Shown: positions 1 to 64,000 of the stretch, piece after piece | Layout: each line of letters opens with the position of its first letter | How positions within the stretch are numbered: the first letter of the stretch is position 1 | NCBI RefSeq assembly: GCF_025685415.1 | Contig: NZ_JAGSYB010000001.1 | Location: 1,054,001-1,118,000 of the forward strand | Direction: 5' to 3' | Source of the DNA: Terriglobus aquaticus | GTDB lineage: Bacteria; Acidobacteriota; Terriglobia; Terriglobales; Acidobacteriaceae | DNA: 64,000 bases | Notes under the pieces: model-generated | Told to the model about the DNA's origin: nothing | Seen by the model: the letters and a program-made list of their open reading frames with translations, nothing else | Databases searched by the model: none | Translations under genes and position numbers: made by a program

Positions 1-122
1 ACGCCAGTGACGACGGTGAGCGCGTTATGCGGAATGTCGACGTCCACACCCTTCAGGTTGTGCGTGCGTGCGCCCCGAATGACGATGCTTGTAGGCGCAG
101 CCGCCTTCACGTCCGCGGGCAT
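1..122 (-). CDS. uvrA: UvrABC excinuclease subunit A, N-terminal fragment (cut by window edge)
   Basis: UvrA is the damage-recognition ATPase of nucleotide excision repair. Only about 40 N-terminal residues lie in the window, ending with the hallmark VIRGARTHNLKGVDVDIP and then VVTG, just before the Walker A motif. I place the start at the ATG at 122, which has GGAAG five bases upstream. An in-frame GTG at 158, directly after the lspA stop, is an alternative that adds 12 residues. It is the third gene of an ileS-lspA-uvrA run and follows lspA by 36 bases. Identity rests on the first strand and the ARTHNLK motif, which is very characteristic of UvrA; the rest of the protein cannot be assessed. 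Confidence 0.85.
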   Translation of the reverse strand, partial: MPADVKAAAPTSIVIRGARTHNLKGVDVDIPHNALTVVTG

Positions 123-158
123 GCTCGCTTCCAGACCGAGTTCCACAGCCGCTGCCAC

Positions 159-764
159 CTAGCGCACCACCGTTGCGTCTTCCATGTGCGTCTGCTTCTG
201 CTTCGGCCACAGGAGTTCGATCAGAATCAGCACCGCGCCTACCGTGATACAGCTATCGGCCACGTTGAAATCGGGCCAGTGATAGTGCACGATGTGGACC
301 TCAAGAAAGTCGATCACGTAGTGCAGCTTCATGCGGTCGTACAGGTTGCCGATCGCTCCCCCGAGAATAAGAGCAAGCCCTACCGCCGCCGGCGAGAAGA
401 CTCGGCCCATGCGCCAGAGCATCGCAAATACGATTACCGCTGCCACCAGGGAGAACACCACCAGCGACCAGCGCACCGCCTCCGGCGATGCGGACTCGGC
501 AAACATGCTGAACGCTGCGCCAAAGTTGAGCACGTGCGTGATGCGAAAGACGTGCGGGATCACCGTGACGGCCTGACCGGTCTGCAGGTGGGCGACAACG
601 TAAAGCTTCGTCAGGCGGTCGACGAGCACCGCGATCAGGCTCAGCAGCAGTAGCCACGGTCGTGCGTCGCGCTGGACCAGGTACGTCGCACCGGTGCGGT
701 CGGTCTCAACATGCGTCGCGCCCGGATCCAGCAGAACGCGTTCCTGGTTGCGCTCGTCGATCAT
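159..764 (-). CDS. lspA: Lipoprotein signal peptidase (signal peptidase II)
   Basis: Inner-membrane aspartyl protease that cleaves prolipoprotein signal peptides ahead of the lipid-modified cysteine. The 201-residue protein has four hydrophobic segments (about residues 37-53, 98-116, 125-140 and 172-186) and both catalytic aspartates in family context: D143 in GNLYDRM and D170 in FNVADS. A roughly 35-residue polar N-terminal extension precedes the first helix, longer than usual. The ATG overlaps the ileS stop in an ATGA, so translation is probably coupled to ileS. The ileS-lspA neighbourhood is common in bacteria. Several candidate substrates lie in this window (lipoproteins at 10360, 50238 and 62140, and the internal lipobox-like sites at 19164 and 43452). 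Confidence 0.95.
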   Translation of the reverse strand: MIDERNQERVLLDPGATHVETDRTGATYLVQRDARPWLLLLSLIAVLVDRLTKLYVVAHLQTGQAVTVIPHVFRITHVLNFGAAFSMFAESASPEAVRWSLVVFSLVAAVIVFAMLWRMGRVFSPAAVGLALILGGAIGNLYDRMKLHYVIDFLEVHIVHYHWPDFNVADSCITVGAVLILIELLWPKQKQTHMEDATVVR

Positions 765-3670
765 GCCGCCTCCTGCTCAACCGCGTACGGAGCAAAGCCG
801 ATCTTTTCCAGCGCATCCGCACACCGCGCGCAGACCGTCGGATACATGCCTTCGTTACCCACATCCGTCGTGTAGCGCCAGCAACGATCGCAGCGATCCC
901 CCTCAGCCTTAGCAAACTCTGCTTCCACAGCCGTGGCTCCAAGAGCCGGGTCAATCGCCTGCAGCTCGACTTGCGAGACGCCGAACAGCTCCGGCAAATC
1001 GCGTTCGTACAGGGAGAGCAACGGCGCGATGGCAGTGTCGGGAACTCGCAGGATGAGCTTCGCCTCCAGTGCTTTGCCGATGGCCTTGGAGGCACGTGCC
1101 GCTTCCAGCACCTTCAACCCGATTTCGCGGACTGATCGCAGTTGACCAAAATCCTCCCGCAACTTCGCCGCTTCCGCTTCGGGCGCCAGATCGCTGGCAG
1201 CAGGGAACTGCGCAATGTGCACGCTCGCTTCGCGGCCTTGCGCCTGCGGCAGATAGCCCCAGACTTCATCCGCGGTAAAGCTGAGCACGGGCGCAACGAG
1301 CCGGATCAGCGCCTCCGCAATTTTCCACACCGCCGTCTGCGCGCTTAGCCGACGTGTGTCCTTGGGAGCGAGCGTGTAGAGACGATCCTTCAGCACATCG
1401 AGGTAGAACGCCGAAAGCTCTGCATTACAGAACTCGTTCAACGCATGGTAGGCACGGTGGAACTCGAATGCGTCGTACGCCGCGCGAACCTTACCCACCA
1501 CCTCAGCACAGCGTGCCAGCATGTACTGATCGAGCGCCTCCATCTGCTCCCACGCAACCGCATCAGTTTGTGGTGCAAAGCCATCCAGGTTGGCGAGCAG
1601 AAAGCGGAAGGTGTTGCGCAGCTTGCGGTAGATCTCCTCGGCCAGCCGCTTCATCAGCGGAACGCTCGCGATCACATCTTCGCGGAAGTCGACAGACGCG
1701 ACCCACAGCCGGACGATGTCGCCGCCCAGCTCGTTCATCACCTTGACTGGATCGACGCCGTTGCCCAGCGACTTCGAAAAAGCGCGCCGCTGCTCGTCCA
1801 GCGTCCACCCGCTGGTAGCCACGTACCTGTACGGCGCCTCGTCCCGAATGCCGACCGAGCTCAGTAGCGAGGAGTGGAACCATCCCCGGTGCTGGTCGCC
1901 ACCCTCGGTGTATAGGTCGGCAGGGAAGCGCAACTCCGGCTCGGCTTCCAGCACCGCGTGCCAGCTCGCACCGCTCTCGAACCACACGTCGAGAATGTCC
2001 ATCTCCTTGCGGAAGTCACCTACCGCACCGCAGCTCTTGCAAGCCGTTCCCTCGCGCAGCAACTGCTCGGCGGAATGCGTGTACCAGGCGTCGGCGCTCT
2101 CTTTCGCAAACAGCTCGACGATGCTCTTGTTCACCGCCGGATCGCGGAGCGGCTCATGGCACTTCTGGCAGAGGAACACCGCGATTGGCACGCCCCAGAT
2201 GCGCTGCCGGCTGATGCACCAGTCCGGCCGGGTCGCGATCATGTTGCTGATGCGCTCTTCGCCCCATGAAGGGTCCCACTTCACCTTCTTGATCTCGTCC
2301 AGAGCACGTTGGCGGAACGTGGTGCCGTCCAGCGGCGTCTCCATGCCGATGAACCACTGCTCGGTCGCGCGATAGATCACCGGCCGGTGGCAACGCCAGC
2401 AGTGGGGGTAGCTATGGTGAATTTCCGCCTGCGCCAGAAGCGCGCCCTTGCTCTTCAAGAGCTCGATGATCGGCTGGTTGGCCTTGTGCACGTTCAGGTT
2501 GTCGTACTCAGGCAGGCCGTTGCGCAGACGGCCGGCCTCGTCCACGTCGCACACCTGGCTCAGCGCGTACTTCTTGCCGGTCGCGAAGTCATCGGGGCCG
2601 TGTGCCGGTGCCGTGTGAACGCCGCCCGTACCGGCGTCGGTGGTTACGTACTCGGCCATCACGCCAAGTACTTCGCGTTCCAGGAAGGGATGCTGGAAGC
2701 GATGCCGCTCGAGCGCCGATCCCTTGAAGCGCGCGATCTCCACCGCGTCCTCCAGATGGCAAGCCGTTCGCACGCTCTCCACCAGCCCAAGTGCCACGAT
2801 GTACACCGCACCGTCGGAGTTCTTCAGCGCGACGTAGTCGAACTCTGGGTGGAAAGCGATGGCCAGTGAGGCCGGCAGCGTCCAGGGCGTGGTCGTCCAG
2901 ATCAGGCCGTACACCTGCTCGCCTGCAAGCTCCGGCGCAATCGTGCCGGCATCGCTCTGCAGGGCGTACCGCACGTACACGCTGGGCGACGTGTGCATTT
3001 CGTACTCGACCTCGGCCTCGGCCAGCGCGGTCTTGTCGTGCATGCACCAGTACACCGGTCGCAGCCCCTTGTAGACGAAATCCTTCTCGAAGAAGGCATA
3101 GAACGTCTCCAGGATGCGCGCCTCGTATTCGTGGCTCATCGTCAGATAAGGATCGTTCCAACGTCCCAGCACGCCCATGCGGACGAACTGCGAGCGCTGC
3201 AGGTCCACGTACTTCTGCGCGTACTCGCGGCATTCGCGGCGGACGGTGACCGCGTCCATCTCCAGCTTCTTGCGGCCAAGCTGCTCGTCCACCTTGATCT
3301 CGATCGGCAGGCCATGGCAGTCCCAGCCGGGAACATAGGGAGCGTCAAATCCGGCCATCGTCTTGGACTTCACGACGAAGTCCTTGATGCACTTGTTCAG
3401 CGCGTGGCCCAGGTGAATCGCCCCGTTCGCATACGGCGGACCGTCGTGCAGGATGTACTTCAGCGCACCCTCGCGTGCTTGCCGGATCTGGCCGTACAAG
3501 TCGGCGCTTTCCCACTGGGCGAGCCGTCCCGGCTCGTTCACGGGCAGGCTGGCCTTCATCGGAAAGGCGGTTTTCGGCAGATTCAGGGTGTCCTTCAGCG
3601 CTTTCGCCTGGGACATGTCAGCCCCGGTCACGCCGGCGGCGCTTTCCAGCTTGGTTTCGTTCTCTTGCAT
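761..3670 (-). CDS. ileS: Isoleucine-tRNA ligase
   Basis: Class I aminoacyl-tRNA synthetase charging tRNA-Ile. The 969-residue protein has the HIGH-type motif HLGH at residues 86-89 in DGPPYANGAIHLGHA, an editing (CP1) domain around 230-400, the adenylate-site sequence WFHSSLL near 596-602, and the KMSKS-equivalent FSKSLGN at 630-636. It ends in a zinc finger with two Cys pairs (CDRC and CARC) near the C terminus, as in the IleS type with a C-terminal zinc module. An internal Met at residue 19 (MSQAKALKDTLNLPKT) could be the true start, as the first 18 residues are not family-like. First gene of the ileS-lspA-uvrA operon. I see no T-box-like leader upstream. Confidence 0.97.
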   Translation of the reverse strand: MQENETKLESAAGVTGADMSQAKALKDTLNLPKTAFPMKASLPVNEPGRLAQWESADLYGQIRQAREGALKYILHDGPPYANGAIHLGHALNKCIKDFVVKSKTMAGFDAPYVPGWDCHGLPIEIKVDEQLGRKKLEMDAVTVRRECREYAQKYVDLQRSQFVRMGVLGRWNDPYLTMSHEYEARILETFYAFFEKDFVYKGLRPVYWCMHDKTALAEAEVEYEMHTSPSVYVRYALQSDAGTIAPELAGEQVYGLIWTTTPWTLPASLAIAFHPEFDYVALKNSDGAVYIVALGLVESVRTACHLEDAVEIARFKGSALERHRFQHPFLEREVLGVMAEYVTTDAGTGGVHTAPAHGPDDFATGKKYALSQVCDVDEAGRLRNGLPEYDNLNVHKANQPIIELLKSKGALLAQAEIHHSYPHCWRCHRPVIYRATEQWFIGMETPLDGTTFRQRALDEIKKVKWDPSWGEERISNMIATRPDWCISRQRIWGVPIAVFLCQKCHEPLRDPAVNKSIVELFAKESADAWYTHSAEQLLREGTACKSCGAVGDFRKEMDILDVWFESGASWHAVLEAEPELRFPADLYTEGGDQHRGWFHSSLLSSVGIRDEAPYRYVATSGWTLDEQRRAFSKSLGNGVDPVKVMNELGGDIVRLWVASVDFREDVIASVPLMKRLAEEIYRKLRNTFRFLLANLDGFAPQTDAVAWEQMEALDQYMLARCAEVVGKVRAAYDAFEFHRAYHALNEFCNAELSAFYLDVLKDRLYTLAPKDTRRLSAQTAVWKIAEALIRLVAPVLSFTADEVWGYLPQAQGREASVHIAQFPAASDLAPEAEAAKLREDFGQLRSVREIGLKVLEAARASKAIGKALEAKLILRVPDTAIAPLLSLYERDLPELFGVSQVELQAIDPALGATAVEAEFAKAEGDRCDRCWRYTTDVGNEGMYPTVCARCADALEKIGFAPYAVEQEAA

Positions 3671-4034
3671 GGTTCGGTTGCGGCTCCACAGGGTCAGGGC
3701 AGCGGTGGGGCGCGCCCAACTTCCTATTGTATGCGGCTGCCGCTTCCGTCCGGTGGAAGGGAAGAGGGCTGCGGAGTCGGTGGATTGTGACCAACTCGTG
3801 AGTCATTGCGTCCAATACAGTACGGTACGTTGCGTCTGCCGGAACCACGATCGCAACCCCGGGAAGATTTTGCTCGCACGATGTCACTAGAATGTCGGCA
3901 GAGGTCGCCGCGCATTCGGACCGCCTTTTTCTAGACTCCGCACACGGAGCAGGGCATGTGATCACACTGCCCACATCGGATTTAGCTCGGCGCACCGCCG
4001 GACTGGAACATCGGAGCACACCGGAACTGAGGCA
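3671..4034. other. Divergent intergenic region between ileS and the TonB-like gene
   Basis: This 364-base gap separates two divergent genes and must hold both promoters. I see no convincing coding sequence; short reading frames here lack ribosome sites and family resemblance. Visible structure consists of a small hairpin CTCCG-caca-CGGAG at 3936-3949 and, just after it, the palindrome centred on TGTGATCACA. A TAGAAT at 3888-3893 resembles a -10 box, but no matching -35 lies 16-18 bases upstream, so I do not call a promoter. Confidence 0.6.
3952..3972. promoter_or_regulatory. Palindromic operator candidate upstream of the TonB-like gene
   Basis: GGGCA, then the perfect 10-base palindrome TGTGATCACA, one C, then TGCCC: an inverted repeat spanning 21 bases, about 63 bases upstream of the TonB-like start codon. 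The half site TGTGA resembles CRP/FNR-type half sites but lacks the usual six-base spacer, so the binding family is unknown. Its position suits repressor or activator control of the downstream gene. Confidence 0.35.
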
Positions 4035-5093
4035 ATGGCGAATACTCTCATCACACCTCCTGAACTCGACGACAACCGCCTGGAAGACTCGGCCCGCAAG
4101 CGGCGCGCATCTGGACTCGTCTATGGCTCCGACGCCGGCTCCGCTTTTCGCGCCAACGACGTCCCGGACCTGGGCCAGCCCAAAGAGCTGGAAGCTTCCG
4201 CAAATCCCTTCCAATCGCTCATTCAGAACTTTCGCGACGCGTTCTTCCCGGAGAAGCTGCCGCCGCTCGAGCTGGAATCGAAGCCCATCGCGGTCAAGGA
4301 CCCCATGGCGGTCCAGCGCGATCCCATGTCGACCGCCATTGCAGTCGGCGTTCACGCGCTCGCCTTCCTTCTGATCATCTGGCTCAGCGCTAAGGCGATC
4401 AAGAAGATTGTCGCTCCGCCCAAGGCGCCCGACAAGGTGATCAGCTTCAACGACGTCACGCCTCCGCCGCCAGTGCTGCCACATGCCGTCAAGCAGAGCT
4501 CTGGCGGCGGTGGCGGCCAGCACGACATTGCGCCTGCTTCCAAGGGTGCACCACCGAAGTTCTCCTTGCAGCCGCAGATTGTTCCGCCGTCCGCACCGCC
4601 AAAGATCCAGCCCAAGCTGGCGGTGGAGCCGACCATCGTCGCCGACCCACGCAACCAGATGAAGAGCAACCTGCCCAACATCGGCATGGTCAACGGTCTT
4701 GCCGGGCCGAACGTCTCCATGGGTACGGGTAACGGTTCGGGCATCGGCAGTGGCAATGGCGCTGGTTACGGCAGCGGCAACGGCTACAACATCGGTGGCG
4801 GTCTGCCACGCGCCGGTCAGAATGGTGTTTCCATTCCGCAGGTGATCTACCAGGTGGATGCCGACTTCTCTGAGGAGGCCCGCAAGGCCAAGTTCCAGGG
4901 CGAGGTCATCGTTTCGCTGGTGGTCGATGCCAATGGCCATCCGCAGAACGTGCGCGTGCCGCGCCCCATCGGCATGGGTCTGGATGAGAAGGCGGTCGAA
5001 GCCGTTCGCCAGTACCGCTTCAAGCCTGCGACCAAGAACGGCCAGCCCATCGCCGTTCTGATGAACGTCGCGGTTAACTTCCAGATTTTCTAA
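4035..5093 (+). CDS. Energy transducer TonB-like protein
   Basis: A 352-residue protein with TonB architecture. It has an unusually long cytoplasmic N-terminal region (about 98 residues), one membrane helix at about 99-120 (AIAVGVHALAFLLIIWL), a Pro-rich stretch (VTPPPPVLP, 141-149), a Gly/Ser/Asn-rich linker at about 225-262, and a C-terminal TonB domain from about 270 (VDADFSEEARKAKFQG, YRFKP, NVAVNFQIF). Such proteins transmit proton-motive force to TonB-dependent outer-membrane receptors. The GAGG before the ATG supports this start. No exbB/exbD is adjacent, and a strong terminator follows, so it is probably monocistronic. The Gly-rich linker replaces the usual Pro/Lys-rich spacer; whether it spans the periplasm is not visible from sequence. 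Confidence 0.88.
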   Translation: MANTLITPPELDDNRLEDSARKRRASGLVYGSDAGSAFRANDVPDLGQPKELEASANPFQSLIQNFRDAFFPEKLPPLELESKPIAVKDPMAVQRDPMSTAIAVGVHALAFLLIIWLSAKAIKKIVAPPKAPDKVISFNDVTPPPPVLPHAVKQSSGGGGGQHDIAPASKGAPPKFSLQPQIVPPSAPPKIQPKLAVEPTIVADPRNQMKSNLPNIGMVNGLAGPNVSMGTGNGSGIGSGNGAGYGSGNGYNIGGGLPRAGQNGVSIPQVIYQVDADFSEEARKAKFQGEVIVSLVVDANGHPQNVRVPRPIGMGLDEKAVEAVRQYRFKPATKNGQPIAVLMNVAVNFQIF

Positions 5094-5110
5094 GCACAGG
5101 CAGGAAAAGT

Positions 5111-5138
5111 GAAGAGGCCCGCCTTGGCGGGCCTCTTC
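5111..5138 (+). terminator. Rho-independent terminator after the TonB-like gene
   Basis: A 13-base perfect stem GAAGAGGCCCGCC / GGCGGGCCTCTTC begins 17 bases past the stop codon and is followed by GGTTCT, a weak T tract. The stem is symmetric and lies between convergent genes, so it may also stop the CYTH gene coming from the other side. Confidence 0.8.
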
Positions 5139-5156
5139 GGTTCTATGTGGTCGACA

Positions 5157-5750
5157 CTAGGCCGGCGTCGCTTCTCTTGCTGCTTCAATCTCTTCGAACG
5201 TCATGTTTTCTGCGGAACTGTGAGTCCGTTCTTTCCAGTCAAGGAACATGCGTCCGTAGCTGTCGGTAAAGCACCACTCGCGCGCCACGTGCAAGCGCTC
5301 CAGCGCGGCGTCGATCCATTCGCGTTCGCCTTCCAGCTCCGCAAAAGTTCCGATCGGTGTCTCGTCAACAACAAGCGCACCAACGCCGTCCGTCAGCTCG
5401 GTACGAAATTTCTCATAGCGGAACATGGGCGAGAAACCAAGCTCTACGAAGACCGCGCCCATCGCCTCGCCGTCTTCCACGGCTGTCTCGGTTTCCAGCC
5501 GCTCCTTCACAAATGCCGTGTCATCGTTGCCGGCCGGCGGACGTTTGTGCGTCACCACCCATTTGTCTCCGTACTTCCGCATCCGCAGGATTTTGCGCTC
5601 GCGCAGCAGGTCGCGTCCGGGCGTGTCGAACAGGGCATTGCGTTCCAGGGTCCGCGGTGTCTCCACATGGAAGCCCACCTCAGCCGCTCGCTGCAACAAC
5701 CGATCCACATGCGGCACACAGAACTTCAGCTCCACCTCGGCCTTCGCCAT
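5157..5750 (-). CDS. CYTH domain protein (CyaB/thiamine-triphosphatase-like)
   Basis: A 197-residue protein with the signature EVELK (E5, E7, K9) at the start of the triphosphate-tunnel barrel, then basic strands (RERKILRMRKYG, THKRPP), acidic pairs (KERLETETAV) and ELEGE near residue 138. CYTH enzymes bind triphosphates with divalent metal; members include class IV adenylate cyclases, thiamine triphosphatases and tripolyphosphatases. The layout is closest to the bacterial class IV cyclase/CyaB-like group, but substrate cannot be assigned from sequence alone. It ends convergently against the terminator of the TonB-like gene and is divergent from tsaC (91-base gap), so it is probably transcribed alone. 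Confidence 0.82.
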   Translation of the reverse strand: MAKAEVELKFCVPHVDRLLQRAAEVGFHVETPRTLERNALFDTPGRDLLRERKILRMRKYGDKWVVTHKRPPAGNDDTAFVKERLETETAVEDGEAMGAVFVELGFSPMFRYEKFRTELTDGVGALVVDETPIGTFAELEGEREWIDAALERLHVAREWCFTDSYGRMFLDWKERTHSSAENMTFEEIEAAREATPA

Positions 5751-5840
5751 GTCTCATTGTAGGCACGTCTGCTGCTCAGCAGCCGCTTCCGCGATGCAAT
5801 CGGGAAGTTCTATTTCGGTACGCCCCTTACACTCAAGCTG

Positions 5841-6872
5841 ATGCTGTCCGATGTGACACTGAGGCTCGACTGTTCCGCGCAGTCCATTGCGATCGCCGCG
5901 ACCCTCCTGCGAAATGGCGGCCTTGTGGCCATGCCAACCGAGACGGTGTATGGACTTGCCGCAAATGCCCTGGACGCCTCCGCAGTCGGGTCGATCTTCG
6001 CCGCGAAAGGCCGCCCTCACTGGGACCCCTTGATCGTCCACATCGCCAGCACGGCGATGCTCAATAAGGTGGCGGCAGAGATCTCCGCGACCGCCCAACT
6101 CCTGGCAGATGCGTTCTGGCCCGGCCCGTTGACCATGTTGCTGCCCCGTGCTGAAGGGATCGGCGACAGCGTGACCGCAGGGCGTGCCCTGGTCGGCGTT
6201 CGCTGGCCGCAGCACCCTGTGGCGCAGACGCTGATACTCGCCGCGGAACTGCCCCTGGCCGCCCCTTCCGCCAATCGATTCGGTCACATAAGCCCTTCGA
6301 CAGCGGCCCATGTTCTTCACGATCTCGACGGCCGCATCGACGCCGTTCTGGACGGCGGCCCAACCGGCATCGGCGTGGAGTCGACGGTGCTCGATCCGAA
6401 CACAACCCCCATCACGATCTATCGGCAGGGTGCAGTCTCCGCCGCAGACGTAGAGCGGGTCACCGGCGTACCCGTGCAGCTCTTTCAGCCTGAACCGAAC
6501 CGGAGTCCGCAAAGTCTTCCGTCGCCCGGAGTCGGCATCCGGCACTACGCTCCCCGCACGCCGTTGCGCCTGGTTGAGTCCAGGTCGGAACTGCTGGAAG
6601 AAATCGCCGCAGCCTCTCAGCCGGTCGCCGTACTGCGACCGCAAGATTGGGCGATCCCGACGGATCCGCCACAGGTCTCTTGGGGCGCGTGGGACGACAC
6701 CGCGCAACTAGCTCACGGGCTGTACGCCGCACTGCGCGAGCTGGACCGGATAGGAAGCTCTTTGATTCTGGCTCCGCTGCCTGACGCACGCGCCGGGGAT
6801 GATCTGCGTTCCGCAGTGCGCGATCGCCTGCTGAAAGCCGCGATGCCCGCCGAAGACGACCGGCAGAGCTAG
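5841..6872 (+). CDS. tsaC: L-threonylcarbamoyladenylate synthase (Sua5 type)
   Basis: Makes threonylcarbamoyl-AMP from threonine, bicarbonate and ATP for the universal t6A37 tRNA modification. The 343-residue protein has the YrdC domain at about 10-200, with MPTETVYGLAANA (31-43) and KGRP (56-59), plus the extra C-terminal Sua5 domain joined by the linker motif SPGVGIRHYAP (about 228-238). That makes it the long Sua5 form rather than the short TsaC. It starts 90 bases from the divergent CYTH gene. Its stop codon and that of holB share the same palindromic CTAG (6869-6872), so the two genes overlap tail to tail by four bases. Confidence 0.93.
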   Translation: MLSDVTLRLDCSAQSIAIAATLLRNGGLVAMPTETVYGLAANALDASAVGSIFAAKGRPHWDPLIVHIASTAMLNKVAAEISATAQLLADAFWPGPLTMLLPRAEGIGDSVTAGRALVGVRWPQHPVAQTLILAAELPLAAPSANRFGHISPSTAAHVLHDLDGRIDAVLDGGPTGIGVESTVLDPNTTPITIYRQGAVSAADVERVTGVPVQLFQPEPNRSPQSLPSPGVGIRHYAPRTPLRLVESRSELLEEIAAASQPVAVLRPQDWAIPTDPPQVSWGAWDDTAQLAHGLYAALRELDRIGSSLILAPLPDARAGDDLRSAVRDRLLKAAMPAEDDRQS

Positions 6873-7987
6873 CGGCTTCCGGCGAGACTCTCCGCAAACG
6901 AGTCCAGCGCCAGCGACCGCAGCAGATTGCGACGCATGCCGGTATACACTCCGTCCAGCCCGCGCACCGCGTTTTCGATCCAGCGGAAATCCACTGCCTG
7001 CGCCAGACGCTCCAGTTCGCGTATCAGGTCCACGTTCTGCACGCGCTCGCCCACGCCCGACTGCAGCAGAAGGATGTCTTCCAGCAGCCCAGCTAGAGCC
7101 TGCAGCATAGCCGTGGTTTTCGCCTGCCCCTCAGCCCCCGCGCGGTACGTTTCGGTCATCTTAAACAGGGCCGTGTGGTCGCCGGCATCGGTCGCGCTTC
7201 GCAGCAGCACCATCGCATCTGCCCGGGCCGCCATGTACGCCTCCACGTCAAAGCCAAGTGCCCGCCCGGCCGCACCCTGGGCCAGCCGCGCTACCAGCGC
7301 GCGCTGTTGCGGTTTCCATTCGGGGCGCCGTTCCGCGAGCAGGTGCTCCAGTTCCTCGGCAGGCAGCGCTCCCAGCCTCGTGACCGCGCAGCGCGATCGG
7401 ATCGTGGGCAGCAACTCACCCACGTGCTCCGCAAGCAGGACGATGTGGGCATGGGCCGGTGGCTCTTCCAAGACCTTGAGCAGGCTGTTCGCGGCTTCCT
7501 TCATGAACGTGGCCGCGGTGAAGATAGCGACACTTCGCGGTGCCTCCACCGGTGCGCGATAAATGCTGCCGATGAGCGTTCGTACCTGTCCCAGTTTGAT
7601 CAGCAGTTGCGGCGGATCAGGCGGGATCACGAGCACCGATGGGTGTGTTTGCACCAGGATGCGGGTGTCCTTCTTGTCGGCGTCGCGCATCTCCTCGCGC
7701 GCGGCCAGGGCATCCGCAACCCGCGTTTTCAGGTCGGCCGACTCCGCAATCCGCGTGCAGTTGCGGCACACACCGCAGAAGTCCGCTAGATCACCACCGC
7801 TCGACCCAACGCGCGGCTGCCGCTCACACAGCAGCGCCATCGTGACCATCAGCGCCAGTGTGTACTTTCCGCTGCCTCGCGGCCCCGCCAGGATCAGCGA
7901 ATGCGGCAGACGCCCGGCGGCAATCGCGCGCCGCAAACCTTCCACCTGCACGGCGTTGCCAAGGAACCGATCGAAGCCAACAATCAC
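6869..7987 (-). CDS. holB: DNA polymerase III delta' subunit
   Basis: Clamp-loader subunit of the AAA+ family. The 372-residue protein has a P-loop GPRGSGKY (35-42), in which Tyr replaces the usual Thr/Ser after Lys. It also has the four-cysteine zinc module of this family (C54, then CGVCRNC at 71-77) and the sensor region LLKVLEEPPAHAHIVLL. As in other delta' subunits the ATP site is probably inactive, consistent with the altered P-loop. It is the last gene of a minus-strand run, 27 bases after the P450 gene, and overlaps the tsaC stop codon. Identification rests on the P-loop, zinc module and EEPP motif together. Confidence 0.92.
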   Translation of the reverse strand: MIVGFDRFLGNAVQVEGLRRAIAAGRLPHSLILAGPRGSGKYTLALMVTMALLCERQPRVGSSGGDLADFCGVCRNCTRIAESADLKTRVADALAAREEMRDADKKDTRILVQTHPSVLVIPPDPPQLLIKLGQVRTLIGSIYRAPVEAPRSVAIFTAATFMKEAANSLLKVLEEPPAHAHIVLLAEHVGELLPTIRSRCAVTRLGALPAEELEHLLAERRPEWKPQQRALVARLAQGAAGRALGFDVEAYMAARADAMVLLRSATDAGDHTALFKMTETYRAGAEGQAKTTAMLQALAGLLEDILLLQSGVGERVQNVDLIRELERLAQAVDFRWIENAVRGLDGVYTGMRRNLLRSLALDSFAESLAGSR

Positions 7988-8014
7988 CCTGTCAGGATAG
8001 CGCCGCGCCGAAGT

Positions 8015-9496
8015 CTAGCGCTCTCGCAGCCTGACACGGATGGGATAGCGAGGCCGGAGCGTGATCTTCTCCTCCACGTCGACCGTCTGCCCGGGAATCA
8101 GTTCCATCCGCCATCTCTGCGCGACAGTGGCCAGCACCAGCACCATCTCCATCCACGCAAAGCCCTCGCCGATGCACTGGCGGCTGCCACCGCCGAATGG
8201 AAAATAGGCGAACTTGTCGCGCTTCGCCTTTTCCTCTTCGGTGTGACGCAGCGGCTCGAACCGCAGCGGATCGGGGTACAGCTCCGGGCTACGCTGCAGC
8301 ACGTACTGCGACAGATACCAGTGCGTTCCCGGCGGCAGGCGGTACCCGCCAATTTCGATTGGCTCCGTGTTCATGCGACCCATCGCCCACGCAGGCGGGT
8401 ACAGCCGCATGCCCTCCGCCAGCACCATGGTCGTGTACCGCAGGCGGGTGTAGTCGTTCAGCGTGGGCAAGCGAGCCTCGGCGCCTTCGCCCAGCACCTC
8501 GCGCAGTTCGGCGTGCATCCTGCGGTCCGCTTCCGGATTCAGCGTCAACAGGTACATAGTCCAGGTCAACGCGTTCGCCGTGGTCTCGTAGCCCGCGAGA
8601 AAGATCGTGATGACCTCGTCGCGCAACTGCGCATCGCTCAGCTCGGAACCGTCCTCATCCCGCGCCAGCAGCAGAAGTGCCAACAGGTCGGTTCGCTCGG
8701 ACAGCTTCGCCTCGCCCAGCGCTCGCGTATCTGCAATGATGCGGTTGATCACGCGGTCCAGCCGGGCACGTGCCTTGCGAAACCGCGTCACACCCGGAAT
8801 GGGCCAGTGCAGCACGGCCTCCAGGTTGGGAAAGGCGATCAGGTAGTTGTAGATAGCCATGATCGCGTTGGTCTCATCGTTGATGGCTCGAACGTCCGCG
8901 TCCACCTCCGTTGCAAACAGCGTACGCGCTACGATCTCCAGCGACAGACTCATCATGGTCGCCGCAATGTCGATCTCCTGACCCTCGTGCCACCGGTCCC
9001 GCGCGGCTCGCGCACTCTCGACCATGGTTTCGGCGTAGGCCGCGATGCGCTGCCGATGGAAGGCAGGCGCAGCAATACGGCGCGACCGCTTGTGCGTTGG
9101 ATCGTCGCTGGTCAGCAGGCCCTCGCCCAGCAGGATTTTCAGCCGCTTGATCGTGCGTTCCCGAACAAAACTGCCCGCCTGGTTGATCAGCACCTCGCGC
9201 ACAAACGACGGATCATTCAGGTACACGACATGGATGTTGAAAAGCCGATAATGCGAGATCGGGCCCAGGTTGCGCGCCATGTATTCGAACAGGCGCAACG
9301 GCCGTCCAAGACGCGCCCAGGGTTTGTGCAGATAAAAGGGAAGCGCCCGCTTCAGGCCAGGAGGAATACGCCAGGTCTCACCCTTGCCGTCCGTGTACTC
9401 GTGCGCAGGCCGAAGTGTGAACGCGGCATCGGGCGCTTCGGCTTGCCAGGATGTGTTCCGGTCGGTGTCTGCGTTCGGCTCTGGTGCGATTCCCAT
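8015..9496 (-). CDS. Cytochrome P450
   Basis: A 493-residue soluble P450 with all family motifs: oxygen-binding I-helix AGYETT, K-helix EGMR (ExxR), and the heme loop [16 protein letters not shown] with the axial Cys at residue 441. It catalyses monooxygenation with electrons from a ferredoxin or flavodoxin partner; no such partner is encoded nearby. There is no signal peptide or N-terminal membrane anchor, so it is probably cytoplasmic. The [17 protein letters not shown] type loop resembles bacterial CYP families related to CYP102/CYP4-like fatty-acid or terpene hydroxylases, but the substrate is unknown. It lies between tmk (160-base gap) and holB (27-base gap), an odd place for a P450. Confidence 0.93.
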
Positions 9497-9656
9497 GCAC
9501 CCATTAGAACTGCCGGCCGCGCTTCGCGCGCGCGCCGCGCCAGCTCGGTTCAGTGCGGATGCGGGGTTTGCCGAAGCATTTTCAAGCCGCGAACATCGAT
9601 GACACCTGCAAGCGAAATGGCCTTGTCACCGTGAGCCGTAAGACCTAGCGGCACTC

Positions 9657-10370
9657 TTAGCCTGCAGTGCCGGTTGACTCTGGCAGCAAGTGCGCCAGCC
9701 TGCTGCGGATAGCCGCGGCAATCTCCTCGATGCCGCCGTCGCGGAAGATCAACACCCGCTCTGGCTCACGATCTGCGATTGCTTCATACGCTGCATGCAC
9801 CCGGCGAAAGAAGGCCTCGCCCTCCGCCTCGAACCGGTTCTCGTCCGCACCGCCGTGCTTCTGCTGAAACGCAGCGTTCCGCTGCTGTGCCCGCGCCAGT
9901 GACACTTCGACATCCGGCAGCAGGAGCACCGTAGCATCCGGCTGGAATCCGTTGCAGATGGCACGGTGAACCGCGAGGACCCGGTCTGACCCAAGCTGCC
10001 GGCCGCCACCTTGGTACGCCTCGCTCGAGTCGGTATACCGGTCACAAAGCACCACCCGGCCGGCCTCCAACGCTGGTTGGATCACCTCTGCAATCTGTTG
10101 AGCGCGGTCCGCGAACATCAGCGCGAGCTCCGCCAAGGGAGCGATCGGCCCTAGGACTGCTTCGCTGCGGCTGTCCAGCAAAATGGCCCGGATGCGTTCA
10201 CCCAGCGCGGTCGATCCGGGCTGGCGCAGCACTACGGGATCCAGGCCGCGGCTGCGCAGCCACTCCGCAAGCAGCCGCAACTGCGTGGTCTTTCCCGATC
10301 CGTCCGGGCCTTCAAAGGTAAGAAAGAGTCCTCGACGCGAAGTCGGAGCGGCACCCACTTCAGTGCCCAT
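9657..10370 (-). CDS. tmk: Thymidylate kinase
   Basis: Phosphorylates dTMP to dTDP. P-loop GPDGSGKTT at 21-29 and the DRY motif with following Ser (CDRYTDSS, 109-116) identify the family; the LID region QRNAAFQQKH follows. I take the ATG at 10370, which overlaps the end of the upstream lipoprotein gene by 11 bases, giving 237 residues. The frame stays open upstream to 10436, but that extension has no family resemblance. Member of the minus-strand run that continues with P450 and holB. Confidence 0.93.
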   Translation of the reverse strand: MGTEVGAAPTSRRGLFLTFEGPDGSGKTTQLRLLAEWLRSRGLDPVVLRQPGSTALGERIRAILLDSRSEAVLGPIAPLAELALMFADRAQQIAEVIQPALEAGRVVLCDRYTDSSEAYQGGGRQLGSDRVLAVHRAICNGFQPDATVLLLPDVEVSLARAQQRNAAFQQKHGGADENRFEAEGEAFFRRVHAAYEAIADREPERVLIFRDGGIEEIAAAIRSRLAHLLPESTGTAG

Positions 10371-10716
10371 GCACGTTGACCTGGAACTCGGCGCGGTCCT
10401 GTGCGGGAAAGCGGATGGAAAGGCTACCTTCGTCACCCTCGTTCAGCGCGGGCCCTGTCTGCAGATGCTCCTGCATCTTCGCATCGGTGAAGTCCAGCTT
10501 GATCGGCCCGGAGCCAATCACCTTGAAGCGGTAGCGGAAGGTTTGGCCGTCGGCAAGATCCTGCGTTCCGAAGCTGGCCGACGGGTACGCCACCTGCACC
10601 GTGTGAAGCGGTGATCCACTTGCGTTGGTCACGCTGGCCTCGACGTATCGGGAACGGCAACCGGCCAGTGCAAGCGATCCACACAGCACGGCGACAAACA
10701 GGAAGCGCATAGCCAA
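10360..10716 (-). CDS. Small putative lipoprotein
   Basis: A 118-residue exported protein of unknown function. A type II signal peptide is clear: MAMRF, a hydrophobic core, and the lipobox LALAGC with Cys at residue 19. The mature part (about 100 residues) is strand-rich, with alternating hydrophobics such as YVEASVTNASGSPL and VQVAYPSASFG, suggesting a small beta-sandwich. The Met at residue 3 is an equally good start. Its end overlaps the tmk start by 11 bases, so the two are probably co-translated. I do not recognise a named family. Confidence 0.75.
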   Translation of the reverse strand: MAMRFLFVAVLCGSLALAGCRSRYVEASVTNASGSPLHTVQVAYPSASFGTQDLADGQTFRYRFKVIGSGPIKLDFTDAKMQEHLQTGPALNEGDEGSLSIRFPAQDRAEFQVNVHGH

Positions 10717-10780
10717 ACTTTAGCAGTGCAGCGATGCCAAGCCCGAACGTGCGATGCCTAGCGGCTCTGCCGCGGTTCGC

Positions 10781-11635
10781 TCAATCCAGGCTACGGGCGC
10801 TCAGCACCACGCCGTTACTGCCGTCGTGCAGCATGATCGGGAAGGCGAGCACGCTCCAGGTGGCTGTCTGCTCTTCGGCCTTGGGCTCCTTCAGCAGTCC
10901 CCGCCGCGTGCGGTCGATGTACGTTTCGCGGGACGTCGCGACCTTTTCGAGAACGTCGCGCCAATCACGCAGCCGTTCTCCTAACTCTGTAAACAGGTTG
11001 CGCCCGGAGAACCAGTCGCGCGGCTGTCCCAGGTATTGCGCGGCCGCCTCGTTGACATAAACCCAGGTCCCATCCGCTTCCAGAATCTGCACCAGCACAT
11101 CCACCCCAATGGCCCGAGCGATGCGCGAGTAATAGAAGTCTCGCGCGTCCACGACCACGGGTGCTCCGCGCCGCTTGGCTTCCAGGGCTCGCAGGGCGCT
11201 CAAAAGATCCTCGACTGAGGAATACCCCTTCAGCAGGTGCATGTCTTCTACACCGCCGAAACGGCGCTCCAGCGTTGCCGACAAGATGATGATGGGAACC
11301 GAGGGCCTGCGATGCCTCAGCTCCGTCGCGACCTCCGTGCCGAACTTGCCCTGTCCCAGGTGGTAGTCCAGCACCGCCACATCGATCGAATCGATCAGTT
11401 CGTTGGCCTCTTCGACGGAGCTGGCAGGGAAACACTCGTAGCCGTTTTGCCGCAGGATCGCCGCTCTCAGCAACAACGTCGCCGGATCGTCATCCAGCAA
11501 CAGCACCCGGACGTGCGCCGGCGAAGGCATGGAGATCACATTCGGACCTGCCGTTGAACCTGCCAACTCTGCGCCGTCCTTCTGATCCTCTCCACTCATC
11601 ACGGCGTTGGATGCACCGCAACGGCTCCGCGTCAT
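10781..11635 (-). CDS. Response regulator: receiver domain plus PAS domain
   Basis: A 284-residue protein with a receiver domain at about 42-165. The acidic triplet is at 48-50 (LLLDDD), the phosphoacceptor D90 in AVLDYHLG, the Ser/Thr switch in ILSAT, and the conserved Lys at 136 (LLKGYS). A PAS domain follows at about 170-284 (RAIGVDVLVQILEADGTWVY, NEAAAQYLG, ending LSARSLD). There is no DNA-binding or enzymatic output, so it probably acts by protein contacts or feeds a separate kinase. Translation is apparently coupled to lpxD by an ATGA overlap at 11632-11635; Met13 or Met36 are alternative starts. The N-terminal 40 residues are poorly conserved in appearance. Confidence 0.85.
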   Translation of the reverse strand: MTRSRCGASNAVMSGEDQKDGAELAGSTAGPNVISMPSPAHVRVLLLDDDPATLLLRAAILRQNGYECFPASSVEEANELIDSIDVAVLDYHLGQGKFGTEVATELRHRRPSVPIIILSATLERRFGGVEDMHLLKGYSSVEDLLSALRALEAKRRGAPVVVDARDFYYSRIARAIGVDVLVQILEADGTWVYVNEAAAQYLGQPRDWFSGRNLFTELGERLRDWRDVLEKVATSRETYIDRTRRGLLKEPKAEEQTATWSVLAFPIMLHDGSNGVVLSARSLD

Positions 11636-12702
11636 CCATTGGTGTCGTTGCTATCGGTTCCGTTCCGGGCTTCGCTCACATTTCGGTCAGATCGCGATCG
11701 AAGCGCGCGCACTTCGCGAATCAACTCCGGCAACCGGGCAAAGCCCGCCGCTGCTCGAAGCCACTGCCGGTTGTCCATTGCAGGGTAGCCAGAGACCACG
11801 GACCGCGGGGCCACGTCACTTGGAATGCCTGTCTGCGCGGTGGCTACGGCATCGTCGCCCACCTTCAAATGCCCGGCCACACCCACCTGACCCGCAAGGA
11901 TCACGCGGTCGCCGATCTCGGTCGATCCGGCGAGCCCAACCTGCGCACATAGAAGCGTGTCCTGCCCGACAAGCGAGCCGTGTCCCACCTGGACCAGGTT
12001 GTCTACCTTGCTGCCGCGGCTAATGCGTGTCTCGCCGATGCTGGCACGGTCGATGCAACTATTGCTCTGCACCTCCACGCCGTCCTCCAGCACGGTCACG
12101 CCGGACTGCACGATTTTGCGCCACCGGGTCCCGTCCTTGGCGTAGCCGAAACCGTCCCCGCCGATCACGGCTCCATTTTGGAGCGTCACGTCATCGCCGA
12201 TCTGACAGAACTCGCGGACAACCGCATGCGCATGAGCGAAGAATCGGTCGCCGATCCGGGCCCCCTGATAGATCACGACGTGCGGCAGAACGACTGCGCC
12301 CGAACCCAGCACCACGTCTGGACCGATAACCGCGTACGCGCCGATGTGAGCGCCATCCTTGATGATGGCCGAAGGATCGACTACCGCGGTCGGGTGAACG
12401 CCAGGAGCGTAGGCCGGGGCAGCATAGAAGAAGTCGAGCACTCGCGCGAACGCCAGGTAGGGGTTGCGAATCCGCAGCGTCGCTACCGCATCAACGGCAG
12501 GGAAGTCGGGCTCGACCAGCACCGCGGCCGCTCGGGTGGACCGCACCTGCGCCGCATACTTTGGGTTAGCAACAAAGGTGACCTGGTCTGGCCCCGCGCT
12601 TTCGATGCCGGCCACACCGCGCACCGGAACTTCCGCGTCGCCTTGAAGTTCTGCTCCAATCCGTTGAGCGATTTCGCCAAGGGTCAGCGTAAGCGGCGGC
12701 AT
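11632..12702 (-). CDS. lpxD: UDP-3-O-acylglucosamine N-acyltransferase
   Basis: Third committed step of lipid A synthesis: transfers a 3-hydroxyacyl chain from acyl carrier protein to the 2-amino group of UDP-3-O-acylglucosamine. The 356-residue protein has the N-terminal uridine-binding domain (1-100), then many hexapeptide repeats of the left-handed beta helix (about 102-300), with the catalytic His at 241 in VQVGHGSLVG. The start is well supported by GGAGGT seven bases upstream and overlaps the previous gene's stop (TAATG). The response-regulator gene overlaps its stop. The neighbouring genes usual elsewhere (fabZ, lpxA, bamA) are not here. It implies an LPS-bearing outer membrane. Confidence 0.95.
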   Translation of the reverse strand: MPPLTLTLGEIAQRIGAELQGDAEVPVRGVAGIESAGPDQVTFVANPKYAAQVRSTRAAAVLVEPDFPAVDAVATLRIRNPYLAFARVLDFFYAAPAYAPGVHPTAVVDPSAIIKDGAHIGAYAVIGPDVVLGSGAVVLPHVVIYQGARIGDRFFAHAHAVVREFCQIGDDVTLQNGAVIGGDGFGYAKDGTRWRKIVQSGVTVLEDGVEVQSNSCIDRASIGETRISRGSKVDNLVQVGHGSLVGQDTLLCAQVGLAGSTEIGDRVILAGQVGVAGHLKVGDDAVATAQTGIPSDVAPRSVVSGYPAMDNRQWLRAAAGFARLPELIREVRALRSRSDRNVSEARNGTDSNDTNG

Positions 12703-13259
12703 TATCGGACCTCCGTTGCGACCGCATCCGGGAACAGGTCGGCCTGAGGCACCGGTTCATCGGCCTTAGCCGAGATCTGCTCCAGTTGTTTGCGGCGGGT
12801 AGGTGTGGTGACTACGGCGACCACCTGCAGCGCAGACAGCGCCGAGCGGGGAACATAGACCCGCTGCGAGTTGCCGCGAACGTCGGGCGGCACCAGTTGG
12901 ATACCCAGGTCGTCCGCCAGCCCTGCTGCCAGAGACAGGTCAAGCGCGGCAAGGCCTTCCAGGTCGTCGCCGTCACGAAAAGCGAGTCTGACCCAGAGCC
13001 CCTCTGTCCTGGGCCGTGCCAGGAACTGCTTGCGCGGCAGCCTCTCCGGGTTCGCCTCGTCGGTCAGGTTGAATTCCCGAACGAAGTGAACGATCTTCAC
13101 GTCGTGCAGCGGCACGTCTTGCACCCGGCCGGCAAGGTCCAGCAGTTGCAGCACCGGACTGTCCGCTTTGCGCGAAACGAAACCGGTTGCGGGCAGATAT
13201 CCCCGCAGCAGGCCGGGAGAGAAGCGCCGGACGATCACCTTCTTCTGTCCGCTTCCCAA
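12702..13259 (-). CDS. Conserved protein of unknown function (possible DUF6982-like fold)
   Basis: I prefer the TTG at 13259, which has a perfect AAGGAG five bases upstream, giving 185 residues; the frame stays open to 13310. The N-terminal 60 residues read as a small beta barrel (KKVIVRRFSPGLLRGYLP, then VPLHDVKIVHFVREFN), resembling short acidobacterial proteins with a DUF6982/PilZ-like barrel. The rest (LWVRLAFRDGDDLEGLAALD, VYVPRSALSALQVVAVV) has a second similar barrel-like pattern, so it may be an internal duplication. There is no signal peptide or membrane helix. It is the first gene of the lpxD operon, with one-base overlap to lpxD. Function unknown; the fold suggestion is tentative. 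Confidence 0.65.
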   Translation of the reverse strand: MGSGQKKVIVRRFSPGLLRGYLPATGFVSRKADSPVLQLLDLAGRVQDVPLHDVKIVHFVREFNLTDEANPERLPRKQFLARPRTEGLWVRLAFRDGDDLEGLAALDLSLAAGLADDLGIQLVPPDVRGNSQRVYVPRSALSALQVVAVVTTPTRRKQLEQISAKADEPVPQADLFPDAVATEVR

Positions 13260-13411
13260 ATCCGCTCCTTGCTTGAGGGGCCAACATCTCTGGCAACGCC
13301 CTTGCCTCACCGCACATCCGTGTGTGCAACAAACCGCGTGACTTCGACGAAAGCGCTATGGTACGCTAGGGCGTTACAGGGTTCCCGCCAGGTGCGACTA
13401 AATAGAGCAGA

Positions 13412-13440
13412 TTGTGCGTCTTAGGCGAGGTTTGTATACC
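13412..13440 (+). promoter_or_regulatory. Putative sigma-70-like promoter for the nucleotidyltransferase gene
   Basis: TTGTGC (13412-13417), a 17-base spacer and TATACC (13435-13440), with the start codon 35 bases downstream. Spacing is ideal, but each box matches consensus only partly. Confidence 0.4.
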
Positions 13441-13475
13441 GGCTCAGGCCGGTCTCCGGAGTTCAAGAACGCCCC

Positions 13476-15644
13476 ATGGCCGATTATATCTACCTCCTGG
13501 AAAATCGCCTTTCCGCCGCCCAGCAGCGCGCCATCCGCATCGTCAGAGATCTGGCCCGCACGGAGGAGATGACAGTCTTTCTGACCGGCGGTGCCGTCCG
13601 CGACCTAACGGCGGGCAGCGCCGTTCGCGACCTGGACCTGACCGTTGTCGGCGATGCGACCAAGCTCCGGGCCGGGGTTGAGGCCTCAGGCGCCATCTTC
13701 ACCGGGGACAACGCCCGCGCGCAGGTACTGTACTTCCTGTTTCCGGGCGGCGTCCGCGTGGAGGTCAGCACCGCTGTCTCTATCGAGTTCCCGAAACCCG
13801 GCAAGCCGGTCTACACTCCCACCGGGATCATCGAAGACCTTCGCCGGCGCGACTTCACCGCCAATGCCATGGCGTTGTCTTTGAACGAGGGCTCCTACGG
13901 TCTTCTCATGGATCCGTTGAACGGCGTCGCCGACATCGAGAACCGCGAGCTTCGCCTGATCAGCAATTACGGCTTCCTGGAAGATCCGATCCGCATGGTG
14001 CGCGGCATCCGCCTGAGCGCACGGCTCGGTTGGCAGATGGAGGAGCGTACCCGCCAACGTTACGAAAGTGCCAAGGCGGAAGATCTGTTCGGCTCAGTCG
14101 CGCCGGAAAGCATCGGCTACGAACTGGAAGAAATCTTCTACGAAGAAGATCCGGTGCGCGTGATGCGTGCTCTGGATGCGGAGGGCTGGCTCAAGCTGCT
14201 CTCTCCCCAGCTCGCCTCGGCCAAGCCGAACGAAGCCGCGCTCACGGACCTGCGCGAGAAGCAGGGTCAGTTGCTCACGCAGGGCGTGCTGGCGGATGCC
14301 TCCGCCCTGGCGCTGCCTCTTCTGCTTGGGAAGCTCTCCGCGGCCGATCAGGCTGCGGTGAAAAAATCGTTCGCGCGACCGGGGTTCGCCACACAGGTCG
14401 ATACCTTGGAGAGCCGCACCCGCGACCTGCAGACCCGCTTCTCCGGTAAGGAAGCAGCCACCCCGTCCGCAGCGTGGCGCATGCTTCACGAAGCCGAACC
14501 CGAACTCGTCCTTTCCATGCTGCTCAATGGCAAGGGCGTGGTCCAGCAGCGGCTCAAGACCTTCCTGAACGACTCTCCAACCGCCCGGCAGCGCATTCCA
14601 TACGCCACCCTGCAGGAGATGCGCATCACGCCCGATCTGCCGGAGTACAAGGAGTTGCTCGACAAGCTCTTCTTCGAGCTGATGGACGGAAAGCTGTCCA
14701 CGCCCGAGGAGCTGAAGGCGTACCTGGAACCGTATTCGCCGCCAGCCCCACCGCCGCCGGTAAACCTGCGGCGTGCGCGCGCCAAGAAAGAAGCTCGTCC
14801 GAGCCGGGCCAAGGGCAAGAAGGCCGCGGCTGCAGAGGCCGAGGCAACACTTGAGACGGTCGCCGAGCAAGAGGAAGCATTGGGCGTGGCGGAAGGCCTG
14901 ATGGAGCCCGGAACGCTCACCGGTCCGGATCGCGGACCCGAGCCGACACCGGAGACTCCTCTGGAGGGCAAAGTGGCACCGCTCGCTCCGAGAGAGGAGG
15001 AGCCGACGGCGCAGAAGCCTGCCAAACCCGCGAAGGCTCCGAAAGTCCTGCCCGAAGCGGACACCGAAGCTGCAAGGAAGCTCACCGCGCAACCAGCGCC
15101 TGTGGCGACACGTCAGGGTAAGGCGGCGACCACACCGCACCCGGAGGCATCCCGCGACGTTGCGGCAAAACGGCCAGTGGTGATTCCACAAGCCTCTGCG
15201 AAACAGGCTGCACCCAAGCAAGCGGACCGTGGCAACTCGGCCAAAGCAGTAGCACCCTCGCGGAACGCTGCCAAGGTGGCACCGCCCGCAAAGAAGTCAA
15301 GCCCGGCCAAGTCCGTCCCTCAGCCGAAGAAAGGGAGTGGCGGTTCGGCAAAACCGAGTTCAAAGGCAGCAGTTTCTTCCGCAAAGGGCACGAAGGCTCC
15401 GGCCAAAGCAGCCAAGGCGGTCAAGACCGCGCCTCCGAAAAAGGGTGCTGCGGCTCCTTCCGCATCTTCGAAGCAGAAGCCTGCAGTCAAAGCCGTGAAG
15501 GCGAAGAGCATCAAGCCGAACTCGGCGACTCCCGCCAAGAAGGCTCCTGCGAAAGCGCCGGTGAAGAGCGTACCCGCTAGGCCAGCGAAGAAGGCGGCTA
15601 GCAAAGCCGCTAAATCGGCTCCGAAGAAGTCTGGACGGCGCTAG
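13476..15644 (+). CDS. CCA tRNA nucleotidyltransferase / poly(A) polymerase family protein with long basic tail
   Basis: The first 420 residues are a class II nucleotidyltransferase: GGAVRD (38-43), the metal-binding pair D52/D54 in RDLDLTVVGD, RRRDFTANAMAL (about 127-138), and the RNA-binding neck EDPIRMVRGIRLSARLG. The family adds CCA to tRNA or poly(A) to RNA; motifs alone do not decide which. From about residue 422 the protein changes to a 300-residue low-complexity tail rich in Ala, Lys and Pro (AKKAPAKAPVKS, KAASKAAKSAPKK), resembling histone H1/AlgP-like tails. That tail is far outside normal family length (about 400-450). The reading frame and GC-rich codon use continue smoothly, so it is not a frameshift. 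Confidence 0.85.
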   Translation: MADYIYLLENRLSAAQQRAIRIVRDLARTEEMTVFLTGGAVRDLTAGSAVRDLDLTVVGDATKLRAGVEASGAIFTGDNARAQVLYFLFPGGVRVEVSTAVSIEFPKPGKPVYTPTGIIEDLRRRDFTANAMALSLNEGSYGLLMDPLNGVADIENRELRLISNYGFLEDPIRMVRGIRLSARLGWQMEERTRQRYESAKAEDLFGSVAPESIGYELEEIFYEEDPVRVMRALDAEGWLKLLSPQLASAKPNEAALTDLREKQGQLLTQGVLADASALALPLLLGKLSAADQAAVKKSFARPGFATQVDTLESRTRDLQTRFSGKEAATPSAAWRMLHEAEPELVLSMLLNGKGVVQQRLKTFLNDSPTARQRIPYATLQEMRITPDLPEYKELLDKLFFELMDGKLSTPEELKAYLEPYSPPAPPPPVNLRRARAKKEARPSRAKGKKAAAAEAEATLETVAEQEEALGVAEGLMEPGTLTGPDRGPEPTPETPLEGKVAPLAPREEEPTAQKPAKPAKAPKVLPEADTEAARKLTAQPAPVATRQGKAATTPHPEASRDVAAKRPVVIPQASAKQAAPKQADRGNSAKAVAPSRNAAKVAPPAKKSSPAKSVPQPKKGSGGSAKPSSKAAVSSAKGTKAPAKAAKAVKTAPPKKGAAAPSASSKQKPAVKAVKAKSIKPNSATPAKKAPAKAPVKSVPARPAKKAASKAAKSAPKKSGRR

Positions 15645-15764
15645 CGGACCGGGCACCGTGCCGCTTCCCTGACGGAGTTGGCATCGTGGCTAGGCCGCCT
15701 CTGTTTCGTTCACGGCGCGAAAGCCGAAGACTTAAAGATCTCTCGGCCCGCGTAGGCTGAATCC

Positions 15765-17480
15765 ATGCCGTTTTTGGAGCAGATGCGCGCGGCCGAACCC
15801 GATGCTGCCGAGCGCAAACGTCGCACCTGGGTCTTTGTCCCGTACGACAGGATCAACGATCGCATTGGTCCGCTGGCAAAGCTTGCACCTGCGGAAGCCG
15901 GCTTGATTCTGATCGAATCCCACGCCAAGGGCCGGAACCGCCCGTACCACAAGAAGAAGGTGCTGGTCGTCCTCTCCAACATGAGGCATTTCGCCCTGGA
16001 GCAACAGGCGCGCGGCGTCGCTGTGATCTATCGCAACGGTCCGCCCAGCTATGGCGAGCAGCTGCTCGAATTGCAGAGGGAATTGGGCCTGCCGAGCATT
16101 CACCTTGCGGAGCCGGCGGAACGCGAGCTTCGCAAGGATTTGGAGACATGGCAGGCGAAGGGTCTGGACCTCACCATAGGGCCTGACGATGCGTGGCTCT
16201 CCACCGCTGAGGACTGGAGCGCTGTCTTCGGCGACGAGCCCGCGTCAGCTCCGCAGGTTGGCGGCCGCGGACAGCGGCAGTTCCTGATGGAGCGCTTCTA
16301 CCGCTACATGCGCAAGAAGACCGGCATCCTGATGGACTCGCCCACAAAGTTCGTGGGTGGGCAGCTCTCCTTCGATGCGGACAATCGGCAGGCCTATCGG
16401 GGCGAGGTCCCGGTCCCGACCCGACCGAGCTACCCACCGGATGCCATCACGCTGGAACTCATAGAGTGGCTCAGCCACAATGGCGTCCCCAGCATCGGCA
16501 CTTTCGACGGCTTCGATCTGCCTGTCACGGCTTCGGACTGCCGGGCCTACTGGCAGTTCGCCCTGAAGGAGCTCTTGCCCAATTTTGGTCCGTACGAGGA
16601 CGCGATGTCGTCCCGCGAGCCGATGCTGTTCCACTCCGCCATATCCGCGCTGATGAACGTGAGCCGGATCCTGCCGCAAGACGTTATTCGTGACGTGGCA
16701 GACGCGTACGACCGCCTGCAGCTTCCTCTCGCAAGGGCGGAAGGCTTTATTCGACAGATACTTGGTTGGCGTGAGTTCATGCGCCACATTCATCGCGTGA
16801 CGGACGGATTCCGCACGGTGGAGCAGCGCCCGGATCCGCCGAGCAACCGATCGGCAAACGAGTACAGCGCGTTGCTGGTGAAGGAGCGGAACGACGCCGC
16901 TCCCGACCGGCCAGCTACGCCGTCCGCGCTCGACGCGCATCGCCCTTTGCCACCGGCATACTGGGGCGTTCCATCCGGCATGTTCTGCCTGGATACGGCG
17001 ACCAGCCAGGTGATGTTTCAGGGCTGGTCTCACCACATCCTGCGTTTGATGGTGCTGTCGAACCTGGCTACGTTGTGCGGTTTCTCGCCCCGCGAGCTGA
17101 CCGACTGGTTCTGGGTGGCGTATGTCGATGCGTATGACTGGGTCGTCGAGCCGAATGTGCTCGGCATGTCCACCTTTGCCGACGGCGGCATCACCGGCAC
17201 CAAGCCGTACGTGTCCGGGGCGGCTTACATCAACCGCATGAGCGACTACTGTGGCAAGTGCCGGCTCGATCCCCGGAAGAGCACCGGCCCTGGCTCCTGT
17301 CCGTTGACCGCGCTTTACTGGAGCTTCCTGGAGCGGCACCAGGATCTACTGGGCAGCAATCAGCGGCTGCGAATGCCTTACAACACCCTGAACAAGAAGT
17401 CAGCGAGCGAACGGACGGAGCTGCGCAATCGGGCGGAACGGGCGATCCGACAATTGGAAGCGGGCGATCTGGTCGACTGA
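15765..17480 (+). CDS. Iron-sulfur (6-4) photolyase / cryptochrome-related protein (FeS-BCP group)
   Basis: A 571-residue flavoprotein of the cryptochrome/photolyase superfamily. All four cysteines expected for the [4Fe-4S] cluster of the FeS-BCP group are present: C408 (GMFCLD), C496 and C499 (DYCGKC), and C512 (GPGSCPL). The FAD-binding helical region contains MFQGWSHHILRLMVLSN and DAYDWVVEPNVLGMS, as in this group. The N-terminal antenna domain (20-145) carries YHKKKVLVVLSNMRHFA. Family members such as Agrobacterium PhrB repair UV (6-4) photoproducts. The start ATG at 15765 gives a short polar lead; a Met at residue 7 is possible. It stands alone, with no photoreceptor or chromophore genes beside it. 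Confidence 0.92.
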   Translation: MPFLEQMRAAEPDAAERKRRTWVFVPYDRINDRIGPLAKLAPAEAGLILIESHAKGRNRPYHKKKVLVVLSNMRHFALEQQARGVAVIYRNGPPSYGEQLLELQRELGLPSIHLAEPAERELRKDLETWQAKGLDLTIGPDDAWLSTAEDWSAVFGDEPASAPQVGGRGQRQFLMERFYRYMRKKTGILMDSPTKFVGGQLSFDADNRQAYRGEVPVPTRPSYPPDAITLELIEWLSHNGVPSIGTFDGFDLPVTASDCRAYWQFALKELLPNFGPYEDAMSSREPMLFHSAISALMNVSRILPQDVIRDVADAYDRLQLPLARAEGFIRQILGWREFMRHIHRVTDGFRTVEQRPDPPSNRSANEYSALLVKERNDAAPDRPATPSALDAHRPLPPAYWGVPSGMFCLDTATSQVMFQGWSHHILRLMVLSNLATLCGFSPRELTDWFWVAYVDAYDWVVEPNVLGMSTFADGGITGTKPYVSGAAYINRMSDYCGKCRLDPRKSTGPGSCPLTALYWSFLERHQDLLGSNQRLRMPYNTLNKKSASERTELRNRAERAIRQLEAGDLVD

Positions 17481-17487
17481 GGCGGAC

Positions 17488-17516
17488 TCGACATTTCTGC
17501 CAAAACGGGCTAAACT
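17488..17516 (+). promoter_or_regulatory. Putative sigma-70-like promoter upstream of the 75-aa protein and ribB homologue
   Basis: TCGACA (17488-17493; five of six to TTGACA), a 17-base spacer, and TAAACT (17511-17516; four of six to TATAAT). It starts just past the photolyase stop and 68 bases before the small gene's start codon. Confidence 0.45.
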
Positions 17517-17583
17517 AAAGCGTTTGGTTGCGCTTGGGAGCGCTCTCGCAAGGCAGCCGCAGCAGAAGGAGCAGACACCAAGC

Positions 17584-17811
17584 ATGGCAAAGCGCCGCGG
17601 TAACCCCAACTGGGGCAAGCCGGAGCCGATCGGCCCGGTGGTTCCCACCATCACTTCTTTCGAACAGGTCGTCAAGGAGTACAAGCTGACCCCGGACCAG
17701 TACGTTCGCTCCACCCGGCTGCGCGAATGGGCCCGGCGGAACAAGAATTCGAAGTACATCCCGGAATCCCTGCTGGAAGCCTGGGGTTTCGAAATCGAAT
17801 CCTCACTTTAA
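17584..17811 (+). CDS. Small conserved hypothetical protein
   Basis: A 75-residue protein beginning MAKRRGNPNWGKPEPIG, basic at the N terminus, with a helical C-terminal half (SFEQVVKEYKLTPDQYVRS, then LREWARRNKNSKYIPESLLE). An AAGGAG lies 12 bases before the ATG, slightly far; the frame stays open to a TTG at 17524. The WGKP start and the basic helix suggest a nucleic-acid- or ribosome-associated role, but I recognise no named family. It is followed by a hairpin and then by the ribB homologue, so both may share a promoter. Confidence 0.7.
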   Translation: MAKRRGNPNWGKPEPIGPVVPTITSFEQVVKEYKLTPDQYVRSTRLREWARRNKNSKYIPESLLEAWGFEIESSL

Positions 17812-17843
17812 GCTCTGTTCAGTTTCCGCATCTCAGACCACCC

Positions 17844-17869
17844 AACGCCGCTCCAATAGGAGCGGCGTT
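17844..17869 (+). terminator. Hairpin between the 75-aa gene and the ribB homologue (terminator or attenuator)
   Basis: Perfect 11-base stem AACGCCGCTCC / GGAGCGGCGTT with loop AATA, followed by only TCC. It starts 32 bases after the small gene and ends 19 bases before the ribB start, just ahead of its AGGAG. It may be a weak terminator giving partial read-through. It does not resemble an FMN riboswitch. Confidence 0.5.
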
Positions 17870-17888
17870 TCCGCAGGAGTATCCATCG

Positions 17889-19091
17889 ATGGCCCAGGCA
17901 CCCTTTGTCGACGTACCCGAAGCATTGCGGCAGTTCGCCGAAGGCAAGATCATCGTGGTCGTCGACGATGAAGACCGGGAGAACGAAGGCGACCTGACCC
18001 TGGCGGCCGAGTTTGCCACGCCTGAGGCCATCAACTTCATGGCCAAGTACGGTCGCGGCTTGATTTGCCTGACCCTGACCGAGGAACGTGCGGACTACCT
18101 GCGGCTACCGCCCATGGCAACCGAGAATACCTCCCGCTTCGGGACTGCGTTTACCGAGTCCATCGAAGCCCGGGAAGGGGTCACGACGGGCATTTCCGCA
18201 GCAGATCGCGCTCACACTATTCTGACGGCGGTGCGTCCGGGCACCACGGCTGCGGACCTCGCCCGCCCGGGCCACGTGTTCCCGTTGCGTGCCCGCAAGG
18301 GTGGGGTGCTGGTGCGGGCCGGCCAGACGGAGGCTTCGGTCGACCTGGCCCGTATGGCCGGGCTGATTCCAGCCGGAGTCATCTGCGAAATCATGAATGA
18401 CGACGGCACCATGGCCCGGGTGCCAGACCTGGTGGCCTTTTGCCGTGAACACAATCTCGCCATGCTCACGGTGGCGGAACTGATCCGGTACCGGCTGCAA
18501 ACGGAGCAGTACCTGCACCGCGTCGGGCAATCCACGGTACAGACCCCGTGGGGCGAGTTCCAGATGCTCGCCTACGCCAGCGACGTCGAGGAGCACGCCA
18601 GCCACTTTGCCCTGGTGCGGGGCGACCTGGGGCGCGACCCTGCCGGGCAGGCGGCGGAACCGGTTCTGGTCCGGGTGCACACCCACGCAGTTGCGGGCGG
18701 AGTCCTGCAGATGGATGGCGATGAGTCCCGCCGCAACCTGGAAGCCGCTATGCAGGCCATTGCAGAGGTAGGCAAGGGCGCGCTGATCTACTTGCATAAC
18801 GCCTCGCCGGGCTACACGATCGATCACACGTCAGAACGCGAGCGTGCTCCGGGTGCGCAACCTGGCCTTGGCCGCATCGTCCTCAATCGCGAACACAGCG
18901 GGCGTGGACGAGGGGAACAGACGCTCCGTCACACCGGCGTGGGCAGTCAGATGCTGGCAGATCTCGGACTGCGCCGCATTCGGTTATTGGTAAGCCGACC
19001 CACCCACGTCCCGGCTCTGCAGGGCTTTGGGCTCGAGATTGTGGAGCAGGTCCCGCTGATTGCACCGGCTGCGACGGGCCTCAAGGGTTAA
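17889..19091 (+). CDS. RibBA homologue: DHBP synthase with degenerate GTP cyclohydrolase II domain (RibBX-like)
   Basis: Residues 1-205 are 3,4-dihydroxy-2-butanone-4-phosphate synthase: [12 protein letters not shown] (26-37), [10 protein letters not shown] (126-135), [12 protein letters not shown] (166-177). These supply the four-carbon unit of riboflavin. In the motif normally RAGHTEA, a Gln (146) replaces the His that usually helps bind the metal. Residues 215-400 align with GTP cyclohydrolase II, but the three zinc cysteines are gone ([20 protein letters not shown] where family members have a SECLTGD...RCDC pattern), and the RGQEGRG loop is replaced by LHNASPG. This half is therefore unlikely to open GTP. 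AGGAG nine bases before the ATG fixes the start. A separate functional ribA must exist elsewhere. Confidence 0.9.
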
Positions 19092-19108
19092 ACCTGCCGA
19101 GTCGCCAT

Positions 19109-19130
19109 CAGTGCAGCGCAAGCTGCACTG
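19109..19130. terminator. Hairpin between convergent genes
   Basis: Perfect nine-base stem CAGTGCAGC / GCTGCACTG closed by a GCAA tetraloop, lying 17 bases after the ribB homologue stop and 33 bases before the end of the convergent repeat-protein gene. No T tract follows on either strand, so its action as a terminator is uncertain. Confidence 0.45.
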
Positions 19131-19163
19131 GTCACGCGTGAATAGCCCAGCCGCAGGTGAATT

Positions 19164-22100
19164 CTATTGTGGTGAGTTGGTGATGGTGAGCGTGATGGGA
19201 ACCGACTGCTGCACAGTCACGCCCGTGGTGCTCGCAGCGGAAATGGTGAACTGGTAGGTTCCTGCCGCGGCGTAGCGAATACGCGAGTCACCATGCGTGC
19301 CGCTCCCACAGCCCGAACTCATGAGCAGGGCACACAGTCCAATCGACAGCAGCAGTCCCGCGCCCCAACGCCTGCGACGCAGACCCGCCAGCAACAGCAC
19401 CGGTGTACTGCACAGCACGGCTGCCCGCCAATCGGGGCGACGGCTCGCGGCCGTGTTCACCGCGGTCACGGTTGTGATGGTTGCCGTCGCGTTGACCGTG
19501 CCGTTGATCAGCGTGACCGTGGACGGATTGATGGAGCAAGCCGTGTACTGGACGATTGCCTTTGGGGTGCAGGTGAGCGCTACGGCGCCGGTGAAGCCAT
19601 TCGTCGGCGTAACCGCTAGAGCGTAGTTCGCGGCAATGCCATAGGGCACAGTTGCTGAACCACTTGACGCGCCATTGACCGTGAGGGTGAAGCTTCCACC
19701 CTGCAGGCCGTTGCCGGTCAACGGGACCTGCAGCGGAGAGGAAGGATCGGTGCTGGAGACGGTCAGCGTGCCGGTGCGAGCGCCAGGCTGGCTGGGCGTA
19801 AACGTCACATTGATGGAGCAGGACGAACCCGCGGTCAACGTCACCGGTCCGCAGGTAGACGTGCCCGTGAAGTCGCCGGACGAGATACCGATCTGTAATC
19901 CATTGACGTCCGTGGCGCTGGTATTTGTCAGCGTCAGCGCTAACGTTTGAGTGTTCCCGATCAGGATGTTTCCGAAGCTGAGCCCCGAGGGCGTTGCCAC
20001 GAGCTGCGGCTGTACACCGACGCCGCTGAGGGTGACGGTGAGTGCCAGATTTGTTGCCGAATTGCTGATCGAAAGCACGCCCGTTCGCGTCCCGGTACGC
20101 GACGGCGTGAACGTCACCGGGAGGACGCAGGACGCCCCTGCTGCAATGGTGCCGCCGCTGGCGCACACGGCGCCTGCCGCTGACGACGACGCCAGCGCGA
20201 AATCGCCGGTGACCGTGATCGGACCCAGAGTGACAGCGCTGGAACCAGTGTTAGTAAACGTCGCGACCTGGGCCGCGCTCGTGCGGGACAGCAGAACTCT
20301 TCCAAAATCAAGGGCGCTGGGACTTAGCGAGACGGAGGCGGAGGTACCTGTGCCGATCAGGCTCACGTACTCCAACGCGTTGGAAGCATTGCTTTGGATC
20401 TCGAGAGCTGCCGAGCGGGTGCCAGTCCCCTGTGGAGTGAAGGCCACCTGGATCTGGCACGATGCGCGAACGGGAAGCGCGCCACAACCGTTCGTGGCGG
20501 TGAAGTCAGAGCTGGTGACGACGCCAGAGATGACCAGGTCTACGGTGCCGGTGTTTGTGACCGTGACGGCCTGGGCTGCCGAAGCGTTTCCGACCGTTCC
20601 GCTGGCAAAGGTCAACGCGCCCTGAGACGTGGTGAGCACTGCGAGCGGCGCCGCGGACGCTGGACTGTTGCTCTGCACCGGTACCGTACGCCCTGCAAGG
20701 TCGACCAGAAGCGGGCTATTTTCCGCGTCAGACTCTAGTGTCAGAACTCCGGTCTGGCTTTGCGACCCAGCGTTGCCGCTAATCGTGGTCTGTGCGTTGG
20801 GCGCGTACTTGACCACCACGGCACAGCTAGCCGAGGGCGCCAACGTAGCGCCGCAAGTGCTGGTCGCCTGGAAGGGGAACTCCGCCCGAATGCGGCGGAC
20901 CGTGATCTTCTCCGAGGTGCTGAGATTGACGAGCGTCAGATTTTGCGACGCCGTCTGACCGGAAGCCACCTGGCCGAAATCGATCACGCCAGTAGCGGTG
21001 AAACTGCCTGTCACACCCAGGGTTCCCGAACCGACTCCGTATCCTTCCAGGTATGCCAGGCCGTTCACCGTGGCAGTGCCGTCCGTCGGCTGACCCTGGA
21101 TGAAGAGCGTTCCGGTCGCGTCTGCGTTCAGCAGGGGAGCATAGGCGACTGTGACCGTGCACGATCCGCCCGGTGCCAGACCGGCGCAGTTCGTTGCCGT
21201 GATCGGGAACTGCCGCGGCGCTTCCAGCGAGAGCGTGAGGGACTTGCCGGAAAGATTGTTGACGCGGAACACCCGGGTTGCCGAAACGCTTGCGGTGGCC
21301 AGCGCTCCGTAGTTCACCGCGATGTCCTCTCCGGGCACAATCTCCAGCCCGGCGCTTTCTCCCGTGTATAGAGCCTGAACGGAAAGGGTGTATTGCGTGG
21401 TCTGCGCTGCGCCACCCGGTGCGGTAGTCACCGGCACCGTGAGCAGACCGCTGGCCAGCGAAGTGCCAGGGGTATACGTGACGGTCAGCGTGCACTGCGT
21501 ACCCGGCTGCAGAGAGGTGCAGGTGCTGCTGGTGGTGAAGTGCGAGTCACTCACGGTGACATTGCCAACCGTCGCCGCCACATTGCCGGTGTTGGTCAGA
21601 GTGATGACCTGCTGCGTTGCCTGAATGCCGGGAACGTTCCGGAAGAGCAGGGAGGCCGGCTGAAACGACAGGCCAGGGTTCACGTCGCCGTAACCCGTCA
21701 GGTTGGAGCTGACAGGCCCGGCTGACGTGTTGAAGTTCACACTTCCACTCCGCGGGCCGGTTGTGGTGGGTGCGAACTGGACCGCCAGCGTGCAGCTTTC
21801 TCCAGCCTGCAGCGTGCCGCCGCAGGCAGTGCCGCCGGTGGCGGTGGAGCTTGCTCCGAAGTCACCCGAAAAGCCAGCGGTTCCCGTCGAGATTGCGCTG
21901 GAGGTGGCGTTGGTCAGATTGAAGAACTCCGCGCCGGTGGAACTACCGACTGGGACCGATCCGAAATCCTGTGCCGCTGGGGTCAGCAAGACGCCCGAGG
22001 GCGGGATGCCGGTACCGGACAGCGCGACGGTCTGCGCCGCGCCGCCCTGCGTCGAGGTGATGCTTAGGTTCGCCGTTTGCGGTCCGGCGGATGCGGGCAT

Positions 22101-25034
22101 GAACTGCACGCCCAGGTAGCAGCTACCGCAGCTTCCAGTCAGGTTCTGCTGGAACTGGGTGCGGTCGGGCGTGCCGTAGCCGTAGCCCTGATCCTCCACC
22201 AGCAGAACGCGAAAATCGGAGCTGCTGGAAGCAATGCTGAGGCTTGCAAAGGGCTGCGAAAGCCGGAACCACTGCACCGCGGGTGTTTGAAGCGGGACCT
22301 GGCCGAAGTTGATCAGACCACTCCCGGGCAGGAAGCCGGTCGCAGTGCCTTGCAGCGTCACGTATACCGGGCTGCTGCTACCTGCCGTTACGCTGAGCAA
22401 ACCTTGGCGCAGCCCAGCATCGCTCGGTGTGAAGTGGAGTGTGACGACGCACGAAGCTCCGCCGGCCAGGGTAGACGGGCAGGCACTGGCGGCGAAATCA
22501 CCGCTGACCGCGACCGCAAGCGCAAACGGGGTCGCACCCGTGTTCTGGACCGTGACACTCTGCGTTTCGGTCGAGACCGTGGTGACCACCACCGGCTGCG
22601 CAAACGTGACGGTTGTCGCGCTGACCGACAGGTTCGGGTTGACCGCCGAACCGTTCACGCTGGGCTGCGGCACGGTTTGACCGTCGATCAGAACCGAGTA
22701 GCCATCTACCGTGATGGTGGTCGCGTCCGCTGACGGCACGGTCTGCGACAGGTAGGTCACGGAGATCTGGCAGACGGATTGCGGCGACAGGGTCGAAGGG
22801 CAGCCGTCCGTTAGATGGAAGGGCAGTCCGGGCGAGAGCGAAACCGCCGTGTGGGCCTGCGCCACGTCGCTGCCATTGGACAGATACAGGTATCGCGGCG
22901 AATGGAGTCCGCCCGCGAAGACACGTCCGAAGCCGAGGTGGGTAGCGGAGACGGTGAGCGGGGAAGCCTGCGTGTATCCAGTCAACGTCAGTTCACGCGG
23001 TCCAACGACCCAGGTGGCCCGGGCGCTCCCGTCGTCCGACGCACTGGAACTGGCGGCAAGCTGAAGCGTAATGGTGCACGACGCTCCGGCTGGAAGGGTG
23101 AAATGCACTCCATCTCCAACCGGCGTGCAGGTCGAGCTGCTCTGGCTCACGGTGAAAAGCGTGCTGGTGAGGCCTGCCTGTGAGGCGAAGGTCTGCGGCG
23201 AGCCAGTCAGATTCGTCACGGTCAGCGTTCGCTGGCGAGGTGTGGTCGCGGCGGTGCTGCCGAAATCCAGCTCCTTGGGGACGACGCTCAGGGCGTCCGC
23301 AGTGAGCGTGTTTGCAGGCAGAGCTGCAGTTGCGGTTGTAGCGTTGCCCGCTGAAACCGTGATGGAGCCCGGGCCGGAGCCCGCAAGAGCCACATCACAT
23401 TCCGAACCCGCCGGCAGGGAGGCGCCACAAGTGGTGCTGCTGACGGTGAAGCCTGCGGCCGTGACCTGGAGACTGACGGCGGCCGTCGCCCCTGCATTGC
23501 GCACGGTGATGTTGGGCAGATCGTCCACTGAGAGCAGAAGCGACGCATCGCTCGCCGAGTCCAGCCGTGCCAGCACGGCCGCGCCACCGTCGCATCCGCT
23601 GCCGTTGCAGGTCGTCGGCGGCAGGGCATCGCGTACCGTCGAGGGGAGAGCCGCGGTGGTCGCCGGTCCTAACGAAACGTCGTAACGTTCGGTCGGCCGA
23701 AGGGCGCTGCTCAGGGTTGGGGCGATACCACCGGCGAACACTGCGGTACCGTCGCTCGCGGTGAGAACGCCACCGGCTGAGACGGGCACACTGCTGAAGC
23801 CAGGCTCCTGCACGGGAACGCCTCCGACGCGGGCCGTGCGCTGCACCTGGCCACTGCCGTTGCCCACCAGCAGGAAGCCGGAGCCCTCCGCCTGCAACGC
23901 CGACAAGGGCAGAAGAGGCGGAACATTCGCCGACGCAGAGGCTACCGCGGCCACGAAGCCGCTTCCGCTGGGTGCCACGATCGCCGTATCGCCGGGCGCG
24001 AGCAGGGTGGAGCTGGTGACCGCCGATCCATCCTGCGCAATTCTCAGCGCCGCCTGGTAGGTCAGACTGGCTGCCACCGGCGCGTTCACCACCGTCAGCG
24101 GAAACAAGCCTGCAGCAATGTTGCCGCCCACCAGAATGCTGCTGGTGCCGCTGTCAGTAGCCGCGGACGTCAGGCCATTGCCCGGGATGTAAGTAGAAAA
24201 TACGAAGCCGTCGCCGGCAGGGGTGAGCTTTGTCAGAAAGCCCGACACGGGCGAACGGGCGTCGGTCAGCAGATCGGGGATGAGGGCGTTGAGAGTAGGG
24301 AAGCCGCTGGCCGTCGTTGAGCCAACGATGTAGGCGTTCCCCGAAGCATCCAGGGCAACGCCGGCCGGCGAGGTGTCTCCATTCGCGCCGCTCAGATACG
24401 TGCTGTAGCGCAGCGTCCCGTCGGTCGTGCTGAAGCTCTGCACGAATCCGTTGCCAAAGCTGCCGGGCAGTGGCTGCTGCTGGATTCCGTTCGGAGTAAC
24501 CGGCAGCGTCGCCGCAAAGATTGAGCCGGTCACGACTACCTGGGTGGACGAAGCGTCGACCGCGGTTACCGCCATTCGGCCGCTGCCCAGAAAGGTAAGC
24601 CACTGCTCAGTGAGCGCGGGCGTGAACTTCGCCAGGAACGAGTTGGTGGTGGTATCCGCTCGGTTCGGGTAGCTGGTTCCGGCGGTGCCGGTTACAGAAC
24701 CGTTGGACAGGGAAGTTCCCGCCACGTACACGTTTCCAGCGGCATCCAGCGCCAACGCCACGCCATGGTCTCCGGCCTGACCCAGATCCGTTTCGGCCAG
24801 GGTGGTCGACGCGGTCGGATCCATCTTGACTAGGCGGAGTCCATCGCCAGCTTCGACCAATGTGTACAGGTTCCCAGCTGCGTCGGCTTTTAGTCCGATA
24901 AAGCGACCCTGTCCATTGACGGATCGCAGCCCGACACGGGACACCGACTGCGCAGACGCGCCGGTGGCGCCGGTCAGCAGGGCGAGCAACAGAAGTGGGA
25001 GGCGAAATGGTCGCGGCAGTCTCAATGGCATCAC
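19164..25034 (-). CDS. Giant secreted ASH / choice-of-anchor D repeat protein with internal C-terminal TM-lipobox module
   Basis: A 1956-residue exported protein. The Sec signal peptide is at about 1-28 (ends GASAQS). Residues 30-450 form a propeller-like region (AADAAGNLYT, ALDAAGNVYVAG, ALDASGNAYIVGST), an SBBP-type pattern. From about 580 to 1770 there are some eleven ASH/choice-of-anchor D repeats of about 100 residues with the pattern LDFG..., VTNTG, GDF, CG...L..G.SC...V.F.P..TG.R. A final Ig-like region is interrupted by two hydrophobic helices (about 1871-1885 and 1890-1908) around RRRR (1886-1889), then SGC with Cys at 1909, and a 48-residue tail ending LTLTI. The start is GTG at 25034 or ATG at 25031. 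Transcribed alone. Function unknown, probably cell-envelope adhesion or scaffolding. Confidence 0.85.
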   Translation of the reverse strand: MMPLRLPRPFRLPLLLLALLTGATGASAQSVSRVGLRSVNGQGRFIGLKADAAGNLYTLVEAGDGLRLVKMDPTASTTLAETDLGQAGDHGVALALDAAGNVYVAGTSLSNGSVTGTAGTSYPNRADTTTNSFLAKFTPALTEQWLTFLGSGRMAVTAVDASSTQVVVTGSIFAATLPVTPNGIQQQPLPGSFGNGFVQSFSTTDGTLRYSTYLSGANGDTSPAGVALDASGNAYIVGSTTASGFPTLNALIPDLLTDARSPVSGFLTKLTPAGDGFVFSTYIPGNGLTSAATDSGTSSILVGGNIAAGLFPLTVVNAPVAASLTYQAALRIAQDGSAVTSSTLLAPGDTAIVAPSGSGFVAAVASASANVPPLLPLSALQAEGSGFLLVGNGSGQVQRTARVGGVPVQEPGFSSVPVSAGGVLTASDGTAVFAGGIAPTLSSALRPTERYDVSLGPATTAALPSTVRDALPPTTCNGSGCDGGAAVLARLDSASDASLLLSVDDLPNITVRNAGATAAVSLQVTAAGFTVSSTTCGASLPAGSECDVALAGSGPGSITVSAGNATTATAALPANTLTADALSVVPKELDFGSTAATTPRQRTLTVTNLTGSPQTFASQAGLTSTLFTVSQSSSTCTPVGDGVHFTLPAGASCTITLQLAASSSASDDGSARATWVVGPRELTLTGYTQASPLTVSATHLGFGRVFAGGLHSPRYLYLSNGSDVAQAHTAVSLSPGLPFHLTDGCPSTLSPQSVCQISVTYLSQTVPSADATTITVDGYSVLIDGQTVPQPSVNGSAVNPNLSVSATTVTFAQPVVVTTVSTETQSVTVQNTGATPFALAVAVSGDFAASACPSTLAGGASCVVTLHFTPSDAGLRQGLLSVTAGSSSPVYVTLQGTATGFLPGSGLINFGQVPLQTPAVQWFRLSQPFASLSIASSSSDFRVLLVEDQGYGYGTPDRTQFQQNLTGSCGSCYLGVQFMPASAGPQTANLSITSTQGGAAQTVALSGTGIPPSGVLLTPAAQDFGSVPVGSSTGAEFFNLTNATSSAISTGTAGFSGDFGASSTATGGTACGGTLQAGESCTLAVQFAPTTTGPRSGSVNFNTSAGPVSSNLTGYGDVNPGLSFQPASLLFRNVPGIQATQQVITLTNTGNVAATVGNVTVSDSHFTTSSTCTSLQPGTQCTLTVTYTPGTSLASGLLTVPVTTAPGGAAQTTQYTLSVQALYTGESAGLEIVPGEDIAVNYGALATASVSATRVFRVNNLSGKSLTLSLEAPRQFPITATNCAGLAPGGSCTVTVAYAPLLNADATGTLFIQGQPTDGTATVNGLAYLEGYGVGSGTLGVTGSFTATGVIDFGQVASGQTASQNLTLVNLSTSEKITVRRIRAEFPFQATSTCGATLAPSASCAVVVKYAPNAQTTISGNAGSQSQTGVLTLESDAENSPLLVDLAGRTVPVQSNSPASAAPLAVLTTSQGALTFASGTVGNASAAQAVTVTNTGTVDLVISGVVTSSDFTATNGCGALPVRASCQIQVAFTPQGTGTRSAALEIQSNASNALEYVSLIGTGTSASVSLSPSALDFGRVLLSRTSAAQVATFTNTGSSAVTLGPITVTGDFALASSSAAGAVCASGGTIAAGASCVLPVTFTPSRTGTRTGVLSISNSATNLALTVTLSGVGVQPQLVATPSGLSFGNILIGNTQTLALTLTNTSATDVNGLQIGISSGDFTGTSTCGPVTLTAGSSCSINVTFTPSQPGARTGTLTVSSTDPSSPLQVPLTGNGLQGGSFTLTVNGASSGSATVPYGIAANYALAVTPTNGFTGAVALTCTPKAIVQYTACSINPSTVTLINGTVNATATITTVTAVNTAASRRPDWRAAVLCSTPVLLLAGLRRRRWGAGLLLSIGLCALLMSSGCGSGTHGDSRIRYAAAGTYQFTISAASTTGVTVQQSVPITLTITNSPQ
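19167..19445 (-). other. TM hairpin / Arg loop / internal lipobox module interrupting an Ig-like domain (copy A)
   Basis: Coding segment for about the last 93 residues of the giant repeat protein. Order: hydrophobic AAVLCSTPVLLLAGL, RRRR, hydrophobic WGAGLLLSIGLCALLM, SSGC, a 15-residue linker, then AGTYQFTISA and VPITLTITNS. The last two strands look like the closing strands of an Ig-like domain whose earlier strands (FTGAVALTC, CSINPSTVTL) lie before the insertion. The part from RRRR to Cys has the n-region, h-region and lipobox order of a lipoprotein signal peptide. The same order occurs at 43455-43712. Confidence 0.7.
19700..23295 (-). repeat. Array of about eleven ASH/choice-of-anchor D protein repeats
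   Basis: Repeated coding units of about 300 bases within the giant secreted protein. Repeat starts recognisable in order: KELDFGS, THLGFGR, TTVTFAQ, GLINFGQ, AAQDFGS, ASLLFRN, EDIAVNYG, GVIDFGQ, QGALTFAS, SALDFGR and SGLSFGN. Most units carry two cysteines spaced 10-14 residues apart (for example STCGATLAPSASC), probably a disulfide. The units differ enough that the array is old rather than a recent tandem expansion. Confidence 0.75.
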
Positions 25035-25199
25035 ACGTCACTTCACAGCAGCATTCTTGCCGCCGTGCAGCCGTAATCAGTAATCCATGGAGAAGAAGGG
25101 TGCGAGTGTCTCATTCTGCGATGAGTCCACGCAAGTTGCACCGGGTCGTACTGTTCTGGAACAGATGTGTCTCCCTTTGTATCAGCGGGAGTGGTTAGG

Positions 25200-25850
25200 T
25201 TAGGCGGTTGCGGTGGCGTGAGTGGGATCGAGCAGGTAGTGGAAACCCCGCTCCTCCATCTCGGCTAAGAAGCTGTGGTGATCGCGGTACACGATGCCCT
25301 GCATGCCAAACCGCTGGGCCGCGTGGATGTTCTCTTCCTTGTCATCGATGAAGAGAATGCGGTTCGCCGGCACGCCCAGGCCCTCGGTGGCGGCGGCATA
25401 GATCTCCTGCTGTGGCTTGCGCAGGCGAAGCGCGTGGGACCACACGGCGTGGTGAAAGTCGCTGATCCAGTCGAACCTGCGCACGATGCCTTCGGCCATC
25501 GCGCCCGGCATGTTGGACAGGATGCCGGTGCGCACGCCCGCACGGTGCAGCAGCTTGACCCACGCCAGCATTGGCAGGTTCATGTCCGTCCACAGGTCGA
25601 CATCCAGGGCCAGAAGGCGCTCTTTCTGCTCGTCTGACAGGCTCCGCCCACCGCCCTGTGCGATCGTGTTCCAGTAGGCCGGGCCGTCCAGCGCGCCCTC
25701 GTCGTAGCTGTCGCGGTGCTGCCAGTAAAAGCGGTGCAGTGTCGCCTCATCCAGGCCACTTACCCGCTGCATCTCTGCCCAGACGGCGGGCACCGGGGGC
25801 AGGCTCAGCACCATGCCAAAATCGAACAGGACCGCTTCAACTGGCTGCAT
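25200..25850 (-). CDS. HAD-superfamily hydrolase (subfamily IA-like)
   Basis: A 216-residue phosphatase-like protein. Motif I is FDFGMVL (nucleophile D10; the usual second Asp is Gly12, as in the DFGGVL group), motif II is ILSNMPG, and motif IV is ILFIDDKEENI near residue 155. Start taken at the ATG at 25850 (MQPVEAVLFDFG); the frame stays open to 25889, but that extension overlaps the divergent start region. Its substrate is unknown; relatives include glucose-1-phosphate phosphatase YihX-like enzymes and haloacid dehalogenases. It is divergent from an aminotransferase 48 bases away, so the two share a control region. Confidence 0.85.
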   Translation of the reverse strand: MQPVEAVLFDFGMVLSLPPVPAVWAEMQRVSGLDEATLHRFYWQHRDSYDEGALDGPAYWNTIAQGGGRSLSDEQKERLLALDVDLWTDMNLPMLAWVKLLHRAGVRTGILSNMPGAMAEGIVRRFDWISDFHHAVWSHALRLRKPQQEIYAAATEGLGVPANRILFIDDKEENIHAAQRFGMQGIVYRDHHSFLAEMEERGFHYLLDPTHATATA

Positions 25851-25897
25851 AGGCAGGATTGTACCCGCGCATCTGCCAGCGTTCCGCACTGAATCTC

Positions 25898-27103
25898 ATG
25901 CATTTTTCCAATCGCACCCACTTCGGCGCGGAAGCCGATCCGCTGACGGAGGCCGTCGCTCTCCGCCGCCGCGCCGGTCTGCCAGTGCTGGACCTGACGG
26001 AGAGCAATCCAACGCGGTGTGGGCTGGGCATCGCCGGAACAACCCTGCTGCCACCTCTGAGCCACGCCACAAACATGGTGTACCGCGCGGAGCCGTTTGG
26101 GCCGATGCAGGCTCGCAAAGCCGTTGCGAAGATCTACTATCGCGAGCGCGGCGTGCAGGTCGACCCTGCCGAGATGGTGCTCACGGCAAGCACCAGCGAA
26201 GCTTACAGCTTTCTGTTCCGGCTCTTCTGCGAGCCGGGCGACCATGTTCTGGTGCCACAGCCGAGTTACCCGCTGTTCGACCTGCTCGCCCGCATCTCCG
26301 ACGTGGAGACCGTGCCGTACCCTCTGCGTTTTCACGAGTTCTGGGAGACGGACCTCGACGCCCTGGAAGCTGCTATCACGCCTCGAACCCGCGCCATCGT
26401 CGTTGTGCATCCCAACAATCCGACCGGGCACTTCACCAGCCCGGAGGAACGGCAGGCTCTGGATCGAATTGCCGCGCGGCGTGGCTTGCCACTGCTGGTC
26501 GATGAAGTTTTCTTGGACTATCCCGCCGAGCCTCAAGCGGTACGAGGCGTCTCGCAAAGCTTTGCTGCCAGTTCGCAACCTGACGCGCTGACCTTCGTGA
26601 TGAGCGGTCTGAGTAAGGTCCTCGCGCTGCCGCAGATGAAGTTGGCATGGACGCTGGTGCTGGGCCCCGAGCCACTGCGCCGCGAAGCTCTCCATCGGCT
26701 GGAGTACATCGCCGATACGTTTCTCTCCGTAGCGGCGCCGGCAGCAAATGCGATGAGCGACTGGCTTCAGGTGGGCGCCTCCGTGCAGGCGCAGGGAAAA
26801 GGGCGTATCCAATCCAACCTCACGATTCTGGATCGGGAGATCGCCGGAGCTTCGGTCGTGTCCCGACTGCCAGTCGAGGGCGGATGGTCGGTTCTGCTTC
26901 GGCTGCCTGCACTCGAAGCCGACACTGACTTCGCGCTTCGCCTGCTGCACGCAACCGGCGTTCTGGTGCACCCGGGATCGTTCTTCGCCCTGCCCGGGCG
27001 AGGCTGGGTTGTGCTTAGCCTGCTGCCGGAGCCCGAGAGTTTCGAGCGAGGAGTTCGCCTCCTCGTCGACTCGATTGAGAAATGGCTGGAGGTGACTCTT
27101 TAG
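25898..27103 (+). CDS. PLP-dependent aminotransferase, class I/II
   Basis: A 401-residue fold-type I enzyme. Visible are the N-terminal substrate loop LDLTESNPTRCG, the cofactor-stacking region STSEAYSFLFR, HPNNPTG (ring-stacking Asn), and the Schiff-base Lys at 240 in MSGLSKVLALPQMKLAW. It resembles the MalY/alanine-type aminotransferases acting on small or aromatic amino acids; the exact substrate cannot be told. Start at ATG 25898 (MHFSNRTHF); an upstream TTG at 25859 would overlap the divergent control region. No linked amino-acid pathway genes are adjacent. Confidence 0.9.
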   Translation: MHFSNRTHFGAEADPLTEAVALRRRAGLPVLDLTESNPTRCGLGIAGTTLLPPLSHATNMVYRAEPFGPMQARKAVAKIYYRERGVQVDPAEMVLTASTSEAYSFLFRLFCEPGDHVLVPQPSYPLFDLLARISDVETVPYPLRFHEFWETDLDALEAAITPRTRAIVVVHPNNPTGHFTSPEERQALDRIAARRGLPLLVDEVFLDYPAEPQAVRGVSQSFAASSQPDALTFVMSGLSKVLALPQMKLAWTLVLGPEPLRREALHRLEYIADTFLSVAAPAANAMSDWLQVGASVQAQGKGRIQSNLTILDREIAGASVVSRLPVEGGWSVLLRLPALEADTDFALRLLHATGVLVHPGSFFALPGRGWVVLSLLPEPESFERGVRLLVDSIEKWLEVTL

Positions 27104-27174
27104 GTTCGGGAGAACCTTTGGAGTAACGCTTGAGGCAGAGGCTTCAACTCAGAGTTGAGATGACCGCCTGCAAG

Positions 27175-27852
27175 CTAAAGATTTCGCAAGTAGATGTTGT
27201 GTTCTCGTTCCAAGCCGATGGAGGTTGTATTTCCGTGTCCCGGGATAACCAGGGTGCCCTCTGGAAGGTGCAACAGCTCGCTCTGAATGCTGCGCAATAA
27301 CGTGCTGGTGTCGCCGCCCCACAGGTCTGTGCGGCCCACGCTGCCCTGGAAGAGCGTGTCGCCTGCCAGGAGCAGGTCGTGATCCGGGGCATAGAGGCAG
27401 ATGCTCCCCGGGGTGTGCCCAGGGGTGTGGAGCACGCGGAGTGTTGACCTGCCGACGCGGAGTTCCGTTGCCGTTCCGATGCTCTCGTCTGGCGCCTTGA
27501 CTTCGGGCGTCGGCACGCCCATCCACGCAGCCTGCTGATCCATGAGAGCGACCAGCTCCAGATCGGCCTGGTGGTAGAGCACCGGTGCTCCCGTGAGTGC
27601 ACGCAGGCTGGCTGCGCCGGAGATGTGATCCAGGTGCGCGTGAGTGACCACAATGCCAGTCAGACGCAGGTTGTGTTTGGCCAGTACTGCAAGGATGCGC
27701 TGAACGTCACCACCCGGGTCGATCACGATCGCTTCAAGGGTGTCCGGGTCGCCCAGCACCGAGCAGTTGCACCGCAAAGGACCTACGGGGAAAGTCTCAC
27801 GTATCAGGCGGGGTGGTTGCGACTCAGCGACCTCGGGCGTGTCAACGGCCAT
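27175..27852 (-). CDS. Metallo-beta-lactamase-fold hydrolase (glyoxalase II-like)
   Basis: A 225-residue protein with the metal motif THAHLDH (H71, H73, D75, H76), then HTPGHTPGS, AGDTLFQGSVGR and a late His in IPGHG. This is the bacterial YcbL-type glyoxalase II layout, which lacks the long C-terminal helical domain of GloB and often hydrolyses hydroxyacyl-thioesters. The start at 27852 is chosen because AGGAG lies five to six bases upstream; the frame stays open to 27909. It lies downstream of secG on the same strand, with a hairpin between, so it is probably transcribed separately. Confidence 0.87.
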   Translation of the reverse strand: MAVDTPEVAESQPPRLIRETFPVGPLRCNCSVLGDPDTLEAIVIDPGGDVQRILAVLAKHNLRLTGIVVTHAHLDHISGAASLRALTGAPVLYHQADLELVALMDQQAAWMGVPTPEVKAPDESIGTATELRVGRSTLRVLHTPGHTPGSICLYAPDHDLLLAGDTLFQGSVGRTDLWGGDTSTLLRSIQSELLHLPEGTLVIPGHGNTTSIGLEREHNIYLRNL

Positions 27853-27890
27853 GCGCTCTCCTGACATTCGGAACGGGTACAAACGACGAA

Positions 27891-27916
27891 AGGCGCGTGC
27901 AAGATGCAACGCGCCT
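27891..27916 (-). terminator. Terminator-like hairpin after secG
   Basis: On the minus strand the stem AGGCGCGT / ACGCGCCT (with an inner GC/GC extension) begins 27 bases past the secG stop and is followed by TTCGTCG. The stem is good and the T tract weak. Confidence 0.55.
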
Positions 27917-27942
27917 CAAGGGCAGACAGCAGGGGATCGCTG

Positions 27943-28236
27943 TTACTTCTTCGCCGGCTGCGAAAGATGCGTTCCACTCAGAACAGAGTGGCTGCCCGCG
28001 CGGGAGAACATGACCGTCAGCACGATGGCGAGCAGCATGAACAGGACGGCGGACCAGGTGGTCAGACGCGTAAACAGGTTCGCCGTGCCGCGGGGTCCAA
28101 AGGCCGTCTGCGTTCCCTGGCCGCCAAAGGCGCTTGCCAGGTCGGCGCTCTTGCCTTGCTGCAGAAGTACCACGCCGATAAGAAACAGGCAGACCACGAC
28201 GAAGAGGAATACCGTGAAGTAGAGAAGAAAGGTCAT
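27943..28236 (-). CDS. secG: Preprotein translocase subunit SecG
   Basis: A 97-residue inner-membrane protein that assists SecYE in protein export. Two membrane helices are seen (about 3-23 LLYFTVFLFVVVCLFLIGVVL and 55-75 TWSAVLFMLLAIVLTVMF), separated by the family loop LLQQGKSADLASAFGGQGTQTAFG. AAGGA five bases before the ATG at 28236 sets the start; the upstream extension to 28272 is not needed. It lies 76 bases downstream of tRNA-Leu(GAG) on the same strand. Confidence 0.95.
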   Translation of the reverse strand: MTFLLYFTVFLFVVVCLFLIGVVLLQQGKSADLASAFGGQGTQTAFGPRGTANLFTRLTTWSAVLFMLLAIVLTVMFSRAGSHSVLSGTHLSQPAKK

Positions 28237-28312
28237 GCCAGTCCTTAGATCAGCCCCAGGCCACGGTTGCACAGCACGTATGGCAAGCAGCGGAACGAGC
28301 GGAAGTTGTGAA

Positions 28313-28397
28313 TGGTGCGGAGGAGGGGACTTGAACCCCTATGCCTTGCGGCGCTAGCACCTCAAGCTAGTGCGTCTGCCAATTTCGCCACCTCCGC
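28313..28397 (-). tRNA. tRNA-Leu (anticodon GAG), CCA encoded
   Basis: Minus-strand 85-base cloverleaf. Acceptor GCGGAGG (complement of 28391-28397) pairs with CCTCCGC (28317-28323). The D arm contains GCGAAATTGGCAGACGC, the anticodon stem CTAGC/GCTAG closes loop TTGAGGT giving anticodon GAG, a long variable arm follows as expected for class II Leu, and the T arm is GGGGTTCAAGTCCCC. The discriminator A and CCA are encoded (28313-28316). Codons read: CUC and CUU. Confidence 0.96.
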
Positions 28398-28497
28398 ATC
28401 GTGTTGGCCCATTGGGAACCACGCGAACGGATCAGCCATCCAAGGGCGAGTATAGCATCGCGGGTGGTGCGAGCCGAAGCTCCAGACGCACCAGCGA

Positions 28498-29223
28498 TCA
28501 GAAGATCTGGAGCAGTTCGCGGATGCTGTTCAGTTCCAACAGGTGCTGCCCCGGCGGCGCTGGCGCGACTGACTCGTGCTCCAGCACCCAGGTGTTGGGA
28601 TGCGGCAGGAAGACGGCGTGCAGGCCGGCCGCCAGCGCCGGGTTGATGTCGCTGCGAGGACTGTTCCCGACCATCCACGTGGTAGCGGCATCGTGCCGGT
28701 GGCGCGAGCGGAGGTCCAGGTACGCCTCGCGATGCTTCTCCCGAACCACCTCCACGTGAGCAAAGAGTGGCGCCAGGCCCGAACGGCGCAGCTTCTCCGT
28801 TTGTTCCTCGGCTGCGCCCTTGGTCATCAGCACCAGAGTGTGTCGCGTTGCGAGATCGGTCAGGGTTTCTGCCACACCGGGCAGGAGTTCGATACGGGCC
28901 TCGAGGATGGACGCAGTGAGTTCGTGAATCCGGCTGACTTCCGCAGAGGTGCACGCGCGGCAGTGGAACTGCTCGATCGCTGCAAGCATGGAGGAGCGAA
29001 AGCTGATAGCGCCATAGCCATGCACCGCCACGCGTTCATGCTCGAGCTGGTTGAAGGCGCTGCGCACCTCCTCGGCCGACCAGGTGGGATGCGCGAGCAG
29101 ATCGATGAATCCGGCGATCGCTCGGTCAAAGTAGATGTTGTTTTCCCACAGGGTGTCGTCGGCGTCGAACAGCAGCGTTTGCCGGGTTTCTTTCAGTTGC
29201 AGGTTCAAGAGGCCCGCCGTCAT
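28498..29223 (-). CDS. HAD-superfamily hydrolase
   Basis: A 241-residue phosphatase-like protein with motif I LLFDADDTLWENN (D20, D22), motif II VLMTKG, the motif III Lys in VVREKHREAY, and motif IV GNSPRSDI. Cap and core lengths suit subfamily IA. Substrate unknown. Its ATG overlaps the stop of the membrane glycosyltransferase gene (ATGA at 29220-29223), so the two are translated together; the pairing may mean that it acts on a sugar phosphate, but that is inference. tRNA-Leu follows 100 bases downstream. Confidence 0.85.
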   Translation of the reverse strand: MTAGLLNLQLKETRQTLLFDADDTLWENNIYFDRAIAGFIDLLAHPTWSAEEVRSAFNQLEHERVAVHGYGAISFRSSMLAAIEQFHCRACTSAEVSRIHELTASILEARIELLPGVAETLTDLATRHTLVLMTKGAAEEQTEKLRRSGLAPLFAHVEVVREKHREAYLDLRSRHRHDAATTWMVGNSPRSDINPALAAGLHAVFLPHPNTWVLEHESVAPAPPGQHLLELNSIRELLQIF

Positions 29224-30797
29224 GGAAGCTCAACCAGCCACGTGTCCTGGTCGGCGTAGCTTTCCGTGGATTCGTGCAGCAACTCGAGGTGCGCTCCGTC
29301 CTGCCGCAGTTTGCGCAGGAGCCACTGCTCCGGGTAGGTGTAGGAGCCGTAGACAACGAAGCGCCGGTGCTGCTGTTCGAACTGGCTGGCGTCGACAACG
29401 CGATCCGCAAGCCCGAACGTCTGCTGCACCAGGTCCAGATGGTCGAAGATGCTCGCGTGAGCGACGGTGTGTGCCGCGTTCAGATCCTGGAGGTAGAAGA
29501 CGTTGGCCAGCGTTTCAGGCGATTCGCGGTGTGCCATTTCCACGTAGGTGAGACCGTTGCTATCGACCAGAGGCAGGTGCATTTCAGCGGCGATCTGACA
29601 AGGCACACAGGGCAGCGATACCGGCAACACGCGAGCCGGGTGACGCAGTTGGAGCAGGGCGCCCGGGAGCGCGTGACCTTCCAGCAGGGCCAGGACTGCG
29701 ACGATTAGTGCCGCGCTGCGCCGGCCACCTGTCCAGCGGAACAACAGGGCAGTAGCCACTGCGGCGACACCAAGGCTTGCAACACTGCCGTAGCGGTAAA
29801 AGAACGCCGCCCTGGTAACCATGAACAGGATCATGAGCATGCCGGGCAAGCCAATCCACAACAGCGCGACCGCCCAGTCGGGGCGGCGCAGCCCCCAGCC
29901 GGAGCCACCTCGCAGGGCCGGGAAGCCGGCCACCGCCAGCAGCACCACCGCGGTCAGGGCCAACAGGATCTCTTCCCGAACGAAGCGGGCGTTGTAGAAC
30001 GCGAACACCATCGTGGGGGTGGGCAGGAACGACTTCGGAAAGATTGTGTGGCCGTGTTCCGCGATGAACGTCCGCAACACCGGCGTGACCAGCAGGGGCA
30101 GCGCCGTGGCAGCAATCAGACGGGGCTGTCTCCACTCGCGAAAGAGAAGAACGACCGCGATCAGCAGCAGCCAGGCCGGCACTGCTAACGCCTGGGATAG
30201 AAGGGCCGTGCATCCCGCCAGGAGGAGCACGCCCAGGTGCAGTAACGCGGGACGGCCCGCCGTCAGCCGTTCGGCGGCTCCGTCTGTCATCCACCATGCC
30301 AGGGCAAGGGCGGCGACCATGAGAGCGTAGGGTCGCGCTTCGGTAAACAAGTCGCCCGTCGGGCTGGCCAGCAGCATCGTCGAAGCGGCAAAGCCGTACA
30401 GGGAACCGAACCGCCGGGCGACCAATCTGCCAAGGAACACCATGGCAGCAAAGAAGGCGAGCGTCTCCGGGATGCGGGCACCCAGGGCGTTCGCCCCAAA
30501 CAGGTGCATTGAGAACCGTGTCAGCAGGTAGCTGAGAGGTGGATTCAGGTCCAGCGCACGGAGCTGCCGAAACAGTTCGCGGAGGGTCGGCGCCTGGGCG
30601 ATGTGAAAGGTAAAGAGCTCATCGAACCAGAGAGGCCGGCTCGCGATGCTGCGCAACGCAAACAGCAGGTACACCACGAACAGGAAGCCGTACAGCAGCA
30701 TGGGCCGCTGGTCCATCCAGGCCGCAACTGCCTCCAGGTGACGATCCGTAGCTCTGCGAACGCGATTGAGCGACAGCAGGAGAGCTGATTCCGGCAT
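29220..30797 (-). CDS. Membrane glycosyltransferase, GT39/ArnT-like (dolichyl/polyprenyl-phosphate-sugar type)
   Basis: A 525-residue protein with about ten hydrophobic helices and a soluble C-terminal end. The first periplasmic loop after helix 1 has [11 protein letters not shown] with the acidic pair D59/E60, the hallmark catalytic site of GT-C fold enzymes (PMT, ArnT, RgtA types). A further motif, [11 protein letters not shown], fits the second loop. Such enzymes move a sugar from a lipid-phosphate carrier onto lipid A, protein or glycan. The start is taken at ATG 30797 (MPESALLL); the frame is open to 30860, but there it would run into the divergent kinase control region. It is co-translated with the downstream HAD hydrolase. 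Confidence 0.82.
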
Positions 30798-30944
30798 GTG
30801 CGTCAGTTTACCAAGTGGGCTTTGCCGAGCTACCACTTGCTCCCGATGCGATCCCACCAAAAGCGCATCGTGGGAGATGTAGGCTGTCGGCTATCATGGC
30901 TGCACTTCTTTCTACGGACACCGGCCCCGAGGAGGTCCGGAGGC

Positions 30945-33900
30945 TTGGACCCCGATTTCCCCCCAAAGCTCGGACCTTACGTAGTTCTGAACCAGATCGG
31001 CTCGGGTGGCATGGGGGCGGTGTACCGCGCTCTTGACCCACGGCTGCAGCGGGAAGTTGCCATCAAGGTACTGCACCGCAATCTGGAGATCGCGGGCGCG
31101 TCCGAGCGCTTTCTGCGGGAAGCGCGCACCATCTCCTCGCTCAATCACCCGAATATCTGCACCGTGTTCGACATCGGCGAACAGGATGGCGATCCCTACC
31201 TGGTCATGGAACTGCTGGAAGGAGAGGCGCTGAAGGACCGGATCCTGCGTGGGCCGGTACCCGAGCCCGACCTGCGCGAGATTGCGTTCCGGGTGGCCCT
31301 GGCGCTCCAGGCTGCCCACGGCAAAGGTGTGGTCCACCGCGACATCAAGCCCGCGAACATCTTCCTAGTCGCCGACGGAGCGGGCACGGTGGATGTGAAG
31401 GTGCTGGACTTCGGTCTCGCCAAGCTGGAACGGGACGGAGAGCCCACCAGGACCCGGTCGCGCGGGCTCACGCGGGCCGGATCCACCGTGGGGACGGTCG
31501 AGTACATGTCGCCCGAGCAGGCATGCGGCGAGGAGTTGGACGCGCGCACCGACCTGTTCTCGCTGGGCGCGGTGCTATACGAGATGGCGACCGGGCGACT
31601 GCCGTTTCCGGGTGCGACCAGCGCGATCGTGTTCGCAAACCTGCTGCACCTGCAGCCGGTGCCGCCGCGTGAGGAGAATCTGAACCTATCGGTGGACCTG
31701 GACGGGATCATTCGCGCTCTCCTGATCAAGAACCGCGCGGACCGCATGCCATCCGCAACCGCGCTGCTGGATGCGCTCGCTGCAGCAGAGCGAGGCGAAG
31801 CTCGACCGCAGCCAAACAGTGCGGAGGCAATGCGCAGAGCCGTCCCGGCCCCTCCCACGTCAGTTTCGCCGCCCTATCCCGCTTCGACCGGAGCACCGGC
31901 GAACCCTGGGCCGGCGACGGAGAGCACACGGCCGCGGTCCCGCCCGCAGCGCCCGCTGCCGAGTCCTGATACGGCCGTTGCTCAGTTACCGGCGTTCGAG
32001 CCGACCGATTCGGGTACGGTCCCGCTCGTGCCGGTAGCCATCTCGGCGGAAACCGCCAGTGCGCGCCCGATTGGAAACGCCTCAGGCTCCCGGGAACTTC
32101 GTTCAAGTCCACCGCAGCCGGTAGCCGAACCTGTGGAACCGGTTGCGGCAAACCGTAAACGGCGGACCGGTGAGGCATCTCGCCAGGGCAGCCGGCAACT
32201 TGGTGCGGGTGCAGTCACGGACTCCGTTCTGCTTGCGGCTCCTCGGACTCCTGGCGCCAACTCTCGCGGACCGCTGATCGGGCTGTTGCTGCTGCTGCTG
32301 GTCGGCGGGGCGGCCGCGGCCTGGCTCGCGTTGCGGTCGCGCGATGGGGCGAATCATGCGCCCGTCATTCGCGGCACCGTTCAGGTTGTGCCTCTCAGCA
32401 ACCAGACAGGCGACCCCCGGCTGGACCGCGGTCCGACGATGCTCCTGGAGACGTTGCTGGACGAGTCGCCCCTGCTCACCGTCTGGCGGCCCGCGGCACC
32501 GGACGTGCTGGAAGGCGGAACGGATGGGACGACGACCCGCATCCAGAAGATCCTCCAACCGGCTCAGGGAGACAGTGCGCAGCCCGCAGCATCCAGCGAC
32601 CTCTACACGGTCGGCGGCACACTTTCCCGGAGCGGTGACGGATACCTGCTGCACCTATCGGTACGGCGGGCAGCCGGGGACGAGGAGGTCGCCCACGTAG
32701 AAGCCTCGGCGGGTTCTGCCGCAGAGGTGCCCGGGTTGCTTTCGCAACTGGTGGGACGGCTCCGACTTGCGATGGGAGAAGACGCTGCAAGCGCGACGGA
32801 GAACTCCGGGAACATAGCAGACGGTGCTGACGCCTTGGGCGCCCTGGCGGCGCTGGCCGAAGGGGAAGCGCGCGCCGAGATCGGCGATGACGCAGGTGCA
32901 TTGGCAGCTTTCAACTCGGCGACGAAGCTAGCTCCATCGCTCCTGGCGGCACGACTGCGAAGTGCCGAACTGCTGTTAGGCTTGCACGCCGACCGCGACG
33001 CGTCGGCGGAACTCGACGCGATCGCCGCGGCGCCGGCCACCGGCGGACCTCACTTGCGGGCCGAGCGCAACTATCTGCTGGCCCTACGCGGTGGGAGCGA
33101 AGAGGCGCTGCAGGCGGCGGAGCGTTGGCGTGCCGCCAGACCGGCGGACGCAGAGGCGCAGGCTGCAGTGGCCGAGCAGATGCTGCGCGCCGGCCATCCC
33201 AAGGATGCGCTCGCTGCGGCTGTTGCCGCCGTCCACCTGGACCCATACCGTCTTCGCCACCTGGAGTTGCAGACTGCGGCGGAGATTGAAAGCGGGCAGC
33301 CGGATGCGGCCTGGACGCTGCAGACCACCGCCTTCAACGCGGGCCTCGGTTCGCCCGAGCTTTCCCTGGCAGCGGCAGTGCTCAAAAACGATCGCGCGGA
33401 AACTGCGTCCGCGCTGATGCGGCTGCACAATGACAAGCCAACCCTGCCGCTGTTGCTGGCCGACGCCGTGTACCGTGCCAACACGGGCGACATCGCCGGC
33501 GCTGATACCACCTTCCAACGTGCAGGAGCGATGGCGGCCGGACTGAGCGGTGCAGCCTCTGGGGCAATGTACGCAGGGGAGTTGCGGCGCTGGAACCTGG
33601 CGCTGAGCGGCCAGTGCCCTCCGGCGGGTACCGCCGACGCAGGAGGAGAGGCAGCCACCCTGGCGTGGATGACCGCCGCCTGGTGCCGTTTGCCGGCGCC
33701 CCAAGTTGAAGCTCCACACGATGAGTGCGCGGACGCAGCGCGGATGTGGCTCGCGGGAGATAAGACCGGTGCGCTGGCGTCGCTTTCCAACGCACATACT
33801 CCCGACGCCCTGCTGCTGCGGGCGCGGCTGGAACTGCTGCTGGGGCGTTCGGACGCGGCGATCTCGGACGGTCGCGCCGTCGTGGAGCGGCGCGGCGCCG

Positions 33901-34073
33901 CGTACCTCTCTGGCAGCATCAGCTACCCCGCAGCACTGGCGCTGCTGAGTGCCACCTATCGCGGTCGAGGCGACGTCGCCAACGCGGAAACGGAGCAGGC
34001 CGCCCTGCGCGAGCTGTGGCATGATCCCGCTGCCGTAACGCGCTTGCTGCAGATTGCGGGGAGTGCGCGATGA
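30945..34073 (+). CDS. Serine/threonine protein kinase, PknB family, with C-terminal sensor/TPR-like region
   Basis: Eukaryotic-type kinase with domain at about 12-275 (numbered from the TTG at 30945, which has GAGGAGG nine bases upstream): GSGGMG (19-24), catalytic Lys41 in [14 protein letters not shown] with D133, DFG at 155-157 and EYMSPEQA. A Pro/Ala-rich linker (285-440) leads to one membrane helix (about 443-464, [17 protein letters not shown]). The outer part begins with a domain resembling FlgO/TolB N-terminal regions ([18 protein letters not shown]) and continues with Ala-rich helical pairs like TPR repeats to residue 1042. The frame is open back to 30798, so the start is uncertain. 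Its stop overlaps the next gene's start (ATGA). Confidence 0.87.
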
Positions 34074-36262
34074 AGCCGCTGAGCCACCACCTAGCCGACG
34101 TCGGAGATGCGTCCCGCAATGGGACACTCAGCTCGCAGCACACAGCCGATAAGATCAAAATGCACATAGATACGAGTAGCTGCACCTTTACCGATGACTC
34201 GATGTACCGGCTGCTGATTCAGAGCGTGACGGATTACGCCATCTACATGCTCAGCCTGGATGGTGTGGTCAGCAACTGGAATCCCGGGGCGGAGCGGGCC
34301 AAAGGGTACCGCAGCGAGGAGATCGTTGGCCGACACTTCTCTGTGTTCTACACCGAGGAAGACCGGAAGCGCGGCTTGCCGCAGCACATGATCGACTGTG
34401 CGCTACGCGATGGCAGGGTCGAGGGTGAGGGCTGGCGGGTCCGCAAAGACGGAACCAGGCTTTGGGCTCATGTGACCTTGCAATCCGTGCATGACAGCAA
34501 CGGTCGAACCGTTGGCATCGCTAAGATCACTCGCGACATGACGGAGAAGCGCGAGCGGGATCGGCGAGCGCTGGAGCAGGAGCGCAATTTTCGCGTCCTG
34601 GTGCAGGGCGTAACCGATTACGCGATCTATATGCTTTCGCCGGAAGGCATTGTTTCTAACTGGAACGCCGGGGCGCAACGAGCGAAGGGATATCTGGCCG
34701 AAGAGATCGTGGGCCAGCACTTTTCGCGCTTCTATCGGCCGGAAGATCAGCGGCGAGGCCTGCCGCAGCGCGCCTTGGCCACGGCCTTGGAGCTCGGTAA
34801 GTTCGAGGGAGAAGGCTGGCGCGTTCGCAAAGACGGAACCAAGTTCTGGGCGCATGTGGTGATCGACGCCATTCGCGACGAGTCCGGCGCCCTGATCGGA
34901 TTCGCCAAGATCACGCGCGATGTGACAGAAAAGAAGCGCATCGAGGACCAGGTGTCTCACCTGGCGCACCATGATCCGCTGACGACGCTGTTGAATCGGA
35001 ATTCGTTCCGCAACGTGGCGGAACGCGCGCTGAATCGCGGCAAGCATTGCGCTCTGTTGTACCTGGACCTGGACCGCTTCAAGCCGGTCAACGACAGCAT
35101 GGGTCATCTGGTGGGTGACAAGGTACTCAAGATTGTCGCGGAGCGAATCCTGGCGGAGCTGAATGGGGCTGGCGCAGCGGGAAGACTGGGCGGCGATGAG
35201 TTCGCCATTTTGCTGACCGACGTTGCGGGAATCGCAGCCGCCAACGCCGTGAGCGAACGCCTGATTCGACGTATCTCGCAGCCGATCGAGATCGACGAAA
35301 GGACAGTTTCGGTCGGGGTCAGCATCGGGATCGCTCAGACCGATGCGGAAGGTTGCGCGACGGAGATGCTGCTGAGGAACGCCGACCTGGCACTGTACTC
35401 TGCCAAGAAAGAAAAGCCCGGCAGCTTCCGCTGGTATGAATCGGGCATGGAGTCAGAGCTGGTGCAGCGGCGTGAACTGGAGAGCGACCTGCGCCAAGCC
35501 TTGCTGCGAAACGAATTCGCGCTGCACTACCAGCCGGTGGTGGACACCACCAGCAATCGGCTAACCGGCTACGAGGCCCTGTTGCGGTGGAACCACCCTA
35601 CGCGCGGCAGCGTTTCGCCGGCCGACTTCATACCGTTTGCTGAGCAGCACGGCCTCATGATCGAAATCGGTGATTGGGTGCTGCGGACTGCGTGCGAAGA
35701 GGCTTCGCGCTGGGCAGATGAGCTGACGGTGTCGGTCAACCTGTCGCCCACGCAGTTTTGCTGGCCAAACCTCGTGCCGCGCATCACAGGCTTACTGGAG
35801 TCGTCAGGTCTGCCGGCAAACCGGCTGGAGTTGGAGATCACGGAAACGGCGATGATGAACGACGTTGCCAATGCGAAAAGTGTCCTGGAAGACCTGCGCG
35901 CCCTTGGGATTTTGGTCGCGATGGACGATTTCGGCACGGGCTACTCGTCTCTGAGTTTTCTGCGCACGCTTCCGTTTACTCGCATCAAGATTGACCGTAG
36001 CTTTGTGCAGGACCTGGGACGGACGAAGGAGTCCCTTGCGATCGTGCGTGCCGTGACCGGGCTTTGCAGCAGTCTTGGCGTGGCGACTACGGCCGAGGGA
36101 GTGGAGACGGAGGAGCAGCGCCGCATCCTGAAGCGCGAAGGCTGTCAGCAGTTGCAGGGCTACCTGCTGGGGCGGCCCGCGCTACTGCCTCCTGCCAAGG
36201 ACGCAGCCCGCGTGATGCCAATGGAACTCGAGTCGAGCATGCAGTTGGAACTAGTGCATTAG
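34070..36262 (+). CDS. PAS-PAS-GGDEF-EAL cyclic-di-GMP signalling protein
   Basis: A 730-residue cytoplasmic protein: PAS 1 (45-160), PAS 2 (174-288), GGDEF (about 295-455) with intact GGDEF at 374-378, and EAL (about 465-720) with YEALLRW (501-507), [23 protein letters not shown] and AEGVETEEQ. All key diguanylate cyclase and phosphodiesterase residues appear present, so either activity is possible. The RxxD inhibitory site upstream of GGDEF is absent. The two PAS domains are close duplicates (both share [20 protein letters not shown] and AKITRD). Translation is coupled to the kinase by ATGA; the first 44 residues look unstructured, and Met31 or Met45 are alternative starts. Confidence 0.92.
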
Positions 36263-36296
36263 AAAACGGCCGCACTGGATGCTCAGGGTTCTGCGA

Positions 36297-38876
36297 TCAG
36301 GGACGGCTGGCCGCAGCGGCAGCGGCGGAGGCCCTCTGCAGCCAGCTGCTGTACACAAAGTCCGCCTTTCTCGCCTGCCACTTTTCCCGGGGCAGCACAT
36401 CGAGCTGGTCTGCTGTGAGGCGCGGCACCTGTGCTGCAATGGCCTGGATACCGCCATCGCTGTTGTCATGGCTAGCGGCTTCGCCCAGATCGAAGCGAAC
36501 CTCTTGCGCCCATTCGCTGATACGGATCGTCGGCAAAAAACGCACGTCCTTGCCCTGCCACACAGGAAAGTGAAGCTCCTGGTTCAGCCAGCCTGCAGCG
36601 GACGGGGTGATCCAGGACGGCCGGTGACCCGCGCCCGGATCGAAGAAGGTGGTGAAGACGCCGCGCTCCGATCCGTTCAGGCGCACGACGCGCTGCCGCA
36701 GATCGTTGAAGAAGTCGGCACCGTGGGTCGGGATGGCGACGACTGCGTCCGCCGTGCCGTTGACGATGAAGGTGTCGCCACGCCGCGCGGAGAGCGTAAA
36801 GAGGGCAGCACCGCGATCGCCCAGCACAGGCAGCAGCGCTTTGTAGGGCGCGGCCTGGCACATCACCGCGTGTCCGCTGTCCCAATAGCCGTCCGGGCCG
36901 TCCAGGTCGCCGCCGCCCACCAGCAGCAGCGCGTGGACCCGCGGGTCCGCCGAGCCGGCAAGGGAAGCGATGAAGCTGCCCATGGAGAAGCCCATGACCC
37001 CGATGCGCGAGGGGTCGACGTCCGGCCTTACGGTGAGTGTGCTGACCGCCTGCATCACGTCGGTGACCATGAGGCCGCCGAGTCGAACGGGCATGCTGCC
37101 GGGTGACGGGATCAGTTCGTCGTGCTCTCGCGTAAAGTCCCGGTGGTCGTCATTGCGCTCGCCCTCACCAATGGGGTCGTAGGTGAGCACCACCGCGCCT
37201 GCACGCGCGTAAAGGACGCCGGTGTAGAAGGCGTACCAGCTTGTCTTGTCGCCACCGTGACCGTTCACGACGACAATGCCGGGCATGCGTCCGGGTGGTC
37301 GGCGGGCGGGGCGGTACACCACCGCAGGCACGCGCAAGCCGTAGGCGGTCTGGTAGCTGATGCGCTCGATAGTTACGCCGTCCGCGATCTCGGCCGTGCT
37401 GTAGGCCTCGACAGCGGGGCTGGGAAGCGGTGAGGGGATGTACAGCGCCTGGTCCATGCGCCGGCGCCACTCGTCGACGGTAGCTGTGCTGGCGGGCGCC
37501 GGGTCGATCTGTCTAGGCGGCAAGCCGGTAGGCGGCACCGTCGGCATTTCGGCCGGCTTGCCCCAGTTGCTGTCCAGGAACCGGAGGTACTGCTCCCAGT
37601 CGTAACGGCGCACGTCGTGCGGTCCGGAGCGGTCGTGATACGCCAAATGGGTCTCAAGGCCGACGGGCTGGTCGACGGCTGGTGCTGGACCGTCGGGGCT
37701 GACCGTGGTTGCGTCAAAGAGACGATAAACGCGAGCCGCACTTTGCGTTGACAGGAATTCGCCGTGAGGGTCCGACCACTCGTCGCCTGCGGCGGAGGCA
37801 ACATACAGCGGGCGCGGGGCGATGAGCGATAGCAGAAGATTGCCGTCCACCGGGATCTCGGCATCATGGCCCTTCCAGCGCGCGTACTCCGGAGCGAACC
37901 AGTACGGGAAGGAATCTGCAAGGTGGGCTACGGTCTCGCCCAGGCCGCGGCGCTGAATCGTCTGCCCGCCGTGACCACTTTCCGTGGAGAGCAGCGCGGA
38001 GAAGCGCGTGTCCTGCGCGGCGGCCCAATCCGCGGCCTTGCCCAGCCGACTGTGACCGGTGACGGCGACGTGGCTGCCGTCGATCAGCGGGTCAAGCTGC
38101 AGGTAGTCGAGGCATCGGCTCAGGCCCCATGCCCATGCTGCGAGAGCACCCCAGGCGTGCGGCTGTTCGAGGTCGGCAGCCGTGCTGTAGAGTCGGCGGA
38201 CGCTGTACTCGGCCATGCCGGGCAAGTCCGGTTCGAGATCGCCGTAGTAGAACGTGGCTATTGCGTAGCCGCGGCTGAGCAGAAGAGGGATCTGCCACCG
38301 CTCGGCATCCTTACCGCGCGCGGACGAAGGAGGTGGGGCAGGCGCGGGAGAGGCACCCTGCGCGGGACGGCTCCAAACCGCGGTGGGCTGGATGCCGGGG
38401 TCATCGACCACGCTGCTGTTGCCGCCGAAGTTGGGTCCCAGCACCAGCGGGCTGGGGTGATGCGCGTTCGCCGGAACGTAGAGGAGCAGCCGAAGCGAGT
38501 GCGCTGCCGTTGGTGGCGCGGCGACGCCAGGCGCTGGATCGAAGGTAAGCTCGATCTGCTCGCGGATTGCGGTGCCGCCCAGCGCATGCTCATTATGCTT
38601 CAGCACCCGGGCGTGCATGACGGCGTTCTTGGCAGCCGTGGGAGTGACGCCGAACTCATCCTGCTCAAAGAGGTGCAGCAGTTCCGGGCGCCGTTCGGTG
38701 TTCCACTGCGCAGCACTGGTCACACGTTGACCGCTGGCCAGCGACAGCGGATCGAGCAGCGTGTAGGGCGCGATCTTCTCTTCGTCGTACAGGTAGCCGG
38801 GCTTGCGCTGCGCCACGGCGGAAGCGGCAACGCAGACCAGCATGGCGATGACCGGCGAGACGAGAATACGTTTCAT
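36297..38876 (-). CDS. Two-domain secreted esterase: CE15-like plus acetylxylan-esterase-like
   Basis: An 859-residue exported protein (signal peptide 1-23, VAASAVAQ) with two alpha/beta-hydrolase domains. Domain 1 (25-440) resembles CE15 glucuronoyl esterases: GHSRLGKAA with Ser276, STESGHGG with Glu299, and GPHDVRRYDWEQYL with His420. Domain 2 (about 495-790) resembles the acetylxylan esterase/dienelactone hydrolase group: GHGGDKTSW, nucleophile Ser631 in GFSMGS, probable Asp710, and His751 in GAGHRPSW. CE15 enzymes cut the ester between lignin and 4-O-methylglucuronate of xylan. Both triads look complete. ATG 38876 is preferred over GTG 38891. It lies 95 bases downstream of GH31 on the same strand. 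Confidence 0.82.
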   Translation of the reverse strand: MKRILVSPVIAMLVCVAASAVAQRKPGYLYDEEKIAPYTLLDPLSLASGQRVTSAAQWNTERRPELLHLFEQDEFGVTPTAAKNAVMHARVLKHNEHALGGTAIREQIELTFDPAPGVAAPPTAAHSLRLLLYVPANAHHPSPLVLGPNFGGNSSVVDDPGIQPTAVWSRPAQGASPAPAPPPSSARGKDAERWQIPLLLSRGYAIATFYYGDLEPDLPGMAEYSVRRLYSTAADLEQPHAWGALAAWAWGLSRCLDYLQLDPLIDGSHVAVTGHSRLGKAADWAAAQDTRFSALLSTESGHGGQTIQRRGLGETVAHLADSFPYWFAPEYARWKGHDAEIPVDGNLLLSLIAPRPLYVASAAGDEWSDPHGEFLSTQSAARVYRLFDATTVSPDGPAPAVDQPVGLETHLAYHDRSGPHDVRRYDWEQYLRFLDSNWGKPAEMPTVPPTGLPPRQIDPAPASTATVDEWRRRMDQALYIPSPLPSPAVEAYSTAEIADGVTIERISYQTAYGLRVPAVVYRPARRPPGRMPGIVVVNGHGGDKTSWYAFYTGVLYARAGAVVLTYDPIGEGERNDDHRDFTREHDELIPSPGSMPVRLGGLMVTDVMQAVSTLTVRPDVDPSRIGVMGFSMGSFIASLAGSADPRVHALLLVGGGDLDGPDGYWDSGHAVMCQAAPYKALLPVLGDRGAALFTLSARRGDTFIVNGTADAVVAIPTHGADFFNDLRQRVVRLNGSERGVFTTFFDPGAGHRPSWITPSAAGWLNQELHFPVWQGKDVRFLPTIRISEWAQEVRFDLGEAASHDNSDGGIQAIAAQVPRLTADQLDVLPREKWQARKADFVYSSWLQRASAAAAAASRP

Positions 38877-38971
38877 GGGCACCTTGGGCACGACGGAAGA
38901 AGTTCTGTTGAAGAGGGAGCAGCGGGATGGACCCTCGCGGCTCCCTCCGATCGCGTGAGTTGCAGACGACC

Positions 38972-41689
38972 CTACGGCGCTGCCGTCAGGTCCGCATGGG
39001 CGTGCTCGATGCGTTGCTGATGCTGCCGGTCGCGATCCGCGTCGGCGGGGGCGGCTGGCGCACCCGAGACGGACTTGGTCGCAGGCTTGCTGTCGGCGAT
39101 CATGCGATCCGTTGCCGCCAGAGCCTCCGCGTAGTGCTTCGCGAAGTCACGAAGCTCGGCCGCGGCCGTCTCCGGGTGGTAGCCGATGCGATCCCCGGTC
39201 TGCATTGCTGCGGTCACTGTGTCTGGCACGGCTGCGGTAGTCGGGTAATCCGCCGAGAGCTGGTCATATGCCATGCGCAGGCGCTCGACGCGCCCAGCAA
39301 AGCCGTCCAGTTGTTTGCGGCGGCCTAGCGAACCCGCGGCACGGCGCACCGTGATGGTGGCTCCGTTCTGCACGTCGATGGCCTCGGTCGGCACCGTGGT
39401 GGTGAGGGTGTTGCCGTCGAATCGCCAGCCCGGGCCATTGCTCTTCAAGGTGAACGTGAGAGGCGTTCCGTTGACCGTGACCGACTCGGGCGGAAAGTCG
39501 CCGGGCAGACGCAGCTCCAGGCGACGCTGCCGGGGCATGCCGTCGTAGCTGCCGCGAACGGGAGCGACCTTGACGGTCAACTCTTCGCCGTGTTGCTGCA
39601 CCTTCACATCGGTCCACGCGGTGCCTACGTTCTTCTGGTAGTCCTCTGCATGGCCCGAGTCCTCATACACGCTGTAGCTCACAGTCTGTCCGTCGGCGAG
39701 CGGGAAGACCGTAAGGATCAGTGGATCCACCGGCTTCTGCCCGGTGTAGAGCATGGGCGGCTGCATCGGCAGGATGGTTCCTGGCTTGACGAAGACCGGC
39801 AACTGCTCGATGGCGTAGCTGCGGTCCACCGCTACCGGTCCGTGCAGGTGCGCGCCAGTGGACCACTCGATCCATTCACCCTTGGGCAGCCAGATGTGCT
39901 CAGTGGACAGGCCCGTCTGCGTGTTGGCAGGGGTTGTGACCGGGGCAACGAGCATGTTGTCGCCGAACATGTACTCGTTCTTTGAGGTGTATGCCTCGGC
40001 TGCTTCCGGGTAGTCGTAGTAGAGCGGACGATCGAATGCCACGCCCGTGTCATAGGTGCGACGGCCTTCGGTGTACAGGTAGGGCTGCATGGCATAGCGA
40101 AGCTGGAAAGCGCTGCGCATCACATCGCTGAATGGCTCGGGATAAGCCCACACGCGGCGTTCGGCTTCAGGATTCTTGGTCGTGTGCGTGCGCAGGATGG
40201 GGCTGAAGATGCCGAACTGAATCCACCGGGCGTAGAGTTCCGGATCGACCTTGCCCGGCATGTGGCCGCCGATGTCATGCGACCAGTAGGCATAGCCCAC
40301 GTTGGCTGCAGTGGCGGTGAACCACGGCTGGAAGGCCAGCGAGTCCCAGACCGATACGGTGTCGCCGGAGAAGCCGATCTGGTACCGGTGATTGCCGAGC
40401 CCGCCCCAGCGATGGAAAAGCAGCGGCCGCTTGCCCTCGTGCTCCTGGTCGGTGAAGTGGATGTAGTTGAGCCACCAGGTCGGGTTCACGCCTGCAACCT
40501 GCGTCTTGCCTTCCTGCTGCCAGTCGAGCCACCAGAAATCGACGCCTTCTCGCTCCAGCGGATGGTGCAAGAGGTCCATGTAATTCAGAGCGTAGGTGCG
40601 GTTCGTCAGGTCGAAGGGAACGTATTTGCCGCTCGCCGGATCCATGCCCATCTTGCGCGCAAACTCCGGATACGCCGTTTCCCACGGCTGTACGCCGCTG
40701 GCGGGGTGCAGGTTCAGCGTGACCTTTAGGCCCTGGTCGTGCAGTTCGGTTAGGAAGTCCTTCGGGTCAGGGAAGAGCGTGTTGTCCCAGCTATAGCCGC
40801 TCCAGCCCTTGCTGTGGCCCGAGGCGTCCTGCTCGTCGAAATGACGTCCAAAGGTCTTATGCCAGTCCATGTCGATGACGAAGACGTCGAGCGGCAGGTT
40901 GTTTTCATGGAAGCCGTTGACCAGGTCGCGCAGCTCCTGGTCGGTGTAGGCCCAATAGCGGGACCACCACGCGCCGAAGGCGAAGCGCGGCGGCAAGGGG
41001 ATGCGGCCGGCGACGCGAACGTAGTCGCCGAGCGCGGCTTTGTAGTCGTGGCCGTACCCGAAGAAGTACAGGTCGCTTCGCTCCGTCGCCGGACGGGGCT
41101 TCACCCACGGCTGGGTTGTCGCGTCGTGCGTGGTGCTGAACGCGACGGAGTCAAAGAGTGGACCATTGTCGTCGACCACGGCCCAGCCTTCGCGCGAGAC
41201 GAGGCCCTGGCCGATCGGCTCGCGAAGGTGCTCCGCACCCTGCGCGCCGTCCAGCGTTCGCGTTGTGCCCAGCAGGTTGCCGGTGGTCGCCATGCCGGGG
41301 TGCCAGGTGACCGGATGGCCGTCCAGCTTGAGCGTGATGCCGAGGTTCTGGGCGGTGAAGCCTTCGCCGTCGCCCGGCCGATAGACCAGGTGCAGGTCCG
41401 CCGTGTCGATCGTCACCTCGCGCGCCGTGATCTTCTTCTGAAACGCGGGCACGGGAAGATTCCGATTGAGAAAGATGAAGCTCGCATCATCAACGAAGTG
41501 CCCGTCTGCGCTCGACTCAAGCCGGATGAGTTGCGGTGTAAGCACGGTGAATCGAACGTCTCCGGCCGAAACGACGGCTGCTGAGTTCGCTACTGGATTG
41601 ATGCCGCTGTCCGGAGCAGCCTGGGCCATACTCAAGGACGCCTGAGCGACGCATGCTGCGACCGCAAGAAGAGAAAGACGCAAAGCCAT
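38972..41689 (-). CDS. Glycoside hydrolase family 31 (alpha-xylosidase/alpha-glucosidase type), secreted
   Basis: A 905-residue exported enzyme (signal peptide about 1-24, ending MAQAAP). GH31 hallmarks: WWSRYWAYTD (241-250), VFVIDMDWHKTFG (269-281), the nucleophile region WWLDWQQEG with D389, the acid/base region FSGDTVSVWDSL with D443, and YWSHDIGGHM. The WWLDWQQ version in place of the common KxDxxE marks a particular bacterial subgroup. Substrate could be alpha-xyloside, alpha-glucoside or another alpha-linked sugar. A roughly 110-residue helical tail follows the beta-sandwich domains. I choose Met at 41689 because the signal peptide starts there; the frame is open to 41755. Probably the first gene of a two-gene unit with the esterase downstream. 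Confidence 0.9.
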   Translation of the reverse strand: MALRLSLLAVAACVAQASLSMAQAAPDSGINPVANSAAVVSAGDVRFTVLTPQLIRLESSADGHFVDDASFIFLNRNLPVPAFQKKITAREVTIDTADLHLVYRPGDGEGFTAQNLGITLKLDGHPVTWHPGMATTGNLLGTTRTLDGAQGAEHLREPIGQGLVSREGWAVVDDNGPLFDSVAFSTTHDATTQPWVKPRPATERSDLYFFGYGHDYKAALGDYVRVAGRIPLPPRFAFGAWWSRYWAYTDQELRDLVNGFHENNLPLDVFVIDMDWHKTFGRHFDEQDASGHSKGWSGYSWDNTLFPDPKDFLTELHDQGLKVTLNLHPASGVQPWETAYPEFARKMGMDPASGKYVPFDLTNRTYALNYMDLLHHPLEREGVDFWWLDWQQEGKTQVAGVNPTWWLNYIHFTDQEHEGKRPLLFHRWGGLGNHRYQIGFSGDTVSVWDSLAFQPWFTATAANVGYAYWSHDIGGHMPGKVDPELYARWIQFGIFSPILRTHTTKNPEAERRVWAYPEPFSDVMRSAFQLRYAMQPYLYTEGRRTYDTGVAFDRPLYYDYPEAAEAYTSKNEYMFGDNMLVAPVTTPANTQTGLSTEHIWLPKGEWIEWSTGAHLHGPVAVDRSYAIEQLPVFVKPGTILPMQPPMLYTGQKPVDPLILTVFPLADGQTVSYSVYEDSGHAEDYQKNVGTAWTDVKVQQHGEELTVKVAPVRGSYDGMPRQRRLELRLPGDFPPESVTVNGTPLTFTLKSNGPGWRFDGNTLTTTVPTEAIDVQNGATITVRRAAGSLGRRKQLDGFAGRVERLRMAYDQLSADYPTTAAVPDTVTAAMQTGDRIGYHPETAAAELRDFAKHYAEALAATDRMIADSKPATKSVSGAPAAPADADRDRQHQQRIEHAHADLTAAP

Positions 41690-41783
41690 AGCTGGCAGTG
41701 TAGAGGAGATGGCATTCGGCTGGCCCGCGAAGCGCGACGGCGCAGTGGCGATCAAGGCGGTGTCAGCGAGGTTTGCAACGATA

Positions 41784-41813
41784 TTCGCAACTGTACCTGC
41801 CGGACCCTATACT
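41784..41813 (+). promoter_or_regulatory. Putative sigma-70-like promoter for the GH79 gene
   Basis: TTCGCA (41784-41789), an 18-base spacer and TATACT (41808-41813; five of six to consensus), followed by GGAGG and the GH79 start at 41840. The divergent GH31 start is 95 bases to the left, so the two genes share this control region. Confidence 0.45.
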
Positions 41814-41839
41814 CGCTGTGCTCTGGAGGCTCCGCTCTG

Positions 41840-43402
41840 ATGAACACCGTAAGACTTCTATGTATGCCGGCAGCGATCGGCTTTGCTGCAGTCGCGCTTG
41901 GCCAGACGAAGTTGCAGCCCGGCACGATGAAAGCAATCGCAGAGGTGAGCCCGCGCTTTGTGTCGTACAACATCGAAGCGGTTGAGGTGACCGGTGGACG
42001 CTTCTGGAAGCCGTACGGAAGCACAGCCAAAGAGACGCAGCAGTCCACGAACACGCCCGGAGCGATGGACCCAAGCCTGTATGAATACAGGCCGCCGATC
42101 GATCTCTCGAATCCCAAGCTGCGAAAGCTGGCAGCAGCGCTCGGGCCGTCGTACCTGCGCGTGAGCGGTACGTGGCGGAACTTCACCTATTTTCAGGATG
42201 ACGATCAACCGCCAGCTCAGACGCCACCGGCCGGCTACAACGGTGTGATGACGCGCGCGGAGTGGAAGGGCGTGATCGACTTCGCACGAGCGGTGGAGGC
42301 CGACCTTGTGACCTCTGTGGCAGTCAGCGCCGGAACTCGCGATGCGGAAGGGAACTGGACGCCTTCGGAGGCGAAGAAATTCTTCGCCGCGACAAAGACC
42401 ATGGGCGGCCATATTGCCGCAACCGAGTTTATGAATGAGCCGACGTTTCCCGACATTGGCGGAGCCCCGAAGGGCTACAACGCCGCGCAGTACGGGGCCG
42501 ACGCGAAAACCTTCGGCGAGTTCCTGAAGCGCGAGGCGCCCGATACACGGTACCTGGGGCCAGGTAGCGTAGGAGAGGACATGCAGCTTGCGCCAGCGGG
42601 CACCCCCGTCAGTCTGCGCATTCGCATGCTGGACACCCATGATCTGATGGCGGCGAGCGGGCCCATCTACGACGTGTTCTCGTACCACTTCTATCCCACG
42701 GCTTCCAGCCGCTGCCTTGGAGCGAACGCCACCAAGCCCGACGTGGTGCTGACGAACGATTGGTTCCAGCGCAACGTGACGGTCTACGACTTCTACGCGA
42801 AGATTCGCAATGCATCCCTGCCGGGCAGAGAGGTGTGGCTGACCGAAACCGGAGAGGCAGGATGTGGTGGGGATCCATGGTCCTCGCAGTTTGCCGATAC
42901 CTTCCGCTTTGTCAATCAGCTTGGGTCGTTGGCGCAGCGAGACGTGAAGACAGTCATGCAGAACACGCTGGCGGCAAGCGACTACGCGTTCCTCGATCCG
43001 ACGACACTCGACCCGCGGCCGAACTACTGGGCCGCCGTGCTTTGGAAGCGGCTGATGGGAACAGAGGTGCTCGACCCCGGCGTGCCTTCGACCGCTTCGC
43101 TGTATGTGTATGCGCAATGCCTGCGCGACCGCAAAGGTGGGGTGGCGGTCGTTGCCCTGAATACCAGTCGCGAGGCGGCGGAAACTCTGGACGTTCCAAC
43201 CAAAGCGGAGCGGTACACGTTGACCTCTCGCGATCTGTTCAGCTCGGTCGTGATGTTGAATGGACAGAAGCTGACGGCGGCACCGGACGGTGCGCTCCCG
43301 GAGATGAAAGGCACTGCCGCCCAACAAGGTACGGTCTCGCTTCCACCTGCGAGCATCACCTTCCTGACCATGGCGACGGCGGGCAATTCGGCCTGTCGCT
43401 AA
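41840..43402 (+). CDS. Glycoside hydrolase family 79 (beta-glucuronidase/heparanase-like), secreted
   Basis: A 520-residue protein with a short signal peptide (1-21, ending AVALGQT). It has a (beta/alpha)8 barrel with the clan GH-A pair: acid/base Glu200 in TEFMNEPTFPD and nucleophile Glu336 in EVWLTETGEAGCGG. SYHFYP and YLRVSGTWRN also fit GH79. The C-terminal beta domain (about 430-510) has GGVAVVALNTS. GH79 members remove glucuronate or 4-O-methylglucuronate from glycans. GGAGG precedes the ATG by ten bases. It is divergent from GH31 and close to the CE15-like esterase, which fits joint use of glucuronate-bearing hemicellulose. A good terminator follows. Confidence 0.88.
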   Translation: MNTVRLLCMPAAIGFAAVALGQTKLQPGTMKAIAEVSPRFVSYNIEAVEVTGGRFWKPYGSTAKETQQSTNTPGAMDPSLYEYRPPIDLSNPKLRKLAAALGPSYLRVSGTWRNFTYFQDDDQPPAQTPPAGYNGVMTRAEWKGVIDFARAVEADLVTSVAVSAGTRDAEGNWTPSEAKKFFAATKTMGGHIAATEFMNEPTFPDIGGAPKGYNAAQYGADAKTFGEFLKREAPDTRYLGPGSVGEDMQLAPAGTPVSLRIRMLDTHDLMAASGPIYDVFSYHFYPTASSRCLGANATKPDVVLTNDWFQRNVTVYDFYAKIRNASLPGREVWLTETGEAGCGGDPWSSQFADTFRFVNQLGSLAQRDVKTVMQNTLAASDYAFLDPTTLDPRPNYWAAVLWKRLMGTEVLDPGVPSTASLYVYAQCLRDRKGGVAVVALNTSREAAETLDVPTKAERYTLTSRDLFSSVVMLNGQKLTAAPDGALPEMKGTAAQQGTVSLPPASITFLTMATAGNSACR

Positions 43403-43409
43403 ATGCGGA

Positions 43410-43437
43410 GCGCAACGGGTGCCTTAATCCGTTGCGC
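43410..43437 (+). terminator. Terminator between GH79 and the convergent repeat protein
   Basis: Nine-base stem GCGCAACGG / CCGTTGCGC with a ten-base loop, starting eight bases past the GH79 stop, followed by CTTGTTGCTTCT, which is T-rich. It may work for both convergent genes. Confidence 0.7.
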
Positions 43438-43451
43438 CTTGTTGCTTCTGC

Positions 43452-45764
43452 CTAGTGCTGCTTCACCGTGAGCTGGTAAGTGCTGCTGTGCGTCAGGAAG
43501 CCGTCACTGGCGGTAAGGGTCACGGTATACGCTCCCGGTGGTGTGTAGACGGAGTTCTGGTTGGGGATCTTTCCCGAGCAGCCGGACAACAAGGAAGCGG
43601 TACACCACAAGCCCACGCAAAGGATGCCCAACCGGGCGAGTTCCGGATACTTACGACGCAGGCGCAGGAGCCCTGCAACCGAAAGCGCAGCGGCCAGGGC
43701 CGTCCAGAGAGATGTGTGACCGTAGCCGACCAGCGTGTACTGCGACGCGGTGCTGACGGAGCTCTGGACCGACACCGGTGCAGAGAGCGCCAGGGTGGAG
43801 GCGCCCGTAAGAGAACAACTAGAAACCGGCACCGTGCTGGTACAGGTGAGCGTTACGGGTGCGCTAAAGCCGGCGATGCCTGCTAGGTTGATCACGTTCG
43901 GATCGCTGAGGCCGGCGAACACGGAATCGCTGTTGTGCTGAAACGCCACCGAGAAGTCGACGCCATTGCCGGTAAGCGTAATCGACGCGCCGACGGCCGG
44001 CGCGATCGAGCCACTACGAGTTCCGGATGCCGTGGGAGTAAAGGTGACGTACAGGTTGCAGGTCGCGCCCGCGGGCAGGGTGGTGGGGCAATCCGTGGAC
44101 GTGTGATAGTCCCCGGAAACAGCCAGCGACGGGAACGGCAGCGGACCGGGTGCCTGGTTGGTGATCTGAATGGCCTGGGTGGCCGACGCGCCAACGTCCA
44201 GGTTGCCGAAGTTGAGCGAAGTCACTGAAGTTCCGAAAGCCTGGACGCCGGTGCCGGTCAGTGTTGCGGCAAGAGAAGTTCCGGCAAAAGTAGCGGAAAG
44301 GGCTCCGGTTCGGGCGCCCAACGCCGTGGGCGTGAACACGACGCTAAGGGTGCATGTGGAGCCAGCCGGAACGGAGTTGCACGTGTTCCCGGCCACTGAG
44401 AAGTCACCCGTCGTACTGGCGGTAGTCAAGCTTGAGTTGAAGACCGAGTTGTTGGTAATCGAGAAAGTCTTCGCGGCGGAAGCGAAGCCCACCGCCTGAT
44501 TACCGAAGTCGGCTGAGGCTGGTGCGATGGTAGCCGGGCCGCCGTTGTTGGACAGGTCGAAAAGGCTGTACTCCAGCAGCTTCTCCTGCGGAGTCATGCT
44601 CGTCGCGGTATCGCACTCGGTCGGGAAGGTCTTGCCGCGCGAGGTACCGGTGTTCTCCACGTGGTACTCGTTGAACAGAACGCGGCCGCACTGATTGTTG
44701 GTCTGTCCGACCGGAGTGGCGAACGTGAACTGCATCACGTTGTTCGTGGAGTTCAATGTCAGCCACACCTGGGTGGGCGGGTTCACTCCATTCAGATCGT
44801 TCCTGGTGGTCTGCAGGTCGATCTGTCCAGGCGTGCTGGATGCTCCCACCAGCGATAGCCAACGGGTCAGGGTCACGCCACTGCCAAAGTTGGGATTGAC
44901 CGTCGCTGGGCCGTTCGCGAGTGAGCTGCTGGCCCCGCGCCAGTTCGCAACGGTGTCAAAGGGTGGGTTGTGATACATCCACTCGTAGGCGTAGTGGCTT
45001 GCGTAAACGCGTCCACCCGCGTTCGCGTACGTGACAAGGTTGCTGAGTTGCGCGGCAGGCTCGTTGAACGCGTTACCTTCGCACGGCAGCATCAGCACGT
45101 CGTACCCATTCAGCGTGGTCTGACTGCCGAGCAGCGTCGCGGCACTGGTGGTCCCGGCGTCGATGGTAGCGCCGGGCGCGTTTGCGGCAGCGAAGACCTG
45201 GATGCGTCCCGATCCGCCTCCGTCGGTGAACTCCGAGTCCGCGATGCCGACCTTGCGCAGTACGCACTCTACCTGGTCCGCGTTGCCGGTCAGCACCGCG
45301 AACTTGGGGATATCGCCCTCTGTCTGATTGGTGGGGAAGCGGGCCCCGTTGACTACGGTGTTCGTGCAGGCGGTTGTCTGCGGGATCGTGATCTGGCGAC
45401 GCCACTTGCCGGCAACAATTACCAGAGGGATGTTGGTGCCGACCGGGACGTTGCCGATCGAGAAGGTTCCGTCCGGGGCGGTAAATGTACCCACCAGCGG
45501 CGATCCGGATGGCAGAGCCCCGGGTACCGGGCATGAGACGCCCGCGGGAAAAGCACCGACCACTGCATTCGGAATGTAAACCGTAACGTTCGGGATGGGA
45601 TCGGTGCCGTTGGGCGCATACACCGTGCCGCTGATGCTGGTAGTTCCGCCAGACGGACATTGCACCTGTTGCTGGCAAAGACCGGTGCACGGAGCCGAAG
45701 AAGTCTGCCCCTGCAGGGCAAGCGGGACCAGAGAGATGGCAAGGCCAAAGCGGGACAAAGTCAT
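43452..45764 (-). CDS. Secreted carboxypeptidase-regulatory-like / ASH-repeat protein with internal TM-lipobox module
   Basis: A 770-residue exported protein. Signal peptide about 1-20. Residues 40-135 look like a carboxypeptidase-regulatory domain (SISGTVYAPNG, FTAPDGTFSIGNVPVG). Residues 150-400 contain LNGYDVLMLPCEGN and YANAGGRVYASHYAYEWM, resembling ThuA-like or glutamine-amidotransferase-like folds found in such proteins. Two ASH/choice-of-anchor repeats follow (ADFGNQAVGFASAAKTFSI and LNFGNLDVGASATQ). The last Ig-like domain (FSAPVTLTC, CSLTG) is interrupted by a hydrophobic helix, RLRRK, a second helix, LLSGC with Cys at 729, and then PPGAYTVTLTA and STYQLTV. No partner gene is adjacent. 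Function unknown. Confidence 0.82.
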   Translation of the reverse strand: MTLSRFGLAISLVPLALQGQTSSAPCTGLCQQQVQCPSGGTTSISGTVYAPNGTDPIPNVTVYIPNAVVGAFPAGVSCPVPGALPSGSPLVGTFTAPDGTFSIGNVPVGTNIPLVIVAGKWRRQITIPQTTACTNTVVNGARFPTNQTEGDIPKFAVLTGNADQVECVLRKVGIADSEFTDGGGSGRIQVFAAANAPGATIDAGTTSAATLLGSQTTLNGYDVLMLPCEGNAFNEPAAQLSNLVTYANAGGRVYASHYAYEWMYHNPPFDTVANWRGASSSLANGPATVNPNFGSGVTLTRWLSLVGASSTPGQIDLQTTRNDLNGVNPPTQVWLTLNSTNNVMQFTFATPVGQTNNQCGRVLFNEYHVENTGTSRGKTFPTECDTATSMTPQEKLLEYSLFDLSNNGGPATIAPASADFGNQAVGFASAAKTFSITNNSVFNSSLTTASTTGDFSVAGNTCNSVPAGSTCTLSVVFTPTALGARTGALSATFAGTSLAATLTGTGVQAFGTSVTSLNFGNLDVGASATQAIQITNQAPGPLPFPSLAVSGDYHTSTDCPTTLPAGATCNLYVTFTPTASGTRSGSIAPAVGASITLTGNGVDFSVAFQHNSDSVFAGLSDPNVINLAGIAGFSAPVTLTCTSTVPVSSCSLTGASTLALSAPVSVQSSVSTASQYTLVGYGHTSLWTALAAALSVAGLLRLRRKYPELARLGILCVGLWCTASLLSGCSGKIPNQNSVYTPPGAYTVTLTASDGFLTHSSTYQLTVKQH
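43455..43712 (-). other. TM hairpin / Arg loop / internal lipobox module interrupting an Ig-like domain (copy B)
   Basis: The last 86 codons of the second ASH-repeat protein. Order: SLWTALAAALSVAGLL, RLRRK, a short polar link, LGILCVGLWCTASLLSG, Cys729, an 11-residue linker, then PPGAYTVTLTA and YQLTVKQH. LLSGC is a full lipobox. The hydrophobic/Arg/hydrophobic/Cys/closing-strand order matches copy A at 19167-19445 although the sequences are only loosely similar. Confidence 0.7.
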
Positions 45765-45939
45765 AGGCAGAACACCCGAGCCATTCAGGCTGGTGATTTA
45801 CGTGCGGTCAGACGGTGAGTGGAGCATACTGCACGAAACGCCGGATGGACAGCGGCTGCAAGGGAAGCGGGTATTTGCCAAAGCTGAGGAGGATTGCGCT
45901 GATGGTGTTTGCGTCAGTGCACCGCGTGCGAGACACTGA
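45736..45939 (+). CDS. Possible small hypothetical protein
   Basis: A 67-codon frame that overlaps the start of the divergent repeat protein by 29 bases. The product reads plausibly as a small strand-rich domain (FRLVIYVRSDGEWSILHE, then GKRVFAKAEED), and third-position GC is higher than random but lower than in the neighbours. No clear ribosome site precedes the ATG; an internal GTG near 45795 could be the start. Weakly supported; it may be non-coding leader for the neighbouring genes. Confidence 0.3.
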   Translation: MARPKRDKVIGRTPEPFRLVIYVRSDGEWSILHETPDGQRLQGKRVFAKAEEDCADGVCVSAPRARH

Positions 45940-45973
45940 GCGCAAACCTTTCTAGTTGTGGAGATTGCCTGTG

Positions 45974-47527
45974 ATGCGAAGCGGTTCCCGCCGCCCTATG
46001 TTGTGCGGCCTGTTGGCTGGATCCATGCTGCTGGGGCATGTGGCCTTTGGACAGCAGCCCAATCCGGATGAACCCGGCAAGGCCACCGATGCGAACAGGG
46101 AAAAGCCGCTACCGGTGCCCGCGGAAATTGCAAGCACGACGAAACATGATCTTCTGCTGAACGGACGGACGATTCACTACACCGCGGCGGCCGGGAACCT
46201 GTTGATTGCGGACGAGAAGGACAAGCCGAACGCAAGCATCTTCTACACGGCTTACACCGAGGATGGTGCCGACCCTCGCACCCGGCCAGTCACCTTCTTC
46301 TACAACGGCGGCCCCGGCGCGGCGTCGCTGTGGCTCCATATGGGATCGTTCGGTCCGGTGAGGGTGGTTACGGAATCCCCAAACCCGACCGGTCCTGCGC
46401 CGTTCAAAGTAGTGCCGAACGATTCAAGTCTTCTGGATAAGTCAGACCTTGTCTTCATCGATGCACCGATGTGCGGTTACTCCCGCGCGGTCGGCACGGG
46501 AAAGGTCAAGGACTTTGCCGGAGTCGACCAGGACGTTGCGGCCTTTCACAAGTTCATCGTCAAGTACCTGACGCACACGCAGCGGTGGGCATCGCCGAAG
46601 TACCTGTTTGGCGAAAGCTATGGAACGCCGCGATCGGCAGCGCTGGTCGCCTCGCTGCAGGACGACGGACTCGAGTTCAACGGTGTGGTGCTGCTGAGTT
46701 CCATCCTGAACTACGGTGTTCGCACGCCGGGCTATGACCTGACCAGCATGGTGTACCTGCCGAGCTATGCCGCGATTGCCTGGTACCAGAACAAGGTGCC
46801 ACATACGGGAACGCTGGAGCAGTTTGTGGAGCAGGCCCGCGAGTTCGACCGCACCGTCTACATGCCTGCGCTGGCGCAGGGTGACCGCCTCTCCGCAGCA
46901 CAGATGAACGACATCGCGGCGAAGCTTTCCGGCTTCACCGGTTTGAGCGTGCAGTGGCTGAAGGAGGCGAAGCTGCGCATTGACCCATCCCGATTTCGCA
47001 AGGAGTTGCTGCGCGATCAGGAGCGCACCATGGGTCGCTATGATGCTCGCTTTCTCGGCTATGATTTCGACGCTGCCGGGGAGAATCCTGGCTATGACCC
47101 GTCGGATACGGGCATCAGCGGAGCGTATGTGGCTGCTTTCCATGACTACGCTCAGCGCGAGCTGAAGTACATGAGCGAGGAACCGTTCTACCTAAGCGGT
47201 CCTGGCGTAAATGAAGCGTGGGAGTGGAAGCACAAGGCAGCAGGAAGCCGGGGGCAGGCGCAGGCTGTGCCTGATACCGCGGTCGACCTGGCGGACGCCC
47301 TGCGAAAGAATCCGCACCTGAAGGTGTATAGCGCGAACGGCTGGTTCGACCTGGCAACTCCGTTCTACGAAACGGAATGGGACCTGGGCCACATGAGTCT
47401 GCCCGAGGCCATCAAGGGCAACGTGGAGTTCGGGTATTATCCGGCGGGGCACATGGTGTACCTGAATGTGGACGCGCTGAAGCAGTTCAAGGTGGACCTG
47501 AGCAAGTGGTACGACGAACGGAAGTAA
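45974..47527 (+). CDS. Secreted peptidase family S10 (serine carboxypeptidase-like)
   Basis: A 517-residue exported protein (signal peptide about 1-26, ending HVAFGQQ). S10 features: the oxyanion-hole region FFYNGGPGAASLW (108-120), nucleophile Ser215 in FGESYG, Asp459 in NGWFDLATPF and His493 in YPAGHMVY, all in the right order for a carboxypeptidase triad. It presumably trims C-terminal residues from peptides in the periplasm or outside. GGAG lies ten bases before the ATG; a GTG one codon upstream is equally possible. DinB-like gene follows 49 bases later, probably in the same transcript. Confidence 0.9.
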   Translation: MRSGSRRPMLCGLLAGSMLLGHVAFGQQPNPDEPGKATDANREKPLPVPAEIASTTKHDLLLNGRTIHYTAAAGNLLIADEKDKPNASIFYTAYTEDGADPRTRPVTFFYNGGPGAASLWLHMGSFGPVRVVTESPNPTGPAPFKVVPNDSSLLDKSDLVFIDAPMCGYSRAVGTGKVKDFAGVDQDVAAFHKFIVKYLTHTQRWASPKYLFGESYGTPRSAALVASLQDDGLEFNGVVLLSSILNYGVRTPGYDLTSMVYLPSYAAIAWYQNKVPHTGTLEQFVEQAREFDRTVYMPALAQGDRLSAAQMNDIAAKLSGFTGLSVQWLKEAKLRIDPSRFRKELLRDQERTMGRYDARFLGYDFDAAGENPGYDPSDTGISGAYVAAFHDYAQRELKYMSEEPFYLSGPGVNEAWEWKHKAAGSRGQAQAVPDTAVDLADALRKNPHLKVYSANGWFDLATPFYETEWDLGHMSLPEAIKGNVEFGYYPAGHMVYLNVDALKQFKVDLSKWYDERK

Positions 47528-47576
47528 GGCGTCGCGCAACGGGGAATCGGCTCAACGGCAGTACAGGAGAGAAGTT

Positions 47577-48176
47577 ATGTGTCGGATCGGATGTGTATTG
47601 GCAGGAACGTTGGCGCTGTTCTCAGTAACTGCACCCGCACAGCAGCGGGACTACAAAGACACCTACACGGCTGCCGATGCAGGGAAGGCGATCGCGCCGG
47701 CTGCGGCTTTGGACGTGATGCTAACGCAACTGGAGGTGCAGGTGATTCGTGCGGCGGAGGCGATGCCGGCGGAGAAGTACGGCTTTGCTCCCAGCACTGC
47801 AAACTTTGCGACCGGCAGTCCGGCGAAGTTCGACGGGGTGCGTACGTTCGCACAGCAGGCGACGCACCTTATCAGCGCCAACTATTACTTCTACTCGACA
47901 TTGGGCAAGACCAAGCCGCCCGTGGACATGCAAGCCATGAGCAAGCTGAGCGGCAAGGAAGAGATCGTCGCTGCGCTCAAGCAGAGCTTTGCCTTCGCGC
48001 ATACCCAGATCGGTACCGTGACCAATGCCAATGCCTTTACCGCGATCGAAGGCGCCGATGGCATGCATACACCTGCGACGCTGGCTGCCTTCGGTGTTGC
48101 GCATGGCTACGACCACTATGGGCAGATGGTGGAATACCTGCGTATGAACGGCATCGTCCCGAGCGGCAGCAAGTAG
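47577..48176 (+). CDS. Exported DinB-superfamily protein
   Basis: A 199-residue protein with a signal peptide (1-21, ending TAPAQQ), followed by a four-helix DinB/YfiT-like bundle. The metal-binding histidines fit: QQATHLISANYY in helix 2 and AHGYDHYGQMVEYLR in helix 4. DinB-fold proteins are mostly cytoplasmic thiol-transferases or stress proteins; an exported one is typical of Acidobacteria and of unknown role. AGGAG seven bases before the ATG. It follows the S10 peptidase by 49 bases and ends at a strong terminator. Confidence 0.85.
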   Translation: MCRIGCVLAGTLALFSVTAPAQQRDYKDTYTAADAGKAIAPAAALDVMLTQLEVQVIRAAEAMPAEKYGFAPSTANFATGSPAKFDGVRTFAQQATHLISANYYFYSTLGKTKPPVDMQAMSKLSGKEEIVAALKQSFAFAHTQIGTVTNANAFTAIEGADGMHTPATLAAFGVAHGYDHYGQMVEYLRMNGIVPSGSK

Positions 48177-48193
48177 CGCGCTCTCATCACTCA

Positions 48194-48230
48194 AAGCAAA
48201 CGAGCCCGCGTGAATGCGGGCTCGTTGCTT
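48194..48230. terminator. Bidirectional terminator between DinB-like gene and treZ
   Basis: Stem AAGCAA(A)CGAGCCCGC / GCGGGCTCGTTGCTT, 15 pairs with one bulged A and a six-base loop, flanked by an A-rich stretch on the left and TTGCTTGGG on the right. It starts 17 bases past the DinB-like stop and ends 30 bases before the treZ stop. Confidence 0.8.
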
Positions 48231-48260
48231 GGGTGCTGACACGGTGACCTGTGCGGGCAA

Positions 48261-50048
48261 TTACGGCTTGCCGCGGCTCGCAACTTCGCGGTCCTCGAAG
48301 CTCTGCCGGGAAGACATAAACACCGCGAACGTCATGGGAGGCAGATCGAGGGAGTTGTTCTGCACCGTCAGACCTTCCCGGGACACGAGAGTCAGCCGTT
48401 CGCCCTCCAACAAGGTGAAGGAATACGGCTTGCTTCCAAGGTTTGCGGTAATTCGTGCCTCCTCACGCTGATACACGAGAACGCGCTGGTCCTCATCGCA
48501 GGAAACGCGAAGGTGGTTCAAGTCTCCGTCATTCAGACACACATGGCTGCGCCGCAACCGAATGAGGCTCTTGACCCAGTTGAGCATCTCAGCGTGCTTG
48601 CCCTCGTTTACTTCGTCCCAGTTCAGCTTTGAAGCCTCGTACGTCGCCTGATCTTCGGGATCCGGCACGTCGTCGCCGAAACCGAATGCGGCGAACTCCT
48701 GCCGGCGACCCTCGGCGACCTGCTTGCGAAGCTCTTCATCCTCGTGGTCGGCAAAATACAGGAATGGCGTGGAAGCAGCCCACTCCTCTCCCTGAAACAA
48801 CATGGGGACATACGGCGCAGTGAGCAGCAGACCTGCCGAGACCTTGGCAGCATCCAGGCCGACGAGATGTTCAATGCGCTCGCCTTTCGCACGATTTCCG
48901 ACCTGGTCGTGGTTCTGGTCGAAGTGGATGAAATGGTGCGCGGACAGGCCGCTTGGTGGACGGCCGTGCTTCCGCTTGCGGAAGTCGGAATAGTTTCCGT
49001 CATACACATAGCTCTGCTGGAGCGACTTCTTGAGGTCTGCTAACTCTCCGAAGTCAGCGTAGTAGCCCGCTTCGCCCTTCTCGGGTGTGTACAGCAGGCT
49101 GAAGAGCGAGTGGTGAAAGTCGTCGCTCCACTGCGCGTCCATGCCGTAGCCGTTGGCCTCGCGCGACCGGATGATCCGCGGGTCGTTCAGGTCACTCTCT
49201 GCGATCAGGAAAAACTCTCGCGTCAACGTGGAACTGAGCCGTTCTACCTCTGTCGAGATTTGCTCAAGAAAGTGAACCGAGGAGAGATCGATGAAGGCGT
49301 GAACCGCGTCGAATCGCAGCCCGTCGCAGTGGTAATCCTTCAGCCACATGAGCACACTGTCGACGAAGAAGCGACGTACCTCGTCCGCACCTTCACCGTC
49401 CAGGTTCACGGCTGGACCCCAGGGCGTCTTCCGGTCATCGTTCAGGTAATTGCCAAATTTGGTCGTGTAGTTGCCAACCGGTCCAAAGTGGTTGAAGACT
49501 ACGTCCAGAATGACGCTGAGGCCGTTCGCATGACAGGCGTCGACGAAGCGCTTGAATCCATCGGGGCCGCCATAGGGCTCGTGCGTGGCGAAGAGGGCCA
49601 CGCTGTCGTAGCCCCAGCCCTGCTTGCCGGCCCACCCGGCGATAGGCAACACTTCCACGTGGGTGATTCCAAGTTCAGCCAGATACTGCAGGTGGGGAAT
49701 GGCCCCGTCGAAAGTGCCTTCCTTGCTGAACGTGCCGACGTGCAGCTCATAGATCACCGCACCGGTCTTTGGAGCGCCGCGCCATAGCTGGTCGTGCCAC
49801 TCGAACTTGCTATGGTCGTACAGTTCAGAAAGACCATGCACACCGTCCTGCTGCCGCAGGCTGCGCGGATCGGGGTACGGTTGTGGGTCGTCGTCCAACA
49901 GAAAGGCATAACGATCTCCACACTCTGCCTCCGGAACCTCCAGGGTCCACCAGCCACGCTTGCTGGGACCCTCCATCGGCAAAACCTTGTCGCTCCACTG
50001 CAGGGACATCTTCTGGGCTTTAGGCGCCCAAACTCCAAAGCGATGCAC
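48261..50048 (-). CDS. treZ: Malto-oligosyltrehalose trehalohydrolase
   Basis: GH13 enzyme releasing trehalose from maltooligosyl-trehalose in the TreY/TreZ pathway. The 595-residue protein (from the GTG at 50048, with GGAGG eight bases upstream) has an N-terminal CBM48/E-set domain (FGVWAPKAQ...), the barrel motifs DVVFNHFGP (182-190), LRFDAVHAF with nucleophile D247, FLIAESDLNDPR with acid/base E284, and FDQNHDQVGNRA with the third Asp. A TTG at 50066 is an alternative start. The partner treY and treS are not in the window, so the pathway must be completed elsewhere. Trehalose implies osmotic or desiccation tolerance. Confidence 0.92.
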   Translation of the reverse strand: MHRFGVWAPKAQKMSLQWSDKVLPMEGPSKRGWWTLEVPEAECGDRYAFLLDDDPQPYPDPRSLRQQDGVHGLSELYDHSKFEWHDQLWRGAPKTGAVIYELHVGTFSKEGTFDGAIPHLQYLAELGITHVEVLPIAGWAGKQGWGYDSVALFATHEPYGGPDGFKRFVDACHANGLSVILDVVFNHFGPVGNYTTKFGNYLNDDRKTPWGPAVNLDGEGADEVRRFFVDSVLMWLKDYHCDGLRFDAVHAFIDLSSVHFLEQISTEVERLSSTLTREFFLIAESDLNDPRIIRSREANGYGMDAQWSDDFHHSLFSLLYTPEKGEAGYYADFGELADLKKSLQQSYVYDGNYSDFRKRKHGRPPSGLSAHHFIHFDQNHDQVGNRAKGERIEHLVGLDAAKVSAGLLLTAPYVPMLFQGEEWAASTPFLYFADHEDEELRKQVAEGRRQEFAAFGFGDDVPDPEDQATYEASKLNWDEVNEGKHAEMLNWVKSLIRLRRSHVCLNDGDLNHLRVSCDEDQRVLVYQREEARITANLGSKPYSFTLLEGERLTLVSREGLTVQNNSLDLPPMTFAVFMSSRQSFEDREVASRGKP

Positions 50049-50237
50049 TCCATCAACCTCCGTCAACTTGCCTAGTTTGAGTGCGCGAGAGCTTTTGCAG
50101 TTTGTCTCTGGACCCGGTTCATAAAGCTTTGTTGCGCGACGATTTACGACACAGTCGACGTGAGACGGACTCTGTTGAAACCGGACAGAAGCGACTGTCG
50201 CAAGCTGGCAAGCGATCCCCGCATCCGCTAAGCAGAG

Positions 50238-50522
50238 TTATCGGGAGTCGCTCACGGCCGGCCTGCTCGCCGATGGCCTGTCGCAATCGCCGTGCTCCAC
50301 TGCCTGCATCTTCTGGAACTCGCGGATGGCGTGGTCATGCTCAGCCTGGCACTCCCGCATCTTTGCGGGATTGCCAGCCGTCGCGGAGGCGGGACAATCC
50401 TGCTCGTACTGCTTGAAGGCGAGGTCCACTGCCTGATGCTGCTGATCTTTGGCCAGGTGACGATTGCGGCAGCCAGCCAACATCAACACACCGACAGCCA
50501 GGATCAACACGCGAGAGTGCAT
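50238..50522 (-). CDS. Small putative lipoprotein
   Basis: A 94-residue protein with a clear type II signal: MHSRVLILAVGVLMLAGC, Cys at residue 18 in the lipobox MLAGC. The mature part is polar and helical, with two further cysteines (EQDCPASA and MRECQAEHDHA) that could form a disulfide. ATG 50522 has GAGG eight bases upstream; the frame is open to 50594. It is divergent from dnaE (97 bases apart). No named family recognised. Confidence 0.7.
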   Translation of the reverse strand: MHSRVLILAVGVLMLAGCRNRHLAKDQQHQAVDLAFKQYEQDCPASATAGNPAKMRECQAEHDHAIREFQKMQAVEHGDCDRPSASRPAVSDSR

Positions 50523-50619
50523 GGTGGGCGCCTCGCGACTGAGTGTACGCGCCCCAACCAGAGTTTGGGACGGGTTTTCAAGAGCGCTTACCACACTCGC
50601 GCGGACCTAGAATCGAGGC

Positions 50620-53600
50620 ATGGCCGCCGACTTCACCCACCTGCACCTGCACACCGACTACAGCCTGCTGGATGGCGCCTGCGACGTGGATAAGCTGGCC
50701 GCGCACCTGAGCAAGCTGGGCCAGACCGCGGCGGCCATGACCGACCACGGCAACATCTATGGCGCGGTGCACTTTGCCGATGCGATGGGGAAGAAGGGCA
50801 TCAAGCCGATCATCGGGTGCGAACTGTACCTGTCGCAGACCGCGGATCACCGCGAGATGAGTGGCGGATATAACCACTTTCTTGTGCTCGCGGAAAACGA
50901 TGAGGGCTACCGAAACCTAGTACGGCTCACCAGCGAAGCCTCGCTGCACGGCTTCTATCGCAAGCCGCGCGTGTCGAAAGAGTTCCTCGCCAAGCACACC
51001 GAAGGCCTGATCGGCTTCAGCGGCTGCCTCGCAGGTGAGTTGAACCAGCAATTGATGAAAGACAAGTACGAGGAAGCCAAGAAGACCGCAGGCTTCTTCC
51101 GCGAGATCTTCGGCAAGAACAACTTCTTTCTCGAGATTCAGGACCACGGTCTGGAGCCGGACAAGGGAGTCTGCGAGCAGCTTTTCCGCATGGAGAAGGA
51201 ACTCGACATCCCGCTAATTGCGACCAACGACGCGCACTACGTTGCGGGCGACGACTCACGCGCGCACGAGATCCTGCTGTGCGTGCAGACGGCGGCCAGC
51301 ATGAACGACCCGAACCGTTTCCGCTTCGACACGCAGGAGTTCTACATCAAGAGTGCGGAAGAGATGTACCGCACCTTCGCCGGACACGAGGAAGTCTGCA
51401 GCCGCACTATGCAGTTTGTGGATCGCTGCAATGTGAAGCTGCAAAAGGTCGGCAATCCATTCCCGCAGTTTGAGGTACCCGCGGGCGAGTCGCTGGACAG
51501 TTATTTCGAGCAGGTGTGCCGGCAGGGCCTGCGCAAGCGCTTCGATACCGCGATCGCGTTCCTGGAGTCGCGGGGCATCCTGAAGCACACGCGCGCGGAG
51601 TACGAGCAGCGACTGAATCGCGAGCTGGACTGCATCAAGGCCATGAAGTTCCCCGGCTACTTCATGATCGTGTGGGACTTCATCCGCTATGCGAAGGAAC
51701 AGAACATCCCCGTAGGCCCTGGCCGCGGATCGGCAGCGGGATCGCTGGTGGCCTATGTGATGGAAATCACGGACATCGATCCGCTGCAAAACGAGTTGCT
51801 GTTCGAGCGCTTTCTGAATCCGGAGCGCGTCAGCATGCCGGATATCGATATCGATTTCTGCATGAACCGCCGCGGCGAAGTGATCGAGTACGTGACGCGC
51901 AAATACGGCCGGGAACAGGTCGCGCAAATCATCACGTTCAACACGATGGCCGCGAAGGCGGCGATCAAGGACGTGGGCCGCGCGCTAGACATGCCGTACG
52001 GCGAGGTGGACCGCATCGCCAAAATGATTCCGCCGACCATCGGCATCACCATCGAACAGGCGCTGAAAGATTCGCCGATGCTGTCGCAGGCGTATGAGCA
52101 GCAGCAGCCCGTGCGCGAAGTGATCGATGCTGCCATGCGGCTGGAAGGCCTGGTACGCGGTGCGGGAGTGCACGCCGCTGGAGTGGTGATCGCACCGCAG
52201 CCGCTGACCGAACTTGTACCCGTGACGCGCACCAAGGACGAGGGCATCGTCACGGCCTACGACATGAAGGCCGTCGAGAAGATGGGCCTGCTCAAAATGG
52301 ACTTTCTTGGGCTCACCACGCTGACGGTTATCGATGACTGCCTGAAGCTGATCAAGCTCAATCGCGGCGAAGACGTCGATATGGCCAAGGTGCCGCTGGA
52401 TGATCAGGAGACTTACGAGCGCGTCTTCCACAAAGCACTGACGAGCGGCGTCTTCCAGTTTGAATCGGGCGGTATGCGCGACGTGCTGCGCCGCTACAAG
52501 CCGACCACCGTCGAAGATCTGACTGCGCTCAACGCGCTTTACCGTCCGGGCCCGATCCAGGGCGGCATGATCGACGACTTCATCGAGCGCAAGTGGGGAA
52601 GGCGCGCGGTCGAGTACCTGCTTCCCGACCTGGAGCCGCTGCTGAAGGAGACGCTGGGCGTCATCGTGTACCAGGAGCAGGTGATGCAGATTTCGTCTGC
52701 AATCGCCGGCTACTCTCTGGGCGGCGCCGACCTGTTGCGCCGCGCCATGGGAAAGAAAGATCCTGAGGCGATGGCCAAGCAGCGCGACCTCTTCATGGCC
52801 GGCGCAGCAGAAAAGAAGCATCCCAAAGACAAAGCCGGCCAGCTGTTCGATCTCATCCTGCAGTTCGCGGGATACGGCTTCAATAAGTCTCACTCAAGCG
52901 CATACGCTTTGCTGGCGTACCACACCGCCTGGCTGAAGACGCACTACCCCGTCGAGTTCATGGCGGCGCTGCTGACCAGTGAAACCAGCAAACCTGAGAA
53001 CGTGGTGAAGTACATCGGCGAGTGCAGGGAACTGGGCATTACGGTGCTGCCGCCGGATGTGCAGATCTCAGACGCGAACTTCACTCCGGCGGGCGATTCG
53101 ATACGCTTTGGCCTTGCTGCGATCAAGAACGTGGGAGGCAACGCAATCGAGACGATCACCACGTCACGCAAGGCTCTGCAGGCGGAAGGCAAGCCGGGCT
53201 TTGCCTCACTGTGGGAGTTCTGCGAGAAGGTCGAACTGCGTCTTCTGAACAAGCGCGTGCTGGAGTCGCTGGTGAAGGCCGGCGCGATGGATGCCTTTGG
53301 TTCTCGCGCCCGGGTGTTCGCCGCACTGGATTCTGCGATGGAGCGAGCCGCCAAGTCGCAGAAGGACGCCGCGAGCGGCCAGAGCGGCTTGTTCGGTCTC
53401 TTCGACGCGGGCACACCAGCGGCAGCCACGAGCAGTGCTGCCGACGATCTGCCCAAGGTGCCGGATTGGGACGAGCATACGCGCCTGCAAAACGAAAAGG
53501 AGGTGCTCGGCTTCTTTGTCAGCGGTCATCCAATGGATAAGTACCGCGAGAAGCTGCGCAACATGAAGGCAGTGGACACGGCAACCGCATGCGAGATGAA

Positions 53601-54147
53601 GCCGGAGCCGGTCGTCTTCCAGCGCGGCCAACGCGAGCCGCAGAACGAGATCTCAATAGCGGGCGTGATTACCGGCCTGAAGGTCGCAAAGTCCAAGCGC
53701 AGCGGCGAAATGTATGCCTCGGCGTGCCTGGAGGACACGGTCGGCAAGATTGACCTGATCGCCTTTCCCAAGGACTTCGAAAAGCTGCAGGAGAAGCTGA
53801 AGATCGACGTGCCGGTACTGGTGCGCGGGTCGCTGCGGGGGGAGGAAGACTCAGCACCGAAGTTGAGCGTCACCGCGATCACGGCTCTCGAGGACGTGCA
53901 GATCAAGCTGCCGGAGGCGCTGCGCATCAAGGTGCCGCTGCACCATCCTGATTCGGCACTGCTGGAAAAGCTGGCCAGCCTATTCCAGACGAGGCCGGGA
54001 CCGGGCAAGCTGCTGCTAGACCTGGAGGAGCCAGGCGAGTTCTGCGCCGTACTTGAGCCGAGTGGGTTTTCGGTAACTGCGGACCGTCTCTTTATCGACC
54101 AGGTCGAGGAACTGGTCGGCGCTGGTGGAGTGCGCGTGATCAACTAG
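50620..54147 (+). CDS. dnaE: DNA polymerase III alpha subunit
   Basis: Replicative polymerase, 1175 residues. The N-terminal PHP domain begins FTHLHLHTDYSLLDGA. Palm catalytic aspartates are D408 and D410 in MPDIDIDF, preceded by GPGRGSAAGSLVAY. Finger and helix-hairpin-helix regions follow (GYGFNKSHSSAYALLAY), then the OB-fold near 1000 (ISIAGVITGLK...SGEMYA). It is the DnaE1 type (no PolC exonuclease insertion). Length and order fit the family. GAGG directly before the ATG. A TAGAAT six bases before the start codon could be a -10 box of an almost leaderless promoter. A strong terminator follows. Confidence 0.97.
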   Translation: MAADFTHLHLHTDYSLLDGACDVDKLAAHLSKLGQTAAAMTDHGNIYGAVHFADAMGKKGIKPIIGCELYLSQTADHREMSGGYNHFLVLAENDEGYRNLVRLTSEASLHGFYRKPRVSKEFLAKHTEGLIGFSGCLAGELNQQLMKDKYEEAKKTAGFFREIFGKNNFFLEIQDHGLEPDKGVCEQLFRMEKELDIPLIATNDAHYVAGDDSRAHEILLCVQTAASMNDPNRFRFDTQEFYIKSAEEMYRTFAGHEEVCSRTMQFVDRCNVKLQKVGNPFPQFEVPAGESLDSYFEQVCRQGLRKRFDTAIAFLESRGILKHTRAEYEQRLNRELDCIKAMKFPGYFMIVWDFIRYAKEQNIPVGPGRGSAAGSLVAYVMEITDIDPLQNELLFERFLNPERVSMPDIDIDFCMNRRGEVIEYVTRKYGREQVAQIITFNTMAAKAAIKDVGRALDMPYGEVDRIAKMIPPTIGITIEQALKDSPMLSQAYEQQQPVREVIDAAMRLEGLVRGAGVHAAGVVIAPQPLTELVPVTRTKDEGIVTAYDMKAVEKMGLLKMDFLGLTTLTVIDDCLKLIKLNRGEDVDMAKVPLDDQETYERVFHKALTSGVFQFESGGMRDVLRRYKPTTVEDLTALNALYRPGPIQGGMIDDFIERKWGRRAVEYLLPDLEPLLKETLGVIVYQEQVMQISSAIAGYSLGGADLLRRAMGKKDPEAMAKQRDLFMAGAAEKKHPKDKAGQLFDLILQFAGYGFNKSHSSAYALLAYHTAWLKTHYPVEFMAALLTSETSKPENVVKYIGECRELGITVLPPDVQISDANFTPAGDSIRFGLAAIKNVGGNAIETITTSRKALQAEGKPGFASLWEFCEKVELRLLNKRVLESLVKAGAMDAFGSRARVFAALDSAMERAAKSQKDAASGQSGLFGLFDAGTPAAATSSAADDLPKVPDWDEHTRLQNEKEVLGFFVSGHPMDKYREKLRNMKAVDTATACEMKPEPVVFQRGQREPQNEISIAGVITGLKVAKSKRSGEMYASACLEDTVGKIDLIAFPKDFEKLQEKLKIDVPVLVRGSLRGEEDSAPKLSVTAITALEDVQIKLPEALRIKVPLHHPDSALLEKLASLFQTRPGPGKLLLDLEEPGEFCAVLEPSGFSVTADRLFIDQVEELVGAGGVRVIN

Positions 54148-54167
54148 CGACCAGACCTGCAAAGAAC

Positions 54168-54194
54168 GAACGCCCCGGGGTTCCCGGGGCGTTC
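54168..54194. terminator. Terminator between dnaE and the DUF4136 gene
   Basis: Perfect 12-base stem GAACGCCCCGGG / CCCGGGGCGTTC with loop GTT, starting 21 bases past the dnaE stop, followed by TCGCTTTC. The two genes converge, so it may serve both. Confidence 0.8.
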
Positions 54195-54215
54195 TCGCTT
54201 TCATCCGATCCGATG

Positions 54216-54818
54216 TCAGCCAGCGCGATTGATCTTCGGCAGCTTGTCAAAGATCTTGTCCACTTCCTTCGCCGTCTTACGGTCGTTCGTGTCCGCGTGC
54301 TTCGTGGAGAACTCGTCAGAAGCTGTTCCGCGGAAGACAAGCTGGTGCGTCCGCGTGTCATACATGTCGACCGCCAACGTGCCTACCGGAACCGTCTGTG
54401 AGCGGGTGGTGGCAACGCCCTCACCGCCCCATCCCCAACCGCGTCCGCCCCAACCGCCCCAGCCCCAACGACCGCCCCAGCCGCCGTAACCCCAGCCGGG
54501 TCCCAGGCCGTCGTAGAAGGTCGTGTACTCCTGCGCGTTCTGCACATTGCTAATCGCGGTGATCGCCACATCGCCGCCCTGGGGAACTTCCTGCCAGCCG
54601 CGATCGCGCAGCGAAGCTTCGATGTCAGAGCGAAGACGGCTCTCCATTAGGGGGTCACCAGAGTGCAGGCGGTAGATGGAGAACGTGTGGTACTGCTTGA
54701 AGTCGGTGCTGTGGTTGTAATCGGTGTAGACCGAGGCCGCGGCCGCCACGGCCGCCGTTCCAAGTGCAAGGGTGGCTGCCAGTGCAGCCGAAGCCAGACG
54801 CTGATGTGCTGTCTTCAT
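54216..54818 (-). CDS. DUF4136 domain protein with Trp/Gly-rich insert
   Basis: A 200-residue exported protein. Signal peptide 1-28 (ALGTAAVAAAAS). The DUF4136 pattern is clear: VYTDYNHSTDFKQYHTFSI near the start, ESRLRSDIEASLRDRGW, VAITAIS, then GTLAVDMYDTRTHQLVFRG and a C-terminal ending KLPKINRAG. Residues 107-133 are a Trp/Gly-rich insert (GWGYGGWGGRWGWGGWGG). DUF4136 proteins are envelope-located, often lipoproteins; this one lacks a lipobox. AAAGGAG five bases before the ATG at 54818 fixes the start; the frame stays open to 54992 without support. Function unknown. Confidence 0.87.
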   Translation of the reverse strand: MKTAHQRLASAALAATLALGTAAVAAAASVYTDYNHSTDFKQYHTFSIYRLHSGDPLMESRLRSDIEASLRDRGWQEVPQGGDVAITAISNVQNAQEYTTFYDGLGPGWGYGGWGGRWGWGGWGGRGWGWGGEGVATTRSQTVPVGTLAVDMYDTRTHQLVFRGTASDEFSTKHADTNDRKTAKEVDKIFDKLPKINRAG

Positions 54819-55027
54819 CTCAACTCCTTTGGCCGCCGGTACTTCTGCTTCGGCGGCGTACCAGAGATTTGATGGAGTGACGCGGGAAAGGCAGCTTCTC
54901 AGGCGTGACGTGGCGCGCATGGCGCCGCCCGCGCCTGTCAACGGCATGCGGCTCAGCTTGGGTACATGATCGGACTTGAGTACGCCGCACATCAGAGACC
55001 CTGAGCGTAGAATGCACTCGAGAGCAC

Positions 55028-55870
55028 ATGGCAGAAATGGAAGCAGTTCGGCCCCCTGAAACCAACGAGGCGTGGCGTAAGACCGAGGTAGCTCGCAACC
55101 CGCAGCGCCTGCACCCTATGGATTACCTCGAAGCGATCTTTACGGATCACCAGGAACTGCATGGCGACCGCGGCTTCAGCGACGACTGCGCCATGTACTG
55201 TGCCATGGCACGGCTGGACGGATCGCCCGTCATGGTCGTCTGCAATCGCAAGGGCCGCACCACCAAAGACCGCATGCGGTACAGGTTCGGATCGCCGGAG
55301 CCGGAGGGCTATCGCAAGGCTCTGCGCGCCATGAAGCTTGCTGAAAAGTTTGGCCGCCCCGTCATCACGCTCATCGACCTTGCCGGCGCGTACCCCGGTT
55401 TGGGTGCGGAAGAACGTGGGCAGGGCGAAGCGATCGCCCGCAACCTCATCGAGATGTCGCAACTGCGTGTGCCGACCATCGCCTTGATTACGGGCGAGGG
55501 TGGCTCGGGTGGAGCTCTTGCCCTCGCCGTTGCGGATCGCGTGCTCATGCTGGAGAATGCCATCTACTCGGTGATCTCGCCGGAAGGTTGCGCCTCGATT
55601 ATGTGGAAGGATTCCGGCAAGCGCCAGAAGGCGGCCGCGGCGCTCAAGTACACCGCTCCCGATGTGCGTGCGCTGGGCTGCGTGGATGACGTGGTAGCTG
55701 AGTCGGCCGAAGGCAATCCGGAGGAGGGCATTGCCTTGGTCGCGCAGGAGCTGAAGAAGCACCTGTCCGCGCTGGAGCAGCAATCATTGGATGACCTGCT
55801 GGAACAGAGGTACACCAAGTTCCGGAACATCGCGCAGTTCTACACAATCGACACTGTGACGCAGTCCTAG
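55028..55870 (+). CDS. accA: Acetyl-CoA carboxylase carboxyltransferase subunit alpha
   Basis: Transfers carboxyl from carboxybiotin to acetyl-CoA, the first step of fatty-acid synthesis, together with AccD. The 280-residue protein has family motifs HPMDYLEAIFTD, ELHGDRGFSDD, GRPVITLIDLAGAYPGLGAEERGQ, GEGGSGGALA and ISPEGCASIMWKD. It is about 40 residues shorter than the enterobacterial enzyme because the N-terminal helix that contacts AccD is reduced. A TAGAAT lies 14 bases before the start codon. The CPBP-like gene begins 14 bases after the stop and is probably co-transcribed. accD is not in the window. Confidence 0.96.
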   Translation: MAEMEAVRPPETNEAWRKTEVARNPQRLHPMDYLEAIFTDHQELHGDRGFSDDCAMYCAMARLDGSPVMVVCNRKGRTTKDRMRYRFGSPEPEGYRKALRAMKLAEKFGRPVITLIDLAGAYPGLGAEERGQGEAIARNLIEMSQLRVPTIALITGEGGSGGALALAVADRVLMLENAIYSVISPEGCASIMWKDSGKRQKAAAALKYTAPDVRALGCVDDVVAESAEGNPEEGIALVAQELKKHLSALEQQSLDDLLEQRYTKFRNIAQFYTIDTVTQS

Positions 55871-55884
55871 GCGGGAACCAGCCT

Positions 55885-56946
55885 ATGGAGCGACAACACG
55901 TGCCCACGTCCGCCGGCGGTGCCGCACCTGCGACAGGCAACAATACAGCCGGTCGAGCAGCCGTCACGTTTCTGCTGTGTGCCATCTACTTTTCAGGCAC
56001 GATGGCACTGACAGGCGTGCTCACCCACATCGTCGACGTGCTGCGGCCGGGCGGCTCGGGCCCACTGCTTGGACCGCTGTTGAACCTGGTCCTGCTGGTT
56101 GCCGGATTACTTGCGATCGCCCGGATGCGCGTGCCGGAGTTGCGGCCGCTGAGCGCTCTTGGGCTGGTGCGGCGACCCTCTGCGACGCGGGAAGCTGGCC
56201 TGGGCGCGGCAGTGGGATGGGCCATCGCGGTTGCCCTTGTATTGCCCGGAGTCCTGCTCCTTCGAATGCGGAGCAGTTTGTCGCTGGATGGCTTCCACCT
56301 GGGCGCCGCAACTGCCTCGATCCTGGCGCTTCTACTCTTTGTGCTGGCCCGTCAACTGGTGCTCTGCGGCCTGCCATTTCAGGCTTTGAGCCGAGCTACC
56401 TCACCCACCTTCGCCACAATCGCCTTTGCGTGTGTGGCGGCGCTGCTCACGTCGTACACGGCAGGTGCCGACGGGGCAGAGGCGATCGTCGCCTCCATGG
56501 CGCAGGTAGTCTTCTGCCTCGCCGCTGCGCGCACGCGGGCGATCTGGTTGGGTGGCGCGTTGCAGTTCGTGTGGGGGCTTTGCATCACGGAGCTCTTCGG
56601 TTTGCCCTCGTTCCTTTGGCCACCCGCAACCAGCCTGGTGCGCAGTGGCATGCAGGGTCCGCGCTGGCTTACCGGAGACGGATTCGGCCCGGAAGCTACG
56701 CTCTGGGCAGTTCCCATTGTCATTCTGAGCGCGATTGCAGTGTGGCGGCTTACACGCGACTACGCGTGGTACTACACCTTCGACCCGATTACTGGCGCAG
56801 GGTACCCGATGGATGTTGCTCCGCCGCCCGAGCATACGCGCATGGAACAGGCGAGCCAGGCGGCACCGTTGATCCAGATCGGCGGCATCGGATCGCATCC
56901 GGGATCTCCCGCCTCTTCGGCCGGAGACACAGAACCGCGCATTTAG
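55885..56946 (+). CDS. CPBP/Abi-like membrane protein lacking catalytic residues
   Basis: A 353-residue protein with about eight hydrophobic helices. The layout resembles CPBP intramembrane metalloproteases (type II CAAX/Rce1-like), but every catalytic position looks replaced. The EExxxR helix reads ARQLVLCGLPFQAL (155-168), with no glutamates and Cys161 in place of Arg; the helix with the first His reads VAALLTSYTAG; the last motif (usually HFxWN) reads ALQFVWGL. The C-terminal 50 residues are soluble (DYAWYYTFDPITGAGYPMD). It is probably a non-catalytic member or another membrane family. It follows accA by 14 bases. The start at 55885 is the first ATG after the accA stop. Confidence 0.65.
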   Translation: MERQHVPTSAGGAAPATGNNTAGRAAVTFLLCAIYFSGTMALTGVLTHIVDVLRPGGSGPLLGPLLNLVLLVAGLLAIARMRVPELRPLSALGLVRRPSATREAGLGAAVGWAIAVALVLPGVLLLRMRSSLSLDGFHLGAATASILALLLFVLARQLVLCGLPFQALSRATSPTFATIAFACVAALLTSYTAGADGAEAIVASMAQVVFCLAAARTRAIWLGGALQFVWGLCITELFGLPSFLWPPATSLVRSGMQGPRWLTGDGFGPEATLWAVPIVILSAIAVWRLTRDYAWYYTFDPITGAGYPMDVAPPPEHTRMEQASQAAPLIQIGGIGSHPGSPASSAGDTEPRI

Positions 56947-57030
56947 ACGGGCCCGCTGAAGCAGGCGCAAGGCGGCAGTTGCAAAGTACCTCGATTCGGC
57001 GCTACAGTCGTGTGCATCGAGGGTCTGCTT

Positions 57031-58128
57031 ATGCGTTTTCTTCGCCTTTGCACGTTGCTGGCAGGTACCGCCGCAAGCGCGTGGCTGGGCGCGCAAACGC
57101 CGGGTCCGCAACCACAACGGGATGTCTTCGTCGTGGGCCGGGAGACCGCCATTGGGAACCCGCTCGAAGGCTTTCATCCGACTCGGGTGGATCTGCCGAG
57201 CGGGGAGTTGGACTTGGCCGCTCGCCGCGACCTGGTTCGCATGCTGCTGGCCGAAATGGGCTTTGCGCATCTGCCGCTGCCGTTGGGTGCGCCGGGTTTG
57301 GAGCTGCATGCAAATGGTCGCCTGACCGTGAGCCCGGCGGACCTGCAGAAACGACTCTACGAGAAGGGAATGTGCGCCGACCGCGGCGATCGAGTGATGG
57401 TGACGGATCTTCATTTTGAGAGAGACCGCATCCTGATCGATGTGAACGGCGGACCCTATCTGCCACACCGCTTCCTGCGGCACATTTCCGTGAACGATAT
57501 TCCACTCGCAGGAGACGGTCAGGTGGGGGAGCATGCCACCGGAACTCGCATCGCCCTGTTGTTTGAAGGTCCGGTGCCGCACCTGACCGCTGCAGAACTG
57601 AAAAGCCTGCTGGAGCCGCTGCTCGATTTCGGGGTGAAATCCGGGGAGCAGGCCTACGCAGACACCCTGCCCGCGCCCATCAAGCAGGCCATTGAAGAAC
57701 ACCGCATCCTGGTCGGCATGAACAAGCGCATGGTGCTTGCGGCCGCGGGACAGCCGGAAAGCAAGATGCGAGAGCGTGCCGCGGACTCCACCACCGGCGA
57801 GGTCTTCGAGGAGTGGGTCTACGGTCATACGCCACAGACGATCCGGTTTGTCCGCTTCCGTGGCGATCGGGTCATCCTGCTGAAGACCGGTGCGCTGGGC
57901 AAGCCGCTGGAAACGCGGGACAAGGACGAACTTGCAGACTACCGGGATCCTTCACGGACGAGAACCGTGGCCTTAGGCGGCGATGCACCGGCAGACGAAG
58001 ATCGCAAAGCGCCTTCGCTGCGGACCGATGCCGAGAACAATTCGCAGGGCAAGGCCGCGGACTCGAAGCCGGCACCTTCCTTGAACTCCGGTAACTCGAA
58101 GATCGGCGCGCAGATCGCGTCCCGATAG
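57031..58128 (+). CDS. Secreted protein with BamE/SmpA-like C-terminal domain
   Basis: A 365-residue exported protein (signal peptide about 1-22, MRFLRLCTLLAG...AWLGAQT). Residues 25-215 show no recognised domain. Residues about 225-290 follow the BamE/SmpA pattern: ILVGMNKRMVLAAAGQPESK, then EVFEEWVYGH, then FVRFRGDRVILLK. BamE-like domains occur in outer-membrane assembly and inhibitor proteins. The C-terminal 60 residues are polar and low in order. GAGGG seven bases before the ATG at 57031 supports this start over ATG at 57010. It follows the CPBP-like gene by 84 bases. Function unknown. Confidence 0.7.
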   Translation: MRFLRLCTLLAGTAASAWLGAQTPGPQPQRDVFVVGRETAIGNPLEGFHPTRVDLPSGELDLAARRDLVRMLLAEMGFAHLPLPLGAPGLELHANGRLTVSPADLQKRLYEKGMCADRGDRVMVTDLHFERDRILIDVNGGPYLPHRFLRHISVNDIPLAGDGQVGEHATGTRIALLFEGPVPHLTAAELKSLLEPLLDFGVKSGEQAYADTLPAPIKQAIEEHRILVGMNKRMVLAAAGQPESKMRERAADSTTGEVFEEWVYGHTPQTIRFVRFRGDRVILLKTGALGKPLETRDKDELADYRDPSRTRTVALGGDAPADEDRKAPSLRTDAENNSQGKAADSKPAPSLNSGNSKIGAQIASR

Positions 58129-58329
58129 TGCCGCCCGATCCGGAGATGGGCCAGGCAGGATATTGGTCGCAACAACCGAGACCTCACCCGCTGGTGATAC
58201 CCTAGAAGGGTTGCGCGAGAGAGAAGCTTGACCCTCCTTGGTCCGGCGGCTCGTTCGTGATCCCTGAATCACAGCACTCGCGAATCACGATTTCACTGAG
58301 CCGCTCTGCGGCCAAGAAGAGGAACACCA

Positions 58330-58509
58330 ATGGCAAAGATTGCCAAGACTGGCGACCGTAAGAAGGTCATGGATACCACCCGCAGCACCGACTGTCCGAA
58401 GTGCGGAAAGCCGACGCGCGTGGCAAAGCGCGTGAAGGACCGGGAGCGCGGAACACCGGGCGGCATGTACATCTCCTGCTCGGCCTGCGACTTTTTCGAG
58501 CGTCTCTAG
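58330..58509 (+). CDS. Small zinc-ribbon protein
   Basis: A 59-residue protein with two Cys pairs, CPKCGKP and CSACDFF, a classic four-cysteine zinc ribbon, plus a basic N terminus (MAKIAKTGDRKKVMD) and middle (TRVAKRVKDRERG). The Lys/Arg content suggests RNA, DNA or ribosome contact. AGGA six bases before the ATG, and a strong terminator 19 bases past the stop, support a real single gene. It is shorter than many gene-finder limits. I do not know its named family; it resembles small zinc ribbons of the ribosomal/transcription-accessory kind. Confidence 0.8.
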   Translation: MAKIAKTGDRKKVMDTTRSTDCPKCGKPTRVAKRVKDRERGTPGGMYISCSACDFFERL

Positions 58510-58527
58510 TAGAAGTTTGGAACTAAT

Positions 58528-58554
58528 GAAAGCCCGGCCTTGTGCCGGGCTTTC
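58528..58554 (+). terminator. Terminator after the zinc-ribbon gene
   Basis: Perfect 11-base stem GAAAGCCCGGC / GCCGGGCTTTC with loop CTTGT, starting 19 bases past the stop; the 3' arm ends in TTTC. It lies between convergent genes and may also act on pyrF. Confidence 0.78.
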
Positions 58555-58591
58555 GTGCATTGGTTGCACCAGCTCCGGGGCCGAAGCGACA

Positions 58592-59299
58592 TCAGGAACG
58601 AAAGGCGGTGTCCATCTCCAGAAGCAGGGCGCGCGCTGCCTGCAACGGGTCGGACGCGCGAGTGATCGGTCGGCCCACGACCAGCATCGACGCGCCATCG
58701 ATGGTCGCCTGCCGCGCAGTCGCAGTCCGGCTCTGATCGTCTGCCGCGGCGTCCGCCGGTCGAATGCCGGGAACGACCGTGATCTTCGGAAATACGATCT
58801 CGCGCATGGCCGCGACCTCTTGCGGTGAACACACGATTCCATGCGCGTTTGCGAGCATTGCCATGGTCGCCAAGCGACGAACACGGCGCTCCGGCGGCAG
58901 GTAGGAACCGGTGGCCCGCAGTTGTTGCTGATTCATGCTGGTCAGCACGGTAACGGCAATGATCTTCAGGCCCGGCGAAGTTTCGGCGGCAGCACTTACC
59001 GCAGCCTGAACCATGGCAGGGCCACCCATGGCGTGGATAGTCAGCAGATCCGGCCCCAGGCGCGCCACGCTGCGTACCGCGCCCGCAACCGTGTTAGGAA
59101 TATCGTGCAGCTTCAGGTCCAGGAAGACGTGCTTGCCTTTGCCGCGGAGTTCCTCCACGATGCGGCCACCCTCCGCCAGGTACAACTCCAGTCCTACCTT
59201 GTACCAGAGGACGTCGTGGCCCAGGCTGTCCACCAGCGCAAGCGCCGGCGTTCGCTCCGGATAATCCAGTGCCACAATTAGGCGTTCACGTGCGGCCAT
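58592..59299 (-). CDS. pyrF: Orotidine 5'-phosphate decarboxylase
   Basis: Final step of UMP synthesis. The 235-residue (beta/alpha)8 protein has the family catalytic tetrad region DLKLHDIPNT with D61, K63 and D66, the N-terminal LIVALDYPE strand, and VVPGIRPADAAADDQSR near residue 180 for phosphate binding. Length and spacing fit the bacterial group I enzyme. It is divergent from thiD (77-base gap). No other pyrimidine genes are adjacent. Confidence 0.95.
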   Translation of the reverse strand: MAARERLIVALDYPERTPALALVDSLGHDVLWYKVGLELYLAEGGRIVEELRGKGKHVFLDLKLHDIPNTVAGAVRSVARLGPDLLTIHAMGGPAMVQAAVSAAAETSPGLKIIAVTVLTSMNQQQLRATGSYLPPERRVRRLATMAMLANAHGIVCSPQEVAAMREIVFPKITVVPGIRPADAAADDQSRTATARQATIDGASMLVVGRPITRASDPLQAARALLLEMDTAFRS

Positions 59300-59376
59300 A
59301 CCAGCAGTGTACGAGGTACGTCCGCAAGAACCGGGCGATCATACGGGCTATCCTGAAAGCCGTGAGCACCGAGCAC

Positions 59377-60204
59377 ATGGATGGGCGGCCGCAACGCAAT
59401 CTCACGGCGCTGAGCATCGCTGGCTTCGATCCAGGTTCAGGAGCCGGGATCACGGCAGACCTGCTTACGTTCGCGCAATTTGGTGTGTTCGCCACCTCAG
59501 CGATCACGGCCCTTACCGTGCAGTCGACGCGTGGCGTTCGTCGCGTGGAGCCGGTGAGCGCCGATCTGCTTCATGACACCCTGCAAGAGCTGGAGGCCGA
59601 CCTGCCCGCCGATGGCATTAAGGTTGGCATGCTCGGCAGCGCGCCGCAGGTGGAGGTGGTCGCGCGATTTTTGCAGCAAGTACGTTCCAAGCGGCCAATC
59701 ACGGTAGTGCTGGACCCGGTTCTCGTGTCCAGCTCCGGAGCTATCCTGCTGGACCCTGCGGGGCTTGGCGCAATGCAGCGCGAGCTGCTGCCGTTCGTCG
59801 ATGCGGTCACTCCAAATGCACCGGAAGCGGCGGTACTGACCGGAATGCCGTGCGCTTCAGAGCTCGACGCTGAGCGTTGCGCCGCTGAACTGTGTGGTCG
59901 GTATCCCAAATTAGTGCCGGTGGTGACAGGCGGGCACCTGGAGCCACCCAGCGATCTGGTCCTCTGGGAAGGCTCGCCAACCTGGATCGCCGGCAGAAGA
60001 TTGCAGTCCCGCTCTACGCACGGTACGGGATGCGTGTTTTCCAGTGCTCTATTGGCGGCTTTCCTCCATAAGGGAGATTGGCTAGCTGCGGCTCGGCAGG
60101 CGAAGGCTTTCGTGACTGCCGCGATGCAGAATGCCACTCCCCGGGGCAGCGGGTGCGGGCCCTTGAACCTGCTCGGAAAGCCGAAGCCGATATCGGCCAG
60201 CTAG
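59377..60204 (+). CDS. thiD: Hydroxymethylpyrimidine (phosphate) kinase
   Basis: Phosphorylates HMP and HMP-P for thiamine synthesis. The 275-residue ribokinase-fold protein has LSIAGFDPGSGAGITADLLTF (the common SDPSGGAG is FDPGSGAG here), QSTRGV, NAPEAAVLTG and the catalytic anion-hole HGTGCVFSSALLA. Start at ATG 59377; a GTG at 59362 and longer in-frame extensions are possible but would approach the divergent pyrF. It lies upstream of a small unnamed gene and thiS, forming a short thiamine group. I see no TPP riboswitch consensus upstream. Confidence 0.9.
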   Translation: MDGRPQRNLTALSIAGFDPGSGAGITADLLTFAQFGVFATSAITALTVQSTRGVRRVEPVSADLLHDTLQELEADLPADGIKVGMLGSAPQVEVVARFLQQVRSKRPITVVLDPVLVSSSGAILLDPAGLGAMQRELLPFVDAVTPNAPEAAVLTGMPCASELDAERCAAELCGRYPKLVPVVTGGHLEPPSDLVLWEGSPTWIAGRRLQSRSTHGTGCVFSSALLAAFLHKGDWLAAARQAKAFVTAAMQNATPRGSGCGPLNLLGKPKPISAS

Positions 60205-60266
60205 ACCGCTCATGCAAATACGAGGCTGGCCGATAGGGAGGGAACAGCCGTCAAGGAGTTCTCACC

Positions 60267-60584
60267 ATGGCCACACCTGCCGTTCTTCGCCTGCCCACTA
60301 TCTCGATCACCGCGACTCCGCCCTTGCCTCCGTTGCAGCCGCGTCCGGCTCGCCGCCGCACCACGCCTCAGCAGGGTCGTGCGCTGGAGGTGCTTGGCCA
60401 TGCAATCGAGTACCTGGTCGACTCGCGCTTGGTGGAAGGCGGTCCGAACGTCGCAGAGAACCGCGCAATCCGCATGCTCATGGGGTGCTCCCGCACAGTG
60501 TTTGAGGAGGCGGCGGAGATCGTCCCGGTTCATCAACGACTGCAGGACTGGGTGCAGGGCCGGCTGCGTAAGCGCCACGCCTGA
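60267..60584 (+). CDS. Small conserved hypothetical protein
   Basis: A 105-residue protein. The first 40 residues are Pro/Arg-rich (ITATPPLPPLQPRPARRR) and the rest is helical (ALEVLGHAIEYLVDS, NRAIRMLMGCSRTVFEEAA, HQRLQDWVQGRLRKR). AAGGAG eight bases before the ATG strongly supports translation. It lies between thiD (62-base gap) and thiS (67-base gap) on the same strand, but nothing in the sequence links it to thiamine. No family recognised; no signal peptide or membrane segment. Confidence 0.75.
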   Translation: MATPAVLRLPTISITATPPLPPLQPRPARRRTTPQQGRALEVLGHAIEYLVDSRLVEGGPNVAENRAIRMLMGCSRTVFEEAAEIVPVHQRLQDWVQGRLRKRHA

Positions 60585-60651
60585 GCCGCGTCACAGCAGA
60601 AGCGGGCAGCGCAGACCGGTTTGCTAAAGTTGTGCTTGAGGTGAACCCCTG

Positions 60652-60870
60652 TTGAGACTGACGGTGAACGGACTTGACCGGGACTTCCGAGAACTGCAGC
60701 AGGACGCGACGATCGCAATGCTGGTGTCCGAATTAGGATTTCGACCGGACCGGGTCGCATTGGAGCAGAACGGCAGCATCGTTCCGAGAACACGTTGGGC
60801 CGAAGCGCCTGTCCGGGAAGGTGACCGGCTGGAAGTGGTTCACTTTGTTGGCGGAGGGCTGCCGGGCTGA
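60652..60870 (+). CDS. thiS: Sulfur carrier protein ThiS with C-terminal extension
   Basis: A 72-residue ubiquitin-like carrier that delivers sulfur to the thiazole of thiamine. The pattern fits ThiS: MRLTVNG, TIAMLVSELGF, VALEQNGSIVPR, W, VREGDRLEVVHFVGGG. TTG start at 60652, with GAGGTG eight bases upstream. In ThiS the chain normally ends at the Gly-Gly that is adenylated; here three residues (LPG) follow GGG before the stop. Either processing exposes the diglycine or the final Gly is used. Its last 31 bases overlap the end of the convergent glycosyltransferase gene. thiG, thiF and thiH are not in the window. Confidence 0.85.
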   Translation: MRLTVNGLDRDFRELQQDATIAMLVSELGFRPDRVALEQNGSIVPRTRWAEAPVREGDRLEVVHFVGGGLPG

Positions 60871-62027
60871 CGCCCACTGCCCGTAAGCGACTCCAGAAGC
60901 GCCTCCCATTTGCTGCCGTATTCGTGCCAGCCTCCCAGGTGTTGCACCCGAAGCAGCGCTGCAGCACGCAAACGCTGTTGCAGTTCGGGATCATCGGCCA
61001 CCTGCTGCATGCGCGCGGTAAGCGCGTCAATGTCGCGGATCGGAACGATAAACCCTTCCTGTCCGTCGCTGAACAGATCGGCGGCGCCAGTGTTGGTCGA
61101 GGCAAGCACCGGACATCCACAGGCCATCGCCTGCCCCTGCACCAACGCAAGACCCTCTTCGATCGACGGCAGGACGAACAAGTGGCTCCCTGAGAGGATG
61201 GCGGGCAGCTCGGTCTGCGGCAGAAGACCGAGAAACTCAACGTGCTCTGTAGGCAAGGTCTGCAGCAGCGCGCGCATCTCCTGCGACACGGCTCCGACCA
61301 CGCGCAGCCGCTTGGCAGGGTGCTGTACGCGCTGGAAAGCCTGCAGCAGGTATGGAAAGCCTTTGCGCAGACTGACACCGCCGACAAACACCACCTGAAA
61401 CGTATCGGCTTGCGGTTCGCTCACCGGCTGGAAGCGATCCAACCGCACCCCGTATGGAATGCAATGGAGCTTCTCGCGCGGAACCCCCATCTCCACGAAC
61501 GATTCGAGGGCAAAGGTAGAGGGAACCGTGATCGCGTCAGCCTGATCGTAGATGGCCTCTTCGCGCACCGTATCGCGGGGATCGCTGACGCGCCGGTCCA
61601 CTCCCCAGCGGCGGTACTCCTCCGCGATCACTTGCTCTTGGTATCGCTGATGCGAGGAGCCGCGATCGCACACGAAAACGCCCCCACGCCGCTGGACGAG
61701 TTGTCCTGTCTTGAGCGCCGATCCGGAGATCGCAACGAGAGCGTCGCACTCGGGAAGCCTGCGTAACGTGTACTCGTCGAATAGAAGCGCGTTGGCGTAG
61801 CCGGTCTGGTCCGCAAGCCAGTCCGGCAGCAGGCCGTAGCGTCCCAGGATGAACTCGGGTGCGTGAATCCAGGGGAACGTGCCGACCAGATCGCGCGAGA
61901 GGCCTTCGCGCTGCACCCGCCGCCATGGCCACGTGGAGTAGATGCGCCGGAGATGACCGCGACGATGGAGCTCCCGAGCCAGGTCGAAGGAATGGAATAC
62001 GCCAAAAACGGTCTGGACGATGCGCAT
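60840..62027 (-). CDS. Glycosyltransferase, GT4/GT1-type (GT-B fold)
   Basis: A 395-residue protein of GT-B fold. The N-terminal acceptor domain (MRIVQTVFGVFHSFDLAREL, with an early HRRGHLRRI) is followed by the C-terminal donor domain: VVFVGGVSLRKGFPYLLQAF, EHVEFLGLL, LPSIEEGLALVQGQAMACGCPVLAS (the EGLA...G signature of GT4) and PIRDIDALTARM. It resembles enzymes of surface-glycan or LPS synthesis. Start at 62027 (Met of MRIVQ); an ATG at 62057 adds ten residues and the frame is open to 62177. Ends inside thiS on the opposite strand by 31 bases. No linked glycan genes are adjacent. Confidence 0.87.
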   Translation of the reverse strand: MRIVQTVFGVFHSFDLARELHRRGHLRRIYSTWPWRRVQREGLSRDLVGTFPWIHAPEFILGRYGLLPDWLADQTGYANALLFDEYTLRRLPECDALVAISGSALKTGQLVQRRGGVFVCDRGSSHQRYQEQVIAEEYRRWGVDRRVSDPRDTVREEAIYDQADAITVPSTFALESFVEMGVPREKLHCIPYGVRLDRFQPVSEPQADTFQVVFVGGVSLRKGFPYLLQAFQRVQHPAKRLRVVGAVSQEMRALLQTLPTEHVEFLGLLPQTELPAILSGSHLFVLPSIEEGLALVQGQAMACGCPVLASTNTGAADLFSDGQEGFIVPIRDIDALTARMQQVADDPELQQRLRAAALLRVQHLGGWHEYGSKWEALLESLTGSGRQPGSPPPTK

Positions 62028-62139
62028 CGGAGCCAGACCCGAGACTAACAGACCCATCCGGGGCGGCCGACATCCCACCCGGGCACCATCACCCGTTGCT
62101 CCGGGCGATGGTGCACCCAAGCGAGATGCGGTTAGGCGC

Positions 62140-63606
62140 TTACACCTTCGGCAACTGCGTCGTGTTCCAGCCACCACCCAGTGCCTTGATCAGAAGAACA
62201 CTGGCATCGAGTCGCCGCTGCATGATCACGATTTCATTCCGCTGGTTGTTCAGGGCGGCTGTCTGATACGTGACCACCTGCAGGAACGTATCCACGCCAC
62301 CCTGGTATCGAATCTCAAACAGGTTCTGCGATTCCTTCGCGGCGGTGGTTGCGGCGCGCTGCTGTTCCGCCTCGGTCTGCAGCACGCGCAACGCAGCTAG
62401 ATTGTCCTCTACCTGTTGAAACGCGCTCAGCGTGGTCTGACGGTACTCCGCAACCGTTTGGTCGTACTGCGCCTGGCTCAGTTCCTTCAACGACCGGCGG
62501 CGGCCCCGGTCATACAGAACCTGCGACAGTTGCGGACCAACCGCGAAGTAGCGAGCAGGGAAGCTGAACCAGTTGAGAAGGGAATTGCCGATGAACCCAC
62601 CGCTGCCACTGATGGTGAGCGTCGGATAATACGCTGCCTCCGCGATGCCGATCTGCTCGTTGGCGGCAGCCACGCGGCGCTCGTCGGCCGAGATGTCAGG
62701 CCGGCGCTCCAGCAGCTCCGAGGGGAGCGCGCCTGGGATGTTGGGCAGATCCGGGGCCTTCAGCGTTGGAGAGGTGGGCGGGATGGTAAGCTCCGCCGGC
62801 GCCTTGCCAATGAGCACCGCGATGGCATGTTCGTACTGCGCCCGCTGCTGTTCGAGGTCTGTGCGCTGCACGCGTGCCTGCTGCAATTGGGTTTGTGCCT
62901 GCGTGAGATCGCTGTAGGGCGAAACACCGCCCTGGTAGCGATCCTGGGTAAGCTGGACGGCCTGCTGGTAGACCTGGATGGTGCTGTCCAGCAGCGTCTC
63001 CTGCGCGTCTGCGCTCCGCAAGCCGAAATAGTCCATGGCGAGTTCAGCATGGAGGCTAAGCCGGGCGTTCTCCAGGTCACCCGCGGCTGCCTGCGCCTCT
63101 TCGCGGGCCTGCGTCACGCCACGACGGATGCGACCCCAAAGATCCACCTCGTAGTTCAAGTCCACCGGCAGCGAGAACACAGACACGCCGCTGTTCGCAT
63201 TGGCTTGGTTGAAGTACGGCTGGTAGACCGAATCCCGAACGCCCTGAAGGCTAGGCGAGATCGCTATCTGCGGCCCGGACTGCGATCGTGCGAAGCCGAT
63301 CTGAGTGCGAGCCGCACGGAAGTTGGCCTCGGCCGCGACCAGGGTCTGGTTTGCGGTGTCGACCTGCGGCTCCAGCGCATTCAGTTGCGGATCGCCAAAC
63401 ATCGTCCACCAGTCGCCCTTGAGCTGAGCAGCCGAAGGTGTACCGGCCTTCCAACCCTCAAACGATTGAGGTGGTGCCTCCTTGAACGCCGGAGCGGTGG
63501 CGGTTGGGGGCGGAGCGGTGTAGTTCGGACCCACGCGGCAACCGCCCACCAGCACAAGGCTGATGCTGGCCACCGCCGTGGCCAACTGGAGTAGGGAACG
63601 GTTCAT
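62140..63606 (-). CDS. RND efflux system outer-membrane factor, NodT/OprM-type lipoprotein
   Basis: A 488-residue trimeric outer-membrane channel protein. Signal peptide with lipobox LVGGC (Cys23), then CRVGPNYTAPPP, the usual NodT start. Two internal repeats (about 55-260 and 265-480) hold the helices and beta strands, with the family motif GALPSELLERRPDISADERRVAAANEQIGIAEAAYYPTLTISG split between them (position about 290-330). It pairs with an RND pump and the adaptor encoded just upstream, whose stop overlaps its start (ATGA). It is the last gene of that operon. Confidence 0.93.
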   Translation of the reverse strand: MNRSLLQLATAVASISLVLVGGCRVGPNYTAPPPTATAPAFKEAPPQSFEGWKAGTPSAAQLKGDWWTMFGDPQLNALEPQVDTANQTLVAAEANFRAARTQIGFARSQSGPQIAISPSLQGVRDSVYQPYFNQANANSGVSVFSLPVDLNYEVDLWGRIRRGVTQAREEAQAAAGDLENARLSLHAELAMDYFGLRSADAQETLLDSTIQVYQQAVQLTQDRYQGGVSPYSDLTQAQTQLQQARVQRTDLEQQRAQYEHAIAVLIGKAPAELTIPPTSPTLKAPDLPNIPGALPSELLERRPDISADERRVAAANEQIGIAEAAYYPTLTISGSGGFIGNSLLNWFSFPARYFAVGPQLSQVLYDRGRRRSLKELSQAQYDQTVAEYRQTTLSAFQQVEDNLAALRVLQTEAEQQRAATTAAKESQNLFEIRYQGGVDTFLQVVTYQTAALNNQRNEIVIMQRRLDASVLLIKALGGGWNTTQLPKV

Positions 63607-64000
63607 CGCGCACCTCCCTGTGTGTCTGCCGCAGCCGCCGCGCTCACTTTGACGGGTTGGCCTTCTGCCAGCGAATCGGACGGGTTGAGAATGACCGAGT
63701 CGGAGGGATGCAGGCCTGCGGTGACCTCGACTGTGGCACCGTAATCATGCCCGATGCGGATCGGCTGCAGGTGGACATGCCCGCTCTGCACCACGCCTAC
63801 CCGCAAGCCTTCGGAACGGAAGAGCAGTGCATTCGAGGGCAGCGTGAGCGACGCATTCATGGCGGGCACCGGCAGGTGGACGAAGGTATACGCGCCAGGC
63901 AATAGGCGCCGGCCCGGATTGTCCAGATCGACCTCAACGCGCAAGGTTCGCGTGGCCGGGTCGATCGAGGTGGCGTTGCGTGCAATGGTGCCCTGGAACT
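63603..64000 (-). CDS. RND efflux periplasmic adaptor subunit, C-terminal fragment (cut by window edge)
   Basis: The 132-codon end of an HlyD/AcrA-type membrane fusion protein: FQGTIARNATSIDPATRTLRVE (beta-barrel), LLPGAYTFVHL, LPSNALLF, the membrane-proximal domain VEVTAGLHPSDSVILNP, ending TQGGAR. The N-terminal part and pump gene lie beyond the window. Its stop overlaps the outer-membrane factor start (ATGA), marking a single operon. Confidence 0.93.
   Translation of the reverse strand, partial: FQGTIARNATSIDPATRTLRVEVDLDNPGRRLLPGAYTFVHLPVPAMNASLTLPSNALLFRSEGLRVGVVQSGHVHLQPIRIGHDYGATVEVTAGLHPSDSVILNPSDSLAEGQPVKVSAAAAADTQGGAR

Follow-up and report, generated by a model that had tools for sequence, protein, structure and literature searches.

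An internal lipoprotein-type signal may split the last Ig-like domain of large acidobacterial proteins

Close to the COOH end of a 1956-residue, probably exported protein of Terriglobus aquaticus, two hydrophobic helices and an arginine loop form a hairpin that ends in a lipoprotein-type cysteine. According to structural models, the hairpin interrupts the last Ig-like domain, the closing strands of which lie beyond the cysteine. The best reading of the region is a type II (lipoprotein) signal placed inside the chain. We assign a probability of about 0.6 to the view that Lgt and LspA process this internal lipobox and that the tail is held in the fold of the cut domain. The gene is located in the window, i.e., the whole 64,000-nucleotide stretch of DNA analysed, and its features are listed in Table 1.

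The NH2 terminus is generally regarded as the point at which lipoproteins are anchored. Many large exported proteins of the Acidobacteria appear to carry a near-terminal hairpin and a lipoprotein-type cysteine inside the last Ig-like domain. If the proposed reading is correct, lipid anchoring at the COOH terminus would be achieved by enzymes that most bacteria own, with a domain folding back across the cut, and signal-peptide predictors that inspect the NH2 terminus only would miss several proteins per genome in the family of the window.

A barely described family of COOH-terminal regions

The 1956-residue protein is composed of a signal peptide, SBBP-type repeats (PF06739, 41.8 bits, above the cut-off), a series of choice-of-anchor D Ig-like domains (11 stretches of the protein body match NF012200, with a score of 341.4 bits and a cut-off of 45) and the interrupted Ig-like domain. 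The order helix-RRRR-helix-SSGC-strand and its coordinates, as given in the original prediction, agree with the ORF translation. No Pfam model matches the last 200 residues at E ≤1. By contrast with the claim that such a hairpin anchor is unrecorded, the region is already covered by the NCBIfam 20.0 model NF058595.1 (invert_tail, "lipo-invert putative C-terminal anchoring domain-containing protein"). The protein matches positions 2–112 of the 113 of this profile with 37.2 bits (E 3e-9), just above the cut-off of 37, and its locus reaches 39 bits in the genome search; from its sequence, the COOH terminus is thus a member of the lipo-invert family. Region and order of elements are the same as in NF058595, and a second window protein, of 770 residues, scores 46.4 bits. 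The anchor role of the family is putative, also in the wording of NCBI. What we argue here beyond that one-line description is that an Ig-like domain is interrupted by the hairpin and completed by the tail. The kind of COOH terminus is therefore known but barely described, and the present analysis adds to it the interruption of the domain and a specific proposed mechanism.

Table 1. Positions in the window of the gene for the 1956-residue protein, its parts and related genes.
Feature	Residues	Position	Strand	Basis
Gene of the 1956-residue protein		19164..25034	-	ORF and profile matches
NH2-terminal signal peptide (MMPLRLPRPFRLPLLLLALLTGATGASA)	about 1-28	24951..25034	-	by eye, sequence only
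Last Ig-like domain, first part, before the insert	1780-1858	19461..19697	-	model strands E2-8 to E77-79 (177-residue model)
First membrane helix (AAVLCSTPVLLLAGL)	1871-1885	19380..19424	-	sequence; model helix 90-104, moderate confidence
RRRR loop, expected at the cytoplasmic side	1886-1889	19368..19379	-	sequence; loop charge in the family
Second helix and lipobox (WGAGLLLSIGLCALLMSSG), ending LLMSSG	1890-1908	19311..19367	-	sequence; model helix 112-127, moderate confidence
Lipobox-type Cys1909, expected lipidation site, with the cut expected directly before it	1909	19308..19310	-	invariant column; lipobox statistics
47 residues after Cys: short linker and two closing Ig-like strands		19167..19307	-	model
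Closing strand 1, GTYQFTISAAS	1925-1935	19230-19262	-	model strand 146-156
Closing strand 2, QSVPITLTITN	1942-1952	19179-19211	-	model strand 163-173
LspA (lipoprotein signal peptidase), expected cutting enzyme		210..641	-	PF01252, C1:1054210-1054641, E 4.8e-41
Second protein with the same type of COOH terminus, 770 residues		43452..45764	-	NF058595, 46.4 bits, residues 682-768; C1:1097461-1097766

Searches of the literature, with most subscription journals outside their scope, found no paper naming "lipo-invert" or "invert tail", and among the titles listed for "C-terminal lipobox" and related phrases, none concerns such an anchor. The lipobox dealt with in PMC12636315 is N-terminal.

The genome of the window has 15 NF058595 matches at E ≤0.01, 11 of which are above the cut-off, and the translations of 13 of the 15 are tails with the order helix-Arg-helix-Cys-strand. 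The other two, both below the threshold at 18 bits, resemble N-terminal lipoproteins, with the signal peptide inside the matched part. None of 14 unrelated control genomes has a match above the cut-off; weak matches occur in 11 of the 14 when E is relaxed to 0.01. In a second sample of the family, 58 of 60 genomes (57 of 59 genera) exceed the cut-off, and copy number at E ≤1e-7 ranges from 1 to 19 per genome, with none in G297 and G317. The proteome search that had been proposed as a check on recurrence was therefore answered in the affirmative by the 13 tails of the own genome, the 58 of 60 family genomes and the 0 of 14 controls. A freak sequence or sequencing artefact is rejected, since further genes of the own genome and other members of the family have the same order. 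Genome G297 carries eight matches to the Ig-like domain profile built without the hairpin (see below), yet no lipo-invert tail at E ≤1e-7.

Of the 297 genomes in the phylum sample, 36 exceed the NF058595 cut-off. At E ≤1e-6, 42 genomes are matched, 31 from the family of the window (f1) and 11 from outside it with one match each, copy numbers per genome in this sample being lower bounds, as no more than 14 candidates were scored in each; no f1 genome is found among the no-match genomes listed. Outside the family of the window, occurrence in the phylum is thus sporadic. Two genomes of another family (G216 and G272, f42) have one strong copy each, at loci L032 and L036 (E 1e-20 to 1e-22).

A scan of 84,980 genomes, one per species, with a single tail pattern yielded 166 stretches, 23 of which encode relatives: 22 are acidobacterial records and one is from Candidatus Aminicenantes, assigned to the same phylum in GTDB. 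The element order is readable in 22 of the 23, whereas the remaining locus (L061) ends at a contig edge. One locus found by the scan, in Terriglobus albidus, shares an identical stretch of 120 residues with L029, whose genome belongs to the genus of the window. No relatives were detected in viral contigs by tblastn with the tail of the window protein itself.

Lipobox and hairpin features

In the 1956-residue protein, SSGC closes a 19-residue stretch that follows RRRR, so that the lipobox cysteine is preceded by a basic and a hydrophobic stretch. The serine at position -3 is less usual than leucine, the commonest residue there in the family (40/101). The signal is not N-terminal, as the cysteine is residue 1909 of 1956 and a separate NH2-terminal signal peptide is recognized by eye.

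Tails were extracted from 114 loci, giving 110 candidates and 102 distinct rows; removal of L061 (wrong frame, contig end) left 101. Two loci in which hairpin and cysteine are seen by eye (L049 and L062) are outside the 101 rows, and L020 and L021 resemble ordinary lipoproteins. The presence of cysteine in 102/102 extracted tails is by construction, since the extractor demands it, and support for the cysteine therefore comes from two alignments. The cysteine column is invariant in 21/21 rows of the former (loci picked from 51), where it is the sole invariant column, and in 22/22 rows of the latter, both alignments holding loci recovered with Cys-containing queries. The 22 rows comprise the two window proteins and 20 of the 23 loci from the pattern scan; L061, L062 and L069 were omitted before alignment, and the cysteine is present in all three. 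In a realignment of 20 rows (A6), the column is nearly invariant only.

Position -1 is G, A or S in 101/101 tails (G 71, A 21, S 9). As a small control, other cysteines that follow hydrophobic stretches in the same DNA have G, A or S at -1 in at least 8 of 19 cases. The residue after the cysteine is G in 68 tails, S in 18, A in 9, N in 4, and T and L in one each, and is never D. The loop has a net charge between +3 and +7, and its last basic residue precedes the cysteine by 12 to 23 residues (median 17). Loop charge, spacing and lipobox are features of type II signal peptides whose N-terminal side faces the cytoplasm. Taken with the two cysteine columns and the composition of position -1, they uphold the internal type II signal of the original prediction as the best-supported reading. 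No fixed motif was found in or before the first helix of the 101 tails; proline occurs in this helix in 76/101, at no fixed place. A shared FYALWLP-like stretch precedes or begins the first helix in L022, L024, L025, L028, L060 and L068, and may mark a subfamily.

An Ig-like domain interrupted by the hairpin

The last 177 residues of the 1956-residue protein were modelled with AlphaFold2 from 22 sequences (mean pLDDT 82.5, pTM 0.66). Downstream of the cysteine, pLDDT is 91–95 in blocks of residues 141–170 and 80 in the last seven residues (171–177); in the hairpin it is 62–71. A model of the Terriglobus albidus homologue L052 (mean pLDDT 81.1, pTM 0.61) has tail strands at 96–97 and a hairpin at 54–77. 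In both models, the hairpin is predicted with moderate confidence.

In the window model, 96 residues spread over positions 2–173 align to residues 405–502 of the Ig-like domain of a sialidase (2ber; Z 11.8, rmsd 1.9), and 94 residues over positions 22–186 of the L052 model align to 404–502 of the same domain (Z 12.7, rmsd 1.9). Since these alignments span both sides of the hairpin, the parts before and after it would fill one ordinary domain. The models predict a complete Ig-like fold, in which, judging from structural alignments rather than contacts, the tail strands would join the strands that precede the hairpin. PDB matches of both models include pilus chaperones. Foldseek returned no match at E ≤0.001 for the window model and three for the L052 model; weak Foldseek E-values are common for Ig-like folds.

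Natural copies of the domain exist with and without the insert. A domain profile of 102 positions, built without the hairpin, was searched at E ≤1e-10 against 13 genomes of the family and gave 72 matches in 12 of them. Thirty-five of the 72 matches reach position 99 or beyond, and 31 end at positions 70–78; the other six end at 88–93 (five) or at 54 (one). Nine of the 31 matches ending at 70–78 were read, and all nine run into a hairpin. In the 1956-residue protein, the match ends at position 75 of 102. In G300, G303 and G304, the interrupted last copy comes after an uninterrupted one in one and the same protein. The assignment of the tail strands to the domain that precedes the insert, which had been proposed from the sequence, is thus backed by the two models with their PDB matches and by the uninterrupted natural copies.

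In two loci, additional sequence is found between the cysteine and the closing strands. L069 (467-1126) carries an Fn3 domain (PF00041, 31.9 bits) at this point, and L131 (934-1833) carries a stretch that appears Ig-like by eye and has no Pfam match. Such inserted domains fit an extracytoplasmic location of the linker that follows the cysteine.

Possible processing of the COOH terminus

We infer topology, lipidation and cleavage, as well as the holding of the strands after the cut and the membrane in which the protein finally resides. The NH2-terminal signal peptide would drive export of the protein until the first helix halts it, leaving the arginine loop in the cytoplasm. The second helix, which ends in the lipobox, would then re-start export, acting as an internal type II signal peptide. 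Ordinary Lgt would add diacylglycerol to Cys1909, and the single LspA would cut before it. The lipidated tail, 48 residues long including Cys1909, would contribute two closing strands to the Ig-like domain begun before the hairpin. Because these strands complete the domain, the tail would stay joined to the large protein without a peptide bond. In this way, the normal lipoprotein enzymes would create a lipid anchor at the COOH-terminal end, with no dedicated sortase. The full picture, in which about 1–19 proteins per family genome have a COOH-terminal lipid anchor, an LspA cut within the last Ig-like domain and a two-chain domain holding the tail with neither transpeptidase nor sortase, is held more tentatively, at a little below even odds.

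The match to LspA within the window is the only one of the genome at E ≤1e-5. LspA is matched in 145 of 149 genomes of the phylum, and each of 15 family genomes has a single match, which argues that no special LspA is involved; a dedicated LspA paralogue was rejected on these grounds. The signal resembles those of bacterial lipoproteins processed by Lgt and LspA in its basic and hydrophobic stretches, G/A/S-Cys lipobox and G/S-rich linker. It differs from them in being placed about 1900 residues inside the protein, behind another helix, and in that most of the protein lies before the cut.

Comparable COOH-terminal systems differ in other respects. PEP-CTERM/exosortase and GlyGly-CTERM/rhombosortase signals share the hydrophobic helix and the Arg-rich stretch near the COOH terminus. 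In both, the signal ends the protein and is removed by a dedicated protease. Neither protease matches the distribution of lipo-invert tails. Exosortase matches are found in 33 of 99 genomes, including two in the own genome, but are absent from the tail-rich genomes G007 (12–14 tails) and G023 (5–6 tails), so that exosortase was rejected as a necessary partner. Rhombosortase was likewise rejected, as none of 31 family genomes has a match above the cut-off, sub-cut-off rhomboid-like matches being present in 30 of the 31. In chaperone-usher pilins and other split Ig folds, the Ig-like fold is completed by a strand of another chain. Here, in contrast, the completing strands belong to the same gene product, and only cleavage would turn them into a separate chain. 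MYXO-CTERM regions are described in PMC11980579 as COOH-terminal anchors that are cut and have an invariant cysteine proposed to be lipidated, with the order Cys-helix-Arg at the very end, no defined lipobox and an inverted topology. Compared with MYXO-CTERM/myxosortase as portrayed there, the present order is Arg-helix-lipobox Cys, followed by strands. No MYXO-CTERM model was found among the NCBIfam matches of the 1956-residue protein at E ≤1, and its tail is not considered a MYXO-CTERM region, because lipobox and topology are those of a normal LspA substrate.

The original prediction held that the large part would keep one membrane helix after cleavage. Two would stay, as the second helix is part of the signal peptide and lies before the cut, and the lipid therefore looks redundant unless another protease removes the hairpin. 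Such a second cut, made near the first helix by an intramembrane or periplasmic protease in addition to the LspA cut before the cysteine, would discard the hairpin and release the large protein from the inner membrane, held only by the lipidated tail strands and possibly located at the outer membrane or surface. We regard this course of events as unlikely. It would make sense of a lipidated tail without Asp after the cysteine on very large proteins, the Asp rule being known from enterobacteria, and the frequent proline in the first helix is also in its favour. It is opposed by the lack of a fixed motif in or before that helix, and no candidate protease was found in the exosortase and rhombosortase families searched, given the distributions reported above.

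A chain that is never cut appears equally improbable. The domain would dip into the inner membrane and return as a two-helix hairpin anchor, with the cysteine lipidated or free. Membrane holding needs no cut, the predicted Ig-like domain needs the tail in place to be complete, and the sequence facts other than lipobox conservation are explained equally well. What is left unexplained is G/A/S-Cys at the spacing of a type II signal peptide in every extracted tail, along with the status of the cysteine as the sole invariant column of the 21-row alignment. Much less probable still is that the region is the relic of a gene fusion, in which a lipoprotein gene was fused to the end of a gene for an Ig-domain protein, leaving a signal that no longer serves a function. 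Although the second helix and cysteine do resemble lipoprotein signals of the same genome, a relic would be expected to decay, yet tails are widespread in the family sample with the cysteine kept, and of the 37 domain matches falling short of the profile end, 31 stop within positions 70–78.

Processing of an internal type II signal by Lgt and LspA would draw on enzymes encoded in the own genome, which has, next to its one LspA, three Lgt homologues (C1:1047109-1047882, C1:3560352-3561059 and C1:3799740-3800441). An extra Lgt acting as a dedicated enzyme is a lead only, suggested by sequence matches. G023 has one Lgt match and still carries tails. Two or more Lgt homologues are present in 10 of 11 family genomes versus 35 of 108 others in the phylum (Fisher p 2e-4, the genomes not being independent), and in 7 of the 11 family genomes, the best Lgt has a lower Pfam score than the best of the other matched genomes.
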